Assembly: GCA_963922205.1 (NCBI GenBank)
Contig: CAWUHX010000025.1
Location: 372,001-436,000, forward strand
Length of the DNA stretch: 64,000 nt
Origin: Romanomermis culicivorax
Taxonomy: Eukaryota; Nematoda; Enoplea; Mermithida; Mermithidae
Direction: 5' to 3'
Numbering within the stretch: the stretch's first letter is position 1; the number at the start of each line of letters is the position of its first letter. The notes under the pieces were generated by a model. It worked only from the letters and a program-made list of their open reading frames with translations. It was not told where the DNA came from and made no database searches. This document shows, piece after piece, positions 1 to 64,000 of this stretch. The position numbers were made by a program, and so were the translations under genes.

Positions 1-237
1 CATATGCGGCAGAATTCTTAGAATTTCTTTCTTCATTTCTTTGGCCACTAGTGTCCAACACAAAAAATTTCCAATCAAATTACGTTTTGGCAGCTGTATA
101 GGTGTCAACACATTCTGGAAGTTGATACAAAAATGCCGTTCAATGCCATCCAGGATGCAGGATGCATCGAAAATGTCAAGATTAGACGAATAAGAAGAAA
201 AGATGTGAGTCGAATCACTGATAAAATTTCATCGATC
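1..237. other. Flank of the outermost TIR element
   Basis: No gene is recognised. A short plus-strand open stretch (about 50-208) is followed by GTGAGT, which resembles a splice donor, so a host exon is conceivable. I have no homology to support that. Confidence 0.2.
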
Positions 238-425
238 TATAATCTGTTTTTCTTGAAATGCTTCTGAATAATGAAAGTGGAAAGAAAGCAAGTAGTATTT
301 CAAATTTTCACGATTTCCTGATGAACAACATAGCGTGTAGGGCTGGAAATTTATGAGCTTACTGACCTCATCTTTAAACATTTTTCGAGTGAAAAATTTT
401 ACGATAAGAGCTTTATGTAAAGGAC

Positions 426-1835
426 TGTCACATTAAGTGAAATAGAAGCCATGTCACATTAACTAATATGTGGGCAGTCACGTTGATGGAGGGATCCATG
501 CCATATTGATAAAAATACGGCCATGTCACTGTGAGTGATATGCCGTGACCCCGTTGGGTGGCTCACTTATTTCAACTCGGGAACCTGACCCGGCTAGTAC
601 TGGCTATAGGAAGACCTATAGGGTACTATGGTGCTGTCCTGGGGTTCTGTTGTAGAGTAATGGACAATGCCGCCAGGTCAGGGGTGCCAATCCCTGGTCC
701 TATTCAGTATGAACGATGGACATGGTCACTCGTAGAATGACCTGATATAGGGGACCCAATTGTAAACCTAAATCCCCTTTTTAGCCCTAACCCAAGAGGT
801 ACAAGGGCTCCTCTAACAGGGGAATCTCAAGGGACAACCAACTTAGGGAAGAGTTCCCCAAAATACACCCTCTACAACAATAATCCCCTGAGAAGACTTA
901 CCTAGTCCTGTTCTCAAATACGATTCAGCGCGAGGGTGATGGGTCCCTGTTGATTCATGGGTATCGGTCAGCGGGAATGAGGAGCAGTAATGATCCAGTT
1001 AGCTCAGCATGGTGGGTTAGCTTGGGAGGTCTGTGGGCGATGCAGAAATGGTCAAAGGATGGAATGGCAGGAGCAACTAGGTGCAAGGGGGGCGAGGGGC
1101 ATATTCCTGGGTGAGAGTTAGGGGGCGGATGCAGTAGATGAAATAGACCTATGCAAATTTATTGATGAAAGGTAAGGTGGTGGACGCAATACAATGTATT
1201 AACAAATATATTTAATTTTGATGGAGCTAAGACAGAAAGCAAAATTGGAAATTTATTTAATTTTGATGGAGCTAAGACAGAAAGCAAAATTGGAGAGCCC
1301 AAAAGAAGACACAAACCTAGTGAAACAGGCCCTTTTAAGGACCTCCTAGGCCTACAGTATGCCCTGGACAGAGCTAATCACGCCCAAGCTAACTTCTGCA
1401 GCGGAAATTGGTGCAGAAGATGTCTATGGTCACAAGACATTTTCCAGTTCGAATATTTTAAGCATTGGGTCGAGTTTCACTCCCAATGCTAAACATATGA
1501 ACATCTTTTAATGAGAACTTCCAAACTAGTCCATTTGCATTGCAAAACATCACTAGTTTTTACTCATAAGAGGTGCACGTGATGCTCCATTTATGGCCAT
1601 GAGCTCCTAGAGCTTATCTGGCGGAAATTCTGATTAAAGGGTCACATACCATAGCCTACGTGTGGAACGGAAAACAACAAAAACATAACAGAGTGACACA
1701 CAAGAATGCATGTAAAACATAATTTAGGAAACCAAATAAAAGTAAGTAACTGTCAAACAAAAAGTGGCAAAAAACGTAAAGTATCAACATGATGTGAATC
1801 ATGTGTCGTTGGGCGAAATTGATCGGCACGTGACA
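426..1835 (-). repeat. Element A 3' LTR (left copy)
   Basis: This copy starts TGTCACATTAAG and ends CACGTGACA. It matches 26062-27434 over its whole length. It is 37 bp longer than the other copy, mainly because a ~43-bp segment around 1206-1290 is duplicated in tandem. Short ORFs in it (for example 558-740 and 1656-1865) are not conserved as coding and are ignored. Confidence 0.9.
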
Positions 1836-2362
1836 AGGCAGTCCTTCAAAAAAGAGCATCCTCATCCTAGTAGTAGTAGAGGTTTATGTAGCATGTCTGG
1901 GGTGGTTGATTTTCTAAAGGGTGCGATGGCTGGTGGTCAAGGGTCCAATGGATTTTCGGCATCTTCTGGCTCATTGGGTTATGTGGTAACTGGGAGTCAG
2001 TGATGCATGGAGTTGCTGATGTCAATTGATCCATGTCATTGGTGATGTGTGAAGTTGCTAATGTCGAATGGTCTGTGAGATCTATAACGAGATGAAAAGA
2101 AAAATTTTACGAGCGAGGTGCAGGCTATTGCAGAGATGCACCTAAGGTATGAGGTGTTTAGATGCTTTGGTCGCTGCTCATTTTCTTCTTACACTAATGA
2201 TCCAGCATGGAACAAGAGTTCTTACACTAATGATCCAGCATGGAAGAAGAGCAACGCATCAAGATGTGGGTCAGTGAGATTTGGTGTAAAATCTCAACTT
2301 CTTGATGGAATCAACAAGTGTGCGGACTCGACTACCTGTGAAGTGGAAGGTATCTATTCTGC
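1836..2362 (-). other. Element A 3' internal region between pol and LTR
   Basis: I see no gene. A 33-bp unit is duplicated in tandem at 2186-2218 and 2219-2251, and a TTGCTGATGTCAA motif at about 2013 resembles the minisatellite unit in the 5' leader at 24053-24838. No clean polypurine tract abuts the LTR at 1836; the adjacent minus-strand sequence is mixed. Confidence 0.5.
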
Positions 2363-3712
2363 TTAACTTGGTTGATCAGGTGACACGTAGCGTCTAAGCT
2401 GATTGACATGCACAGTATCTTCTTGATCTGTCTCGAGCCAAATGGTGATGTTAGGGTATGCCACATTCATTACAAAGTATGGCCCATCATAAATGGGCAG
2501 CAATTTAGGTGTAAAACCACGTTTGTCGGTGGTGCACAGTTTGAGCACTTGGTCCCCAACTTTGTATGAAACATCTCGTGCCATGCGATCGTAAGATCGA
2601 GCATAAGCCGCCTGTGATTTCTCAATCTGACTCTGGATCAAGGTCAAGGCATTCGTGAAATGGCAGTTGACCTCCATATCATATGTGGATATGTCAATAA
2701 TATGGTGATAAGCGGTGGAGTGGATTTTCTTACTTGAACAAATGACAGTGATTTCAGCCATCAGTTTTGATGTCGAATCAGTGCAACGATCAGACTGAAA
2801 AATCTGCAGTGCCCCATGCCCGCAGACAATTTGCATGACAAAAAGTCAGGCTATGGTTTGCACAGTGATTTCTGGAGTAGCAAAAGCTTCAACCCATTTT
2901 GTAAAGTAGTCTATGAAAATTACAATAAAAAGGTTGCCAGCCGCACTAGTGGTCATTGGTCCCATACAGTCGACACCTACCAGGTGAAACCGACCAGTAA
3001 TGGTGATTGGTTTCAGGGCTGCTTGGGTCTTTTGTTGAGTGGGTTTATTCTGTTGGCAAAGATCACACCGCTGAAAAAAGGACTTTACCTCTATACTGAG
3101 CAATGGCCAGTGGTACTTGCGAGCTATTAGCTGTCCAGTATGTTTAGCACCAACGTGTCCAGCCAGGATGTCATTATGATGGGCCTCGATAATGGTAGTA
3201 ACCATGATTCTGGGTATGATAATCTTTTTGAACTCGCCTCTCCACTTCTGAAGGATGTTATCCAACAGGTGGTAGCCATCCACATTATTCTGGTCACCAT
3301 AGGGTTTTAGTGATTTAAGAATGGAGGCCAGATCCGGATCCTCAAATTGAGCTGCTAGAAGGTCATGGTGCTGCACACCAGTCGATATCTCAGCATAAGT
3401 CTCTGATCTCCCCAGGTGCTGCACACCATCAGTGATCTCATTTGATCCTGCCAGGCGCTGCCCACCATCGGTGATCATCATTACTTGCCCTTCAGGTCTG
3501 TAAAGAAGAGTATCATCAATACTCTGACCAGTGAGAGAATTAGGATCCAGTAGGTGCGATAATGCATCAGCATTACCATTAGACCGACCTTTTCGCGGCT
3601 GAATACTCAGTTTAAATTCAGTGAGTGGGAGTCCCCACTCAGCTATCTGAGCAGAACGGATGGGTTTCTCCAATACTGCCTTGACAGCAGTATGGTCAGT
3701 CTGTATGACCAC
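2363..3712 (-). pseudogene. pol: Element A pol: RNase H C-terminal part and integrase, broken
   Basis: The upstream end (3712 to about 3530) carries an RNase H tail (QTDHTAVKAVL and NADALSHL). It is followed by an integrase HHCC zinc domain (about 3170-3060, ending CDLCQQNK), the first catalytic aspartate (GVDCMGP) and the second (QSDRCT). An in-frame TGA at 2846-2848 separates two segments in the same frame. The stretch that should carry the catalytic glutamate is degenerate after STAYHH. The C-terminal GPY motif (YDGPYFV) is kept, near 2480. The reading frame is otherwise open, so decay is moderate. Confidence 0.8.
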
Positions 3713-3733
3713 CTCATGTTCGAAGAGGTATGG

Positions 3734-4938
3734 TCAAAAGTGCTTGATGAAATGGACAACAGTGGGAGTCTCCAACTCCGTAATAGAGTACTTTTTCTCA
3801 GCTGCTGTTAACCCTCCACTGGCATACGCCACAGTATGATTGTGTCCATTATCAACTAACTGGCTTAAAATGGCTCCTATTCCCCAAATACTTGCATCAG
3901 TTTGAAGGATTTCGTAAAGTCCAGATAGTGCAGAATGAGATGGTTTGTCAGCAATCATTGGAGTTCGTTGGACACCTCCTGCTGAGGTTTTGACCACAGG
4001 AAAGTAATTTCCTTCCGTAAGAGCTTGGTTAGCGGCTCGCTGAGTTGGGCACAACCAGGGATGAAACGCCTGTAGTATGACACAAGACCAAGGAAGGACT
4101 TGATGTCTTTGGTGTTCTGTGGAATGGTTAGATTTTAGATCGCAGCCAGTTTGACTTTATCCGGTTCCAGGCTGCTCTGTGAGATGCGATAGCCAAGATA
4201 TTCCACCTCAGAATGCACGAATTTGCACTTGCTCAGTCTGAGCTTCATTCCACCCTGACAAAGATGGGAAAACACGTTCATTAGGTGCTCAACCATCTGG
4301 GTGTGGGAGTTTCCGAACACCAAGATGTCATGGAGATAGGTCAATGGTGTACGCCACTGTATTCCTGTAAGGAGCAGGTCCATGGGAAGTTCGAATGTCC
4401 GAAGGGCGTTGCATTGACCAAAAGGCAGATAGTTGAACTAGTAAAGTCCAATGGATGTATTGAAAGCCGTCTTTTCTATGTCTGCCTCGGCAATTGTTAT
4501 TGACTAGTAGGTGTTAGCCTGATCAAGAGTACTGAAGTACTTCATACCCTTGAGTGTGTCGAGGATGTCATCTATCTATGGGAGAGGGTAGACATCGTTT
4601 TTTGTGATGTTGTTAAGCCCATAAAAATGGACACACATCTGGTGTGACCCATTTTTCTTGTGCACCAGGATGGTATTCTTAGCAGATGGTGACATGCTCA
4701 GCCAGATAATACCTTTCTCCTGTAGCACCCTGACTTACTGCATGATGAGGCCCTTTTCCTTAGGTGAGGTCTGATAAGGAAACCAGCAGACAGGGCGGGT
4801 GTCCCCCTTGCTGATCTTGTGCTGCACGAGGTCAATGGAACCTATGTCCTTCTCATCTATGGCATAGAGGTTAGTATTTGCAACCAGTAGGTCAATTAAT
4901 TTGGTCCGGTCCTGTGAGGAGATATTGGAGGATATCAC
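3734..4938 (-). pseudogene. pol: Element A pol: reverse transcriptase and RNase H, broken
   Basis: The segment at 4735-4938 is the RT N-terminal region (HKISKGDTRPV then PYQTSPKEKG). The segment at 4135-4383 is the RT palm and thumb, where the catalytic box reads YLHDI in place of Y-x-D-D, so the first catalytic aspartate of the pair is lost. The segment at 3734-4054 is RNase H, with LQTDAS and the glutamate in KKYSITELE. Several stops and frame changes separate the pieces (4055-4134, 4384-4734). The product could not reverse transcribe. Confidence 0.8.
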
Positions 4939-5249
4939 AGCATTTGATTGGACCCGCTTTTGGTTGAGGATGATGTCCGATTTGACCTCTGATCCCTATG
5001 AGAGATCAGTGTGCATCTGCACATCACCAATGGTCATGTGCAGATAGAGAACCACTGAATGTGTATTCCGGTTGACTACCTGTAAGGATATGTGGCTGTT
5101 AGCCACAGTACTCACACTGCCAGCAAAGTATACGCTGCTATGAGTTCCCGTTAGGCGCTTAGGGAAGAAGGCTACCTCTGGTACATTCATATACATTTAT
5201 GGTACAGGTGCAGTAAATCGCATCAGCAAGCCAGGTTCAAGGACAATCA

Positions 5250-5855
5250 ATTCCTGCAAGGGCAGGCACCATGGTCAGAAGGAGGATTGTGAATCAGAGC
5301 ATCACATGGGACCTTGCGGTCCTTGAACTGGACAAAGGATTTCTCCCAGTTCAAGCTAACACAATTGAACAGTCCCAGAAAATTTGTTCCAAGGACTAGT
5401 TCAGCTGAACAGTTCTACTGTATTTGGACCTGAATCCATTGAGAGACATCAGCCACTGTCACCATGACATAGGCAGCGCCTAGCAATAGGATTGGAGACC
5501 CATTAGCTGCTATGGGGTAAGCCCTAGTCTGCATAAGCACCAAGTTGGGTAGTTGGACTGCCAACTTATTGTCCAGGTGCGAGAAAACCACTCCTGTGTC
5601 AATCAGTGCCTTGGCTTCCACCCTGTTGTTTGGGAGAACTCTGATATGAGGGGTCCTCATTTCAGGAGGGTAGAAGGCTGACGCCACATGACCTGGATCA
5701 GATGTGCTATCACCAAATCTATGCTCTGGCCTATAAATTCGCTTTGGAATCGGCGACCCAGTGGGACAGAGTAGACCTACCAGAGCATAACCAACAGATG
5801 TTTCTGGGTTGTCCCGTGGAGCAGGATGAACCTGTACTGTAAGTACATGATCCAA
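5250..5855 (-). pseudogene. Element A pol: second retropepsin-like domain
   Basis: The ORF at 5415-5855 carries the aspartic protease active site KALIDTG (Asp at about residue 86), followed by predicted beta strands. Past an in-frame stop, the same frame continues with ELVLGTNFLGLF, the usual ILG-x-x-FL motif near the end of retropepsins. A complete-looking first retropepsin lies just upstream (6245-6620), so this is a second copy in tandem. It may be a duplicated protease or a dUTPase-like accessory slot filled by a protease; the DTG and LGTNFL motifs favour a protease. Confidence 0.65.
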
Positions 5856-5957
5856 TTGCTCCCCAAGCTCTGGGTAGCTCCTAGTGATTCAATCTCTGTA
5901 TCCAGAAGTGGTGGCACTTCCAACACAAGCAATGCCCGGGCATCTGAATCACTTGGC

Positions 5958-6167
5958 TCACAAAACTGTCACTTCTCCAGCATGACTGGACAGTTTCCAG
6001 GTGGAGGTCGAGGGTAACTCGACCCTTGCATGGCCTTTAAATGAGGATTTGCACATCTGGAAGAGGTCTGGGTTCCCCTGGTCGACCCACGTGATGAGGC
6101 GACTGAGGATGCCATGAGGATGGCTGGACCTTAAGAGGCCCTTTATAGTGAACATGAGTTCTCCCAC
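5958..6167 (-). other. Linker between the two retropepsin domains of element A
   Basis: This is an open minus-strand stretch of 69 codons with no recognised domain. It lies between the first protease (ending about 6245) and the second (starting about 5855), and is probably part of the same degraded pol reading frame. Confidence 0.3.
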
Positions 6168-6244
6168 CAGGGTTCAATCTGATCAATCTCTGCCACTGTC
6201 AGAAGAAGTGGCAGTTCTACTGCATTCAACTGACAGACATTTTG

Positions 6245-6620
6245 TTAGTAATCAAACATAATATTCTTGAACTGTTCAAGAAAGTCCAGTCCAAGTATCA
6301 GATCAACTGGCGCCCATAAGAGAGATATAGTCTTGCACACATGGACATGTACATCGATCCTTGTGTTCTGCTGGCAAGTTCCGGGCAACACGATTTCATA
6401 CAGTACTGAGAGGAGGGTATGAACCACTTTACCATTGATACCCATCAATGGATTAAAGTCGTGATGTTGCTGGAATGCCATAGCTGCCTTTGGACTCTCC
6501 TTAATCAAAGAATTGTGAAGATGTTGAATAATGATAGTCCGTGGACATCCAGTGTCAGGGAAAGCAGGAGTTTCCTTGGTATCCACCAGTACGTCAAAAC
6601 ACCAAGTGATTCGATCTAAC
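6245..6620 (-). pseudogene. pro: Element A pol: first retropepsin domain
   Basis: After a TAG near 6622 the frame opens with DVLVD, followed by the active-site PDTGCP (Asp near 6556) and, at the C-terminal end, DLILGLDFLEQF. Both motifs are classic for a retroviral-type aspartic protease, which cleaves the polyprotein. It begins about 110 bp after the stop of the env-like frame, which puts protease and pol downstream of env. There is no in-frame ATG at the domain start, so expression would have needed frameshift, readthrough or splicing. Confidence 0.75.
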
Positions 6621-6732
6621 TAGGGGGTATATCATTTTGAACATAATGAAAACCAATCCAGCATTGGACTTTGCAGAAAAGACCCAACTGAGGAAAGTGA
6701 CAAGCAAACCGAACCTGTCTTTTCCGCAGGCC

Positions 6733-8488
6733 CTATCTGAGATAGTATGATATGCCAAGGTAGGCTAGATATCCAATACTGGCCAGCACTGCCAGGGTGA
6801 CAAGGGCGTTAGAGATCAACTGAATCAGTCCATTCAGGACAGACTGCAATCCCTGAATGAGGTTGTGCTGTTGACCAGTAATCACATGGTTTGCTGCCAA
6901 ACAGACACCTTCCAGAGAGGCCTTGATATTAGTTCCTACCCCTGCAAAAGCCTGATAGAAAGCATCTGGTTGCAGGGATAGACCACGTGTAAAATTTACC
7001 AGCCAGTTTAAAACCCCTTCAATTTGCTCAGTCTTGTAAACATACTGTTTAAAGAAAGCAAAACTCGAATGGGTCATCGCCAACTGATCATGGAATAGCG
7101 CAGGAGTGTTATAGTGAGTGAAATGAAGCACTGCTTCCAAAATAAATCAAGCAGGATGTGGCTCACATCGACTGTGCTAGATTCAGTAAACCAGCCCAAG
7201 CGATTTTGGAAAATCCCTGTAAAATGGTGATCACACAGCACTATGGGCTAACTTTAATGAGATCTGGGCCACTGGGGGTGGCAAAGTAAATGGTACGGCC
7301 AACCTGTACAGGAAGATACTTGTAGCAGATGTCTCCCACTTGGTAGGAGTGGTAGACATACATGGCGTTGACCTTTTGACATGGTCATATCATCAGTGCA
7401 TCACCTGTGAATTCGGCTATCAGGTTATTCCTCTGGAAGAAGGCCTGGGCACCCAAAGTAGGGTCAAAGCAAAGCAACTGCCAAGTCAGATCGAGGTAGC
7501 ATTGAGCGTGACAGCAAAGCTCAAGCCACATGAATCCAAAATTGTTAATTTCCGACTCCTTGATCTGCTGAGCCAAATAGTTCAGTTTGGCATTGACAGG
7601 GTTGGGACATGAATCCTTTGCCAATCCGAAGATTTTCTGGGTCAAATTAAATCTTCCGTGGATGTGTGGAAGAAGACCCTGATCCATCGGAATTGTGGTT
7701 GGACGGAGTTCAGGACACAACGGGAAGACCCCAGAGTTTGGCAGGATTTTGAGGGCAACCTGAAGATCATCGATGATGACATAGTTCCCTGATACAGATG
7801 CAGTGTAATTTCCCTGAGGGCAATAATGACACTGTGCTGTGAAATTTGTTCCAGGCCAGACAATGACCCCATCAAGGGTAGTGCACTGACCTGCAGTGGG
7901 AATGCATCCACTTACATCTCTTAAGGTACTTATAGCTGTAGTGTCATCCCAGGAAGCGACCTGTCCCTCCTCGATGAAGAGGTTAGTCACTGTCTTGCAG
8001 ACCTCACTGCAGCACCATGAGTACATCACCTCCAGTGTTTGGTTAGTGCTATGAAAGCCAGGGCCTATTTCCACAAGCTTCTGTAAACCAAACACCTTCC
8101 TGCGATATGCTAGCATACAAGCCGCAGGCCCTAAGTGCTGAGTAGTAATGACATCTGCAGTAATGCCCCTAGATGCAAAGAAACCAGTGTTGGTGCACAC
8201 CTTATGGTAACGCAAAGTGCACTTCCATGCTAAAGTAGTGATTGGATCAGAACTAGGGACATACACTGTAACATTCATGCCTTGTGGACTCCATGAAGAT
8301 TTTGGTGGCTTGCATTCAAATTTTTGAGGTAGCTCAAGTGGGTGACCACTTCTTGAAAGACCACAAAATTGGTACTGTGCAATATGTATTGCAGAACTTA
8401 TTCCTAAGAACAGTAATGTCATGAAGGCCCAATTTATTATGTACAAGCTATTTACAAATGGTGTCTGTGAATTTACACCTAAATTCAC
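6733..8488 (-). pseudogene. env: Element A env-like membrane glycoprotein, broken
   Basis: The first part (7385-8488, 367 codons) starts at GTG; the first in-frame ATG is near 8422, directly at a hydrophobic signal-peptide-like segment (MTLLFLGISSAI). The body is rich in cysteine and has several N-x-S/T sites, typical of a secreted ectodomain. After a degenerate stretch with a frame change (7141-7384), the second part (6733-7140) ends in a long hydrophobic segment and a short tail, which would be the membrane anchor. It fits an envelope fusion protein of a retroelement acquired from a virus. I cannot assign the viral family from the sequence alone. Confidence 0.7.
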
Positions 8489-8510
8489 AGTTTCTGCCCA
8501 TCAGGCGGCG

Positions 8511-8559
8511 TTATTCTTCATCGTCACTGACCCAGGATATCAGCTCCTCCCGGGGGAAG
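8511..8559 (-). pseudogene. gag: Element A gag, 3' end (cut off by element B)
   Basis: Ignoring element B and one copy of its target site, the gag frame from 21639-22260 continues here for a short acidic stretch and stops at TAA (8511-8513). The stop lies 23 bp upstream of the open env frame. This junction shows that env follows gag directly in element A. Confidence 0.65.
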
Positions 8560-9099
8560 TGTTGTATTTGCGAATAGGGTCAGGGCTTTGAGTTCAGGCA
8601 GGATTGGGATCCCAGGGTTCATACTTAATGTACATATTTCCCATGCCCATGCTTACCCGATTAACTTAATTAACAGTACTTAAACCTGACGCTAATAACC
8701 CTACCAATCAAAGAAAAGATACTTCCTTAATTGTCTCCCGAATTAAATGAATACAAGAAAGGAAAGACCTTTCTTCAATTTTATCTTACGCAATGAAAAA
8801 ACACTTACTTACAAATGGGACAGGGCGAGAATATAAACAATTCACTCCCACACACTGGGAAAAAGGCAGACAAAGGCGGGCGTGCTGGGAGGCAGCGAGT
8901 ACAACATTTAGCTAGTAGAAAACGTATGTAATAAAAACACAACGAATAATGCACATGGAGAGAGCCAGTCCACGCATACGGATGTGCACTACAGTAACAT
9001 GACTGTTGATGGTCCGCTTTGCTCGCTCCACTTGATACTTGCGGGCCTCATGCGCAGATTGACAAAAAATGACAAAATCCGCGGAAACACACTACAACA
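8560..9099 (-). repeat. Element B 3' LTR (left copy, 540 bp)
   Basis: It begins TGTTGTATTTGCG and ends CACACTACAACA, giving a perfect 7-bp terminal inverted repeat. The copy at 21126-21638 is 513 bp; the difference is mainly extra sequence near 8970-9000 in this copy. Confidence 0.9.
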
Positions 9100-9112
9100 C
9101 CCCTCCCCCCTT
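9100..9112 (-). promoter_or_regulatory. Element B polypurine tract
   Basis: On the minus strand this reads AAGGGGGGAGGGG and directly abuts the 3' LTR. This is where plus-strand DNA synthesis of an LTR element is primed. Confidence 0.85.
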
Positions 9113-12100
9113 GCGGTAGATCACCCTAAGCATTCGTCAAGAAATAACCAAAATGTGCAGGGGGAAAGGGCACCGCCACTACAGGCCATCACAGGGGTGG
9201 CCGAAGGGATCTTCAGCATCAGGCAGTGGGGCCAACGGAGTCATTGCAGTTGTTTGAGCCGATTTTGGACGGCGCGTAGGATGAGACCTCCCAACGGGGG
9301 TCACAACTAGTGAAGCCGTAAGTTCCGCAACACAGCAGCTCGCGTTGTCACTCTGTCCGCACCGATATACTGGAGCGCACCAGCATACGAGTCTGTGCGG
9401 ATACGAGGATGAGGCCGGCCACTATGATGGTGGCGGTAATGATACGGACGCAAGGTGGCGGAGGCGGAAAGGACAAACGGTGCAAGTGGGGGCGTGTGGT
9501 GGTAGAACAAGTCGAGTTGCCTTACTGCGTGGTCTTAGCATCGGCTGCATGTGCGCTGGGAATACTAATACAAAAATAAAGCACAACAAAAGAAATTAGA
9601 AAAAACAAAACAACCAGTATGAAAGAGGTTAACAAAAACAAAGAAAGAAAAACAAATGTTACTGTACAAAAGCTTGAAATCAATGGCAGCAATGGTGGTG
9701 AGTGTCAGATGTGGACCGAGATTGCTGATAATTGTCGCGGCGGTTGCGGTTTTCCTGGCAATAGCAGTCATTGTTATAGCCATGGGGGTCGCTGGGATCA
9801 TCATGGCCATTGAAGCGAACAGAATGAGAGTGGGGAGGATAGCGGCCGTAGTTGGCGGTATCGTGTCCGTGGGAAGATGAGGTAAAGGTTTGCAAATGTA
9901 GCGGTGAGAGAGGATTCACGCTGGGGGGCGGGAGCTGCATAAAGATCAAAGAGATTCAGTCTCAGGGTAACCCTGTTGGCGGCAATGGTCTCGGTGGCAG
10001 CAAGTTCCACCGGGCAGAAAAATCGTGCCGGTGCAGCAGGGGCACAGGATGGTCGGTTTCGCTATGGTAGTGAAGGTAGATTCTTTGAATGTCAGCAATT
10101 TCCGGGAGTTGTTCTAACAGCAAATATTGGGGGTAAGCCATCCAGCTACCAATCAAACCGACAGCGGTGTTATAGGCTTGCAATAGACATGACCGGTTGT
10201 CTAGGCCTCACGCTTTGTACAAAAAAAGTGCCAGATGGGTGGTGTGGATGGCGTGGACTATGCCGAGCTCTTCGGCCCAGAGGCCGGTGACCCATCGAAG
10301 AATCAGCGTGGCAACGTCAGGCGAAACGGGTGGTTGTTGTTCCTGATAGGTAGTGGGATAGTGAGCCCCGAAATACTGATACAACGCTAGCGAAGCATTT
10401 GTTGCACAAATGTGTACCTCCATGGTGATGCGAATGCCAAGGCGGCCGAAAAAATTGATCAAAACCATCTCATGCAAGGTTCGCAGCGTGAAAAACTCAA
10501 CAGACGGATCGATATGAGGTGGATGACGGGGCGTCACCAGCGTAATACAGTGGGGCAAGGCTGTGGTTCCGAAATGTGTGTAATTCGGCAAGCTGGTTGC
10601 TTTGCTGGTCAAACGTGGCTTGAAACATTGGGCGGTACTGGTCGGTGGGACAACTCCGAGTACCGGTCGTGTCACAATAACCAATGATGGTTAAGCGGGC
10701 ATAGTGGTTTGAACCAACGTCCAGGCTGTAGGCGGCAGCGACGTGGTGTGTGTTTTGGTAGTTGCCATGGCAAACGTTGGGGCTGTGGGCAGCAGCGACG
10801 TGGCCCTAGGCGATAGTGATGTTGAAGATGAGGTGGCTGGTTCCAAGTCCATCAGGGAGGGCGGCGAAAGCGGGACTTTGAACACCGATTTTGGCGGATT
10901 TTTCAAAGCTTCCATGCATTTCTGGATTTCGGGGTCGCGATGCAATGGGCTGATGTAGTCAGTCAATTTCGTAGGTGATCGGTGGAAACCGTGCTTGTAC
11001 GCCTCTTTGTAGAAACCAGTGGAGTGCACCGTGCAGGTTTGCTCGCTTTGAGTGTGGTGGGGTGGTGCGTCAGTACGGTGTTCGTGTTGACAGCTGTCAC
11101 GGCTTGTAGCCCGCAGTTGTTGGGTCTCTTTTTGGTGGTGGTCCTCATGGGAGTGCGACTCATGACGAGAATGGTGACTATCCGATTGGCGGGCAGGCAG
11201 TGTGTGTTTGGCCGGCACTGCTGTTTTTGTAGTCGTGACTTTGGGCTGCGGTGTCGCACTAGTCTGCGACCTAGTTTGACCAGCCTCTTCGCGAGCTTTC
11301 TGTTGGTTGCATTGTTTGCGGTGACAGGTTGTCCTTTCGCTGGGCGTCTTGGGGCGCTCAGTACACAAAGTACTGGGTGGCAGTGTTCCTCGGGTGTGTG
11401 GTTCGTCCATCATACAAGTTTTGTGAGACTGCAGTAGTCGGCTTCTTCCTGAAGATGTTGGATGAGTTTCACGGAGTGTTCATAACATCCAGGTTTTTGA
11501 ATAGACTGGCCATGGTGATCTAAAGCAGGCGCAGATGTGCTGGGAGCCTGTGGGGTTTGAACATCCATAGGCGCCGTCAGCGGCAATAGAGTCACAGGCC
11601 GTGGCAGTTCCGATACTGGTGGCAGCAACAGTGGGGTGGGCGGCTGTATGGCGGCTTGAGCAATAACCAGAGCCAGTTGCAGCAGCAAAATACGTTGTAT
11701 TTCTTCCTTAAGCCCGTCCGGGTAATCCATCCAATGGAGTTCAGGGAACAACATACTGAGCGGTGGCAGAAAATGGTACGCGATGAGAGCTGCCGCCAAT
11801 GCTTGCCATTGCTGATCTGAAATAATATGTTGCGAAAAACGAACAGGAGCACTATACCTTGCAGCGGCAATGGTGGCAATAATTGGGGGTCCGGACAGAA
11901 TTGCCGCAGTGGGCAAATAGATGCGCGAGTCCACGGCGGGTGCCGTCGGAGGCAACATTGTTGCGGGTTCTGTAGGCACGACATCCATTGACATGGACTG
12001 GTCGACAGAGCTTTCTTCGGGTATATCCTTTAGCGTTTGATCCGTGGTGTTGGAGAGCCAGATCTTCGTCATCTGATACATCCGGCCATTTGTTGCACTC

Positions 12101-13217
12101 ATCTTGCTGCTTTTTCTTCTTCTTTTTGGGTACTTTGGGAGTGCGGAGAAGCTTCGGGTGCTTCGTACTTGTCAATACTTTGACGCTTCGAAAACCGTTG
12201 GGCACCATTCCTAAACAAAAAGACCGACCGTGGTCAGAGGATGTGCAATCGAACATGAAAAATTTATAGGCAGAAAGAACCTCGTCTCGCATAATCGCAG
12301 GGAGGGCGATTTGGGAGATAGTGGGATAAACTCTATCCACGGAGTCGGCAGGTAGAACATCTGATAAGGCAACATTGTGAAAAGTGGTGATTATCCTCTC
12401 GGTGAAATGGTTCATTTCGGCGGCGTCCAACAAGTCCTGGGGAAACAACATGGGAGCGTTATATACTTCGGGGATGAAGACATAATGGCCGAAAGCCAAA
12501 AACAATAAGAGCAGGTAATAGGCATCAAGGGCCACTTACGGGAGAATGTCCAATTGTAGGAACAATGTCGCCTGGTTGTTGAAGAAACGCAAAGCGGCGG
12601 GGAATCTTAGCGTGAGTTTCAAAACATCCAGCCCCCACATGGCGGAAACGGTAGCTTTCAAAGTACGCTTTTCGGGGGAAACCCTATTCCCCGAGCCAGC
12701 TCCTACAGCAGCAGGGAGATATTAATGTTTCGGATCACACGGTACACATCGAAATGGATCGCTTTGAGGATGAGATCCTTATCCTTCTGTTGACGATCGG
12801 TTCGAAACTGGGTACCTAAAAGAGTGTATATTCCTCCCCAGTCCTCGGCTCCATCGAAGGAAACGACAATGGTGTGTTCGCTGTCGACCAGGGATAATAA
12901 CGCGGTCCAGTCTTCCCGGGTGGCGATGAAGGTTTCAAAAACGAACATCATGCTGTTGGGGAATGCCAGTTGGACCTAGCGCAGATAGCTGAATGCTGTG
13001 GAATCGGCTGGCATAGGCAGGGTAAACTGAAAATTCTTCATATCCATGGCCATAATTGACTCAGTGTCAAAGCCGACCAGAGTGTAGCCAAGGCCGTCCC
13101 CAAACTTCCCGGTGAAAGAAAGATCAGCGGCGGCAACACATTAGGAGGCCTGGCATACAGGGAGATGTAATAAGACTCCAAATCGGTGGCACGAATCATT
13201 CTTTTGACGTTATTTTC
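9113..13217 (-). pseudogene. Element B ORF3: DEDD exonuclease domain plus long accessory protein, broken
   Basis: In transcript order: a conserved start around ATAACGTCAA (13201-13213); exonuclease motif I VGFDTES (near 13075); motif II region EDWTALLSLVDSE followed by SFDGAEDW (12850); motif III ALDAYYLLLLF (12533), where the tyrosine codon expected upstream is a TAA stop. Then come a lysine-rich linker, a helical region (11800), a His/Ser/Thr/Pro-rich stretch (10691-11413), a conserved C-terminal domain (9962-10684) and a His/Asn/Arg-rich tail (9307-9949). Each block aligns in the same order with ORF3 of element C (59590-64000). Several stops and frame changes break it. Probable function: 3'-5' exonuclease carried by the retroelement; the role in its cycle is unknown. 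Confidence 0.7.
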
Positions 13218-14282
13218 TTAAACAAGAGTGAGCGCGATATATTCGGCATATGACACAGTGGGCTCTAGAGCGAGGAAACGAAATGGGTTCAAAAGGTTGA
13301 CTTTAGAATGGAACCAAGAAGGACATGGCGTTGCTTGCTGTATGGAAAGGGAGAGCACCCCCTTGGAGACGACAGCTTGGGCGGCGATGTCACTTTGACG
13401 AGCGCATATTGCCAACTGGATTGGGCTACGATAGCGAGATGACGAGAGTTGTCGTATGCGGGGGTCAAAGCAACGGCTGGTTGTGGGGTAGTAGTTGCCA
13501 CAACTTGATGATGACGGGATCGCGGCGGCTGACCATGGGCTCCGGCGCGGGCTACAGAGTGAGGGGGGTTCCCATGGGGTCCCAAGCAGAAAGAGCATGC
13601 AAAAGTAGAGCAAAGAAAGCATTAAGAATAAAATGTATCTCACAGCAGAAGCTCAAATCGTTCTGACATGGCTGCTGTTCAGCCCATCATACGGAACGTT
13701 CATTGACGTTTATCGATTCACAGTACGGTGGGGGTTCATCTGCTGCAGAGGTGGAGGAAGCTGACGGTGTTGTCATTTAAAAAAATATTTTTGAGGGTGG
13801 CTGGAAAATACAACTATTGCGGGTGGAAGCGAGAAATAGAAATGAAATAGTAAAAGAATAAGCCGCAGTGTAAAGTAGGAAAATGCAAAACTACGGTTAC
13901 GACAAAGCAATACAAACACCACTATGCTAATGGGAGCTAAAATCAACCTTTCCCAGTTAGTCTTATGAGAGTGAATGCGGCCAGGGTCGTGCGGAAGTAA
14001 ACTGAATGGCCTCAGGTGGAACAGAACCTAATATTAAAGAAGATACCCCCTCCTACGGCGAAAGTGTGGAAAACGGGGGAGTTGTAAGGCGATGGTGTCA
14101 AGTCAGTAAAGTTTTCACTGGTGATGAATTGGGCGGAGAGGATGTAACTGAATGGGTTACACTTAGTCCGCAGTAGTTGTCTCATCAACTTTGTCGCCAG
14201 GATCTAAATTAAACAAAATGCGGGAATTATGTACAACTCGGCGTGATGAGCGCTGTATCACAAAAGAAAATTTCAAAGCAAA
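13218..14282 (-). other. Element B spacer between pol and ORF3
   Basis: About 1.1 kb with one weak ORF (13218-13643) that starts with a hydrophobic segment and then loses any recognisable pattern. No domain is seen. The matching spacer in element C (58448-59588) is also non-coding, so this may hold the intron end or the promoter for ORF3. Confidence 0.4.
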
Positions 14283-15854
14283 CTATTGGCAGCATGAAGT
14301 GTGAGGCAAACGCAGTCCGCCGGTTTCGAGGTCAAAAATGTCTTTGGCGGGGCGCAGTATGAATGGTTTCAGTCGCGTCATGGAAACAGTTTGCGGCTGG
14401 CTGGGCACATCGAGTGAATCGATGGTGACGATGTTTTTGGCTGCGCGGGATGCGTCTGTGATAATAAAAGGTCCAATGAAATCAGGTTGGATTTTGTTCA
14501 CCTTTCACGTGTTGGTCAAGAGGACAAGATCGTTGACGACCAAATCGCGTGTTTGGGCTTTTCGATCGAAGTATTCTTTACTGACTGCGGCGGCTACATC
14601 AAGGTTAGCTTTGATCTTCTCATGCATCTTTAGTTGCACCTGCGTGAGTATGTGTTGATACACATTGTAATTGAGGGGCAATGTGAGGCAGCGAGCGCAG
14701 TTGTAGTCAAAGGTTATGTGCAGTTCGTAACCTCGTAATAAGCTGAAGGGCGAATGGCGCGTAGCCATATGCGGCGTGGCGTTATAGGGGAATACAGCGT
14801 ATGGCAAGTAGCACTCCCAATTGTCCGGATCGTGTGCGGTGTACTTCTTTAGTTGCGCAATCAACATTTGATAGAAATGCTGGACCATTCCGTTGCACTG
14901 GGGATGATACACCGTTGTTCTGACTTTTCGTATTTTGAGTAGGTCACAAATATTTTGCATGAGCTTTGATGTGAAGCATCCACCTTGATCGGAAAGAAGG
15001 ACAAGGGAGCTACCGTGTGTGAGGACGACATTGTTCACGAAGCATTCGATAATAGTGGAGGCCTTTTGATCGGGTATAGGGTGTGCCGAGACCAATTTTG
15101 TAAAGTAATCCTGAAAAACAATAACATATGGGCGTTTCTCACCTACCAGCGATATGTTGACAATATCAGTGGCGACGATCTCAAAAAGGTGCTTGGGCTG
15201 GATCGGCGACAGCAGCAGAGGCTGTGATGTGTGCGGGGTTGTCAATTGACAAATCTTGCAGGACTTGATCCAGTCGCGGACGTCTTCTTTCATGCGGGGC
15301 CACCAGAAATGAGCTTTGATGGCTGCCAGTGTGCGGCTCGATACTTGGTGATTCAAAATTTTCGTGCCATGGAATTGGTGCAGCATCTGGTCAACCATGG
15401 ATGCGGAGACGATCAATTGTTTGATATCTCTGATTTGTCGATACAAAAGTCCGTCTTCTGTGAAGAAAATCAGCGGGCGCTTTGCGGTGTTGTGGATTTG
15501 AGGAGAGGCGACGATCGCAGTGATAGCGGGATCAGCAGCCTGTGCTCGTGAAACTTTGTCATACGAGGCCATTGTTATGGCTTGGACTGGAGGCGGCACG
15601 TAAACGGTGGCCAAGGGTATGGAATCGGAGAGTGTGGGTTGACTGATAGTCTTTTTAGTCATTGCCTGAGCGATGGCGTTGACGTCCGCATCGATTTTCA
15701 ATGGTGGCGAGGCCACTGCTGGGAGTATATTGGGTACCGTCAGGTCGGCATCCGAAAATGCACCAGCAGAGCGGAAATTTTTTCGGAAAATTTTGGTGGA
15801 TAAGTCTTCAGTGCTTGGGATTGGTGGTTTCTCGCATTCATCCTTTCTGGACAA
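14283..15854 (-). pseudogene. pol: Element B pol: integrase, broken
   Basis: The frame at 14505-15854 (449 codons) holds a spacer, the HHCC zinc domain (ending CKICQ), then the catalytic core: first Asp in VATDIVN, second Asp in LLSDQGG. Where the glutamate is expected the motif reads GMVQHFYQ, so E is replaced by Q. The frame then continues at 14283-14501 with the C-terminal motif IGPFIITDASR, matching GPFIVTDISR in element C. A stop near 14502 separates the two. Loss of the glutamate alone would abolish integration. Confidence 0.85.
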
Positions 15855-15899
15855 AAAATTGGTGCATGCGTTGTCTTTGCCTTTGATGTATTCAACCTT

Positions 15900-17170
15900 C
15901 TAATCATAATCCTGAAGATTTATAGTGAAACGTTGGAGGCACGAATTTCTGTGTTTTTCATCTTTGAGCCATTCGAGGGGCTTGTGATCTGTACGAACAA
16001 TAACTTTTTGGCCGTAGACATAATAGCGGTACATTTGGAAACCGTAGACAATGGCGAGGCACTCGCGCTCTGTTGTACTATTGCAGGTTTCGGCATCGGT
16101 GAGTTGTTGTAAGTGATGACCCATTGATCGTTTCTGTTTTCCTGGTATAAAATTGCTCCAATGGCGGTCGTACTGGCGTCAGTTTGGATGACAAATTGAG
16201 CTTTACCCTCGTAGATTGGGTAGCCGAGGAAGGGGGATGACGTAAGAGCTTTCTTGATACCTTCGAATGGGGCGTGGTGTTCTTCCCTGGCGATGTATTG
16301 TGCGTCTTTTCATAGGAGTCCGTACAATGGACTGGACAAGGTCGCTAATTTCTGGATGAATCTTTTGCACCATTGGACTAATCCTAAAAAACTTCGCATA
16401 CCTTTCTTGTTAGTCAAGAATGCGTACTCCGCGATAGCCTTGACTTTTTCCAGATCCACAGCGATTCCGTCAGCGTTGAGAAGATGTCCCAAAAATTTGA
16501 CTTGCAGCAGCAGGAATTCGCATTTATCGGGCCGAAGTGTGAGATTGGCTGCACGGAGGGCATCAAAAACGATTTGTAAATGTTCCAAATGCTCTTCAAA
16601 CAAATGCGAGAAAATGATAATATCGTCAATGCAGAGGAGGCAAATTTTCCGAATATATTGGCTGAGAATTTGTTCCATTAAGCATTGAAATTCGGCGGGC
16701 GCATTCTTCAAGCCGAACCGCAAAACCTTGAATCGAAACAAACCTTCTTGGCAGATAAAGGTTGTTTTGTCACGGGAATCGTTGTCAAGGGGTACCTGAC
16801 AGTACCCCCCTTTGAGATCGAGTGTAGTGAAAAATTTTGCTTGTCCCATAGCCTCCAAATAGTCATCAATGCGTGAGATCAGGAATTTGTTGCTAGGCGT
16901 TACATCGTTTATTCCATAGTAGTCGACAACGGGTCCTCAAGAGCCATCTTTTTTCTTCACAAGGAATAACGGTGCAGTCCAGGGCGAACGGGATTGCTCG
17001 ATAAAGTCATTGTCAAACATTTCTTGGATATGGGGGCATACAATTGGTCTTTGCTCCATCGCAACGCGGTAGTAATGGCGGGATACAGGCTTTGTGGTGC
17101 TGGTGTCGATGCTGACAGTTAATTTCGTTGGTGAAAGTTGGTTTGTCGCTGGGGAGGCTGAAGAAGTCAC
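15900..17170 (-). pseudogene. pol: Element B pol: reverse transcriptase and RNase H, broken
   Basis: Residues at 16937-17170 give the RT start ([11 protein letters not shown]). The frame at 16310-16858 gives the palm: TTLDLKGGYCQV, the LRFGLKNAPAEFQ motif and the catalytic box, which reads CIDDI rather than Y-x-D-D. Both aspartates are present, but the preceding tyrosine has become cysteine. RNase H follows, with TERECLAIVYG and VRTDHKPLEWL at 15900-16124; the segment carrying its first aspartate (16130-16300) is frame-broken. Confidence 0.85.
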
Positions 17171-17261
17171 GGTTTTGTCATAGCATGTTGAGGGCCTTTG
17201 GTTTTTGCGCGGCAGTGACGCAGGTTTTTGCGGTCATCTTGTTCAAAGCGAAATCCAATTT

Positions 17262-18572
17262 TTACTGGTCCGTGTGACAAGGGAGTGATTTATCAAGGGC
17301 GGCTGGTTTGTGGTCGGTCAAATCCCGGTCCGCGGCAGTGGTTGCTACCTGACAATCTACGGGAGATTCGGCCTGACCAAGCATGTGTTTTGCCACTGCG
17401 ATAAGTTGGTTCGGGCAGAGCTTGATGCTATTCGGCGTATTATTGACAAAGAGTAGCGAGCAGTGGCCATTGGTGACGTTGACAATTGCAGTTTCAATTG
17501 GGAGTTCCGTGGCTATGCTATTGGTTGATAATGGTTGAACAATCACGTCTGGAATGTTTGCCGTTGTTGTAGGGAAGACAGTGCTGTTTACCCATTGCTG
17601 GCAATGTGGGGAAATCGAAACGGATAATTGGGCAACGAGGAAAATTGGCTAGGCAAGCTCAGTAACCTCCAGCTGCTGAGGTGGCGGTTGGTGTGGACTA
17701 GGTTGAGCCTGCCGTACCGGTTGTTCGGCCTCGATTTCTTCAGGTTGGCTGAAAATATCGGATTTATCATCATAGAAACTTACTCGCTCCTCTTCGGGCA
17801 TTTCTTCAAGAACATTATTGTTCGCGGTGTTTAAAAATAATTCTGTTTGGGAGCGGACAGAGGCAATTACTTTGAGCGGAAGCTTCACGTCTTGGATTTT
17901 GATGTAGTTTTCCTTGGAGTTTAGGATCGCGTGAATATGGGGATGGGCGAGAAAATCAGTGTAAATGATACATTGATCGTTTCCATCATCATCGAGGATT
18001 ACGCACTTGATCATATGTTCACCAAACGCGGATTCCATCGTAACGACTACTGGACCATGGGCGTTGACAATGGCGCCATCAGCCACTTTTATTTTACCAC
18101 AGATCGGGAGTTGGAGCAATTGTTTGTCAAAGGTGCATTTGACTAATCCTGAAGACAATAGGGAGCATTGGGCACTGGTGTCGATGAGCGCGTGTGCCTT
18201 GACAGTGCCAAGTTTAATTGGGATTTGGAAGGCTCTTGTGGAAGCATATTTGCGGATGAAAGTCTTCAATGACGGTGTGAGATTGTCTATCTGACAAATG
18301 GATGAACGGATGTGGCATGGATCTTGGAAAGCATGGCCAGTTGCATTCCAACAAACAATCTGGGGGCTCACAATTGGGGCGGCGGATGCTATTTCCTTAA
18401 AAGGGATGACCATGTTGGCGACGGAAGTTGATTGATTGAGCGCACGCGGATCCAGAGTATTCGTGGGAACAGTAGCGGATGATGGCAGAGCCGGTAGGGC
18501 CAGCTGGAGTTCCGAGGACTGGGAACTGGTGCATGAGGAATCCGTGGGAGTTGTAACGTATGGGGCTTGCAC
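17262..18572 (-). pseudogene. pro: Element B pol: retropepsin domain
   Basis: The frame at 17649-18572 contains ALIDTSAQC, the aspartic protease active site in its D-T-S form, and later IIYTDFLAHPH, matching IVGTDFLAHPQ in element C. A Pro/Gln-rich acidic segment follows. The segment at 17262-17546 continues towards RT. It would process the gag-pol polyprotein. Confidence 0.75.
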
Positions 18573-18599
18573 AGCAGTATAATGAATGTGTTGTTCCCA

Positions 18600-20988
<2,389 letters not shown>

Positions 20989-21106
20989 CTTTTTCCGGAG
21001 GGTATATTAACCTTTTTTGTAACCTTGGGCACAACTACAGCATGGTCGAATTTTGAAACTTGGGGTCGTATTCGGATGCAGCACAATGGCAGGGAAAGGA
21101 AGCATA

Positions 21107-21124
21107 CAATCCAAGCAGTCACCA
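21107..21124 (-). promoter_or_regulatory. Element B primer-binding site
   Basis: On the minus strand this reads TGGTGACTGCTTGGATTG, one base inside the 5' LTR. TGG complements the CCA end of a tRNA. Element D has TGGTGACC at the same place, so both probably use related tRNA primers; I cannot name the tRNA. Confidence 0.7.
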
Positions 21125-21125
21125 G

Positions 21126-21638
21126 TGTTGTATTTGCGAGTAGGGTCGGGGCTTTGAGTTCAGGCAGGATTGGGATCCCAGGGTTCATCCTTAATGTATG
21201 TATTTCCCATGCCCATGCTTACCCGATTAACTTAATTAACAGTACTTAAACCTGACGCTAATAACCCTACCAATCAAAGAAAAGATACTTCCTTAATTGT
21301 CTCCCGAATTAAATGAATACAAGAAAGGAAAAACCTTTCTTCAATTTTATCTTATGCAATGAAAAAACACTTACTTACAAACCCGACAGGGCGAGAATGT
21401 AAACATGTTACTCCCACGCACAGGGAAAAGGCAGACAAAGGCGGGCGTGTGGGGAGGCAGCGAGTACAACATTTAACTAGTAGAAAACGTACTTAATAAA
21501 AACACAATGAATAATGCACATGGAGAGAGCCAGTAAGATGACTGTTGATGGTCCACCTTGCTTGCTCCACTTGGTACTTGCGGGCCTCATGTGCGGATTG
21601 ACAAAAAATGACAAAATTGGCGGAAACACACTACAACA
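21126..21638 (-). repeat. Element B 5' LTR (right copy, 513 bp)
   Basis: Same sequence and ends as the copy at 8560-9099, with scattered differences and a short deletion. GAAG immediately after it repeats the left flank. Confidence 0.9.
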
Positions 21639-22260
21639 GAAGTTGAGGGCCTGGCCCCTGCAGGAATGGATTTCATGAAGATCGCCAATCTCCAGGGACC
21701 GCCAAATGGTAGCCATCGGAAAAGGCAATGCCTCGATGATGCTGATGTTGTCATTGGTGGTGCACAGCATTTCTCCAAAAGCATTGGCCACCATGGTTGG
21801 CCAATTGGTCGCGGCAGCCAATGGCTGTTGCTGGGCAATCACAGACAGCATTTGGGCACTTGTCCTTATCCTTGGCTGTCATACAACAATGGCCGGCGCA
21901 GGCTGGGCGATCCAACTAGCCTGTTCGAACTCCAAGAAAGCGATTTTATATGCATGATCAGTTTTGCTTACACCTTGAAGTGTAAAGAAATGGGTCAAGT
22001 GGGATATAAAATCGTTTATAGACTCACCAAAACACGCAAAAAGGCAGGAGGGCCATGAAGCTGGACACGGGAGGGTGCCCTCAACCACTCATAGCCTCCA
22101 ACTTTTGGTTGAGAGGTCCAAGGGCATTCTCAAATGCAGCTTGTACCTTGTTCTCAATCTGTGATGGGAGATCAACTTCCAACTTCATGTCTGAGAACTC
22201 GCCTTCCCATAGGGTGTCTAAGGCTGACTTTCGAGCTTGTGAAGCTATCCTATCAAATTG
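21639..22260 (-). pseudogene. gag: Element A gag, N-terminal and capsid part
   Basis: In transcript order it has a charged N-terminal stretch (22089-22260) that looks coiled-coil-like, an in-frame stop, then a capsid-like core (21879-22088) containing FGESINDFISHLTHFF and a terminal ASWIAQ. It continues in a second frame to the insertion point of element B. The remaining end of gag lies at 8511-8559. No zinc knuckle is seen. The gag identity is inferred from position and the capsid-like pattern. Confidence 0.55.
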
Positions 22261-24052
22261 AATAGAGAGAGGTTCACTACTGGTCCGTTTAAACTTAGTA
22301 CTGAGACCACAGGAACGTCTAGATGTCTCTATTTTGCAAGGAAAAGTAAGTGTTACTTTTCAAAACTCACGGCCAGGGTGTGCGGGAGGTTCTTGACTGT
22401 TTATGCGGTGGCGTTTTGAGGCATTAACGGCTTGTTCTTTGAAATAACAACTAGCGACCACTCATTAATGGGGCTAGAAAAAAACAAGGTTGTAGCACTC
22501 AAAACCAGGCAGGTGTAAATTAGGTTGACACAGAAGGGGATTTATCTAGTCGCATGTGTACTTATGGGTGTAACCTATTGTGGGGGGGAGCTGATTACGT
22601 CCCAACCAAATGAAGAAATGGGGCCTGGACCCAATAATTTGAATGAAAAAAACAGGAAAAAATTCGAAAGAAATGGCGGTTTCCCATCTGAAGAAAAATG
22701 AGGGGACTCATATGGATGGATAAATCTACTCAAAAGGGATTTTATTTGTAGGCTAACCTGTAGATTCTAGTTTACAAAACCTTGGGTTTGGGAGAACTTG
22801 TAACCAGCAAAGTCCTACTCACCAGGAGTAGCGCATGTAGTGGCTTAGAAAATAAGTGAAGGTAGACAACTCAAAATAAACTTAAGGTGGAGATAAATAG
22901 GGACAAAATTAGTTTACACACCTGGTTACGCAAAGGGGCTGTGCCACTATGTAACGGTACATAAGGACGACATTCCCATATACTTTACAACTGTGCCCAA
23001 AATGGGAGCTCATGTTTTGAACAGAATGGGTACTCTCCAGGAGCAATATATACAGCTGGTGGCTGGGATTCAAATCACTGTGTTGCAATGAGGCTCCCTA
23101 GGTCACCAGTGGAGGCAAGAGCTTGGTGTACAAAGTGCTATTCTAAAACACTCAGTCTGCAAAAGGGGCGGCACGGGGGTCCTTCGCCCAGCTGTGCCAA
23201 AACAGAAGTGGGAATTGCCCAGCCTTCTCAAAATGGTTTTAGGTGGACTCAAAGCATCTTGAGATAGGGCTACAGTCTGTCCCAGGGGGTGAGTTTAAAA
23301 TTAGGGCTGAGGCGGACTCAGTTGTTGTGTCGAGGGGGACTCTAACACCTTCGCTGAGGCATACTCATGGCTTATCATGCTATAGGGACAACCAAAAGAG
23401 GCTGACTTGGGGTTATGGGCGACTCTAGTGCAGACATTATTAAGCCAGCTAATGAAGGCGTTTGAGTGAAAAAAGTATTACAGGGGGTCTTTTACACTCC
23501 ATGCCCAACTGGAGGCTATGCCATGATTCCTGAGGAACCTCTCCAGTGGGGACGCTAAAGAAGATCATAGGTGAGAGAAATGTGAAGAATATAGATAAGA
23601 AATTTACAAGAAGGTTGCCAAACCCCGCCGGACTTCAGACACAGGCAGTACTGACTGCAAATGCCTAATATCGGCATAAGTGAAGCAACCAAGCCAGCTG
23701 AGGCCGAGTGTAACTCATTCAAACTTGCTGTCAAAGCTTGAAGGCAGCCATGTGGTGATCAACAGTGCCGCTACGGGGACGGACAACCTGATCAGTATCA
23801 TGGACTGAGGGCATCTCAGGTTGAATTTGCATGTTGACTGATGTTTCCCAGGCATCAGTTACACACAAACTTCCACCCTTGGACAAGAGCTGTAGGTTAT
23901 AGGGTCATATTCCAACAACCACCTACAACTCAAGTGGCAACTTCGAAGACCAACAGTAACCTGGTGCTGACATCAAAGGTGGGGTATAAACCAACATATG
24001 ACCTTGGTGCAGACCACAGGTGACTGGGATATGAGTGCCCAAGTCCCATGTT
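22261..24052 (-). other. Element A leader, gag-proximal part
   Basis: About 1.8 kb inside element A with no convincing ORF on either strand and no repeat structure that I can see. It is the untranslated leader or a degraded upstream segment. Confidence 0.4.
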
Positions 24053-24838
24053 GCAGTTGCAGATGTCAGGGGTAGGGGCCTGCGGCCATCAAACCTCTAC
24101 GGTAACACGGTGTGTTGCCATTGCAGATACTGGAATAGGATTGTAAACCCTCAATTCTGCTACTGAAACATGAAACATTATCATCACAGACATCAGGGGA
24201 TAGGGCTCTGGGGCCAGCAACCCCTCTATGGTAACACCGAGTGTCACCGTTGCTGATGTCAAAGGGGCATAGCTGAGTATCAACCACTCTACAGCAATGA
24301 CATGAGATGCAGTTGTTGCAGACATCAGATGTAGGGTTTGTAAGGCCCACACATCTCAGTACAACAACAAGTGGTGTTGCCATTGCTGACATCATGGACA
24401 GGGTTCAGTGAACCAACTAGTCCTGATGCAACAACATGAGCCTCTGCTGTTGCCAACGTCAGAGGGACAGTGCTTTAAGGTCATCAACCCACAATGACAA
24501 CATGTTATGTTACTGTTGCTGACATCAGAGGTAGAACCTGTGAGGCCACCCACCCCTTAAGGCAACAGCAAGGGATGCAGCTGTTGAGAACGCCAGGGGA
24601 AGGATACTGATGATCAGCAACCCCTGATCGGCTACATGTGATGTGGCTGTTGCTGATGTCAGAGGTAGGACCCATGGGGTAAACTACCTCAATGCAAAAG
24701 CAGCAAAGGGAGTCAGTTGCAGATGTCTGAAGCAGGATCTGTAAGACTCACTACATAAGAACAACAACACGTGGTGTTGTTGTTGCTGACATCAGCGGTT
24801 ATGACTTGTAAAGTCATCACCGCTTTGCAACAACTCAT
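24053..24838. repeat. Degenerate ~66-bp minisatellite in element A leader
   Basis: About 12 tandem units, each opening with a variant of TTGCTGACATCAG (or TTGCAGATGTCAG) followed by a CAACAACA-like stretch. Units differ widely, and spacing stays near 60-68 bp. Short minus-strand ORFs through it (such as 24066-24395) are a by-product of the repeat. Confidence 0.8.
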
Positions 24839-26043
24839 CAAAACTGAAGACGAAACCTTACAGTAAGTTAAAGAAAAGAAAAGTGGGAGACCTACTGAAA
24901 GGGTGGTGTGCTGTAACACATGCATGACCGGCAAGGAAGTAAAAATATATTATTTTTTTGAATAGAGAAAGTTTGATTTAGTGAAAGGAAAAGGATAAAA
25001 ATGTATTTATTTATTTAGAAAGGAAAGAAAGTAGGTTATTAGTTTTTATTTGATTTGATTTTCAGATAAGAGAATTTATTAGGTGGAAAATTTATTATAA
25101 TTGGTTGTCCCACAAGACATACAGATGACCGAAAAACGAAAGTAAAGTAAATAAAGAAAAATTTGAGACCAAAGAGATAAGCAATGCAATCTGATAAGCA
25201 CAGTGTTGAATGTGTCAACAGTATGATTTAATTTGTTGTTTTTAATCAGAAAAAATGAGCAACTTTGCCAGTGCCCCGTAAAGATAAGAAAAGTATAAGA
25301 AATTTGTTGACACTGGTACTGGTCACAGATAAAAAAATCAAAACCACACGTGATGTCCAGAATCAAGTGTGGACGGATGTACTGTATCTCAGGATTGTGA
25401 ACCACAAAACCTCAGGGGCTGTAGACCTCAAGGGCTGTGATACTCAAGTACCCACGCACATGTATACTGTACTCAGAGTACATGCTAAACGCAGGGGTAC
25501 TGTAACTGGCAGATAGAAAAACCGCCCAAAGGGGAAGAATTTACATAAAATAAAGAAACAGAGGACTCAGAAGAGATTTAGCAGAATACTCGATTTTATA
25601 CTCGACTCTGGGAAATTCGACTCTTGGGGTTCGACTCTAAGGGAAAAACTCAACACTGGGGAATTTATTTAAATATGCGGGTGGTACACACACATAAGGG
25701 TGATAAAATATACACAGAACATCTATTTGATCACTTGTAAGGGCTGATTCCGGCTGACAGTATTTGAAATCAACTCACGGGTGCTCTGGCTTGAGCTGGC
25801 GATAAACTCCAACATCAGGGCCATTGTCCGACCTAAGGGGCAGTATACCCGCCTTAAAAGAGGTTTCCGACTTATGTGAGGGCTAGAGGCCATCCTAAGG
25901 GTTAGTTGTCCGACTTATAAGGCGATTCACCTGACCTGAGAGAGGTTTCTCCACTCACATGAAGATTCACCTGATTTGAGAGAGGTTGCTCCACTCAAAT
26001 GGTGAAGGTTCATACTGAAGGGCAATTAGCCAGGCTTAAGGTC
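24839..26043 (-). other. Element A leader, LTR-proximal part
   Basis: AT-rich DNA without a recognised gene. Between 25810 and 26040 short direct repeats such as CCTGA(T)TTGAGAGAGGTT and CTCCACTCA recur, which could be structural elements of the RNA leader. Confidence 0.35.
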
Positions 26044-26061
26044 GATTTTCCAGCCTCCCCA
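26044..26061 (-). promoter_or_regulatory. Element A primer-binding site
   Basis: On the minus strand it reads TGGGGAGGCTGGAAAATC, directly abutting the 5' LTR with no gap. The TGG start fits a tRNA 3' CCA. The tRNA is not identified. Confidence 0.6.
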
Positions 26062-27434
26062 TGTCACATTAAGAGAAATAGGAGCCATGTCACATCAACT
26101 AATATGTGGGCAGTCACGTTGATGGAGGGATCCATGCTATATTGGTAAAAACATGGCCATGTCACTGTGAGTGACATGCTGTGACCCCATTGGGTGGCTC
26201 GCTTATTTCAACTCGGGAACCTGACCCAGCTAGTACTGGCTACAGGAAGGCCTATAGGGTACTATGGTGCTGTCCTGGGGTTCTGCTGTAGAGTAATGGA
26301 CGATGCCCCCAGGTCAGGGGTGCCAATCCCTGGTCCCATTCAGTATGAATGATGGACACAGTCACTCCTAGAATGACCTGATATAGAAGACCCGATTGTA
26401 AACCTGAAGCCCCTTTTTAGCCCTAACCCAAGAGGTACAAGGGCTCCTCTAACTGAGGGGAATCTCAAGGGACAACTTACTTGGCGAAGGGTTCCCCAAA
26501 ATACCCTCTACAACAATAATCCCCTGAGAAGACTTACCTAGTCCTCTTTTCAAATATGATCCAGCACAAGGGTGATGGGTCCCTGTTGATTCACGGGTAT
26601 CAGTCCGCGGGAATGAGGAGTGGTAGCGATCCAGTTAGCTCGGGGCAGTGGGTTAGCTTGGGAGGTCGGCGGGCGATGCAAAAATGGTCCAAGGATGGAA
26701 TGACAGGAGCAACTAGGTGCAAGGGGGTGAGGGGCATATTCCTGGGTGAAAGTTAGGTGGCGGATGCAGTAGATGAAATAGATGTATGCAAATTTATTGA
26801 CAAAAGGTGAGGCTGCGGACACGATACAATGTAACAATGAATTTATTTAAATTCGATGATGGACACGGAGCTAAGACAGAAAGCAACATTGGAGAGCCCA
26901 AAAGAAGACACAATACTAACAAAACAGGCCCTTTTAAGGACCTCGTAGGCCTACAGTATGCCCTGGGCTGAGCTAACAACGCCCAAGCTAACTTCTGCAG
27001 CGGAAATCAGTGCAGAAGATGCCTATGGTCACATAGGCATTTTCCAGTTCGAATACGTTAAGCATTGGGGTGAGTTTCACTCCCCATGCTAAACATATGA
27101 ACGCCTTTTAATGAGAACTTCCAAACTAGTCGTTTTGCATTGGAAAACGTCGCTAGTTTTTACTGATAAGAGGTGCAGGTGATGCTCCAATTATGGCCAT
27201 GAGCTCGTAGAGCTTATCTGGCAGAAATTCTGATTAAAGGGTCACATACCGTAGCCTACGTGCGGAACAGAAAACAACAAAAACATAACAAAGTGATACA
27301 CAAGAATGCATGTAAAACATAATGAATGAAACGAAATAAAAGTAAGTAACTGTCAAACAAAGAGTGGCAAAAACATAAAGTATCAACATGATGTGAATCA
27401 CGTGACGTTGGGCAAAATTGATTGGCATGTGACA
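26062..27434 (-). repeat. Element A 5' LTR (right copy)
   Basis: Starts TGTCACATTAAG and ends GCATGTGACA. It matches 426-1835 with scattered substitutions and lacks the ~43-bp tandem duplication of the left copy. Confidence 0.9.
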
Positions 27435-27503
27435 GGACTTTGATGACACTTCTGATTTGTGTCACTTTTCTATTTGGAAGCATTTTATAAAAAACAGACT
27501 ATA

Positions 27504-28555
27504 CTTACGATGGTTGTGAAACAGGATGTCTCAGAAAAGATACAATAGAAGTTCGTCTCTTCAGGAATTAAATTGAAAAAATCCAATTTGTGAGTTTGGT
27601 GTCAAAATAAAAGTCGGCTTTCTGACTCTGGCCTTATATGCTGGGAGAAATTCCTCTACACAGTTGAAGGCACTCTGTTTCACACCACTTGATGTTGGCC
27701 AAACAGGACAATGTAGCAAATGATTGAAAATTTCTTTGCCAAAATCGCAAACATCAAATGGTATCTGAATATCTCTTGTTATTTTTCTGTAATTGAATTT
27801 CAAACAATCACCTGATTCCTGAAATTTAATGAAAATTTTTGAAGTTTTTGATTTTTCATTTGAAGTACTTGGTTCAGAAACCATCAAACCAAGATCAATA
27901 AAATTTTATCAGGCCTTCGAGTCACACCTTTTCTTATAATGTATTGGTAAAGATGCATCCTGTGTTGGGCATTCATCCAGATTCAAAAACACATTGGAAT
28001 GACTGTTCTATTTTTTGTAAATACCACTACCAAAAGGGTGCGTGATGATGATGATGTTACTTTCACAGCTACTGCATAGGATGTATGGACTAAAGAAGAA
28101 AAGGATGAAATCAAGCGGTATGATAGGTGAAGGTGCTCTCGAGTGCCCCTTATCAATATTTTTCTTCATTTGCTTCTCATTTTCGACAATTTGAAGTTTC
28201 ATGCAGAGTATAAAATGTTTGTTTGTGAAACAATAAGTGCACCAGACTATAGTCTATTAGTTATTTGATTATTCTATATAGTCTGTTTTTTTCGAAATGC
28301 TATCCCCCCCTGGAGAGATGAAAAAGAGTACAACCGTGTCCTGGTATTTTTGGGCAAGATGTTAGTTTTACTGTACAATGGGAGGGAACGGGGTAGATTA
28401 AAAAAGCGTGAAAAGATGTGCTTTTACTGAGGAATGAGGATCATTGTGAATTTTGGGGAAGCTGGCCTTTGGTACTACTCTCATCCAGAAAAGACTCCTC
28501 TTATCACATGCGTCGCATGCCATTCTTATTCAGTCTCCATTTTAATATTTTAGGC
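27504..28555. other. Repeat-flanking DNA without recognised genes
   Basis: A minus-strand ORF at 27561-27887 (108 codons) has no recognised motif. At 28285-28312 there is another copy of the TATAGTCTGTTTTTTT terminus seen in the outer TIR element. I see nothing else. Confidence 0.3.
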
Positions 28556-28740
28556 GTTCAAAACAAAGATAACCATACCTGTAAGAGGCCTGAACAGTTG
28601 GGGGGGGGGAGTAAACCAGAAATTTTGGGGGAGGTGGTCGAAAAAAAGTCGAAATTTTTCCCAAAAAGAGCCAAAAACAGGCAGTTTTCTGTCAATTTTT
28701 TCTAATTTTTTAAAGTCTGGGTGGGGTTGAGTATATGGTT

Positions 28741-29180
28741 TGTCATATGCCCTTTTTTACGATTACGTGCATAGTGAAGAAAACCTTAGAGATGACCTTG
28801 CAGAACGCTGTTGATCGAGACACTCGGAGTGCCGGACGGTTTTTATGCAGGGATAATTGAACGCAAGAGATTGATGGGCTCATATATAGAGTGCTATGTC
28901 AATAATCCAAGGAACACCCTTAATTGCTTTAGGTTTTCGGATGCTGAAACTCGAAAGTGCACTACCTTACCCAATTAGGAGTTGTACCTGAATACTCAAA
29001 CTATTTTCCAAATAGTATGACTTAACCTAACTGCTCTTCAGCGCTACAAAAATAACTAACCAATCTTTCACAATTTTGCCAGCTGTCGTAGCCACACCTC
29101 GAAGGACTCTTGACCCGATCTTTTGATTGAACTTGCCGATCTTTTCAAAATTGACACACATTTTACAATGTCGCTAAAAA
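28741..29180 (-). repeat. Element D 3' LTR (left copy, end uncertain)
   Basis: Matches 31133-31671, but lacks about 80 bp present near 31420-31500 of the right copy, and diverges after about 29167, so its inner end may be truncated. No polypurine tract is evident. Confidence 0.7.
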
Positions 29181-31095
29181 AGCTATTTCGGTCAGAATTC
29201 TGGTTCTGATTTAGCACATAATTACATGTATTTTGTTGAAAACGAGGCCACCAGTTAGTATTGTCATACCATTGCAAATTTGATTGTTGTTGACAAAGCT
29301 GTGCAGCCTGTGGTATCGATTGATGACATTCAGAACTATTGTGTTTGCACTGACTGTGATAGGTAGAGTGATTTGGTGGTCAATCATGTGACTGGTTTTG
29401 CTGGAAATTTCGATTCTGAGAGAAATCCCAAGAGGGAGTATTTTCGCTATTCAGAAGTTCAGACTCATTCCTCTATCAAACCAATCAAATCGCCATCTTC
29501 GGTTTTTGAAATTACTGTTGTTTTGCAAATTTTCTCGTATCCCAAATTTTTCTAGGATTCATTTTACACTTTCTTCTAGCTCATTATTTGTAGTCAAAGT
29601 CGAATTTTCTTGAAATCTTACAGTATTTCCCTGTCTCTAATTTGTCTCTATTACGGGAACATGAATTATCCATGAATTGGGGTTTGGAATCATCTCTAAA
29701 ACGCGACTGAGATAGTTGCTGTTCAGATTGATTTTTGAGTTTGTGAACCAGTATAGGTTGTTCAACTCTCATGTTTATCTGTTTATTTCCTCATTGAATT
29801 TTCTGAACTTTCGCGACAGCTATCACCAAATTGGTAATCATTTCTAAGCTACTCGCGTCAATTGATACTCTATAGATTTCCAGCATTTTCCAAAGAAAAG
29901 TTGTGATAACTCTTCTATGGCGATACTGAGCATGTCGCTCATAGTACAGCAGGTGTATGTATGTGCTAATTCGATTCAAAAAAACTGACAGATCTTCAGT
30001 TTCAAAAGGAGCGATAGACTGTAGCTCTCATTGGAGTGTATCTTGGTCACAATTCGGAGCATTCATACACATCAAAATCTGTTTTAATTCTTCGTAGGAT
30101 TGGACATCTTTTATGGTGTCCAGAGCATGATCACAAGTTAAGCGGCACAAAGTATGAAGTTTCAGGTATTCAGATGAATCAAGAGGTCGAATTACCCAAT
30201 TTTTGTGGCGCTATCTTTTTACAGATAGTCTTGATTCTCGTTTCATCATTGGCATTCAGAGCATGATCGCAAGTTAAGTGACACAAGGTATGAAGTTTTA
30301 CGTATTTGGACGAATCAAGACCAAACTCGTTTTTGAGCATGATGAAGAAATTCAGAACATGTTGATTTTAGGTCGAATTACCCAATTTTTGTGGCTCTAT
30401 CTTTTTACAGATAGTCTTAATTCTCATTTCATCATCGGCGAAAGATTTATTCACTTGGGAAGGTGCAATAGACAGAAAATGAATTTGTGTGTTCCACGAA
30501 TTTGGTGCAGAGTTTAGGTCTCAGGTTTGGTTTCAGGAACTTTCGGTTTTAACAGCTCTTTTTTCTGAGCCTTTATCTCTTCTATTTTGGTTTTATACAC
30601 TTCAAGAAGTTTTCACTGTTGCATTGTGAATGTGACAATTTCACTTACTTCATTAGTAGTGCCCCAAAAATTTATCATTTCAGCATAACATTTTTGCATT
30701 ACCTCAATATAGGTGTCATTATCAGAGATTTTTCGGGCATTGGTTCCCTTCAGTTTCGATTTTAGCAAGTTGAATTTTCGGTTTTCAGCAATTTCAGGAG
30801 ATAGTGATCGTGATATTTTGCTTGCTTTCTGAGGCGCAGATTTTTGCCAAAGATCAAAATTATGTTTATCCATTTTGTCAAAAAGCAGTATATTCACATT
30901 TCAGGTTTGCTGTGCGTCAGGCAAATCCTTAAAATAGTCGAATTTTTTAAATTCTCTGTCTTCGGGATTCACTAGTTTTTTGTAGAAGCCTTTTTTGTAG
31001 CCCATGGCAGTAGAGTGACATGAGCGGTTTTCCTCCATTTTTCCGGGCGATTCTGGTAGTTTTTCGGATTTTCGATTTTTCACAAATTTTGGCAT
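29068..31095 (-). pseudogene. gag: Element D gag, broken
   Basis: The first in-frame ATG is at 31095 (MPKFVKN, compare MPKVSH in element B). The N-terminal third is basic and Lys/Glu-rich. The capsid-like region near 30000-29800 reads LQSIAPFE, then FLNRISTYIHLLYY and VITTFLWKM, aligning with the gags of B and C. A CKHNSSECHQ zinc-like motif lies near 29310-29345, corresponding to the C-x3-H-x4-H-x4-C motif of element C. In-frame stops (for example at 30901) and a frame change break it. Packaging by an autonomous relative is the likely way such an element moved. Confidence 0.7.
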
Positions 31096-31112
31096 TTCCT
31101 CAACCTTCAAAC

Positions 31113-31130
31113 AAACTGGTATGGTCACCA
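31113..31130 (-). promoter_or_regulatory. Element D primer-binding site
   Basis: Minus strand TGGTGACCATACCAG, two bases inside the 5' LTR. It shares TGGTGAC with the site of element B. Confidence 0.65.
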
Positions 31131-31132
31131 AT

Positions 31133-31671
31133 TGTCATATGCCCTTTTTTAAGAATATGCGCGTAGCGAAGAAAACGTTAGAGATGAGCATGTGGAATGC
31201 TGTTGATTAGGACACTCAGTGTGGGGGACAGTTTTTAAGCAGCGATAATCAAACACAAGAGATTGACGGGCTCCTATTGAGTGCTATGTCAAGAATCCAA
31301 GGAACTTACCTCAATTGCTTAAGGTTTTCAGATGCTGAAACTGGGAAGTGCACTAGCTTACCCATCGAGGAGTTGTACCCAAATACTCAAACTATTTTCC
31401 AAATAGTTTGACTTAACCTAGAGCACACGTGTAGTTTTCAATTTACTAAACTATATAAAACAGTGTTGCTCCACTCTCCAAAATATCACACACAAAAAAT
31501 ACACACAACCACTCTACAGGGCTACAAAAACAACTAACTAATCTTTCACAATTTCACCAGCCATTATAGCCAGGCCTCCCAGGACTCTTGACACGATCTT
31601 TTGATTGAAATTGCAGATCTTTTCCAAAATTGACACATGTTTTACAACATCACTAGAACATCTCACTACAG
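31133..31671 (-). repeat. Element D 5' LTR (right copy, 539 bp)
   Basis: Begins TGTCATATGCCC, ends CTCACTACA and is followed by GGTT, the duplicate of 28737-28740. A TATATAAAACAGTG stretch near 31452 is present only in this copy. Confidence 0.8.
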
Positions 31672-31892
31672 GTTAGCCAAGTTGGGAGGGGGTACCCCCA
31701 CAACAAATTTTCAGTGCTGTGTATTGGCCATACTGCTAGCGTACTAATAAGAGCTTTGATCAGTTGCCTACGAGTCTAATGTTTTTGGTTTTATATTAAG
31801 AAGTTACAAAGTTTACTTTGAAAAATTATAAAAATATGTGATTATTTATAATTCAGACTTGGGTACCACAATGATACTAGTTCGCAATACAG

Positions 31893-32325
31893 CTCCAAAA
31901 ATGCTTTTTCTTTTTCCCAAAAATATTTTGACTTAATGGTTGTCCAAAAAATTACACATGCTGAAATCACGTTGGAAGTGAAATTATATTCTGCTTATTG
32001 GTGCCCCGATTGTTTTTGTGATATCTCCAAGCAGACCAGGCCCGTATTTAGAAAGGGAAAAACGGGTCCCCCTCATACATGTAATGGAGCCCTGAGGTCT
32101 GGGGGGCCTGGGGGGATGGTCACCCAATGGCTAGCCATATGGTCAACAATAGGGGGGAATCCCCTCTAAATTTTTTCCAGAATAAAATTTTCAGCAATAG
32201 CATTGTATTTATACATCACAATTCCCAAATAAAACTATTATATTTACATACTTTATGTCAAACATAGAATTTAGCCACTAATCCAAGCACAGATAAACTA
32301 ACTGAAAACATGTCGTCTTTACTTT
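31893..32325. repeat. Left arm of a ~430-bp inverted repeat
   Basis: The reverse complement of this segment recurs at 35897-36328, starting from CTCCAAAAATGC. Both arms share the ATGGCTAGCCATATGGTC stretch and the following AT-rich part. About 3.6 kb separates the arms, including the solo LTR E. Confidence 0.85.
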
Positions 32326-32654
32326 TAACTTTTGCAAGTTTAGGTACATCAGACATCGTGGTCTAAAAATTTACCAAATATTAGGCTGATAGATGGGCCA
32401 CGTGTAAAGTGCTTATTAGGAATACAGTGGTGCTTGAAACATCAAATTTTGAGAGCAAAAATTGTCTTTTTTCACAAAAATCACCATATATACTGCCAAA
32501 GCTCAGAAGAACCAAAAAATTCCTTATACAATAGGTAGCTTATGATGTCTTCTACCTGCTGACAAAAAAACACTATCTCACAACTGTATTTTCTAGAAGT
32601 TCCAACCTCCACTGTCGAACTATTAGAGCTTGATAAATTTTGAGGGTTTCACTC
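32326..32654. other. Spacer with no recognised feature
   Basis: AT-rich sequence between the inverted-repeat arm and the solo LTR. I see no gene or repeat. Confidence 0.3.
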
Positions 32655-32962
32655 TGTCATGTGCCGATCAATTTTCCAATGTCAGGTGATTCTCATCACG
32701 CTGATTTTTTATTTTGTTCACCACTTTTTATTTCATAATCATTTACTTTTATTTCATTCTATTTATTATTTCGCACATGCATTTTTTCTGTTCATTTTTA
32801 TTGTAATTTTGTTTATTTTGTTTCTTTTTGCATGCAGGCTACAGTATGCCCCTTTAGCTAAAAACTTCCGCCAAGCGAGCTCGAAGAGCTCATGGCTATT
32901 TCGGGTGCATTCCATGCCCCTCTTATCAATAAAACTAGCATCGCTTTTGCTACGCAAAATGG

Positions 32963-33197
32963 GCATACCTGTAAGACCTCCGACCAGTTGGGGGGGGTAA
33001 ATCCGAAATTTTGGGGGGGGGTAGGAAAAAGTCGAAATTTTTCCCAAAAAAGGCCAAAAAACATACACTTTTTGGCAAATTTTTTTAATTTTTTCCCAAT
33101 GGGGGAGGGGGGTTGGGGGGGTAAATGATTTTGGGTACTGGGTTGGCCAAGTTGGGGGGGTTCCCCCCCCCAACCCCCCCCCCAAGTACAGGTATGC
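32963..33197. mobile_element. Palindromic MITE (GCATACCTGTA termini)
   Basis: It starts GCATACCTGTA and ends TACAGGTATGC, a perfect 11-bp terminal inverted repeat. The flanks share AAATGG. The interior is G-rich, then A/T-rich, then G- and C-rich, and can fold on itself. Other copies are at 28556-28740 plus 31676-31710 and at about 35236-35640. It has no real ORF; the Pro/Gly-rich frames across it are artefacts of the G and C runs. Confidence 0.75.
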
Positions 33198-34024
33198 AAA
33201 TGGGGAGAGCACAAAACTTTTTCCCAAAAAGGCACGATTCGCGGAAAAAAGAAAGTGGTTTTATCAATTTTCCGCACTACAGTAAAATACCATTCAGTCC
33301 TGACGCGAAATTAGGCATGTGTTCATCATTCCAGCTTTTCTCGGAAAAATAGCATCTGAAAAAAAACAGACTATAGTTATGAAGTCTTTTTAAAAACGTT
33401 CGTATGTTTAGCATAGGCACTAAAGTCAGCCTCAGTGCTAAACGTATTTGAGCTGGGAAAATATCTATGTGACCATAGGCATCTTCTGCACTGCTTTCTT
33501 CTGCAGAAGTTAGCTTGGGCATCATGAGCTCCACCCAGGCTGTACTGTAGTTGACAAGGTCCTTAAAAGGGCATTTTGCCCTAGTTTTTCACTCATTTTT
33601 GGGTTTACCCCTTTTTCGTCTTGTTTTAGCCCCTGCCCCGCCTTTATTAAATTTGCATGTTTTATTATTCAATGTTGCATCTGCAACCTTAAATTTGCAT
33701 ACACTTTTGCCCGTCGCCTATTGTGCCAGATCATTGCCCCATTTTATGTTTTGAATAAAAGAGTCACCCCCAGCCTCCAGTCTTTCAACAGCTGAGGAAT
33801 CGAATCGGAGTGGCCCGTACCCATTCGTCAGCCAAACCGCCAACCCAGGGACCCTGTCGCCTGTCCTCAAATCGTTTGTTGTTGTAGCCAGACTAGGTGA
33901 GTCTTCTCACTAGATTATTGTTGATGTGGGTAATTTGTGGAATCCTATTTAAGCCGGTTTTCCTTCCTGAGTTTTCCCCAGCTAATAAGGGCTCCTTCCC
34001 CTCGGGTTTGAGCTAAAGGGATCC

Positions 34025-34690
34025 CAACAATTGGGTGAAAGACAATTGGGAGAATGACAGTTGGGTGAACGACAATTGGGTGAACGACAATTGGGTAAAT
34101 GCAACAATTGGGTTTTGGAAACAATTATAATCGAGTGATAAACGATTTGCCTCGATCAAACAATGCTGTCAAAGCTTGGCATCGGCGGTTTCATTCTTCA
34201 ATCTGTTGTGATCATCCAACAATTTGGCGTTTTATATCTGCTTTAAAGGTTGAAGAGGCTGTATTCACACGATGGGTTGAACAATTACTGGCAGGCCATG
34301 TGAAATATGTTGATCTTGACCACCGTATAAAAAAATATTGTTCTCAAATTTGATGAAACTGATAGAATTCAATTTTTATGTGGAATAGCCCACAATTTGT
34401 TGTTTTGATTTTTCACCTCATTTTTTGATGAATAAATTGACAATTTTGGCGGACAATGGAATAAAAATTATCGCATTGTACATCATAGTGCCTACAAACA
34501 GTTTCTTGCACATTTGCCTCATTCCTACTGATTGTTCATGATTTTCATCCAATTGTTGCATTCACCCAATTGTCGTAGTCACCCAATTGTCTTTCACCCA
34601 ACTGTCATTCACCCAATTGTCGCATTCACCCAATTGTCGTTCACCCAATTGTCATTCACCCAATTGTCTTTCACCCGATTGTAGTAGACC
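34025..34690. mobile_element. Internally deleted MULE-type element with terminal repeat arrays
   Basis: The left end (about 34031-34116) is five copies of a 15-bp unit like GACAATTGGGTGAAC. The right end (about 34553-34690) has eight or more copies of the inverted unit CACCCAATTGTCATT. Between them lies a remnant of a MULE transposase. It sits in the GGGCTAAAAAGG region of the solo LTR, where flanking sequence appears duplicated, although the exact target duplication is obscured. Confidence 0.7.
34132..34353 (+). pseudogene. MULE transposase, C-terminal fragment
   Basis: About 74 codons from the C-terminal end of a MULE-family transposase. The pattern LPRSNNAVKAWHRRF, then HPTIWRFISALK and finally QLLAG is characteristic of animal MULE transposases linked with FLYWCH-type proteins. 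The catalytic DDE region is missing. The fragment begins inside the terminal array and ends at a TGA. Identification rests on motif recognition. Confidence 0.65.
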
Positions 34691-35235
34691 CGGGCTAAAA
34701 AGGAATCTTTTTTGGTTCACAATCGGGTCCCAGAGTTGGGTCATTTCATGGATGACCTTGTCCCGGTTGACACTGAGCAGGTCCTCATGATTGTCACCCC
34801 TAACCTGGCTGCGTTGTCCATTATTCTACAGTAGTAACCCTAGAGCAGCACCAGAGTACCTATAGTTTCTCAGCCAGTACTAGCCAGGTTAGGTTCACGA
34901 AACAGAGGAGTCACCCAACGTGGTCGCAGCATGTCACTCACTCTGACATGGTCATATTTTTCTATCAATATGACATGGATTTTTCCATCAATGTGACAAG
35001 CCCACATTTTTCTATCAATGTGACATGATGGCTCCTTTTCTGTTTAACATGACAACTCCATCTTCAAATGAAATTTATAGAACATGCTCCTGACTGTCTA
35101 AACACAATCAATCAAAATGGTTTTGAAGCCTGTGAAATTTTACTTGTTAAGCGTTAGTTTGGTGTTATTTACCTTGTAAAACAGTTTTGGTGAGCTAAGA
35201 ATTTATACTGTCTGCGCGTGCATGCAGCAAAATCA

Positions 35236-35640
35236 TACCAGTAAGAGATCCAACCAGTTGTGGGGGGCAAACCCAAAATTTTGGTGTGGGGTTCCCCAAA
35301 TGTCGAAAATTTTCCCGAAAAAGCTATTTTTCCCAAATTTTATCGAGTTGGGAAGTCCCGACCATCCGTGCTCATAGGGGGTATCAGAGGGAGGTAAACC
35401 GTCCTCCCTGAGATCCTGGCCCGGAAAAAATCATCCCCTCCACGAAAATTTTCGAAGCCAGCTTTTTGGTGATTCTTGTGCATATTTTTTATTAGAAAAC
35501 ATGCTTGCGGAGCTAATCCCTTAATCTCAATTAAAAGTACGAGGACCCTACTCCCTGGAAAATTCTTGTCGTGCATGTCTGGTACCCACATTTGGGTACA
35601 GGGTTCGATCAAGTTGGGAGTCCCCCCAATTACAAATGTT
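35236..35640. repeat. Third, rearranged copy of the GCATACCTGTA-type MITE
   Basis: ATACCAGTAAGAGATCCAAC at the left and GGGTTCGATCAAGTTGGGAG near the right correspond to the ends of the MITE at 32963-33197. The middle is replaced by about 200 bp of other sequence. Minus-strand ORF 35340-35645 across it has no recognised domain. Confidence 0.5.
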
Positions 35641-35672
35641 GACAATAAATATATACAATCATTGGTCTACTT

Positions 35673-35935
35673 CATACCCATATCCAGGATTTTCGAAAAG
35701 GGGGGAATTTTCCAAAAAAATTTAGAATTTACTGGATAAAAATCAAATCATTTTTGCAGTGAAGACGACTTATTTTGAGTTAGTTCATGTGTGCTTGGAT
35801 CATACCTATATCCAGGATTTTCGAAAAATGGAGGGGGGAATTTCCGAAAAATTTTTAGAATTTACTGAATAAAAAGAAAATCATTTTTGCAGTAAAGACG
35901 ACATGTTTTCAGTTAGTTTATCTCTGCTTGGATTA
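35673..35935. repeat. ~128-bp tandem duplication
   Basis: Unit one (35673-35800) and unit two (from 35801) both start CATACC-(C/T)-ATATCCAGGATTTTCGAAAA and share the rest up to the GCTTGGAT stretch. The second unit runs into the inverted-repeat arm. Confidence 0.75.
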
Positions 35936-36328
35936 GTGGCTAAATTATATGTTTGACGTAATGTATGTAAATATAATAATTTGATTTGGGAATTGTGATG
36001 TATAAATACAATGCTATTGCTGAAAATTTTATTCTGAAAAAAGTTTAGGGAGGAATTCCCCCCTATTGTCGACCATATGGCTAGCCATTGGGCGACCATT
36101 CCCCCAAGCCCCCCTCCCAGACCTCAGGGCTCCGTTACATGTATGAGGAGGGGACCCGTTTTTCCCCTTCTAAATACGGGCCTGGTCTGCTAGGAGATAT
36201 AACAAAAACGATCGGGGCACCAATAAGCAGAATATAATTGCACTTTCAACGTGATTTCAGCATGTGTAATTTTTTGGACAACCATTAAGTCAAAATATTT
36301 TTGGAAAAAAGAAAAAGCATTTTTGGAG
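35897..36328. repeat. Right arm of the ~430-bp inverted repeat
   Basis: Reverse complement of 31893-32325 with scattered differences. The junction at 36328 abuts a copy of the short TIR element. Confidence 0.85.
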
Positions 36329-36566
36329 TTTTTCTTGAAATGCTTCTAAATAATGAAAGTGGAAAGCTAGTATTATTTCAGATTTTCACCATTTGCTGAT
36401 GAACAATGTATCGTATAGGACTGGAAATTTGCGAACATATTGACCTACCTTTAACAATTTTTCGAATGGAAAATTTTACAGTAAGATCTCTACGTTATCG
36501 ATTTTGACGACAGTACTGATTTGTGTCCCTTTTCTTTTTGGAAGCATTTCATAAAAAATAGACTAT
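36329..36566. mobile_element. Copy of the short TIR element, without an LTR insertion
   Basis: It matches 238-425 followed directly by 27439-27503. The position corresponding to the element A insertion is near 36505, where the sequence is uninterrupted. The left terminus is slightly truncated by the inverted-repeat arm. Confidence 0.75.
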
Positions 36567-38099
36567 GGAAAGATGCACAGGAGAAAAATTTTTTATGGGT
36601 GCCAAATACCAGTAATGTTCCTGCAGAATTTCTTAAGGCCAATTTGGAGCCATGGCTCCTAAAAATTCTAATTGGCTCCTAAAAATTTAGGGGCACAAGC
36701 CAAATTGGCTTGTAAAAATGGCGCCTAACCACCGTTTTTGATTAGGCTAGAGGGCTTCCTGTGGGGAGAGCATTTTTATGCATTTTGAAATGAAAAATAC
36801 TAAAAATTTTCATGCGCTTCGCGCCGGATTTCAATTCATTTATGATTCTTGACATCATTTCTGTTGTGCGGTTTGAAAATGTCATCCTAGCCTATGCTCA
36901 TTGCTTTCAGAAACCGGCAAGTTATGAATGAGTGTTTGACCTTGGATTGTTTTTTTCCACGTATTTCACAAAAATCAACATTTTTCTACATTATTTCTAC
37001 AAAATCGTTTTGCGACGCTTCAGAATTTTTGACTTTGGTGAACATAACTTTTTGCATTTGGAAAATGATTAAAACACCATCAGCATGGGAAAATTGCAGA
37101 GGTCAGATTCATTATTGCTTGCCTAATTTTTTAATTTTAGTTTGCCCCACTGAAAACACATTCAATTCACTAAAAAATAGACTCTTCACTCAGGAAAAGG
37201 ATATTAAAAGTATTCATTTTCCAACGCTATAGAATATCATAATCTAAGAGTTTCTTTCGGTGCTAAGCACCGGACGTCCGAATTAAAATACCGATAGCGT
37301 TTTTTTATATTATAGGATATGTGAAAACAATCGATTTTGATAAATAATGGTGATTGGTAAATTACTGGCTTCAGATATATAAGATCCAAAATAGGGGTTA
37401 AATGTTTGACCTCTTCCACCAATCAAATGGTGAAAAGATTGGTCATCGGCAGTTGCACTAGAATGGGTTGAAAAAAATCATTTTCCGACATTCTAGGGGC
37501 CTCGAAATCAAATTTTTTCGGCGCTAGGTACCGAACAAGTAACTTCCACCAGACTTTTGGTTTCTCACCCAAAACTCGAGAAATTCAATTTTAAAAGTTA
37601 GGAACTGACGGGAAGTGAATGAAATACAAGGGAAGTAACTTTTAATCATTTTTCTGATGAAATTTAGCGAATTTATCAAATTGGAGTGAGCAACTAAGTA
37701 TTGATCTGTGCAACCAAATTTTTGTCCAAGTTACAGATCAACCTGGCTTGTGCGAAAAAACCCCTTATGATTGATTTGAATAATGACTGATCTAATTTGT
37801 GAGCCTTATTATTCTGTGAGTGATTAAGAATGCATTCAAAATGTTTGATCTGTTACATATGTGGGCTTCTAGTGTGATTTTTAAGAGTATTTTTGACTAA
37901 ATTTGTTGAAAAAAACATTGTTTTTTACTACCACATTTCTTTACAAACTTTTTAGTTTCGGCTTGTTGAAATTCCTTATGGCCTGTAAAGTTTTCAGATT
38001 AGGAGCCAAATGGCCTGTCAAGAAAAACCAAAAAAAAAACCTCCGTTCCTGTGCAAAGTGTAGGGCGGATTTTTCGCGGAGGGTTTACACCTCTCCAAA
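36567..38099. other. AT-rich stretch without recognised genes
   Basis: A plus-strand ORF at 36894-37232 (112 codons) shows no known motif. Two ~60-bp related segments at about 37205-37265 and 37470-37530 share CATTTTCC and a TTTCGG(T/C)GCTA(A/G)G core. Nothing else stands out. Confidence 0.3.
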
Positions 38100-38730
38100 T
38101 CATCCCACCCCCTGCGTTCATGCATGTAGAAAACACTTGTAGGACTTGTAATTGATATTTTAATGTACATTTTACTAAGAGTTAAATATCACAACGAATT
38201 AATCCATGAAAATGGGTAGGGTTTATACGACTCTAAAAATATGGCTGCTCCATCCATTACAACTAAATCCAAAAAAAACAAAATGTTAAAGAAAAAGAAG
38301 AAATTAAGCGAAACTAATTATTTATTAGTGAAATTTGACTTGTAACTCTATCCCACGTTAAAACGTTTCAAGTCTTTTTACAATTGTAGCACTAATACTT
38401 TTGTGCAAAGCCCAACTTGTACGACTTGTAAATTCAACAAAAAATGTGTGTTAAAATGTTCAACTACACCTGCAACTGACTTGTAGCTACAAGTAGTTTT
38501 ATGCAGTGCTGCGCTTGTAAAATTTCTCTAGTAGGACTTGTAATCGTTACAAGTGATTTTATTCAACACCAGCTTGTAAATTACAGTTGTAGCACTTGTA
38601 AAAATTTCACTTGTAGGACTTGTACTAGTAGCTTTAACTTGTAACTTTTATGCAACGGAATTCACAAGTAATTTTTGGCTTGTAGGACTTGTAACGACTA
38701 CAAGTGTTTTATGCAACAGGTCCGTAAGAG
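38100..38730. repeat. Cluster of ACTTGTAGGACTTGTAA-type motifs
   Basis: CTTGTA and its complement TACAAG recur more than 20 times in irregular spacing, often as GGACTTGTAA or next to TTTTATGCAAC. It looks like a degenerate short-unit repeat, possibly the subterminal repeats of a DNA transposon. No ORF is associated. Confidence 0.6.
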
Positions 38731-39388
38731 TTAAAATGCTAAGAAATTGTCATCATTACAGCGCAAGCTCTTTTATGACGAACAATGGACTTTACCATAT
38801 AAACTTTTCTATTTTCATCTGGTGCTTGGCGCCGAAAAGTTTCACCATTTTCACTGGCCACCTTTTCAGTTTTCAAACCCGAGGTTTGTCCCGATTTTTA
38901 AAATTAGGGTCTCAAAATACAGATCTTTCAAGAGGAAAACTGAGTCGTCGTGAAATCTGTTGATAATAGACTCCAGAGAAGTGTTTTTCAGCTCGTACAT
39001 CTGTACCAATTGGTGCAAGAGGCCAAAAAAATTGTGCCAAAAAAAAATTTTTTTCTCGTTTTCGTTAGAAACATCCTGAAAACTGTGAGAAGGTTTCAAG
39101 CAAATATATAACTACGCACTTTACTGCACAGAATGGATACATGTAAATGCGCACCGGTCCAATAGTATAGTACAGATAATAAAGGTATCACAAATGGTAG
39201 ACAAGGGCCACCTGGAAGATGCGATGATTTCTGAGTAATTTCCATAAAGATGTCTTCTCCAGAGCTGTGCAGCTCCCTAAACGGTATAAAAATCTTGATG
39301 AAATTTTACCTATACTGTAAAAAATGCATGAGCTATAAAATAAGAAAATATAATTCTTAAACTTTCTAGATACAATACCAAGAGTGCC
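38731..39388. other. AT-rich spacer without recognised genes
   Basis: Only short, unrelated ORFs on both strands. No repeat or RNA gene is seen. Confidence 0.3.
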
Positions 39389-39782
39389 TATTCTCTTCTG
39401 TATAAAATGAATATTCATTTGTCGAATAAGACTACTTCAATCTGGAAATATAGCTTGGCTAGCAAGACCTTAAACTTATCATAGGGGACGTCAAACCTCT
39501 CAGAAATCTAACCTTACACGATTTCTGAGAGGTTCGACCTCCTCTATGATAAATTGAAAATTCACTATCTCAAAATGAGTTATTTTTAGTGTTCTCATGC
39601 GCTGAGTTTCAGGGTATCATTGGTTTTGCTTGAAAAGGAAAATTCACACTGCTACAGCATGCCAAAGTTTATTAATGTACGTATTTTTGGCATTTTTCAG
39701 CGGTCTTGCTAGCCATGCGATATTTCAGGATCGGATTGATGGCATTTGACAAATGAATATTCATTTCACACAAGAGAGAATA
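39389..39782. repeat. Nested inverted repeat next to the Polinton
   Basis: Outer arms 39389-39469 and 39702-39782 are imperfect inverted repeats sharing AAATGAATATTCATTTGTC and GGCTAGCAAGACC. Inside, a second pair of arms (about 39477-39507 and 39521-39551) shares AACCTCTCAGAAAT and forms a hairpin. It may be a foldback element or part of the left terminus of the Polinton. Confidence 0.7.
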
Positions 39783-39975
39783 AGCTTTCTTTTAATTCAA
39801 TATTTACAGTATGTAGTTGTATTGCAACTGAAATATACTGTTTTTACTGCTTTAAGTATTATTCCATGCATAGTTATTTGGCAGTGCATGAGACATGTTA
39901 TGGTTGCATGTACACTGTCATTATTAGTGACCAGTATGTTTTTTCTAATACACAGCTTTGTGTTTTGATTCTTGA

Positions 39976-40320
39976 TCATACAAGCAGTTGGTGACTTTGG
40001 ACCCTGTGCAAATGAATGAGTTTTTTGAAGCTATCTTGCAGCTCACCAAAGTTCTTGGCTCCTGTAATAATAATTTTTCCATTATGAAAAACCGATGCAT
40101 GCAAACCCTGCTCATTAATCATATATTTCAGTGCAGGAAACAGCTCCAGAAAATAATCACATCGACCTCTATGAGTGTTATAGAATTGTTCGACATTTAT
40201 ACAATAATCTACAGAATATGACCCAACAACATTACCCATTTTAATTTTCCTGGGTCTTGGCTTATAACCAAGTTTGAGCAGTACTTCTGCAGCATTTTCA
40301 GAATAAGCTTTGCTTTCCAA
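39976..40320 (-). pseudogene. TBP-like protein (TATA-binding protein repeat)
   Basis: 114 codons, starting without an ATG (TTG at 40320) and overlapping the end of the upstream gene by 23 bp. Order of motifs: a helix AAEVLLKLGY, as at the end of the first TBP repeat; then NVVGSYSV; INVE and TH; ELFPALKY; VFHNGKIIITGAK. These match the second repeat of TBP in order and spacing (VGS, LE...TH, ELFPGL-Y, F-SGK---TGAK). TBP binds TATA boxes to place RNA polymerase. The first repeat is mostly missing, so this is a truncated gene or overlaps its neighbour. It is far more diverged than any animal TBP should be, so a recent host copy is unlikely. Confidence 0.7.
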
Positions 40321-41083
40321 AGTGTAACTTCACAATAGTTTTACCAGTGACAAATTTTATAGATCTGTCTTGATCTGTTCTAATTGAAATTTTGATAGGA
40401 TCAATATCTTTTACCAGTACAGGCAAATAGTGAGCAGCTATATATATCTCATCTATAATGTCACCAAAAGCTCCCTCTATATTAACAATAAGGAGGGAGG
40501 AGAGGAGTAAAATATCACCAGCAATCTGTTGTTCAATGATGTTACAATAAACATAAATGGTTTCAAGACCAGCCTTCATATCAGCGAGATGTGCAGCAGC
40601 AATTTTCAATTTTTCAGAAGTAGGTGTTTCTAGTTGTGATTTCGCAAAGCCCAAAAGATAGAGTAAAGGATCACTTAATTTTATGCTCTTGATTCTAGTC
40701 AAGTTCACTTTTAGAACAATTGCTCTGGCTAATCTCCTATATGAAAATTCAATAAACTCATTAAATGGAACTTTTTCCTGTTCACTCAACAACCTGATAG
40801 ATTGTTGAATAGCTTCAATTACATCTGTTACAGATTCATACCTCATAGAAGGTACTTTCAGTAATTGACTAGTATTGGTCTGAGAATCATAAAATTTTAT
40901 TACACTATCACTAGGTGTTATATTGACCCATGTATTAGGATAGATAAATTCACAAAGTGCACATTCCCATTCACCTTGCACAATCGATCTATGAGGCAAC
41001 CTAATACTGAAATTTGAAGTTATGTTACTCGGATCACTCTGAGTATTGCTCGATAATGTTGCATAAAACTGTGACGAATCCAT
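40298..41083 (-). CDS. Polinton conserved structural protein, candidate minor capsid protein
   Basis: 261 codons, intact from ATG (41083) to stop. The N-terminal pattern FYATLSSN, then NFSIRLPHRSIVQGEWECAL and YPNTW, and the C-terminal pattern YLPVLVK, then ISIRTDQDRSI and IVKLHFGK, are those of a protein found next to capsid and protease genes in Polintons of many animals. I take it to be the minor capsid (penton-type) protein, but have not shown a jelly-roll fold. A TATAAAAGTT motif lies 28 bp upstream of the ATG (41111-41120). It is one of the few undamaged frames of the element. Confidence 0.65.
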   Translation of the reverse strand: MDSSQFYATLSSNTQSDPSNITSNFSIRLPHRSIVQGEWECALCEFIYPNTWVNITPSDSVIKFYDSQTNTSQLLKVPSMRYESVTDVIEAIQQSIRLLSEQEKVPFNEFIEFSYRRLARAIVLKVNLTRIKSIKLSDPLLYLLGFAKSQLETPTSEKLKIAAAHLADMKAGLETIYVYCNIIEQQIAGDILLLSSLLIVNIEGAFGDIIDEIYIAAHYLPVLVKDIDPIKISIRTDQDRSIKFVTGKTIVKLHFGKQSLF

Positions 41084-41110
41084 TTTTTAATATGTCTTTA
41101 GGATGGAACT

Positions 41111-41120
41111 AACTTTTATA
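41111..41120 (-). promoter_or_regulatory. TATA motif of the candidate minor capsid gene
   Basis: Minus strand TATAAAAGTT, ending 28 bp before the ATG at 41083. Same motif as at 45066-45075 and 46507-46516. Confidence 0.65.
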
Positions 41121-41130
41121 TCCTGTCGCG

Positions 41131-41610
41131 CTACTCAGATAAAAATGCATTATCATATATGGGAGTATTTATTCTAAAGAGACTGTTGATAAAGCCAGTG
41201 ACAAATTCATCAGTGAAGCTTTGTTCCAAACTAGCAGCAATATCTTTCATACTTATACCTCTAACCATCCACACAAAAAAGTATACACATAACTGACCAC
41301 ATGTAGCAGTCAAGTACTGTTGTACGCATTTGGTATTCCACTTGTAAGAAGTAGCTATAGTCTTGATGTAATTCCTAAGCTGTTGACGTGGTTTGAGGCC
41401 ATAACTGTCAAAATAACAACATGTGTGTTTTTTATCAACAAACAGAGCTAGACAAAGTGAACTAGGTTCATCCAGCTTGTCTAGATTTACAACCAATGCT
41501 GTGGGTACAGTGTTAAGAGGTGGTAAACAGTCTATAGGGAATACTCCATTGAAGATTTGTCTGAGAGCTTGTTCTCTATTCATAAAGATGTAGATTTCAG
41601 AGGTATTCAT
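41131..41610 (-). CDS. Adenovirus-type cysteine protease of the Polinton
   Basis: 159 codons, uninterrupted. CCYFDSYGLKP is the family hallmark around the acidic active-site region, and ATCGQLCVYFFVW carries the nucleophilic cysteine. Where the catalytic histidine is expected (G-x-H-W before the FDSYG block) the sequence reads SSLCLALF, so the histidine appears lost. In adenoviruses and Polintons this enzyme matures capsid proteins. Its ATG overlaps the stop of the capsid gene as ATGA (41607-41610). The frame is intact but probably inactive. Confidence 0.8.
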   Translation of the reverse strand: MNTSEIYIFMNREQALRQIFNGVFPIDCLPPLNTVPTALVVNLDKLDEPSSLCLALFVDKKHTCCYFDSYGLKPRQQLRNYIKTIATSYKWNTKCVQQYLTATCGQLCVYFFVWMVRGISMKDIAASLEQSFTDEFVTGFINSLFRINTPIYDNAFLSE

Positions 41611-42928
41611 GCAGTGTAGTCATTAAAGACGTGTCTATTTTTATCAATCATAATAAAGTTGTCAGATTCTGCGTGAACAATAACGTCTATACCTGCATCA
41701 GGTATCCTATCAGCAAATGTCAATTCTATACTTGTAGAACCATCTCTAATCAAGTCTCAATGTTCACTATCATCTTCATCAGGTGTAAAATCGAAGGCCA
41801 AGTAGCACAGTCCATTTTTAAAATTGTGTCTGCTAATGCCATTCCCCTTGTTATCTTTAGCCATGTCTAGAGTTTCAAAGAGACAACCTTCAAAGAGACA
41901 ATCTTTTCATAGGCTCGAATATATTTGTTGTTAGCAAAATCAAGTCTTAATGGAGTCCCTGGAAAAGCTCGACCACCAGAGACAACCTTGACTTGACTTA
42001 TACTGTAACATTCAAAATTAAATGGAGATTTTTTGATTTCTTCACAAAATGCATCTGCACCAACCCATGCTATAATCATGCTATGTGGCAACTGACCAGG
42101 GAATAGAGTATTCAGAGGTGTAGATTGTCTTGCACTAGCAATATGAAGGTTGACCATTTGGATTCACCTGATAGGATATTTAACTGGTGTTTTTAACATT
42201 GTTTTTTCCAGAGACAATCCAACACTTTCCAGCACTTCAACATTCCTGATGAAGAGTTTCACCTATGAAACTTCCAATTTTGCATTTTCTGCATCACCAG
42301 CTGGGCACTGTAATACAAATGAATTAGTATTGTCGATCACTTCCAGTTTGAGCTCAGTATTGCTGAGTAAATACTGATCTTGCATTAGAAGATCAATATG
42401 AAGAGGAGCTGTTATTTCCACTGTTTGACCATTTTTAAAGCACTTTACCCTGTCTTTAAAGCCCTGACAATCAGAAGTATCTATTCTAGGACCAGCTTCC
42501 ATAGTATATAAAGAAGACTGTAAGTAGCTATTTTTAGCATCAAAACCGAAATTTAAATCAGTTTCAAACAATGCTCTGTAGGCATACTGATCCCCACTAT
42601 CATGAATGAGATGATCATTCAGAAAGAGCTTCACTTGTCTGAAAAATGCTTTACCAATCAGATTGATAGGTGCAATTACTGGTGCAGCTCTACCAGCAGG
42701 AACTGTGTAAATAATTTTCAATGTCATGTACAGATAATTTTTGCTAAGCTGAATCATATGAGGATCTGGAGGTATACAAAATTTGTATGGACCATCATTT
42801 GTGATAGGATTTGTGGGGTTAACTTCATCCCAGTAGCCTCGTTTAATTACTACTTGTGTCAGAGGTACAGTGAAAAAGTCCAATTCAGACTTTGTACTAA
42901 TACTAGAAATTGTATCAATTAGAGCCAT
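41607..42928 (-). pseudogene. Polinton major capsid protein (double jelly-roll type), broken
   Basis: The start is placed at the ATG 42928 (MALIDTIS), not at 42970, because 42970 lies inside the TATA motif. TKSELDFFTVPLTQ, then YLYMTLKIIY and INLIGKAFFRQVKLFLND, are hallmarks of the Polinton capsid proteins often labelled F54H12.2-like. An in-frame TAG lies at 42263-42265, and a frame change occurs near 41870-41905, where TTCAAAGAGACAA is tandemly repeated. The last part (FADRIPDAGIDVIVHAESD) runs to a TGA at 41607. Total about 438 codons, at the short end for the family. Confidence 0.8.
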
Positions 42929-42967
42929 GCTTCCTTCTCTTCTTCTTTGAGAATATATCATTTTTCT

Positions 42968-42979
42968 CATCTTTTATAC
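42968..42979 (-). promoter_or_regulatory. TATA motif of the capsid gene
   Basis: Minus strand GTATAAAAGATG, about 40 bp upstream of the preferred ATG at 42928. Confidence 0.6.
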
Positions 42980-43098
42980 TTTTGGTCTAGTCCCAAAGCC
43001 TCTTCCAGTATGCAAGGTGTCTCTGGTGCTGTGGGCCAACTTGGAGAGGGCTGCTCAGCCATGTCCTTCTAGAGATTCCTTTATGGATCAATCTTCCA

Positions 43099-43335
43099 CT
43101 AATCTCCAGCAATATTTGCACCTGTGGATAGTGCTTGCTTACCAATATAACCAGCAGCTGACTTAGTAACAGGAATGGGCATTCTGAATAATGATCTAAA
43201 TAAGCTTCCTAAACCTCCTCTATGCTCATAGGGAGTGCCGTTGAAGCCTTTGAAACCATAGCCAGTTTGTTCAGCTTGTTCAGTGCAGTACTGAAGCCAA
43301 GTTGTATAATCTTCCCCACTGAAGTATTGTCTCAT
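43099..43335 (-). pseudogene. Small Polinton structural protein with GLGSLFRSLFR motif
   Basis: 78 codons from ATG 43335. GYGFKGFNGTPYEHRGGLGS is followed by LFRSLFR, MPIPVTKSAAGYIGKQAL and STGANIAGD; this Gly-rich stretch followed by an amphipathic, basic segment is a conserved small Polinton protein, comparable in style to adenovirus pVI or pX. The frame stops at 43099, earlier than usual; the same frame shows further stops up to 43020. A degenerate TATA-like AAAGTATAAA sits at 43371-43380. Confidence 0.6.
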
Positions 43336-43371
43336 CTTTATGAATTTACAAAATGCTGAGAATTACAGGAT

Positions 43372-44065
43372 TTATACTTTTCCAAATTCTAACCATCTAG
43401 ACTTTGGTGTAATGCTTTTGGGTACCTTAATTTTTTTACCATCTACAGGGTCACTTGGGGAAGCAAATGTTTCATCACTTTCACTTCCCACATTTAACCT
43501 GGACTTATTTACAAAAAGATCTTGAGGTACATTCTCCTTTAAGAGGTTATTTACAAACAATTCTACCCCTATTGCTTGCTGATGTCTCGGACTAACTCTT
43601 GCCACATCTGAAATCAAATCAACAATGTTGGCTCCACTTATTTTGGTGCCTTTCAGAATCATCTCTTCTTTATTGGACCACTCCATGTGTGGATTACCTT
43701 TAGCATAATCTTATGAAATTTAACTTGACTATGCCACTTTTTTGGTACAATTTGCATAGTTTTTTCATACAGCACATTTTTTCTCAGGATAACATCAACA
43801 GCACTTTCAGCAGTGTCTGGCTTTTCTTGCTTAGGTGTCATCCCTTCCAGATTGTCAACTCATAGCATCTGGTTTGATCCTGCATAAACTGCCTATATCT
43901 GTGCAACACCTGATTGTATAAGATTATCTTCCTGTCTGAGGACAAGGACTTATTAGTTAAAATATCATTTATTTCTTTATCCAAAGCACTCATTACATTG
44001 GCTGCTATATCCTCCCTTTGAACAATGTCATGTGGTACAAGAATCATTTTATTTGTATGCATCAT
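43372..44065 (-). pseudogene. Polinton conserved protein (candidate virion protein), frameshifted
   Basis: Three overlapping frames make one gene: 43838-44065 (KMILVPHDIV, then KIILYNQVLHRYRQFM), 43659-43841 and 43372-43686 (TKISGANIVDLISDVAR, then NNLLKENVPQDLF). The pattern matches a conserved Polinton protein of unknown role, found between ATPase and capsid genes. The last two frames are joined by frame changes near 43840 and 43685. Its start overlaps the end of the next upstream gene at 44062-44065. Confidence 0.6.
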
Positions 44066-44410
44066 CTTTTTATAATTGCATCAGCTAGTAATTGTTCAGC
44101 TATTCCTAAAATTAGTGCCAACAATACAGACAAAAATCTGCCTTTTTGTTCTAGAATGTCTCGTCTTTTGGTGAGACTTGTTTTCTCATCTGCTAATACT
44201 CGTAAATGTCCCTTGTAGGAACTTAATTTATTTAAGGTATTTTTGTCATCTTTTATATTGCCTTCCAGAAAGTTAAGTATACATTCACACAAGCAAAGAA
44301 TCAGTTAACCATCAGCAGTGCTAAAAACAGCTTTATGTTGCTTGGGTTTAGCCTTAGCTATTACCCTGATGTAATCAATATTATGTCTATGTCTATTACT
44401 TCACAACTGA
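44062..44410 (-). pseudogene. Small Polinton protein with CEC...L-KGN motif
   Basis: Starts near 44380 (YIRVIAKAKPKQHKAVF), is interrupted by an in-frame TAA close to 44310, then continues as CECILNFLEGNI, LRVLADEKTSLTKRRDILEQ and a hydrophobic tail ending AIIKR. The order CEC(A/I)LN-L-GN, LR-LADKK-SLK-KR, hydrophobic end is that of a common Polinton small protein. Its function is not known to me. A GCATAAAAGTTG promoter-like motif lies at 44419-44430. Confidence 0.6.
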
Positions 44411-44418
44411 AGAATACA

Positions 44419-44430
44419 CAACTTTTATGC
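44419..44430 (-). promoter_or_regulatory. TATA-like motif upstream of the CEC-type gene
   Basis: Minus strand GCATAAAAGTTG, one base different from the TATAAAAGTTG of the other genes. Confidence 0.5.
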
Positions 44431-44467
44431 TTTTGGGACATATATCATGGAAAATTACAAGAAAATA

Positions 44468-45044
44468 TCAGCTGAAAATATCGAGTTCATCAGGTGTTGT
44501 TTGAGAAAAATCAATAATTATATAACTGTATAGTTTAAGTGTGGCATCTTCAAAAGACTTGGAAAAGTACTTTACTTTATTAGGAAAAACTGTCTTGCCA
44601 AAGTTTTTACTTAGAGCCTATCTGCATTCTTCATCAAAACAAAGTACTGTGCATTTATTCTAGATGTTCTTAGACACTCAAAGATAACATTTTGAACAAT
44701 GTGTATCACAGACAAATTCATGTGCTGACATCCAGGAGTGAAAAGAATGTCCAAGTGGTTATTTTTGCTATTTCCTGCATCAGATCACGTATTATAACAA
44801 GCTGAGGTGCAGGACTCAGCTCTCTAATCAAGCTCATGTCAGGTAACCCCTGATAGAAGTTGACTCTGTCAGACAAGTGATTATACACTGGCTGCTTCTC
44901 AGTAAAGAACCAGTGAATATGTTCCAGAACTGGTTCAATCGAGTACTTCACATTTAGTATTAAATGCTTTACAAAGGTTGTTTTACCAGCTTTTGTAGGG
45001 CCAGCAACAATACATTTAAAAGGATGATTAAATTTTAGAGCCAT
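44468..45044 (-). pseudogene. Polinton genome-packaging ATPase (FtsK/A32 type), frameshifted
   Basis: ATG 45044; Walker A is AGPTKAGKTTF (residues 14-24). The Walker B position reads LVIIRDLM, where the family has two acidic residues (VIDDLM), so a key aspartate is replaced by arginine. The first frame ends at 44718; homology continues in another frame with ILFTPGCQHMNLSVIHIVQN and, at the C terminus, a stretch ending DELDIFS before TGA (44468). An in-frame stop lies near 44620. This enzyme pumps DNA into capsids in viruses of the same fold group. Confidence 0.8.
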
Positions 45045-45065
45045 ATTTTTGTTCTATAGATTTTC

Positions 45066-45075
45066 AACTTTTATA
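45066..45075 (-). promoter_or_regulatory. TATA motif of the ATPase gene
   Basis: Minus strand TATAAAAGTT, 22 bp upstream of ATG 45044. Confidence 0.65.
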
Positions 45076-45155
45076 ACATGCAACATGCTGGAAATACCAG
45101 CAATTTTGCTCTAATTTTTTTCTCTTAATTTAGTAAAAATTTTTAGACCTGCAAA

Positions 45156-46139
45156 TCATGGTTCAGTTTTCATACTGTAGCTATATAGTTTCATCAAATC
45201 TGTAACCCAACTATTGAATTTATCTGGATGACCCTTCCATCTAACAAAGTATTTAGTTTTCCCAGCCCTTTTTCTCTCTCATATAATCTTTTCTATAATG
45301 CACACATCTGTAATCTCATCAACTTTCTGTAATTCTGGCTCATAAAATACACTGTGTATGACTTCTCCCAGCTGATCTTCTACTATGTATACAGGAGGAT
45401 GTCTAGCTTTTTGCTCACAAATCACAAAAACTTCATCACTCCTATTGGGAGTGTAAACCTTCTCAAACATCCTCTTGACTTTGGTTATGCATACCTTGTC
45501 ACCAGAGAACAGTTTAATATTTACACTAGACTTACATTTCCTAAAAACCTTCTCAACAATTTCAGCTTTATTCTCATTAGTAACATCAATAGGAGCAACA
45601 CCTATGGTCTTATGCCCAGTCAAGTTGTAAGAGCTTAGCAGGTGGGGTAGAACATCTAAGTACTTGTATGCATTTTTCTGAGTAAAATGACGCCACATTC
45701 TTTCCTTTCCAGTTCTGTTTAACTGCTCAACAATGCTAGCTTTAGTTTCACTAGCAGTTATGAAAAAATTAATGCCAAGTTTCTTCAATAAGGCCTGGAA
45801 GGCTTTGTTTGTAAACTCTGTACCAGCATCAGTCTGTATTTTTCGTGGCTTCCTGCTAGATTTCAAAATTGTTTCAAAGGTGTATAAAATAGATGATGTA
45901 CTTTTATGTTTCAAGGGTACACACCATGCAAACTTTGACAGGACATCTATGCATATTAATAGGAATTTGAACCCATCATTATGTTTGGCGAGTGAGCTGA
46001 GATCTGCAAGATTCATTTGCCAGTGTTCATCAATATCAGTAACTAGTACAATATTCCTGGGGTAATGGCGCCTAGGATACTTGTATACAGTATATGTTGG
46101 CTGTTTTTGTAACCATTCCTTAACAGAGGACGGGGTCAC
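45156..46139 (-). pseudogene. Polinton integrase with C-terminal chromodomain
   Basis: Retroviral-type core: the first catalytic position reads WQMNLADL (family: D instead of N), the second is IQTDAGTEF and the glutamate is in IVEQLNRT. The N-terminal part SVKEWLQKQPTYTVYKYPRR is the usual Polinton lead-in and extends upstream, with stops, to about 46240; the open frame itself begins at a GTG. An in-frame TGA at 45279-45281 is followed by a chromodomain (KYFVRWKGHP, then SWV) ending at 45156. Chromodomains guide integration to marked chromatin. The D-to-N change should block catalysis. Confidence 0.85.
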
Positions 46140-46287
46140 ATTAGTGTTTAGTGCTTTGGATAGCTTGTACAGGTTTTGTATACTACAGTATCCCTGCTGG
46201 GATTAAAATATATGCTCTCATACAGCTTGTCCATCTTTCTGCACCATATTATGGCCAAACTTTTATTTATACCTCTGCTAGGTTGAA

Positions 46288-46482
46288 TCAAACACTTTGT
46301 GTTTTACTATCAGCCTTTTTTGTAAACAGATTCTCCATGTGTCTCCTCAGTAGTTTCAAAAGAGTTAGAATAGTTAGTACCGCTAATAGAGCCACACAGC
46401 ACCATATTTCACTGAAAACTGTTTTACCATTATGCCTCCCTAGGCATGCTAAAAAATGTTCAATAGAGTGGTTGGCATCCAT
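46288..46482 (-). CDS. Small putative membrane protein of the Polinton
   Basis: 64 codons from ATG 46482, with one hydrophobic segment (residues about 27-43, IWCCVALLAVLTILTLL) followed by basic residues. No family is recognised. A TATAAAAGTTGG motif lies 25 bp upstream, as for the other Polinton genes, which is the main reason to call it a gene. Confidence 0.45.
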   Translation of the reverse strand: MDANHSIEHFLACLGRHNGKTVFSEIWCCVALLAVLTILTLLKLLRRHMENLFTKKADSKTQSV

Positions 46483-46506
46483 TTTTTAATTATAAAGAGG
46501 AAAGCC

Positions 46507-46516
46507 AACTTTTATA
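46507..46516 (-). promoter_or_regulatory. TATA motif of the small membrane-protein gene
   Basis: Minus strand TATAAAAGTT followed by GG, 25 bp upstream of the ATG at 46482. Confidence 0.6.
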
Positions 46517-47180
46517 GCGATCAATACTCATTTGCTTGACTAATGCATAAAAACAACCAATAAATTTTCAAACCTAGCCAGCTAATGTTACCCAGAAAAA
46601 GTTTTATTGACTTGAAAACATCTCACTTGTCCGTCTGTGTGAAAAATTTCTGCAGAGAAGCTAGCTGAAAAGCTGATTGAAAAAGGAATGCAGTAATAAC
46701 ATGAGGTTGCAAATTAATAAGTTCAAGTCTAAGTAACTGTGCAGTATAGTATGACTAACTAAAGTGATTTACATGATAAAAATCATAAAGCAGTGGCTTT
46801 GGAACCCTACAATAGCTTTTGAGCTCTCCAAGGAACCTTACCCCAGATGATGACATATGCAGATTAGCATTGCTAAGAAGAAAATGCTTTGTGTAGCCCG
46901 TAAGTCTATGAAGAAAAGCTGATGATATCAAAGTGACTGTCAGCTGAAAGAAAAAACGGAGTGGGCATTTTTTATAGTTTCTAAACATTTCACAAAGTTT
47001 TTATGCATGTGTTTTAATGAAATTTTATTTCTAAAAAAATTCACAACATGAGACAAGAAAAGACCAGAAAAAAATAGTTTTTTCAGTATGACTCATTGAA
47101 AAATGATATACATTTGTCATTTATTGACATTGATAATCAAGTTCGACTGTTCTTAGCCAGACTACAGTAATCCTTTCAAG
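46517..47180. other. Divergent intergenic region of the Polinton
   Basis: Lies between the leftward and rightward gene sets. A minus-strand ORF at 46755-46988 has no recognised motif. No inverted repeat is evident. Confidence 0.35.
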
Positions 47181-47184
47181 AAGG

Positions 47185-47192
47185 TATAAAAG
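47185..47192 (+). promoter_or_regulatory. TATA motif upstream of the polymerase B fragment
   Basis: Plus strand TATAAAAG followed by CTGAG, about 100 bp upstream of ATG 47293. Same motif class as the minus-strand genes. Confidence 0.55.
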
Positions 47193-47292
47193 CTGAGAAA
47201 TTCAAGAATACTTCATATTTTTCAATTTGAAAAGCTACTGAATAGTTGATTTTTATCGAAGCTCTTTTATTTTATCAATTTTATCATTAAAA

Positions 47293-48470
47293 ATGAAAAG
47301 TGTTACTATATGTAAGTGTGAGTTGTGTGAAAAATATTTTTCATGAAAGAATGGCCTTCAAAAGCATATCCATGTTATCTATGATGGTCAGAGGTTCAGG
47401 TGCCCACAATGTTCTGTGGTATTCACACAGAAAAGTACCCTCATGAGGCATGTAAATTCGAGACACCAAGCTCAGAATTGCCTTTATTGTGATAACTGAA
47501 TTGTGAACCAGCTGGGCATGCTTTCAAAACAACACATTGACTCATGCATTGTGATCAAACCAAATGAAGCTGCTGCTAAACCTGCAAGGATGGATAAAGA
47601 GGACTCCCCTCCTGAAAGCCTCATCAAGAATGATCATGATATACCAGAGGGCCTTACTGAATACCCAGATGAACTGGGAGAAGAGATAGCGAGCTATTGG
47701 CGTCTGATCAAAATGAGGAAATCAACAACCAACTTGCTGGACCACCAATGCAACTACAGGTGGGCCTTAATCAATGGAAACTTTATCACCATGGTTCAAG
47801 ATATTTACCTAACAGAACAACAATGCTTTCGAGTGAATGGAGCTATTGGGTGCCTCTTGAAGAATGGAGAAACAGGTTAGGTAAAATACTGGTATGCCTG
47901 CCATAATAATTCCACTTTATTTGATCAACCTGCTCTTATACAAAATGATGAAGATGCATCAAAAGTCTTGAAGGACCTTATGGAAATGGATCTGACAGAA
48001 AAATTCACATGCCAAACACCAAGTGGCACTTGGCAGCTATCACAAATGTTGAATTCTATGTAATTCCACAGGTTAATTTTGTCGCAGGATGCAAAGGCAT
48101 TCAGCTACCATTGCAGACAGCTCATCAGGGACACAACCTCTTAGGAATAATGCATGATGGGCAGCATAATAAATTTGATGACAACCTGTGTCTATTTTGA
48201 TGCTTAGTTCAATGTATCAAAGGAGACTTTGAGGACAAAGACTTTTTGTACAAATGTTTCATCAAACATTGTGCAAAAAAAGGCAGTCATTGACTGTCGA
48301 TGAATTTCAGGAAGTTACTTTTGAGGAGATGGACATTGTTGAAGATTTATTTGATGTTGATATACAAATATTTCATATGAATGAAAATGGGGACGCAACA
48401 TGTTGGTGAAATGTCATAAGGAAGCATAAATATTTGATGAATTTGTGCTGTGTAAATTCAAATTGTGCTG
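47293..48470 (+). pseudogene. Polinton DNA polymerase B, N-terminal part with C2H2 fingers
   Basis: From ATG 47293 one frame runs to 48062 through three stops (TGA, TGA, TAG at 47878). It holds C2H2-type fingers: CELCEKYFS, CPQCSVVFTQ and CLYCDN. It continues with a region resembling the N-terminal part of Polinton polymerases: CFRVNGAIGCLLKNGETG, MPNTKWHLAAITNVEFYVIP (48009 on, other frame), NKFDDNLCLF, then FQEVTFEEMDIVEDLFDVDI. Nothing matching exonuclease or polymerase motifs follows. I infer polymerase B because this N-terminal block normally precedes its catalytic part; it could also be a separate gene. Confidence 0.55.
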
Positions 48471-48699
48471 TGTAAATTCCTATATAAAGAAGTGTGTACC
48501 AAGTGGGATTCTTGTACTATGAATGAAAAAAAACAATTTTCTGGTATGATGACTTTGGGGGCTGATCCCAAGTGCATTTTGGGCTGCCTATAGTTTGTAC
48601 AGGGAGATGCGTACTAAGCTATGATCTATTGGCCAGGGGTAGGCAGACCACTGGTCTGTTATGGAAGGCTGGATATGCTTTGTACAGGGAGCTACAAGT

Positions 48700-51210
48700 G
48701 AAAAACTTTTCCGAGTTTTTCGCCGATGTTTAACATGGGCTGCGCCCCTTTATTTTACCCCTAAGTGGAGTCTCTATACTACTTGAATCACATCCTCATC
48801 TAACCTCTCATCCTGCAATTCATTTTCAGCAGGCAGTTGGACTCAAACTGCATCCCTGAAAGTTTCCTTTCAGACAATTGGACTTTTTGACCAGAAATTA
48901 TGGGAATATTAACTATGCCCACTGCAGTTACCTCTTTGTCCTCACTTTTCAGGCTACTAGCCTTAGTGAAACTAATCTTGGGCTCCAGTTTTGTTACTAT
49001 CCCTAATTGTATGAGTGTTCTATTCCACGTAATTCTGAAGCCAGAGGTCTATGGTTAAACATATTCATAGGGAAGTATATACTATACTCCCTACTTTCTA
49101 CCTTACAGTCATAAACATCCCAACTTTGTTGATTCTAGTTAGCCAGTTCAATCCATGTCTTAGTGATGGCTTTCTGTCTGCTAGCTGGATATGGTAAAAC
49201 CTTAGATAATAATAGGGATTTGAGCTCTAGCTCTTACTTTCCATAGTAATAGTATCAGGGCTACCATATATCAGGGCTACCATATATCAGATCATACATA
49301 TCTGCATTCTTCCACATTCTCAACTGAAAACCAGAATGATTCATCCACACATATACTCTAGCACCTTTTTGGAGTGCCTCATACTCTATGTGCAGTAACA
49401 TCTTCATCAACACCAGATAATGGGCTAACTTTTCTTCTGACCCCCATGCCATTACCTTGCCATTCGCCTGGGCTTCTGGGCTGAAGGATGCAATGAATGG
49501 ATAACTGAACATCTCACAAAGTCCAACTCTTTCCAGCAATGAGGCTAAATCACATGGAAGGCCAGTGGGACTAAGGCACAAGTAGCTTGCATGTCCAAAA
49601 ACTGATTTTCCCCACATTCTTCAGCATACTTCGCCAGCTGAGGATTCCAGTGATCCTTGTCAGAATACTTCATTCCAGGATCTATGTCAGTTATCATGTA
49701 CACTAGATGATTTTTAGAGCATTCAGTAATGCTTGCTCCTGATGATCCTGAAGTAGTTCGACAACTTTCCTCAAGGTATTGATGAACCAAACTATAGATG
49801 TGGGCTGAGTCAGCTCTTGATACTGGTTTCCATGTGCTGGTTACTCTACTTAATCCAGACACAACTTTTACTTAGCCAAAAAGTTCTGTTCAGGCCTAAT
49901 CATTTTGTCATTATTGAGATCACTTGCATCATTGAAGGTCTTGGGCTTTAATTTTTACCTTGGGTATAAATACCTAGACAGATGCCTCACCACAGCAAAT
50001 TTTCTTTCCCCTTCCTTGGGGCGCAAATATCCCAATGGCAATGATATTTTGGCCCTATTTCTTGCACTTGTGTGGCCCATCTTGCATATATATTCTGGTG
50101 CATCATGTGGTAGGTAGCGTCCAACCGCCTAATCACTACATCAGTAGTACCCATAAAGTTCCGGAGTTTCTAGTCCATAATTATATATGAGTGAAACTCA
50201 TCAAATTTATATGAGAGCAATTCAATCTGAGGAGGATCGATAATATCTTGATGAAAGTTAGAAAATGCCCAACAGTTTGATAATGTATCCATAATAAAAA
50301 GCCCCCATAAAGATTGTCAGTGAGAAGCATGCATTTATACCAGGATACTGCAGTATCACCTGAGGAACCTTTTCTTTGGCCACATTTTGCCTATTTTGCA
50401 AAAGACTCAAATTGGTCTAGTGAGGATCAACATCAGCCAAATACATTTAGGCAAAAAGGCCTTTCAATTTACCATCTCTAGGCAGATACTTGCCTTTCAG
50501 GATTTAATAATCTCACTTCCCATTATGTGTTTTGCTGTGACACTCAGGTCATAGTAACTCGCCAGATATCCACCTTTGATACTAGCCCTAATCATATCAG
50601 ACAATTGACGACCATTGGTGCTTTTTCAACATCCACAGACACTGATAATTGAAACAATTTCCTCTAAGATAGTGTAGCCAACTAACAATGTGTCTGAGTG
50701 TAAAAAATGCAACAAAATGTTCTTGCAATTGACGACGAACATCTTAGATTAGAAAATGAAACTAATCTGGCAAAGTGGTTGCTTTTTTGTTATCAATACC
50801 CCACCTAAATAGTTTTTTTGCATCTTCCCAGTTCACCTTCTCCACATTCACTTTCCCCATGTCTGTGGAGTGAGTGGGGAAAATATATTCATCAGCAATG
50901 ATGGTGGGGGGTCATTGATGATAATATTGGGAGGTACAGTAACAGGAGTAAGTCTTGGATATAAGGTAATGTTAACAAGGAGGTGTGAAAGTAAATTTAA
51001 TATGATTCTCTCGTGCAACATTTGAGGTATAAAGTATCTCACAGCTCTACTAGTTGATTGGCCAGTGGAGGAAATGGCTTGAGAAGAGGGCAGGGCAGTA
51101 GTCACAGTAGAAAGAGTAATCGGTGCAGAAGAAGATGTAGAGGAAGTGATGGTAGTTAGGGTTGTAATATAAGTAAAGGTGACTGAAGTAACAGTTGACA
51201 GTTAAGTGGA
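48700..51210 (-). pseudogene. Element G: orphan ORF3 fragment with exonuclease domain
   Basis: In transcript order: a Ser/Thr-rich stretch (51200-51020); VNVEKVNWEDAKKLF (near 50850), matching DVEKVH-DKVAALF of element C but with the first exonuclease aspartate changed to N; HFLHSDTLLVGYTILEEI (near 50700), matching [18 protein letters not shown]; and a mid domain (49261-49862) with CALVPLAFHVI and KLAHYLVLM, matching [10 protein letters not shown] and CLAYYLELA. Weak similarity runs on to about 48780. Many stops. It is a fragment of a third retroelement of the B/C lineage, cut off at both ends. Confidence 0.65.
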
Positions 51211-51956
<746 letters not shown>

Positions 51957-54587
51957 ATGCCTAATGAAAGGATACCAAGAGGTAATACTTTACATAGATC
52001 ACCACCCAGAGTGGCGAGTGCTGGGAATCTTGTTAATTTGGGAGACAGAGATCAGCAACGGCATGCTGCTCCGGACCCAGTGATCCCAGATCAAACTCCC
52101 GCGAGGGTTCAACCATTGCAGCAAAATGCAATGCATTTTACGCCTCAAGACGCAGGCGTACCAATTGACCACCCACCAACGATTGCCATCGATCTGCAAG
52201 AGGCAGGCCCCGCGAATCCAAACCCAGACGCCGATGGACCGCCGCAGCAAAATTTTAAAAGGTCACCGCCGCCAAAGGTCGAATTAGCAGGACCGAAAAG
52301 GGACGTCATCACGCCCGAAATTTGACCAAATTTGGAAGAAAGGGACCCTGAAATCGATCCATGATTAGAGAGGATTCCCCAGGAGCAAGAGCGATTCCAA
52401 CCGCAGGAAAGAGCTCCCGAGATGTCCAATCAAGAGTTGGCGACGCAGCTACGCGAATTGAAAGGGACCGTCGAAGCCTTGTTCGACATCATCGCGAATG
52501 CCGCCACTGAGGACTATAAAAGGGAAGCCGACAGGTGCCGACAGGAGCCGGATAGACAGGTTAGACCATGCAATAGGGGTGCAGAAAGAGACAACCGTCT
52601 AGCTGCTGGAATGAATGCAGGCGCAGGGCCTAGTAATAGGTCTGATATTGATGAAGGGCAAAGGCTTAACTTTGAGCCCAAAAGTTGGAGAGGTCCAGCT
52701 AGAGATCTTTGATTCGAAGGAGCTGAGCAATCGGTAGACTTCAGGAATCAAAATCAGATAGCGACGCAGCATCCAACTTTAACTAGAGTGGTCTATGATG
52801 GTAGAGGAAACATAGTTGATCCAAATACCCTTAGACCAGATCAATTGGCATGTTTCCCATATAGGGACTACAGATTTGACAGAGACAATATCCCATCAAA
52901 TCAAGGAGGTGTACCACCTCAACGAGATCCCAATCGAATTATGCTGCAATCACTCAACTCTGATCTTGATCCAGTATTAACAGCAGCTTATGATCAGAGG
53001 GAGGTGCCATCAAATAATTTGGCACAAGAGATTGTAGTCAGGAATATGGTTAAAGGTGTGTTACCCAAACTTTTAGATGAGGGTATGGTGAATCAGCAGG
53101 TGCTTAGCTTCTTAACAGCACTTGAAGGGGAATTCCGTAGGGATACACCCGAATCAGCTAAGTATGAAGCACTGCTGAGGCTTTCTAAAGGTAGACCGAA
53201 GGCTGTTGCAGGAGACAATATGACCTATAGGGAGGCCAGGAAAGCCATCATAAATGTCTTTGCACCTGAGTGTAACCTGGAAATGTTAACCAGGGAATTA
53301 TTTGAGATCCAAAAAAGACCCAATGAACAGGCCGTAGAGTTTCTAAAAAGGGTCAGTATATTAGTGGAACTAGTAAAGGGTGATTTAGACTATCAGTCTA
53401 AACAGAGACTGATTATTGATACCTTTATATACAAGAGTGATCCCACATTTCAGTCTGAACTGAAAAATTCCAAACATACCTTTAGAACCTGGTATGATTT
53501 AGCAGTTGAAGTTCATGATATTGAACGTAGATATAGGAATGCCTTTCAAAGATACGGACCCAAGGGTACACAACAGGATCCTATTGTTATTAATGAAGTA
53601 GGTATGCTTAGTGGGTATGATCCTGAAATTGCCGTAGTTGCCAGAAGTCAGTCAGAAGGATATCAACAAGGCCAGAGACAAAGGTTTCGGCAACCATATA
53701 AAACTGTAGGTAATCAGGTACCGGCCCAAACCCAAAGGTCAAGGAGTGATTCTCCTGAAATAGAAGAGATTCCAGTTCGGGAAGCCCCTAGGGCTCAGAC
53801 CGAAAAAGGTAAGAAGGAATCTCTTCTATTGAAAATTTCTAAAGAGATGGTACAACTGGTCGAAAGGTTCGATCAGCTTCAGCAAAAGGTTGATAGTAGG
53901 CAAATGGAAAATCTGTCTGATGTGGCCATACCCAGTACCAGTCAGGGAGGTCAAGTTTCCCGAGATCCGACAAAGCCATGGTGTGAGTTCCATAAGAACA
54001 TAACACATAATGCTGCAGACTGCAGGGCCAGCTTCCCTACCTTCAACAGGGGAGGCTTCAACACTTTTGCTAGAGGTAACTATAGAGGTAGAGGAGGTTA
54101 CCCTAATGCCAATTTTAACAGTAGAGGCAGAGGTGTGTATAATATAGGCTATTCAGGTTATCAGGATAGCCACGAGGGTTATCAACAGAATTCCGATTAT
54201 AACGAATTTCTGGAATTCAAGAAGCAAAAGGAGCTGCAGAAGCAGTTCCAACAGATGCAGCAATACCAGCAACAAGCTGCAATACAGCAACCTCAGCCAC
54301 CTCAGGCTATTATGAGACCAACTCAAACTCTTCAACAGGGTCAATTCACAAATCAGCCACCTCAGAAGGATTATTCAAGTGTAATGGTTGCAAGACAATC
54401 ACAAATGAGTCTTTCAGGTGAAGTAAATCAGAGAGTGAACTGCCCAAATGTTGTGTTAGGTAGCATCATTCAAATGAATGCAATTGCGCCACAGCCTGTA
54501 GTACCATCAGTACAAGTAGTAAGGAGAGGCACACCAGCTAGTCCTCAGGAACAACATTTGCTGGATACGTACCCCAGAACAGCCTAA
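51957..54587 (+). pseudogene. gag: Element C gag, with three in-frame TGA stops
   Basis: The frame starts at ATG 51957 (MPNERI) and stays the same to the TAA at 54585-54587, interrupted by TGA at 52323, 52362 and 52710. The N-terminal part is Pro/Gln-rich and disordered. The capsid-like region lies at about 53260-53560 (FEIQKRPNEQAVEFLKRV, then RLIIDTFI). A zinc-like WCEFHKNITHNAADC is at 53979-54023, an RGG-type box at 54045-54150, and the end is Gln-rich. It would form the particle and bind RNA. Confidence 0.8.
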
Positions 54588-55769
54588 TTCCATATTGAGG
54601 TTGTTATAGGAGGTCGTAAGACACTGGCTTTAATTGACACAGGAGCTCAGTGCACTGTCATGTCGGCTAAGTTTCTGAAAGAAACTTTGGGCCCAGATTA
54701 CACTGAATATCCGAGGATATTAAATGTTACGGTAGCCAACGGTAAGACAGTCCAAGCCCATGGGTATATCCAATTTAGGATGGATACATTGTGTGGACAG
54801 TTCCCCGTAAAAGCGATTGTTATACCTGAAGCAGGTGAAAATGTAATTGTGGGTACAGACTTTTTGGCTCATCCTCAGGTAGGAGCCATAATAGATTTCA
54901 GGAATAGGATGATGACGCTCAACAACCGTCAGCAGCGGATATACGTGATGCCGGACCAGCCCCAATCGAATTGTGGAGAGGTCATGACCACGAGCGCCAT
55001 GGAATCCACGGCAAGCGCCGCCGACCAATATCAGCCAAAGATTTGTCTGCTAAAGGTTTCGGTGCCAGTGGTGAGTGTGAATCCAATCTACTTACCAAGT
55101 GGTACTGATATACTTCTGAGAGCAAAACTTTGGGATAAGGTAGGCAATAATCGCCTTAATGGAATCATTATAGAGTCTGAAGAAAATGAGGAAAGGTTCC
55201 ACATTGACAGTACCATAGTTGATGGTACCAAAGATGATTTTGTAGTTATGGTATCTAACAACACAGGATCAGGGTACCATTTGAAAAGAAATCAAATAAT
55301 TGGCCATACTAATTCAGTGTTGTGTGATACTGATAACCAAGATCAACTTAAGGGGAAGATAGTTGAGGATGTGGAGAAGCTGCAAACTTGTGCAGTTCAA
55401 GCTAGACCTGAAGCTCCTGAATCGGATGAAAAAGCATTCAAGGAAGCTTTGTACAATATGCTGGCTAAATCCAGCATACCATCAGAGCAATTGGAACAAG
55501 CTCTACGATGTCTCGCAAAGTATAGAGATGTGTTCAGCTTGCCCAATGATCCTCCAACTACTACACCCTATCTGACCTGTAAAATAAATACAGCTGATGC
55601 AGCCCCTGTGGCAAAAAGGTACCACAGGACTGCTATTAATTTACGGCCACATGTTCGTGAGCATGTCCAAGACATGCTCAAAAAGGGTGTAATTGAGCCA
55701 TCAAAGTCGCCTTGGGCAGCTCCGTTATTCCTTGTAGGTAAAAAGGATGGTAAAAAGGAGTTAATCTAG
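54588..55769 (+). pseudogene. pol: Element C pol, first part: retropepsin and RT N terminus
   Basis: In the same frame as gag, after a single TAA. The protease active site LIDTGAQC is at about 54637-54660 and VIVGTDFLAHP follows at about 54850. A ~150-residue linker leads to the RT entry motif (PVAKRYHRTAIN, then SPWAAPLFLVGKKDG). The frame stops at 55769, where the RT catalytic core should begin: the core with the fingers, palm and the Y-x-D-D box is absent from the sequence. Confidence 0.85.
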
Positions 55770-58447
55770 AGCTAGTCCTGCAAGCTCTAAGAAAGGCTCA
55801 TTTGACCTTGAAACCAGAGAAGTGTGAATTCCTGCCTGAGAAAGTTCATTTTTTAGGACATATCTTAAATTCCGATGGAGTTTCCCCAGATCCGAAAAAG
55901 GTCAAGGCAATAAATGACTTCCCATTCCCAGAGTCTAAACGTGAACTGCTAAGGTTTTTAGGTATGTTGCAGTGGTGTAAGAAGTTTATACCAGGGTTAG
56001 CTAAACATGCTGAACCATTGTATAAATTAACTGGGAAGAACTGTGTTTGGGAAATTACGGAGGTTCACCATCAGGCTTTTAGGAGCCTGAAAGAAGCACT
56101 ATTGTCAGTGCCTTTTCTAAGGTATCCGGTTTTGGACGGGTCTGCGAACTTTGTCCTTCAGACAGATGCCAGCGGAACGGCACTAGGAGCAGTCCTTTAC
56201 CAGGAGGCCAAGTCGGACCGCTGGGTAATTGCTTATAATAGCAGAATTTTAAAGGCGGACAAGAAAAAGTGGTCAGCCACGGAGAGGGAGTGCTTGGCAA
56301 TAGTGTATGGTTTAAAGTTATACAAGCACTACCTAGTAGGTCATAAGGTGATCATAAGAACTGATCACAAACCTTTGTTGTCAATGAAGGTCAATGCCAT
56401 GACCAATGGTAAGTTGAAGAGATGGTACTCATTCATCTCTCAGTTCAACCATAAGCTAGAGTATGTGCCTGGAAAACAAAATGCCATGGCAGACTTTTTG
56501 TCCAGGATGGATGAACCAGATGATCAAGTGGAAAAGATACCGCCAAAATGGGAACACATGTTCTCAAAGGATAAACAAGAGTCTGAAAATCTGAAAGATC
56601 TTGAGGCACAGCTAATTGAGAAAAAGCATCTCAATTTGGTAAAGGGATTCAGAATTCTGACAGATCGGAATCCTGTAGACGGTACTCCGTTATATCCGGA
56701 GCCTAAAGGTAAGAAAAATCAGAGGACCGATATGAGTCCGAGATTCACCCAGATATATCCAGAAGATTCTGAGGGTGATCCAGAATCAACCTCGCCTGCA
56801 GACTTGGTGAATGCCGTAACTCCGAGGAGCATGGCGAGAGAAGCGGAGAAAAGTGATCAGGCTCAGATCCAGCCTGATGGCAATCAGGTTAAGGAAAAGG
56901 TAAGTAGGGGAAACCAGGAAAAAAGTAAGGAAAAAAGAGTTACCTGGTTATGCCCAGAAAAAGAACCGGAGTTTACTTTGGCAGATCCCAAGGAAAATGA
57001 GTTGCCAAAAGGGCTAATTAGAGATGATCTCATGGCCCTCTTGCAGAGAAAAGATGAGGTATTACGACCATACTTTGATAGATTGGGTCCAAATGGGACA
57101 ACCAAGTATCACAGTGGATTTTATATCCAGAATGAAGTGTTATACCGCCAAGTCGGACAGGGGTCGGACGATCAAGTGGTCGTCCCATCCTGCCTTAGGG
57201 ACAATACTTTGCACCAGTACCACGGTGCCGTAATGATGACTCATCAGGGGTTCAAAAGGACCCTTGCTATGATTAAAAAACGGTTCTGGTGGCCTGGAAT
57301 TGAAAAGGATGTCAGGCACTGGATCAAATTTTGTCCAGTATGTCAAATGGCTAATCAGGGAAACACGGAAATTCCTCCACTGATACCAATTATTCCACAA
57401 GGTCCTTTTGACATAGTATCAGTGGATATCATGGGTATTTCTCCACTTAGTGAGAAGAGACCGTATGTCATAGTCTTTCAGGACTATTTTACAAAGTGGG
57501 TTGAAGCTGAACTGATCCCAGATCAGTCAGCTAGCACCATTGTAGATACTTTTCTACAATCTATTGTATTTAGACACGGGACTCCACGGAGACTACACAG
57601 CGATAGGGGAGGTTGTTTTACCTCAGATCTGATGAAAGAGATCTGCAAGTTACTAGAGTGTCAAAAAATTTATACAACAGCCTACCACCCACAAGGTAAT
57701 GGTATGGTAGAAAGGTTCAATCAGACACTCATCAAACAGCTCAGAAAGGTGGCCATAGAAGAAAAGGATAATTGGCCAAGATACTTGAGAGCCGTGGTGT
57801 TTGCTTACAATGCCACACCACATGCAGCCACGGGGCAATCCCCATTTTCATTGCTTAGAGGTCATGAGGCAACCTTCGGGTTAAACTTATCGAAAGCATA
57901 TGACATTGTAATGCCGGACATCAATGCAGAGGTATACAAATTTGTGTTGACCAATCATTTAGTCAACCTTTACGAGGATATTGCCAAAAATATCCAGAGT
58001 GCTGCTGAAAATTCGAAGAAATACTTTGATAAAAAGTCAAAACAAAATGGGTTCAAGAAAAATGATTGGGTTCTGCTCAAAGTAGACAAGCAGAAAAAAT
58101 TAGGACTACCATGGTCTGGTCCATTCATAGTTACGGACATATCGCGAGAAGCGGAGAATGTTGTGACCATTGTACATTGGGACAACCCGCTAAATCGCCA
58201 AACTGTTTCAATCAGCAGGTTGAAACATTTTCATTGCGAGACCACTAGGGTCTTGCCACGAATAGCGCGAGCCAATCAGGACGCGCCAGGTGACGAAAAT
58301 ACGTCACTTTCCAATATGGCACAAACAGTTACGACTGGAGCGCCAAAAAAATTAAATCATTTGGAAATTCGCTCAAGGCGAATCTATGCGCAATCTCGCG
58401 CTGATTTTTTTTTAATTATGTACATATCTCGCGCGTGTAGGTACTAA
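55770..58447 (+). pseudogene. pol: Element C pol, second part: RT thumb, RNase H, integrase
   Basis: The 881-codon frame (55802-58447, upstream codons from 55770) starts at the end of the RT palm (LTLKPEKCEFL, HFLGHIL). RNase H keeps LQTDASG, ERECLAIVYG, IRTDHKPL and NAMADFLSR. A ~160-residue charged spacer follows, then integrase: HHCC domain ending CPVCQ, catalytic VSVDIMG, LHSDRGG and MVERFNQ, and the C-terminal LPWSGPFIVTD. All RNase H and integrase catalytic residues are present. The frame differs from 54588-55769, consistent with an internal deletion of about 450 bp that also shifted the frame. Confidence 0.9.
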
Positions 58448-59588
58448 ATTTTAATTAAATATGTATTATTTTGTAATATTTATCGCGTTTATGTAGCGCT
58501 CGTATTAATTTTGTAAATTTTTCATATTTATTTCAGACTTTGGGAAAAATTCTTCGGAATTTTAGACCAAAGTGACAACCCAAAATATTTGCGATATTTT
58601 TTCCAAAAAATTAAACTTTCAAATTTTTCATTTTTCCAAAATTAAATTATAGCTGTCAGTTGGAAGGAAGAAGTAAAATATTCCCCGAATCGCGATAAAA
58701 AGGAAATTAGCAGAATTGCTAGATTAAACTTTTTCAGTTTTTAAATTTTATAAATTTATCAATCGAAAGAAAAATTTCGAAAAGAAAGGAAATGGGAAAG
58801 GGCGCGCGGAACCGCCAACAAGCTCCAACGCGCGAGTGGTCGCACACAGAGTGCCACGTTGAATTTGGCAGGGCCCAGCACCGCCAAGATAATCGTTTTT
58901 TCTTTATTGACGGTAAGTTTCCAACTATTTTTATCAAATATTCTTGGAAACCGCAGGTAATGCCCAGAAGTCACTGGAAGACCAGCTCGGCGCCCCAAAA
59001 AGCAGACGAGGTTAGAACTTAGAGGGAACAAAAAATGGGAGTACTGAGAAGCGGAAGCTCGAAGCCAAGCAGGGAATTTCCAATTTGGAAATATACCTCA
59101 TACCAACGAGAGCTATATGATTCAAGGGAAACCTAGAACCTTGGGTTCAGCCCGTTCAAGTTTTATCATTCAAATTTATCAAAAATTATTTATTTTCAAA
59201 TCAAATCAAATTATATCACTTTTTCGATATCTAAATCATTAAAAATTATCAATTTCGAGCGCTATAAAAATTGTAAATACAGCGCCATAAATGGAGCGTA
59301 GTTGGTCGCTCAAGCAGCTGGTCAGAGATTGGTGTCGGATCAAGTGGTGGACAATCGGATCAGGTCTACCCTCCCCAACATATAGAGGTAGCAAGGGTAA
59401 GATTTGGTAAGGTGTTAGTTGCCTACCAGCTCAATGTTTGTATATCAGTGGCTCACCTAACAACCTGCACTAAATTTATTTTCTGCGAAACTTAACCAGC
59501 TTGGTGTTGTGGTGCTGGTGTAGTATAGACCCAAAAATGCGCTGAAAAAAGGGGAATAAACACTGAAATTAATAGTATCTTATGTTTA
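58448..59588 (+). other. Element C spacer between pol and ORF3
   Basis: AT-rich, no gene recognised. It ends in TTATGTTTAG, which looks like a splice acceptor placed exactly before the conserved start of ORF3. Weak short ORFs (58759-59031 minus and others) are not supported. Confidence 0.4.
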
Positions 59589-59605
59589 GATTATAACGTC
59601 AAGAG
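59589..59605 (+). promoter_or_regulatory. Candidate ORF3 splice acceptor and conserved start
   Basis: TTTAG followed by ATTATAACGTCAAGAG. Element B has TTTAAG followed by AAAATAACGTCAAAAG at 13201-13220 on the minus strand. In both, an AG precedes the point where protein similarity begins (NVKR). This suggests a spliced ORF3 mRNA. Confidence 0.45.
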
Positions 59606-62600
59606 GGTCGTGCGAATCCATGAACTGGATCAGTGGTTCAAAGCCACATTTGGATACTGGCCGGCTAATCCCAAGGAACCTATAATGGTAGACATCGGGA
59701 AAGTCAGCCAGGTACTCCACTTCATCGGAGAAGTTTCAATCTTCAGAGGACAGCCAGTTTGTGGATTCGATGTCGAAAAAGTCCATTAGGATAAAGTCGC
59801 CGCCTTGTTTAAAACGAGAGAGGTCGACAATCCGATGGGAAAACAATTTGCTCGATACGTGAGCTTGGTGTTAACCAACGGTCAAACATACGTTATCGAT
59901 ACCACGACCATGATACTCAAAGAATGGACCAGCCTCCACGACTTTTTGAATTCCGACATGCTGTTCGCCGGATATTCCGTATTGGAGGATTTGGTAAGTA
60001 TCTATAACGTATGTGGTGCAGGGCGAGACAATAAGGACAGAGATAAAACTGTGCCCTTACAGGAACATCTAAGGAAGACCAAAGGTCGGTACTTTGATTT
60101 AGACTGTTTCGCCCTAACCATCGTAGGGGTTAACCTGGAGAAAAAGTGTTTTCAGACAGGTATTTGTCCCGAAACCTTTCGGTTAAAGGGACTGTTCACG
60201 GAATTCTATTTGACAGATGTGGGCCCTTATCAATATGACTTTTCACTAAAGGCGAACCGTGATCAGTTTGCCAAAAGAGGTATATTGCCGGAAGAGCTTA
60301 GGTACGCTGCTCTAGACGCATATTACTCTTTATTGGTCATGTTTGCCGCGATTCACTATGGCATGGCCGATCAGCTGCTCATGCAAATGCAGATTTTCGA
60401 CCATGACAAGGTTGATCCCAAACAGATCAATACCGTTGCCCTACATTTTTACCAACAATACTTAATGATCCCAGGCAAAGTGAATAGAGAAATGGGGCTA
60501 GGCACCCCAGTCATGGAAACCGATCAGGTACAGCCAAACATGGTCTATCACATGATGAAATGTGAAATGTATAACCGTTGGGCCGTACAAATGCAGGGAA
60601 ATAACACCGGTTATTATACCGCACCCACGGAGTGTAATCCCGTGCATCCTCAGGGAGTGCAATTGCCAAGTGGTTTCTATCCACTGCTCCCCAGAGATGG
60701 TAAGCCGATGAAGGACGATGGATACACTGAAGACAGTGATCCGGACAAAATCCAGGACGTCCAGATACCAGACTGGGTTAACATTTCAAAGGATATCTTG
60801 GAAAATCTCAAGTCAGGTGGAACCTATTGAGATTTAGACGGTAAGATTTCTTTGACCTTATATGAAATTGCCAAGCTATACTGGCAACAGGCTGGGAAGC
60901 CCGATCAAATTCCGGAAGAGGTGTTTTCGGCAAACAACCACTACCCAGTGGGTATTGGAGGTCATAGACAGGCCTATAAGACCAATTTTTATACGCCAAA
61001 TTTGGCAAAAATTTCAGGCATGTTAGATAAGCGAAACTTTGCGGAGTTAGAGGTCATCTGTAAATTTATGCCATTGGCCTATCATTTGGCATGGCCTCAC
61101 TCGAGAGCAGAGTGCGATTACGAAACTAGCGCTCTGCTGAACTATAACTTTTTAAATAGTTATACTAGAGAAGGACAGGAAATGATAAAGAGAATGTCCT
61201 GGAAGTCAGGCGACTGCCTGGCTTATTATTTAGAACTAGCAGCAACGCTACCGCCGTTGGAACCCCGTTTTCCATCTAAAAAAGGGGTATACGCGTGGCA
61301 AAATCGGTTCGGATTTGTCCCGTTATGATTTCGAGAAGTCGAAGAAATATTGCAAATCGGCGACGACAAATCGTTATTGAAGGACGGAGCCTACAAGGTA
61401 AACCCTTACTTTTATGTAACCTTTTACTATGTAGGCTTCGAGACTTTGATGCCGGGACTGCGGTATCCGATGACGGAAGACGCATCGCCGACCGATTATC
61501 CGATTACGTACGCACCGAGGAATCGGCTCGAGATCAGACCGGAGTTTGTTAGCAAAAGCTTCCGGGAGAGAACAATTGCTTCAGAGATGCCTGGGTATAC
61601 ACTAACCTATACCCCAGCTGGTGAGTTGGTATCAAAAGTACCATTAAATCGTCCCTCTACTTCCCAAACGGCGCAAGCCGGAGGGACGGGACAAGTTAAA
61701 ACGCAGCCGCAAGCGCCAGCGCCAGTGGTCAAAGCTACACAACCAGCTTTGGACACTGCTGCTAAGCAAGCAGCTGCAGTAGTAGTCGTGGTGCCGCTGC
61801 CAACGCAACCAGCGGTGGCACAGCCGACTCAAGTAGCTCAGATACAGCAACCGGCCGAGCCTGAGCCAGAGGTTGTCACCATTATGCAATCGGTACCTCC
61901 GGCACCAGCTGCGTTACCAGCTAAAGTAAAACAGCTCTTGCCGAAGATACGAAATTCAGACTCTGAGTCCAGTTCAGAGGAGGATGTTGAAGAAGAAGAG
62001 GAAGGTGAAATTCTGGAATCTGAGGGCCAGACATCAGAAAATAAGGATGCGATGGAGGCCAAGACTCAGAAACAGGCTATTGAGGAGGAGAAAATCCAGA
62101 CTCAAATTGATGAAGCAGTGACTAAGATGTCGGGAATTGATGTCAGACTGGAAAAGATGCAAGAAGCATCCCAGGAGATACCTGTGAAGGCCAAAGATCC
62201 TAAGGATCACGATAGACAAGCGAAGCACGAGGCCCTACAGGCCAAAATCCAAGAGCAAAAAAGGCTGACACAGCAGGAATTCCTGCGTCAGAGGGCAATT
62301 CAGAGGAAGCTGAAGGAGCAGACATTAGCCGATGACAGCTCAGATTCAGCTATTGCAGCAACAGAGCTGATGAAGAGGGGAAAAATTGCCGAGGAAGGAA
62401 TTCCTGGAGTTTATTCCCCAGATAAGGTTCAGCAGATGTTAGCTGAAGGGATGTCGGAAAAATTTATCCGACACTTGGCCAGGGAAAAAGTAAGGCGCAG
62501 GAAAAGGATAGGTAAGGCCAGACAACGTAGATTTGCAGCTCAAAGTCAGCAGCAACAGGGAGCGGCCGCCACCGGATCTGAAAATGACGCCTACGATACG

Positions 62601-64000
62601 GCCGAGGAGACCACGACCCCACAATATTCGACAAGTCAAAAGTCGATGACGGAGACTACGAAAAGTCAGACGAGAACGGAGACTGCCAAAAGTCAGACGC
62701 GAACGGAGACCTCCAAAGGCCAGACGAAATCGGATACGACAACAGCGTCTACTGCTTCGTACACTCAGACGCGAACGGTATCGAAAACCGGCGGAGTGGT
62801 TAGTACTTCATCTGGCAAGAGCAAATCCATGCCCTCCAGCTATACCGCAAGAAGTAGTAAACCTGCGGGAAGCATATTGGTGAACCCCGATCTTGAATCA
62901 GAGGAAAAGTTGATCAAGAAGGTCAAACTGAATGTGGTGGTTAATAGACCCGAAAGGGAGCCACAGCAGTTTGTCACTCCTGGTCAATTAGCTGAAACTC
63001 TGATTGATTATTGGGAGTGGCAACGGGAACAAAGGCGCCTAATTGGGCCGATCTCATTCGAAAATCCAGAGGTCGCCAATTATTTCGCCTTTGACCGCCA
63101 AGAACGGCCGATCATTTATAGAATGGTCAATGATGCCATGGCCGAAATTCATGAAAATTACTGCCAACAGTTCGAAATGCAGGGCGGATTTATGTTTGAC
63201 GGAGAGTGCATCCCTGAGGAAATCTGGGAATGGATCATTTTAATTCTTATTCCCAGATGGCTTCAGGGCTACGATGCCTCAGACGTCTTTACGGCCATTA
63301 GGTATGTGACCCTAATGATCTTTCTACAGTTGGATTTCGCCCCGATCACGCCAACGGCAATTGGTAGGTGGTATGCCCAGGCGTGTTCATTTGCGAACAG
63401 ACAACTAGTCGTTGAGGCCCAGGGAAACCGCGTAGACGATGTCTACATTGCAGCCTTTAATCAATATATCTTTATGGGCTCGCAAAGGTTAAACCAGATG
63501 GGTGTTAGGAGGAAGGCACCAGGCGATGACAGGTCGCAAGCTGATAAATATCAGCGAAGGGCTGCCAAGAGCCCAAGTAAGTTTAAAGTGCCTAGACTCC
63601 CTCCGGCTAAGAAACAACCGCCGACGATGCAACAATCGTCTACTGCGACCAGCCAGAGGTCATATAGTGAGGCTGCTAGCACTTCCTATAAAAGTCTGCT
63701 TTCTCGATCAAAGTCAATATCATCAAAATCTCTTAATTCAACTTTCCGGACTCAAAAACCTCGACGCAGCAGCTCCACTAGCAGTGGTCCAACACAAAGG
63801 CAGCAGGGGAGAGACGATATGTTCTCAAACCCAGCCCCGTACAGGGGTAGACCGGGGTATGACCAAGGTCAACCCAGAGGAGGCTTCAGAGGGCGCCCTC
63901 AGCGACCTTACAGAGGCCGAGGATCCTGGCAATACCAAGGTCAAGACCCCGAGGCCCAGTTCCATAATCCGAACTTCGAGCCGCTTGGTAGATGCAGCGG
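59589..64000 (+). pseudogene. Element C ORF3: DEDD exonuclease domain plus long accessory protein, runs off the window
   Basis: One frame from 59529 to the window end, stopped only by TAG 59787, TGA 60828 and TGA 61326; the last 890 codons are open. Domain order: exonuclease motif I CGFDVEK (59760), motif [13 protein letters not shown] (59965), motif [14 protein letters not shown] (60303), as in RNase D/WRN-type DEDDy 3'-5' exonucleases. A mid domain follows (60852-61600), then a Pro/Ala/Gln-rich and acidic stretch (61650-62100), a coiled-coil-like Gln/Glu/Lys part (62040-62530), Thr/Ser-rich repeats (62640-62800), a conserved C-terminal domain (62930-63500) and an RGG-type tail (63830-63940). 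The first in-frame ATG is 59685. There is no stop at 64000, so the end is unknown. Confidence 0.75.

Follow-up and report, generated by a model that had tools for sequence, protein, structure and literature searches.

The window (the whole stretch of 64,000 nucleotides that was analysed) contains a Polinton gene set on its minus strand, which ends in a frame related to TATA-binding protein (TBP) (Table 1). The labels L009–L028, L032 and L033 denote stretches taken from the same 359-Mb assembly. The pieces of the capsid/protease/ATPase set in the window are 84–90% identical to L025, whose frames give the Pfam matches. The L025 homolog of the packaging ATPase matches Pox_A32 (E=3.8e-5), and that of the protease matches Peptidase_C5 (E=1.2e-4; 83.6% identical to the window protease, which gives no Pfam match itself). 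The 448-aa capsid frame of L025 matches the Double jelly roll-like domain (E=3.7e-4, under the Pfam cut-off). A Pfam scan of X261 in the window gave no match. Since both capsid pieces belong to one 448-aa frame in L025, the Polinton copy in the window is broken.

Table 1. Features at the Polinton locus of the window (positions count from the first letter of the window).
Feature	Positions	Strand	Basis or remark
Fold-back (MITE-like) repeat, outside the gene set, directly downstream of the TBP relic	39361..39810	.	Inverted arms
TBP relic, linker helix and lobe 2, without lobe 1	39976..40329	-	117 aa stop-to-stop; Pfam PF00352, PDB TBPs
X261, conserved Polinton protein directly upstream of TBP	40298..41083	-	Genome-wide matches
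TATAAAAG(T)	41113..41120	-	Begins 37 nt ahead of X261 ATG
Maturation protease (adenain-like)	41131..41610	-	Via L025 homolog
o96, major capsid protein, piece 2	41867..42157	-	Within same L025 448-aa frame as piece 1
Major capsid protein, piece 1	42263..42970	-	90% identical to part of L025 448-aa frame
TATAAAAG next to capsid gene start	42971..42978	-	Counterparts in L023, L025, L028
o87, piece of conserved frame (149 aa in L025)	43099..43362	-	Without Pfam match
o112, conserved piece	43372..43710	-	Inside L025 247-aa frame
Packaging ATPase, pieces 44718-45053 and 44611-44784	44611..45053	-	L025 homolog
TATAAAAG(T)	45068..45075	-	Begins 31 nt ahead of ATG of ATPase frame
Retroviral-type integrase	45279..46202	-	Pfam rve 2.6e-12
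Polinton right terminus (AGTAGTATAGAG read on -)	48772..48783	-	Same end sequence in L022-L028

Scanning the window for the end sequence gave an exact match at the right end and three matches at ≤2 mismatches, where 3.4 are expected by chance. Because short matches equal chance, the call of the right terminus rests on the longer likeness to other copies. The same scan of the window found no left terminus. PolB had no match among the plus-strand frames to the right of the integrase, where only a C2H2 zinc finger was seen (47347–47496, plus strand, Pfam 3.9e-6), within the right part of the Polinton. The arms of the fold-back repeat (39361–39469 and 39702–39810) are 109 nt each and 73% complementary. 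On the plus strand, 52941–58447 is taken up by frames recognized by eye as those of a Gypsy-like retrotransposon (gag, protease, RT/RNase H, and integrase).

An earlier note on this DNA had read the TBP frame as carrying the motifs of the second TBP repeat preceded by the inter-repeat helix, and these are indeed present. Pfam PF00352 matches the frame with 55.4 bits (E=5.5e-15), above the curated cut-off of 22.9 bits, which bears out the assignment to the TBP family by the profile search that the note had proposed. Solved TBP structures align to lobe 2 and the helix before it, the top one being 7z7n_D (E=8.3e-16). It follows immediately on the capsid, protease and X261 frames and is read in their direction; the note had likewise described it as the last gene of the set, co-directional with the capsid and protease genes. 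Its strong divergence from cellular TBP was also seen: lobe 2 is 37.5% identical over 72 aa to the lobe-2 exon of the host TBP (L009). Of the DNA-contact residues to which the note had pointed, both stirrup Phe of lobe 2 are retained in the window and in 17/17 aligned copies. A single-sequence structure model of the TBP was poor (pLDDT 50) and the fold matches from it were discarded. The TBP-like fold of a second model is not independent of the alignment, because it drew on three TBP relatives.

Compared with related copies (L021, L023–L025, L027, and L028), the window TBP lacks ≈220 nt; the gap opens at the start codon of the gene and reaches into the linker. Relative to L025 the missing stretch is 220 nt, with an ATG at either edge. 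Lobe 2, which remains, is frame-shifted relative to the old TBP start, and the sole in-frame ATG is at the start of this lobe. The two-lobe saddle is thus absent from the window copy, which has lobe 2 only, and present in all six two-lobe copies scanned. As the deletion removes lobe 1 and shifts the frame, the window copy is the relic of a two-lobe gene; judged from its reading frame, it is broken and not to be taken for a working single-lobe gene.

A PF00352 profile search of the assembly gave at least 150 TBP-lobe matches (150 of 438 candidates scored), which were grouped into 110 places, and a search with X261 gave at least 149 matches (146 of 1114 candidates scored). X261 lies ≤2.5 kb upstream on the same strand at 81 of the 110 TBP places. 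Conversely, 105 of the X261 matches are intact in their 3′ part, and at least 70 of these are followed downstream by a TBP among the matches listed. This is a lower bound, because the listed TBP matches are a limited set in which even the window copy is missing. The comparison with Polinton genes covered 92 of the 110 TBP places: 91 have a Polinton gene nearby, and the remaining place is that of the host TBP.

Twenty TBP places, mostly the best-scoring ones rather than a random sample, were compared together with their flanks. One (L009) is the host TBP, with its lobes in separate exons that look nematode-like, and the other 19 carry Polinton genes. Thirteen of these have window-type genes (L022 only an X261 piece), and six (L010–L013, L018, and L019) have PolB or its N-terminal part, with a weak X261 homolog as well in L010–L013. 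The genes of L032 are arranged as capsid, protease, X261, TBP, PolB, and PolB is also found ≤10 kb from TBP at C1:1311279 and C296. For another PolB family, grouped by profile start, none of 71 hits has a listed TBP within 25 kb (80 of 1000 PolB candidates scored), and TBP therefore seems confined to certain Polinton lineages. This second family is abundant and seemingly intron-bearing (L033, C203:500500–506500, and 70 other hits).

The full-length versions with two repeats that the earlier note suggested looking for in related Polintons do exist: 17 flanked copies have uninterrupted two-lobe TBP frames of about 170–192 aa. Six of them were scanned with the Pfam TBP profile and score 127–150 bits. 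In six window-type copies that were aligned, 2 nt separate the X261 stop from the TBP ATG. On the evidence of codon substitutions the two-lobe Polinton TBPs are under purifying selection, since 13 of the 14 pairs selected for comparison have Ka/Ks values of 0.10–0.30; the 14th is saturated at silent sites, and Ks is near 2 in the most distant pairs.

In cellular TBP, pairs of Phe residues intercalate into the DNA and the YEPELFP motif contacts TFIIB. In lobe 1 of the Polinton copies the first Phe is retained; the second position is Phe in L016 and in the types of L010 and L018, and Tyr in the window-type lineages. Of the two Glu in YEPELFP, the first is retained in the types of L010 and L018 and lost from copies of the window and L016 types, while the second is retained in all aligned copies except L027. 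The TBPs of L018 (4815–5327) and L010 (4781–5314), both with the two Glu residues retained, are divergent members of the set. In a tree of 14 rows (midpoint root, with long-branch warnings) the Polinton TBPs form two groups, one of which consists of L010 and L018.

The Polinton two-lobe copies are 29–36% identical to the host TBP, whereas host and fungal TBP share 79% and host and archaeal TBP 38%. The near-identity to a host gene that would mark a recent retrocopy was thus not seen, and such an origin is ruled out.

Twelve stretches together contain 48 copies of an extended TATA motif, TATAAAAGTT, all of them on the gene strand and none on the opposite one (shuffles give 0.45 per strand). Being related copies from about three lineages, these stretches do not count as independent events. 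These are L014–L017, L020, L021, and L023–L028; L022 was excluded as it is without TATAAAAG. Counted alone in the same stretches, TATAAAAG occurs 57 times on the gene strand vs 6 on the opposite one, with 5.1 expected. The most distant of the 12, L016, contains TATAAAAG and lacks TATAAAAGTT. TATAAAAG is absent from L010–L012, L018, L019, and L022, and L013 has one that is misplaced. TATAAAT(A) is found upstream of the TBP gene itself in L016, L018, and L019, in the latter two as TATAAAT 46 nt ahead of the TBP ATG. In L033, TATAAAAG occurs only at 5805 and 5862, past the PolB frames. Copies of TATAAAAG left in the window are at 41120, 42978, 44257, 45075, and 46516 on the minus strand and at 47185 on the plus strand.

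In the upstream pieces of eight stretches, TATAAAAG precedes X261 in 8/8 rows, the capsid gene in 6/7, and o87 in 5/7 (the other two read CATAAAAG). It precedes the ATPase in one of three rows, the other two stretches beginning inside the ATPase gene, and was found before the protease in 0/7 rows. The rows for o66, o112, and o96 (0/22) are unusable as controls because these pieces sit inside larger L025 frames. This pattern suggests a small number of transcription units, with TBP co-read with X261 in the window type. Closeness to an ATG that opens a reading frame (≤160 nt) does not discriminate the boxes, since random gene-strand positions score alike (3205/5200 vs 43/60 boxes), and some boxes fall within frames or away from any clear gene start. 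As TATAAAAG is an ordinary TATA box, host TBP should likewise be able to bind it.

In our reading, which we consider reasonably probable, a number of the Polinton lineages in this genome code for a full eukaryotic-type TBP with two lobes that most likely binds the element's own TATA boxes and nucleates Pol II initiation on the structural genes. The observations behind this reading are homology, gene position, the two-lobe copies, purifying selection, and the strand-specific TATA motifs. From them we infer DNA binding, in which the element-encoded TBP would occupy the boxes of the element (TATAAAAGTT in window-type lineages), and polymerase recruitment, in which the bound TBP would nucleate initiation by RNA polymerase II at the structural genes. 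Partial independence from host TBP would follow, promoter control of the element being less dependent on it. The earlier note suggested that such a TBP would control the promoters of its own element, and at the level of sequence the strand-specific TATA boxes close to the starts of structural genes support this. Because whole, selectively maintained TBPs are found beside TATA-box promoters, these Polintons probably carry some of the machinery for their transcription with them. The frames scanned from the window, from the six stretches with two-lobe copies, and from L025 and L032 included no TFIIB-like one.

A protein that keeps its DNA-facing residues and has lost one TFIIB-contact Glu, as in the window-type and L016-type copies, might be a non-productive TBP. 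It could then mainly disturb the host by titrating factors or occupying host TATA promoters, with the element's boxes served by host TBP. We regard this as unlikely, since both Glu of YEPELFP are retained in the L010 and L018 lineages and the TBP sits in the gene set of an element that has its own TATA boxes. The end of the TBP gene is ≈0.9 kb from the element terminus in L023 and L025, and the terminus itself contains TATA, which would fit a protein that is no transcription factor but bends DNA at the element's ends to assist replication, packaging or integration. This is improbable, as TATAAAAG boxes lie close to several gene starts and the TBP of L032 is not terminal, being placed between the structural genes and PolB. 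There is even less to be said for the single lobe of the window as a working short protein (a homodimeric half-TBP or an inhibitor): its frame is open to the stop and has the ATG at the lobe 2 start, but ≈220 nt and the frame are lost, the element has its capsid and ATPase genes in pieces as well, and the left terminus was not found. That the copies are host paralogs or pseudogenes located by chance near Polintons is hardly conceivable, for although the same genome has a host TBP (L009) and the Polinton-gene comparison covered 92 of the 110 places (18 outside), this is already contradicted by X261 in front of TBP at 81/110 places, the uninterrupted two-lobe frames, the 29–36% identity and the purifying selection.

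A TBP acting on the element's own promoters thus remains our preferred reading, and it could be taken further, if only tentatively. A small integrating virus of a probably animal host might here run its own core-promoter system, with its own TBP and a stereotyped extended TATA box (TATAAAAGTT) before the main structural genes. At least two divergent groups of Polintons would have retained or gained the TBP, and the capsid genes could be switched on independently of host TBP levels. To our knowledge, Polinton transcription has been little studied, and an element-borne TBP beside stereotyped TATA boxes offers a switch of capsid-gene expression that is open to direct experiment. The Polinton copies also add TBP lineages whose distance from host TBP (29–36% identity) is no smaller than that of an archaeal TBP (38%).

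Searches outside this genome gave few relatives. Among ≈5.8 billion proteins, the window half had no match at E≤10 and a two-lobe copy none at E≤0.001. Scans of IMG/VR with the TBP half, X261, and two TBP alignments gave no confirmed match, which does not show absence because confirmation used one diverged sequence. The one TBP matched in phage records belongs to a haloarchaeal virus (E=0.3 with the window half, 4e-16 with the L018 TBP). Genome contigs, when scanned, yielded an archaeal TBP and two more on MAG contigs, three in all. The latter two are eukaryote-like two-lobe TBPs (L030, 908–1621, and L031, 827–1621), possibly of eukaryotic-virus origin, although their contigs are catalogued under bacterial MAGs (TMED88 and Allomuricauda). 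Fold matches in BFVD were mostly to giant-virus TBPs, four of them at E≤0.001 (e.g., Moumouvirus), and a crab bacilliform virus TBP matched with E=0.19.

The integrase, DJR-type capsid, adenain-like protease, and A32-like ATPase are shared with known Polinton/Maverick elements, as is PolB in related TBP-carrying copies. The TBP gene and the repeated TATA motif are extras here, neither of which was found reported in a partial literature search. No report of a Polinton TBP was found in the accessible portions of PMC10675990, PMC10132985, PMC11464507, and PMC12085832. The term TATA is absent from PMC8097293, PMC10328495, PMC10120064, and PMC11071308; the term TBP was covered only in PMC10328495 and PMC11071308.

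With cellular eukaryotic TBP (Pfam PF00352) the Polinton copies share the two lobes, the linker helix, and the stirrup positions, and a profile built from them fits eukaryotic TBPs better than archaeal ones. They differ from it in their low identity to the host protein, in being uninterrupted, and in residing on a mobile element. Virus-type elements with their own TBP are likewise known among dsDNA viruses (giant viruses, mirusviruses, and the TBP-like proteins of poxviruses). Two-lobe TBPs are described for 38 dsDNA viruses, with the DNA-contact Phe mostly retained and the host-contact residues diverged, and almost all viruses with a TBP, poxviruses excepted, also have a TFIIB-like protein (PMC7221094, available portion). 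TBP is present in 59% of mirusviruses (PMC10132985, available portion), and TBPs are named in elements carrying mirusvirus-like capsid genes (PMC10675990, available portion). The carriers of these viral TBPs are mostly large viruses, whereas here the carrier is a small integrating Polinton, to which virus-encoded TBPs would thereby be extended.
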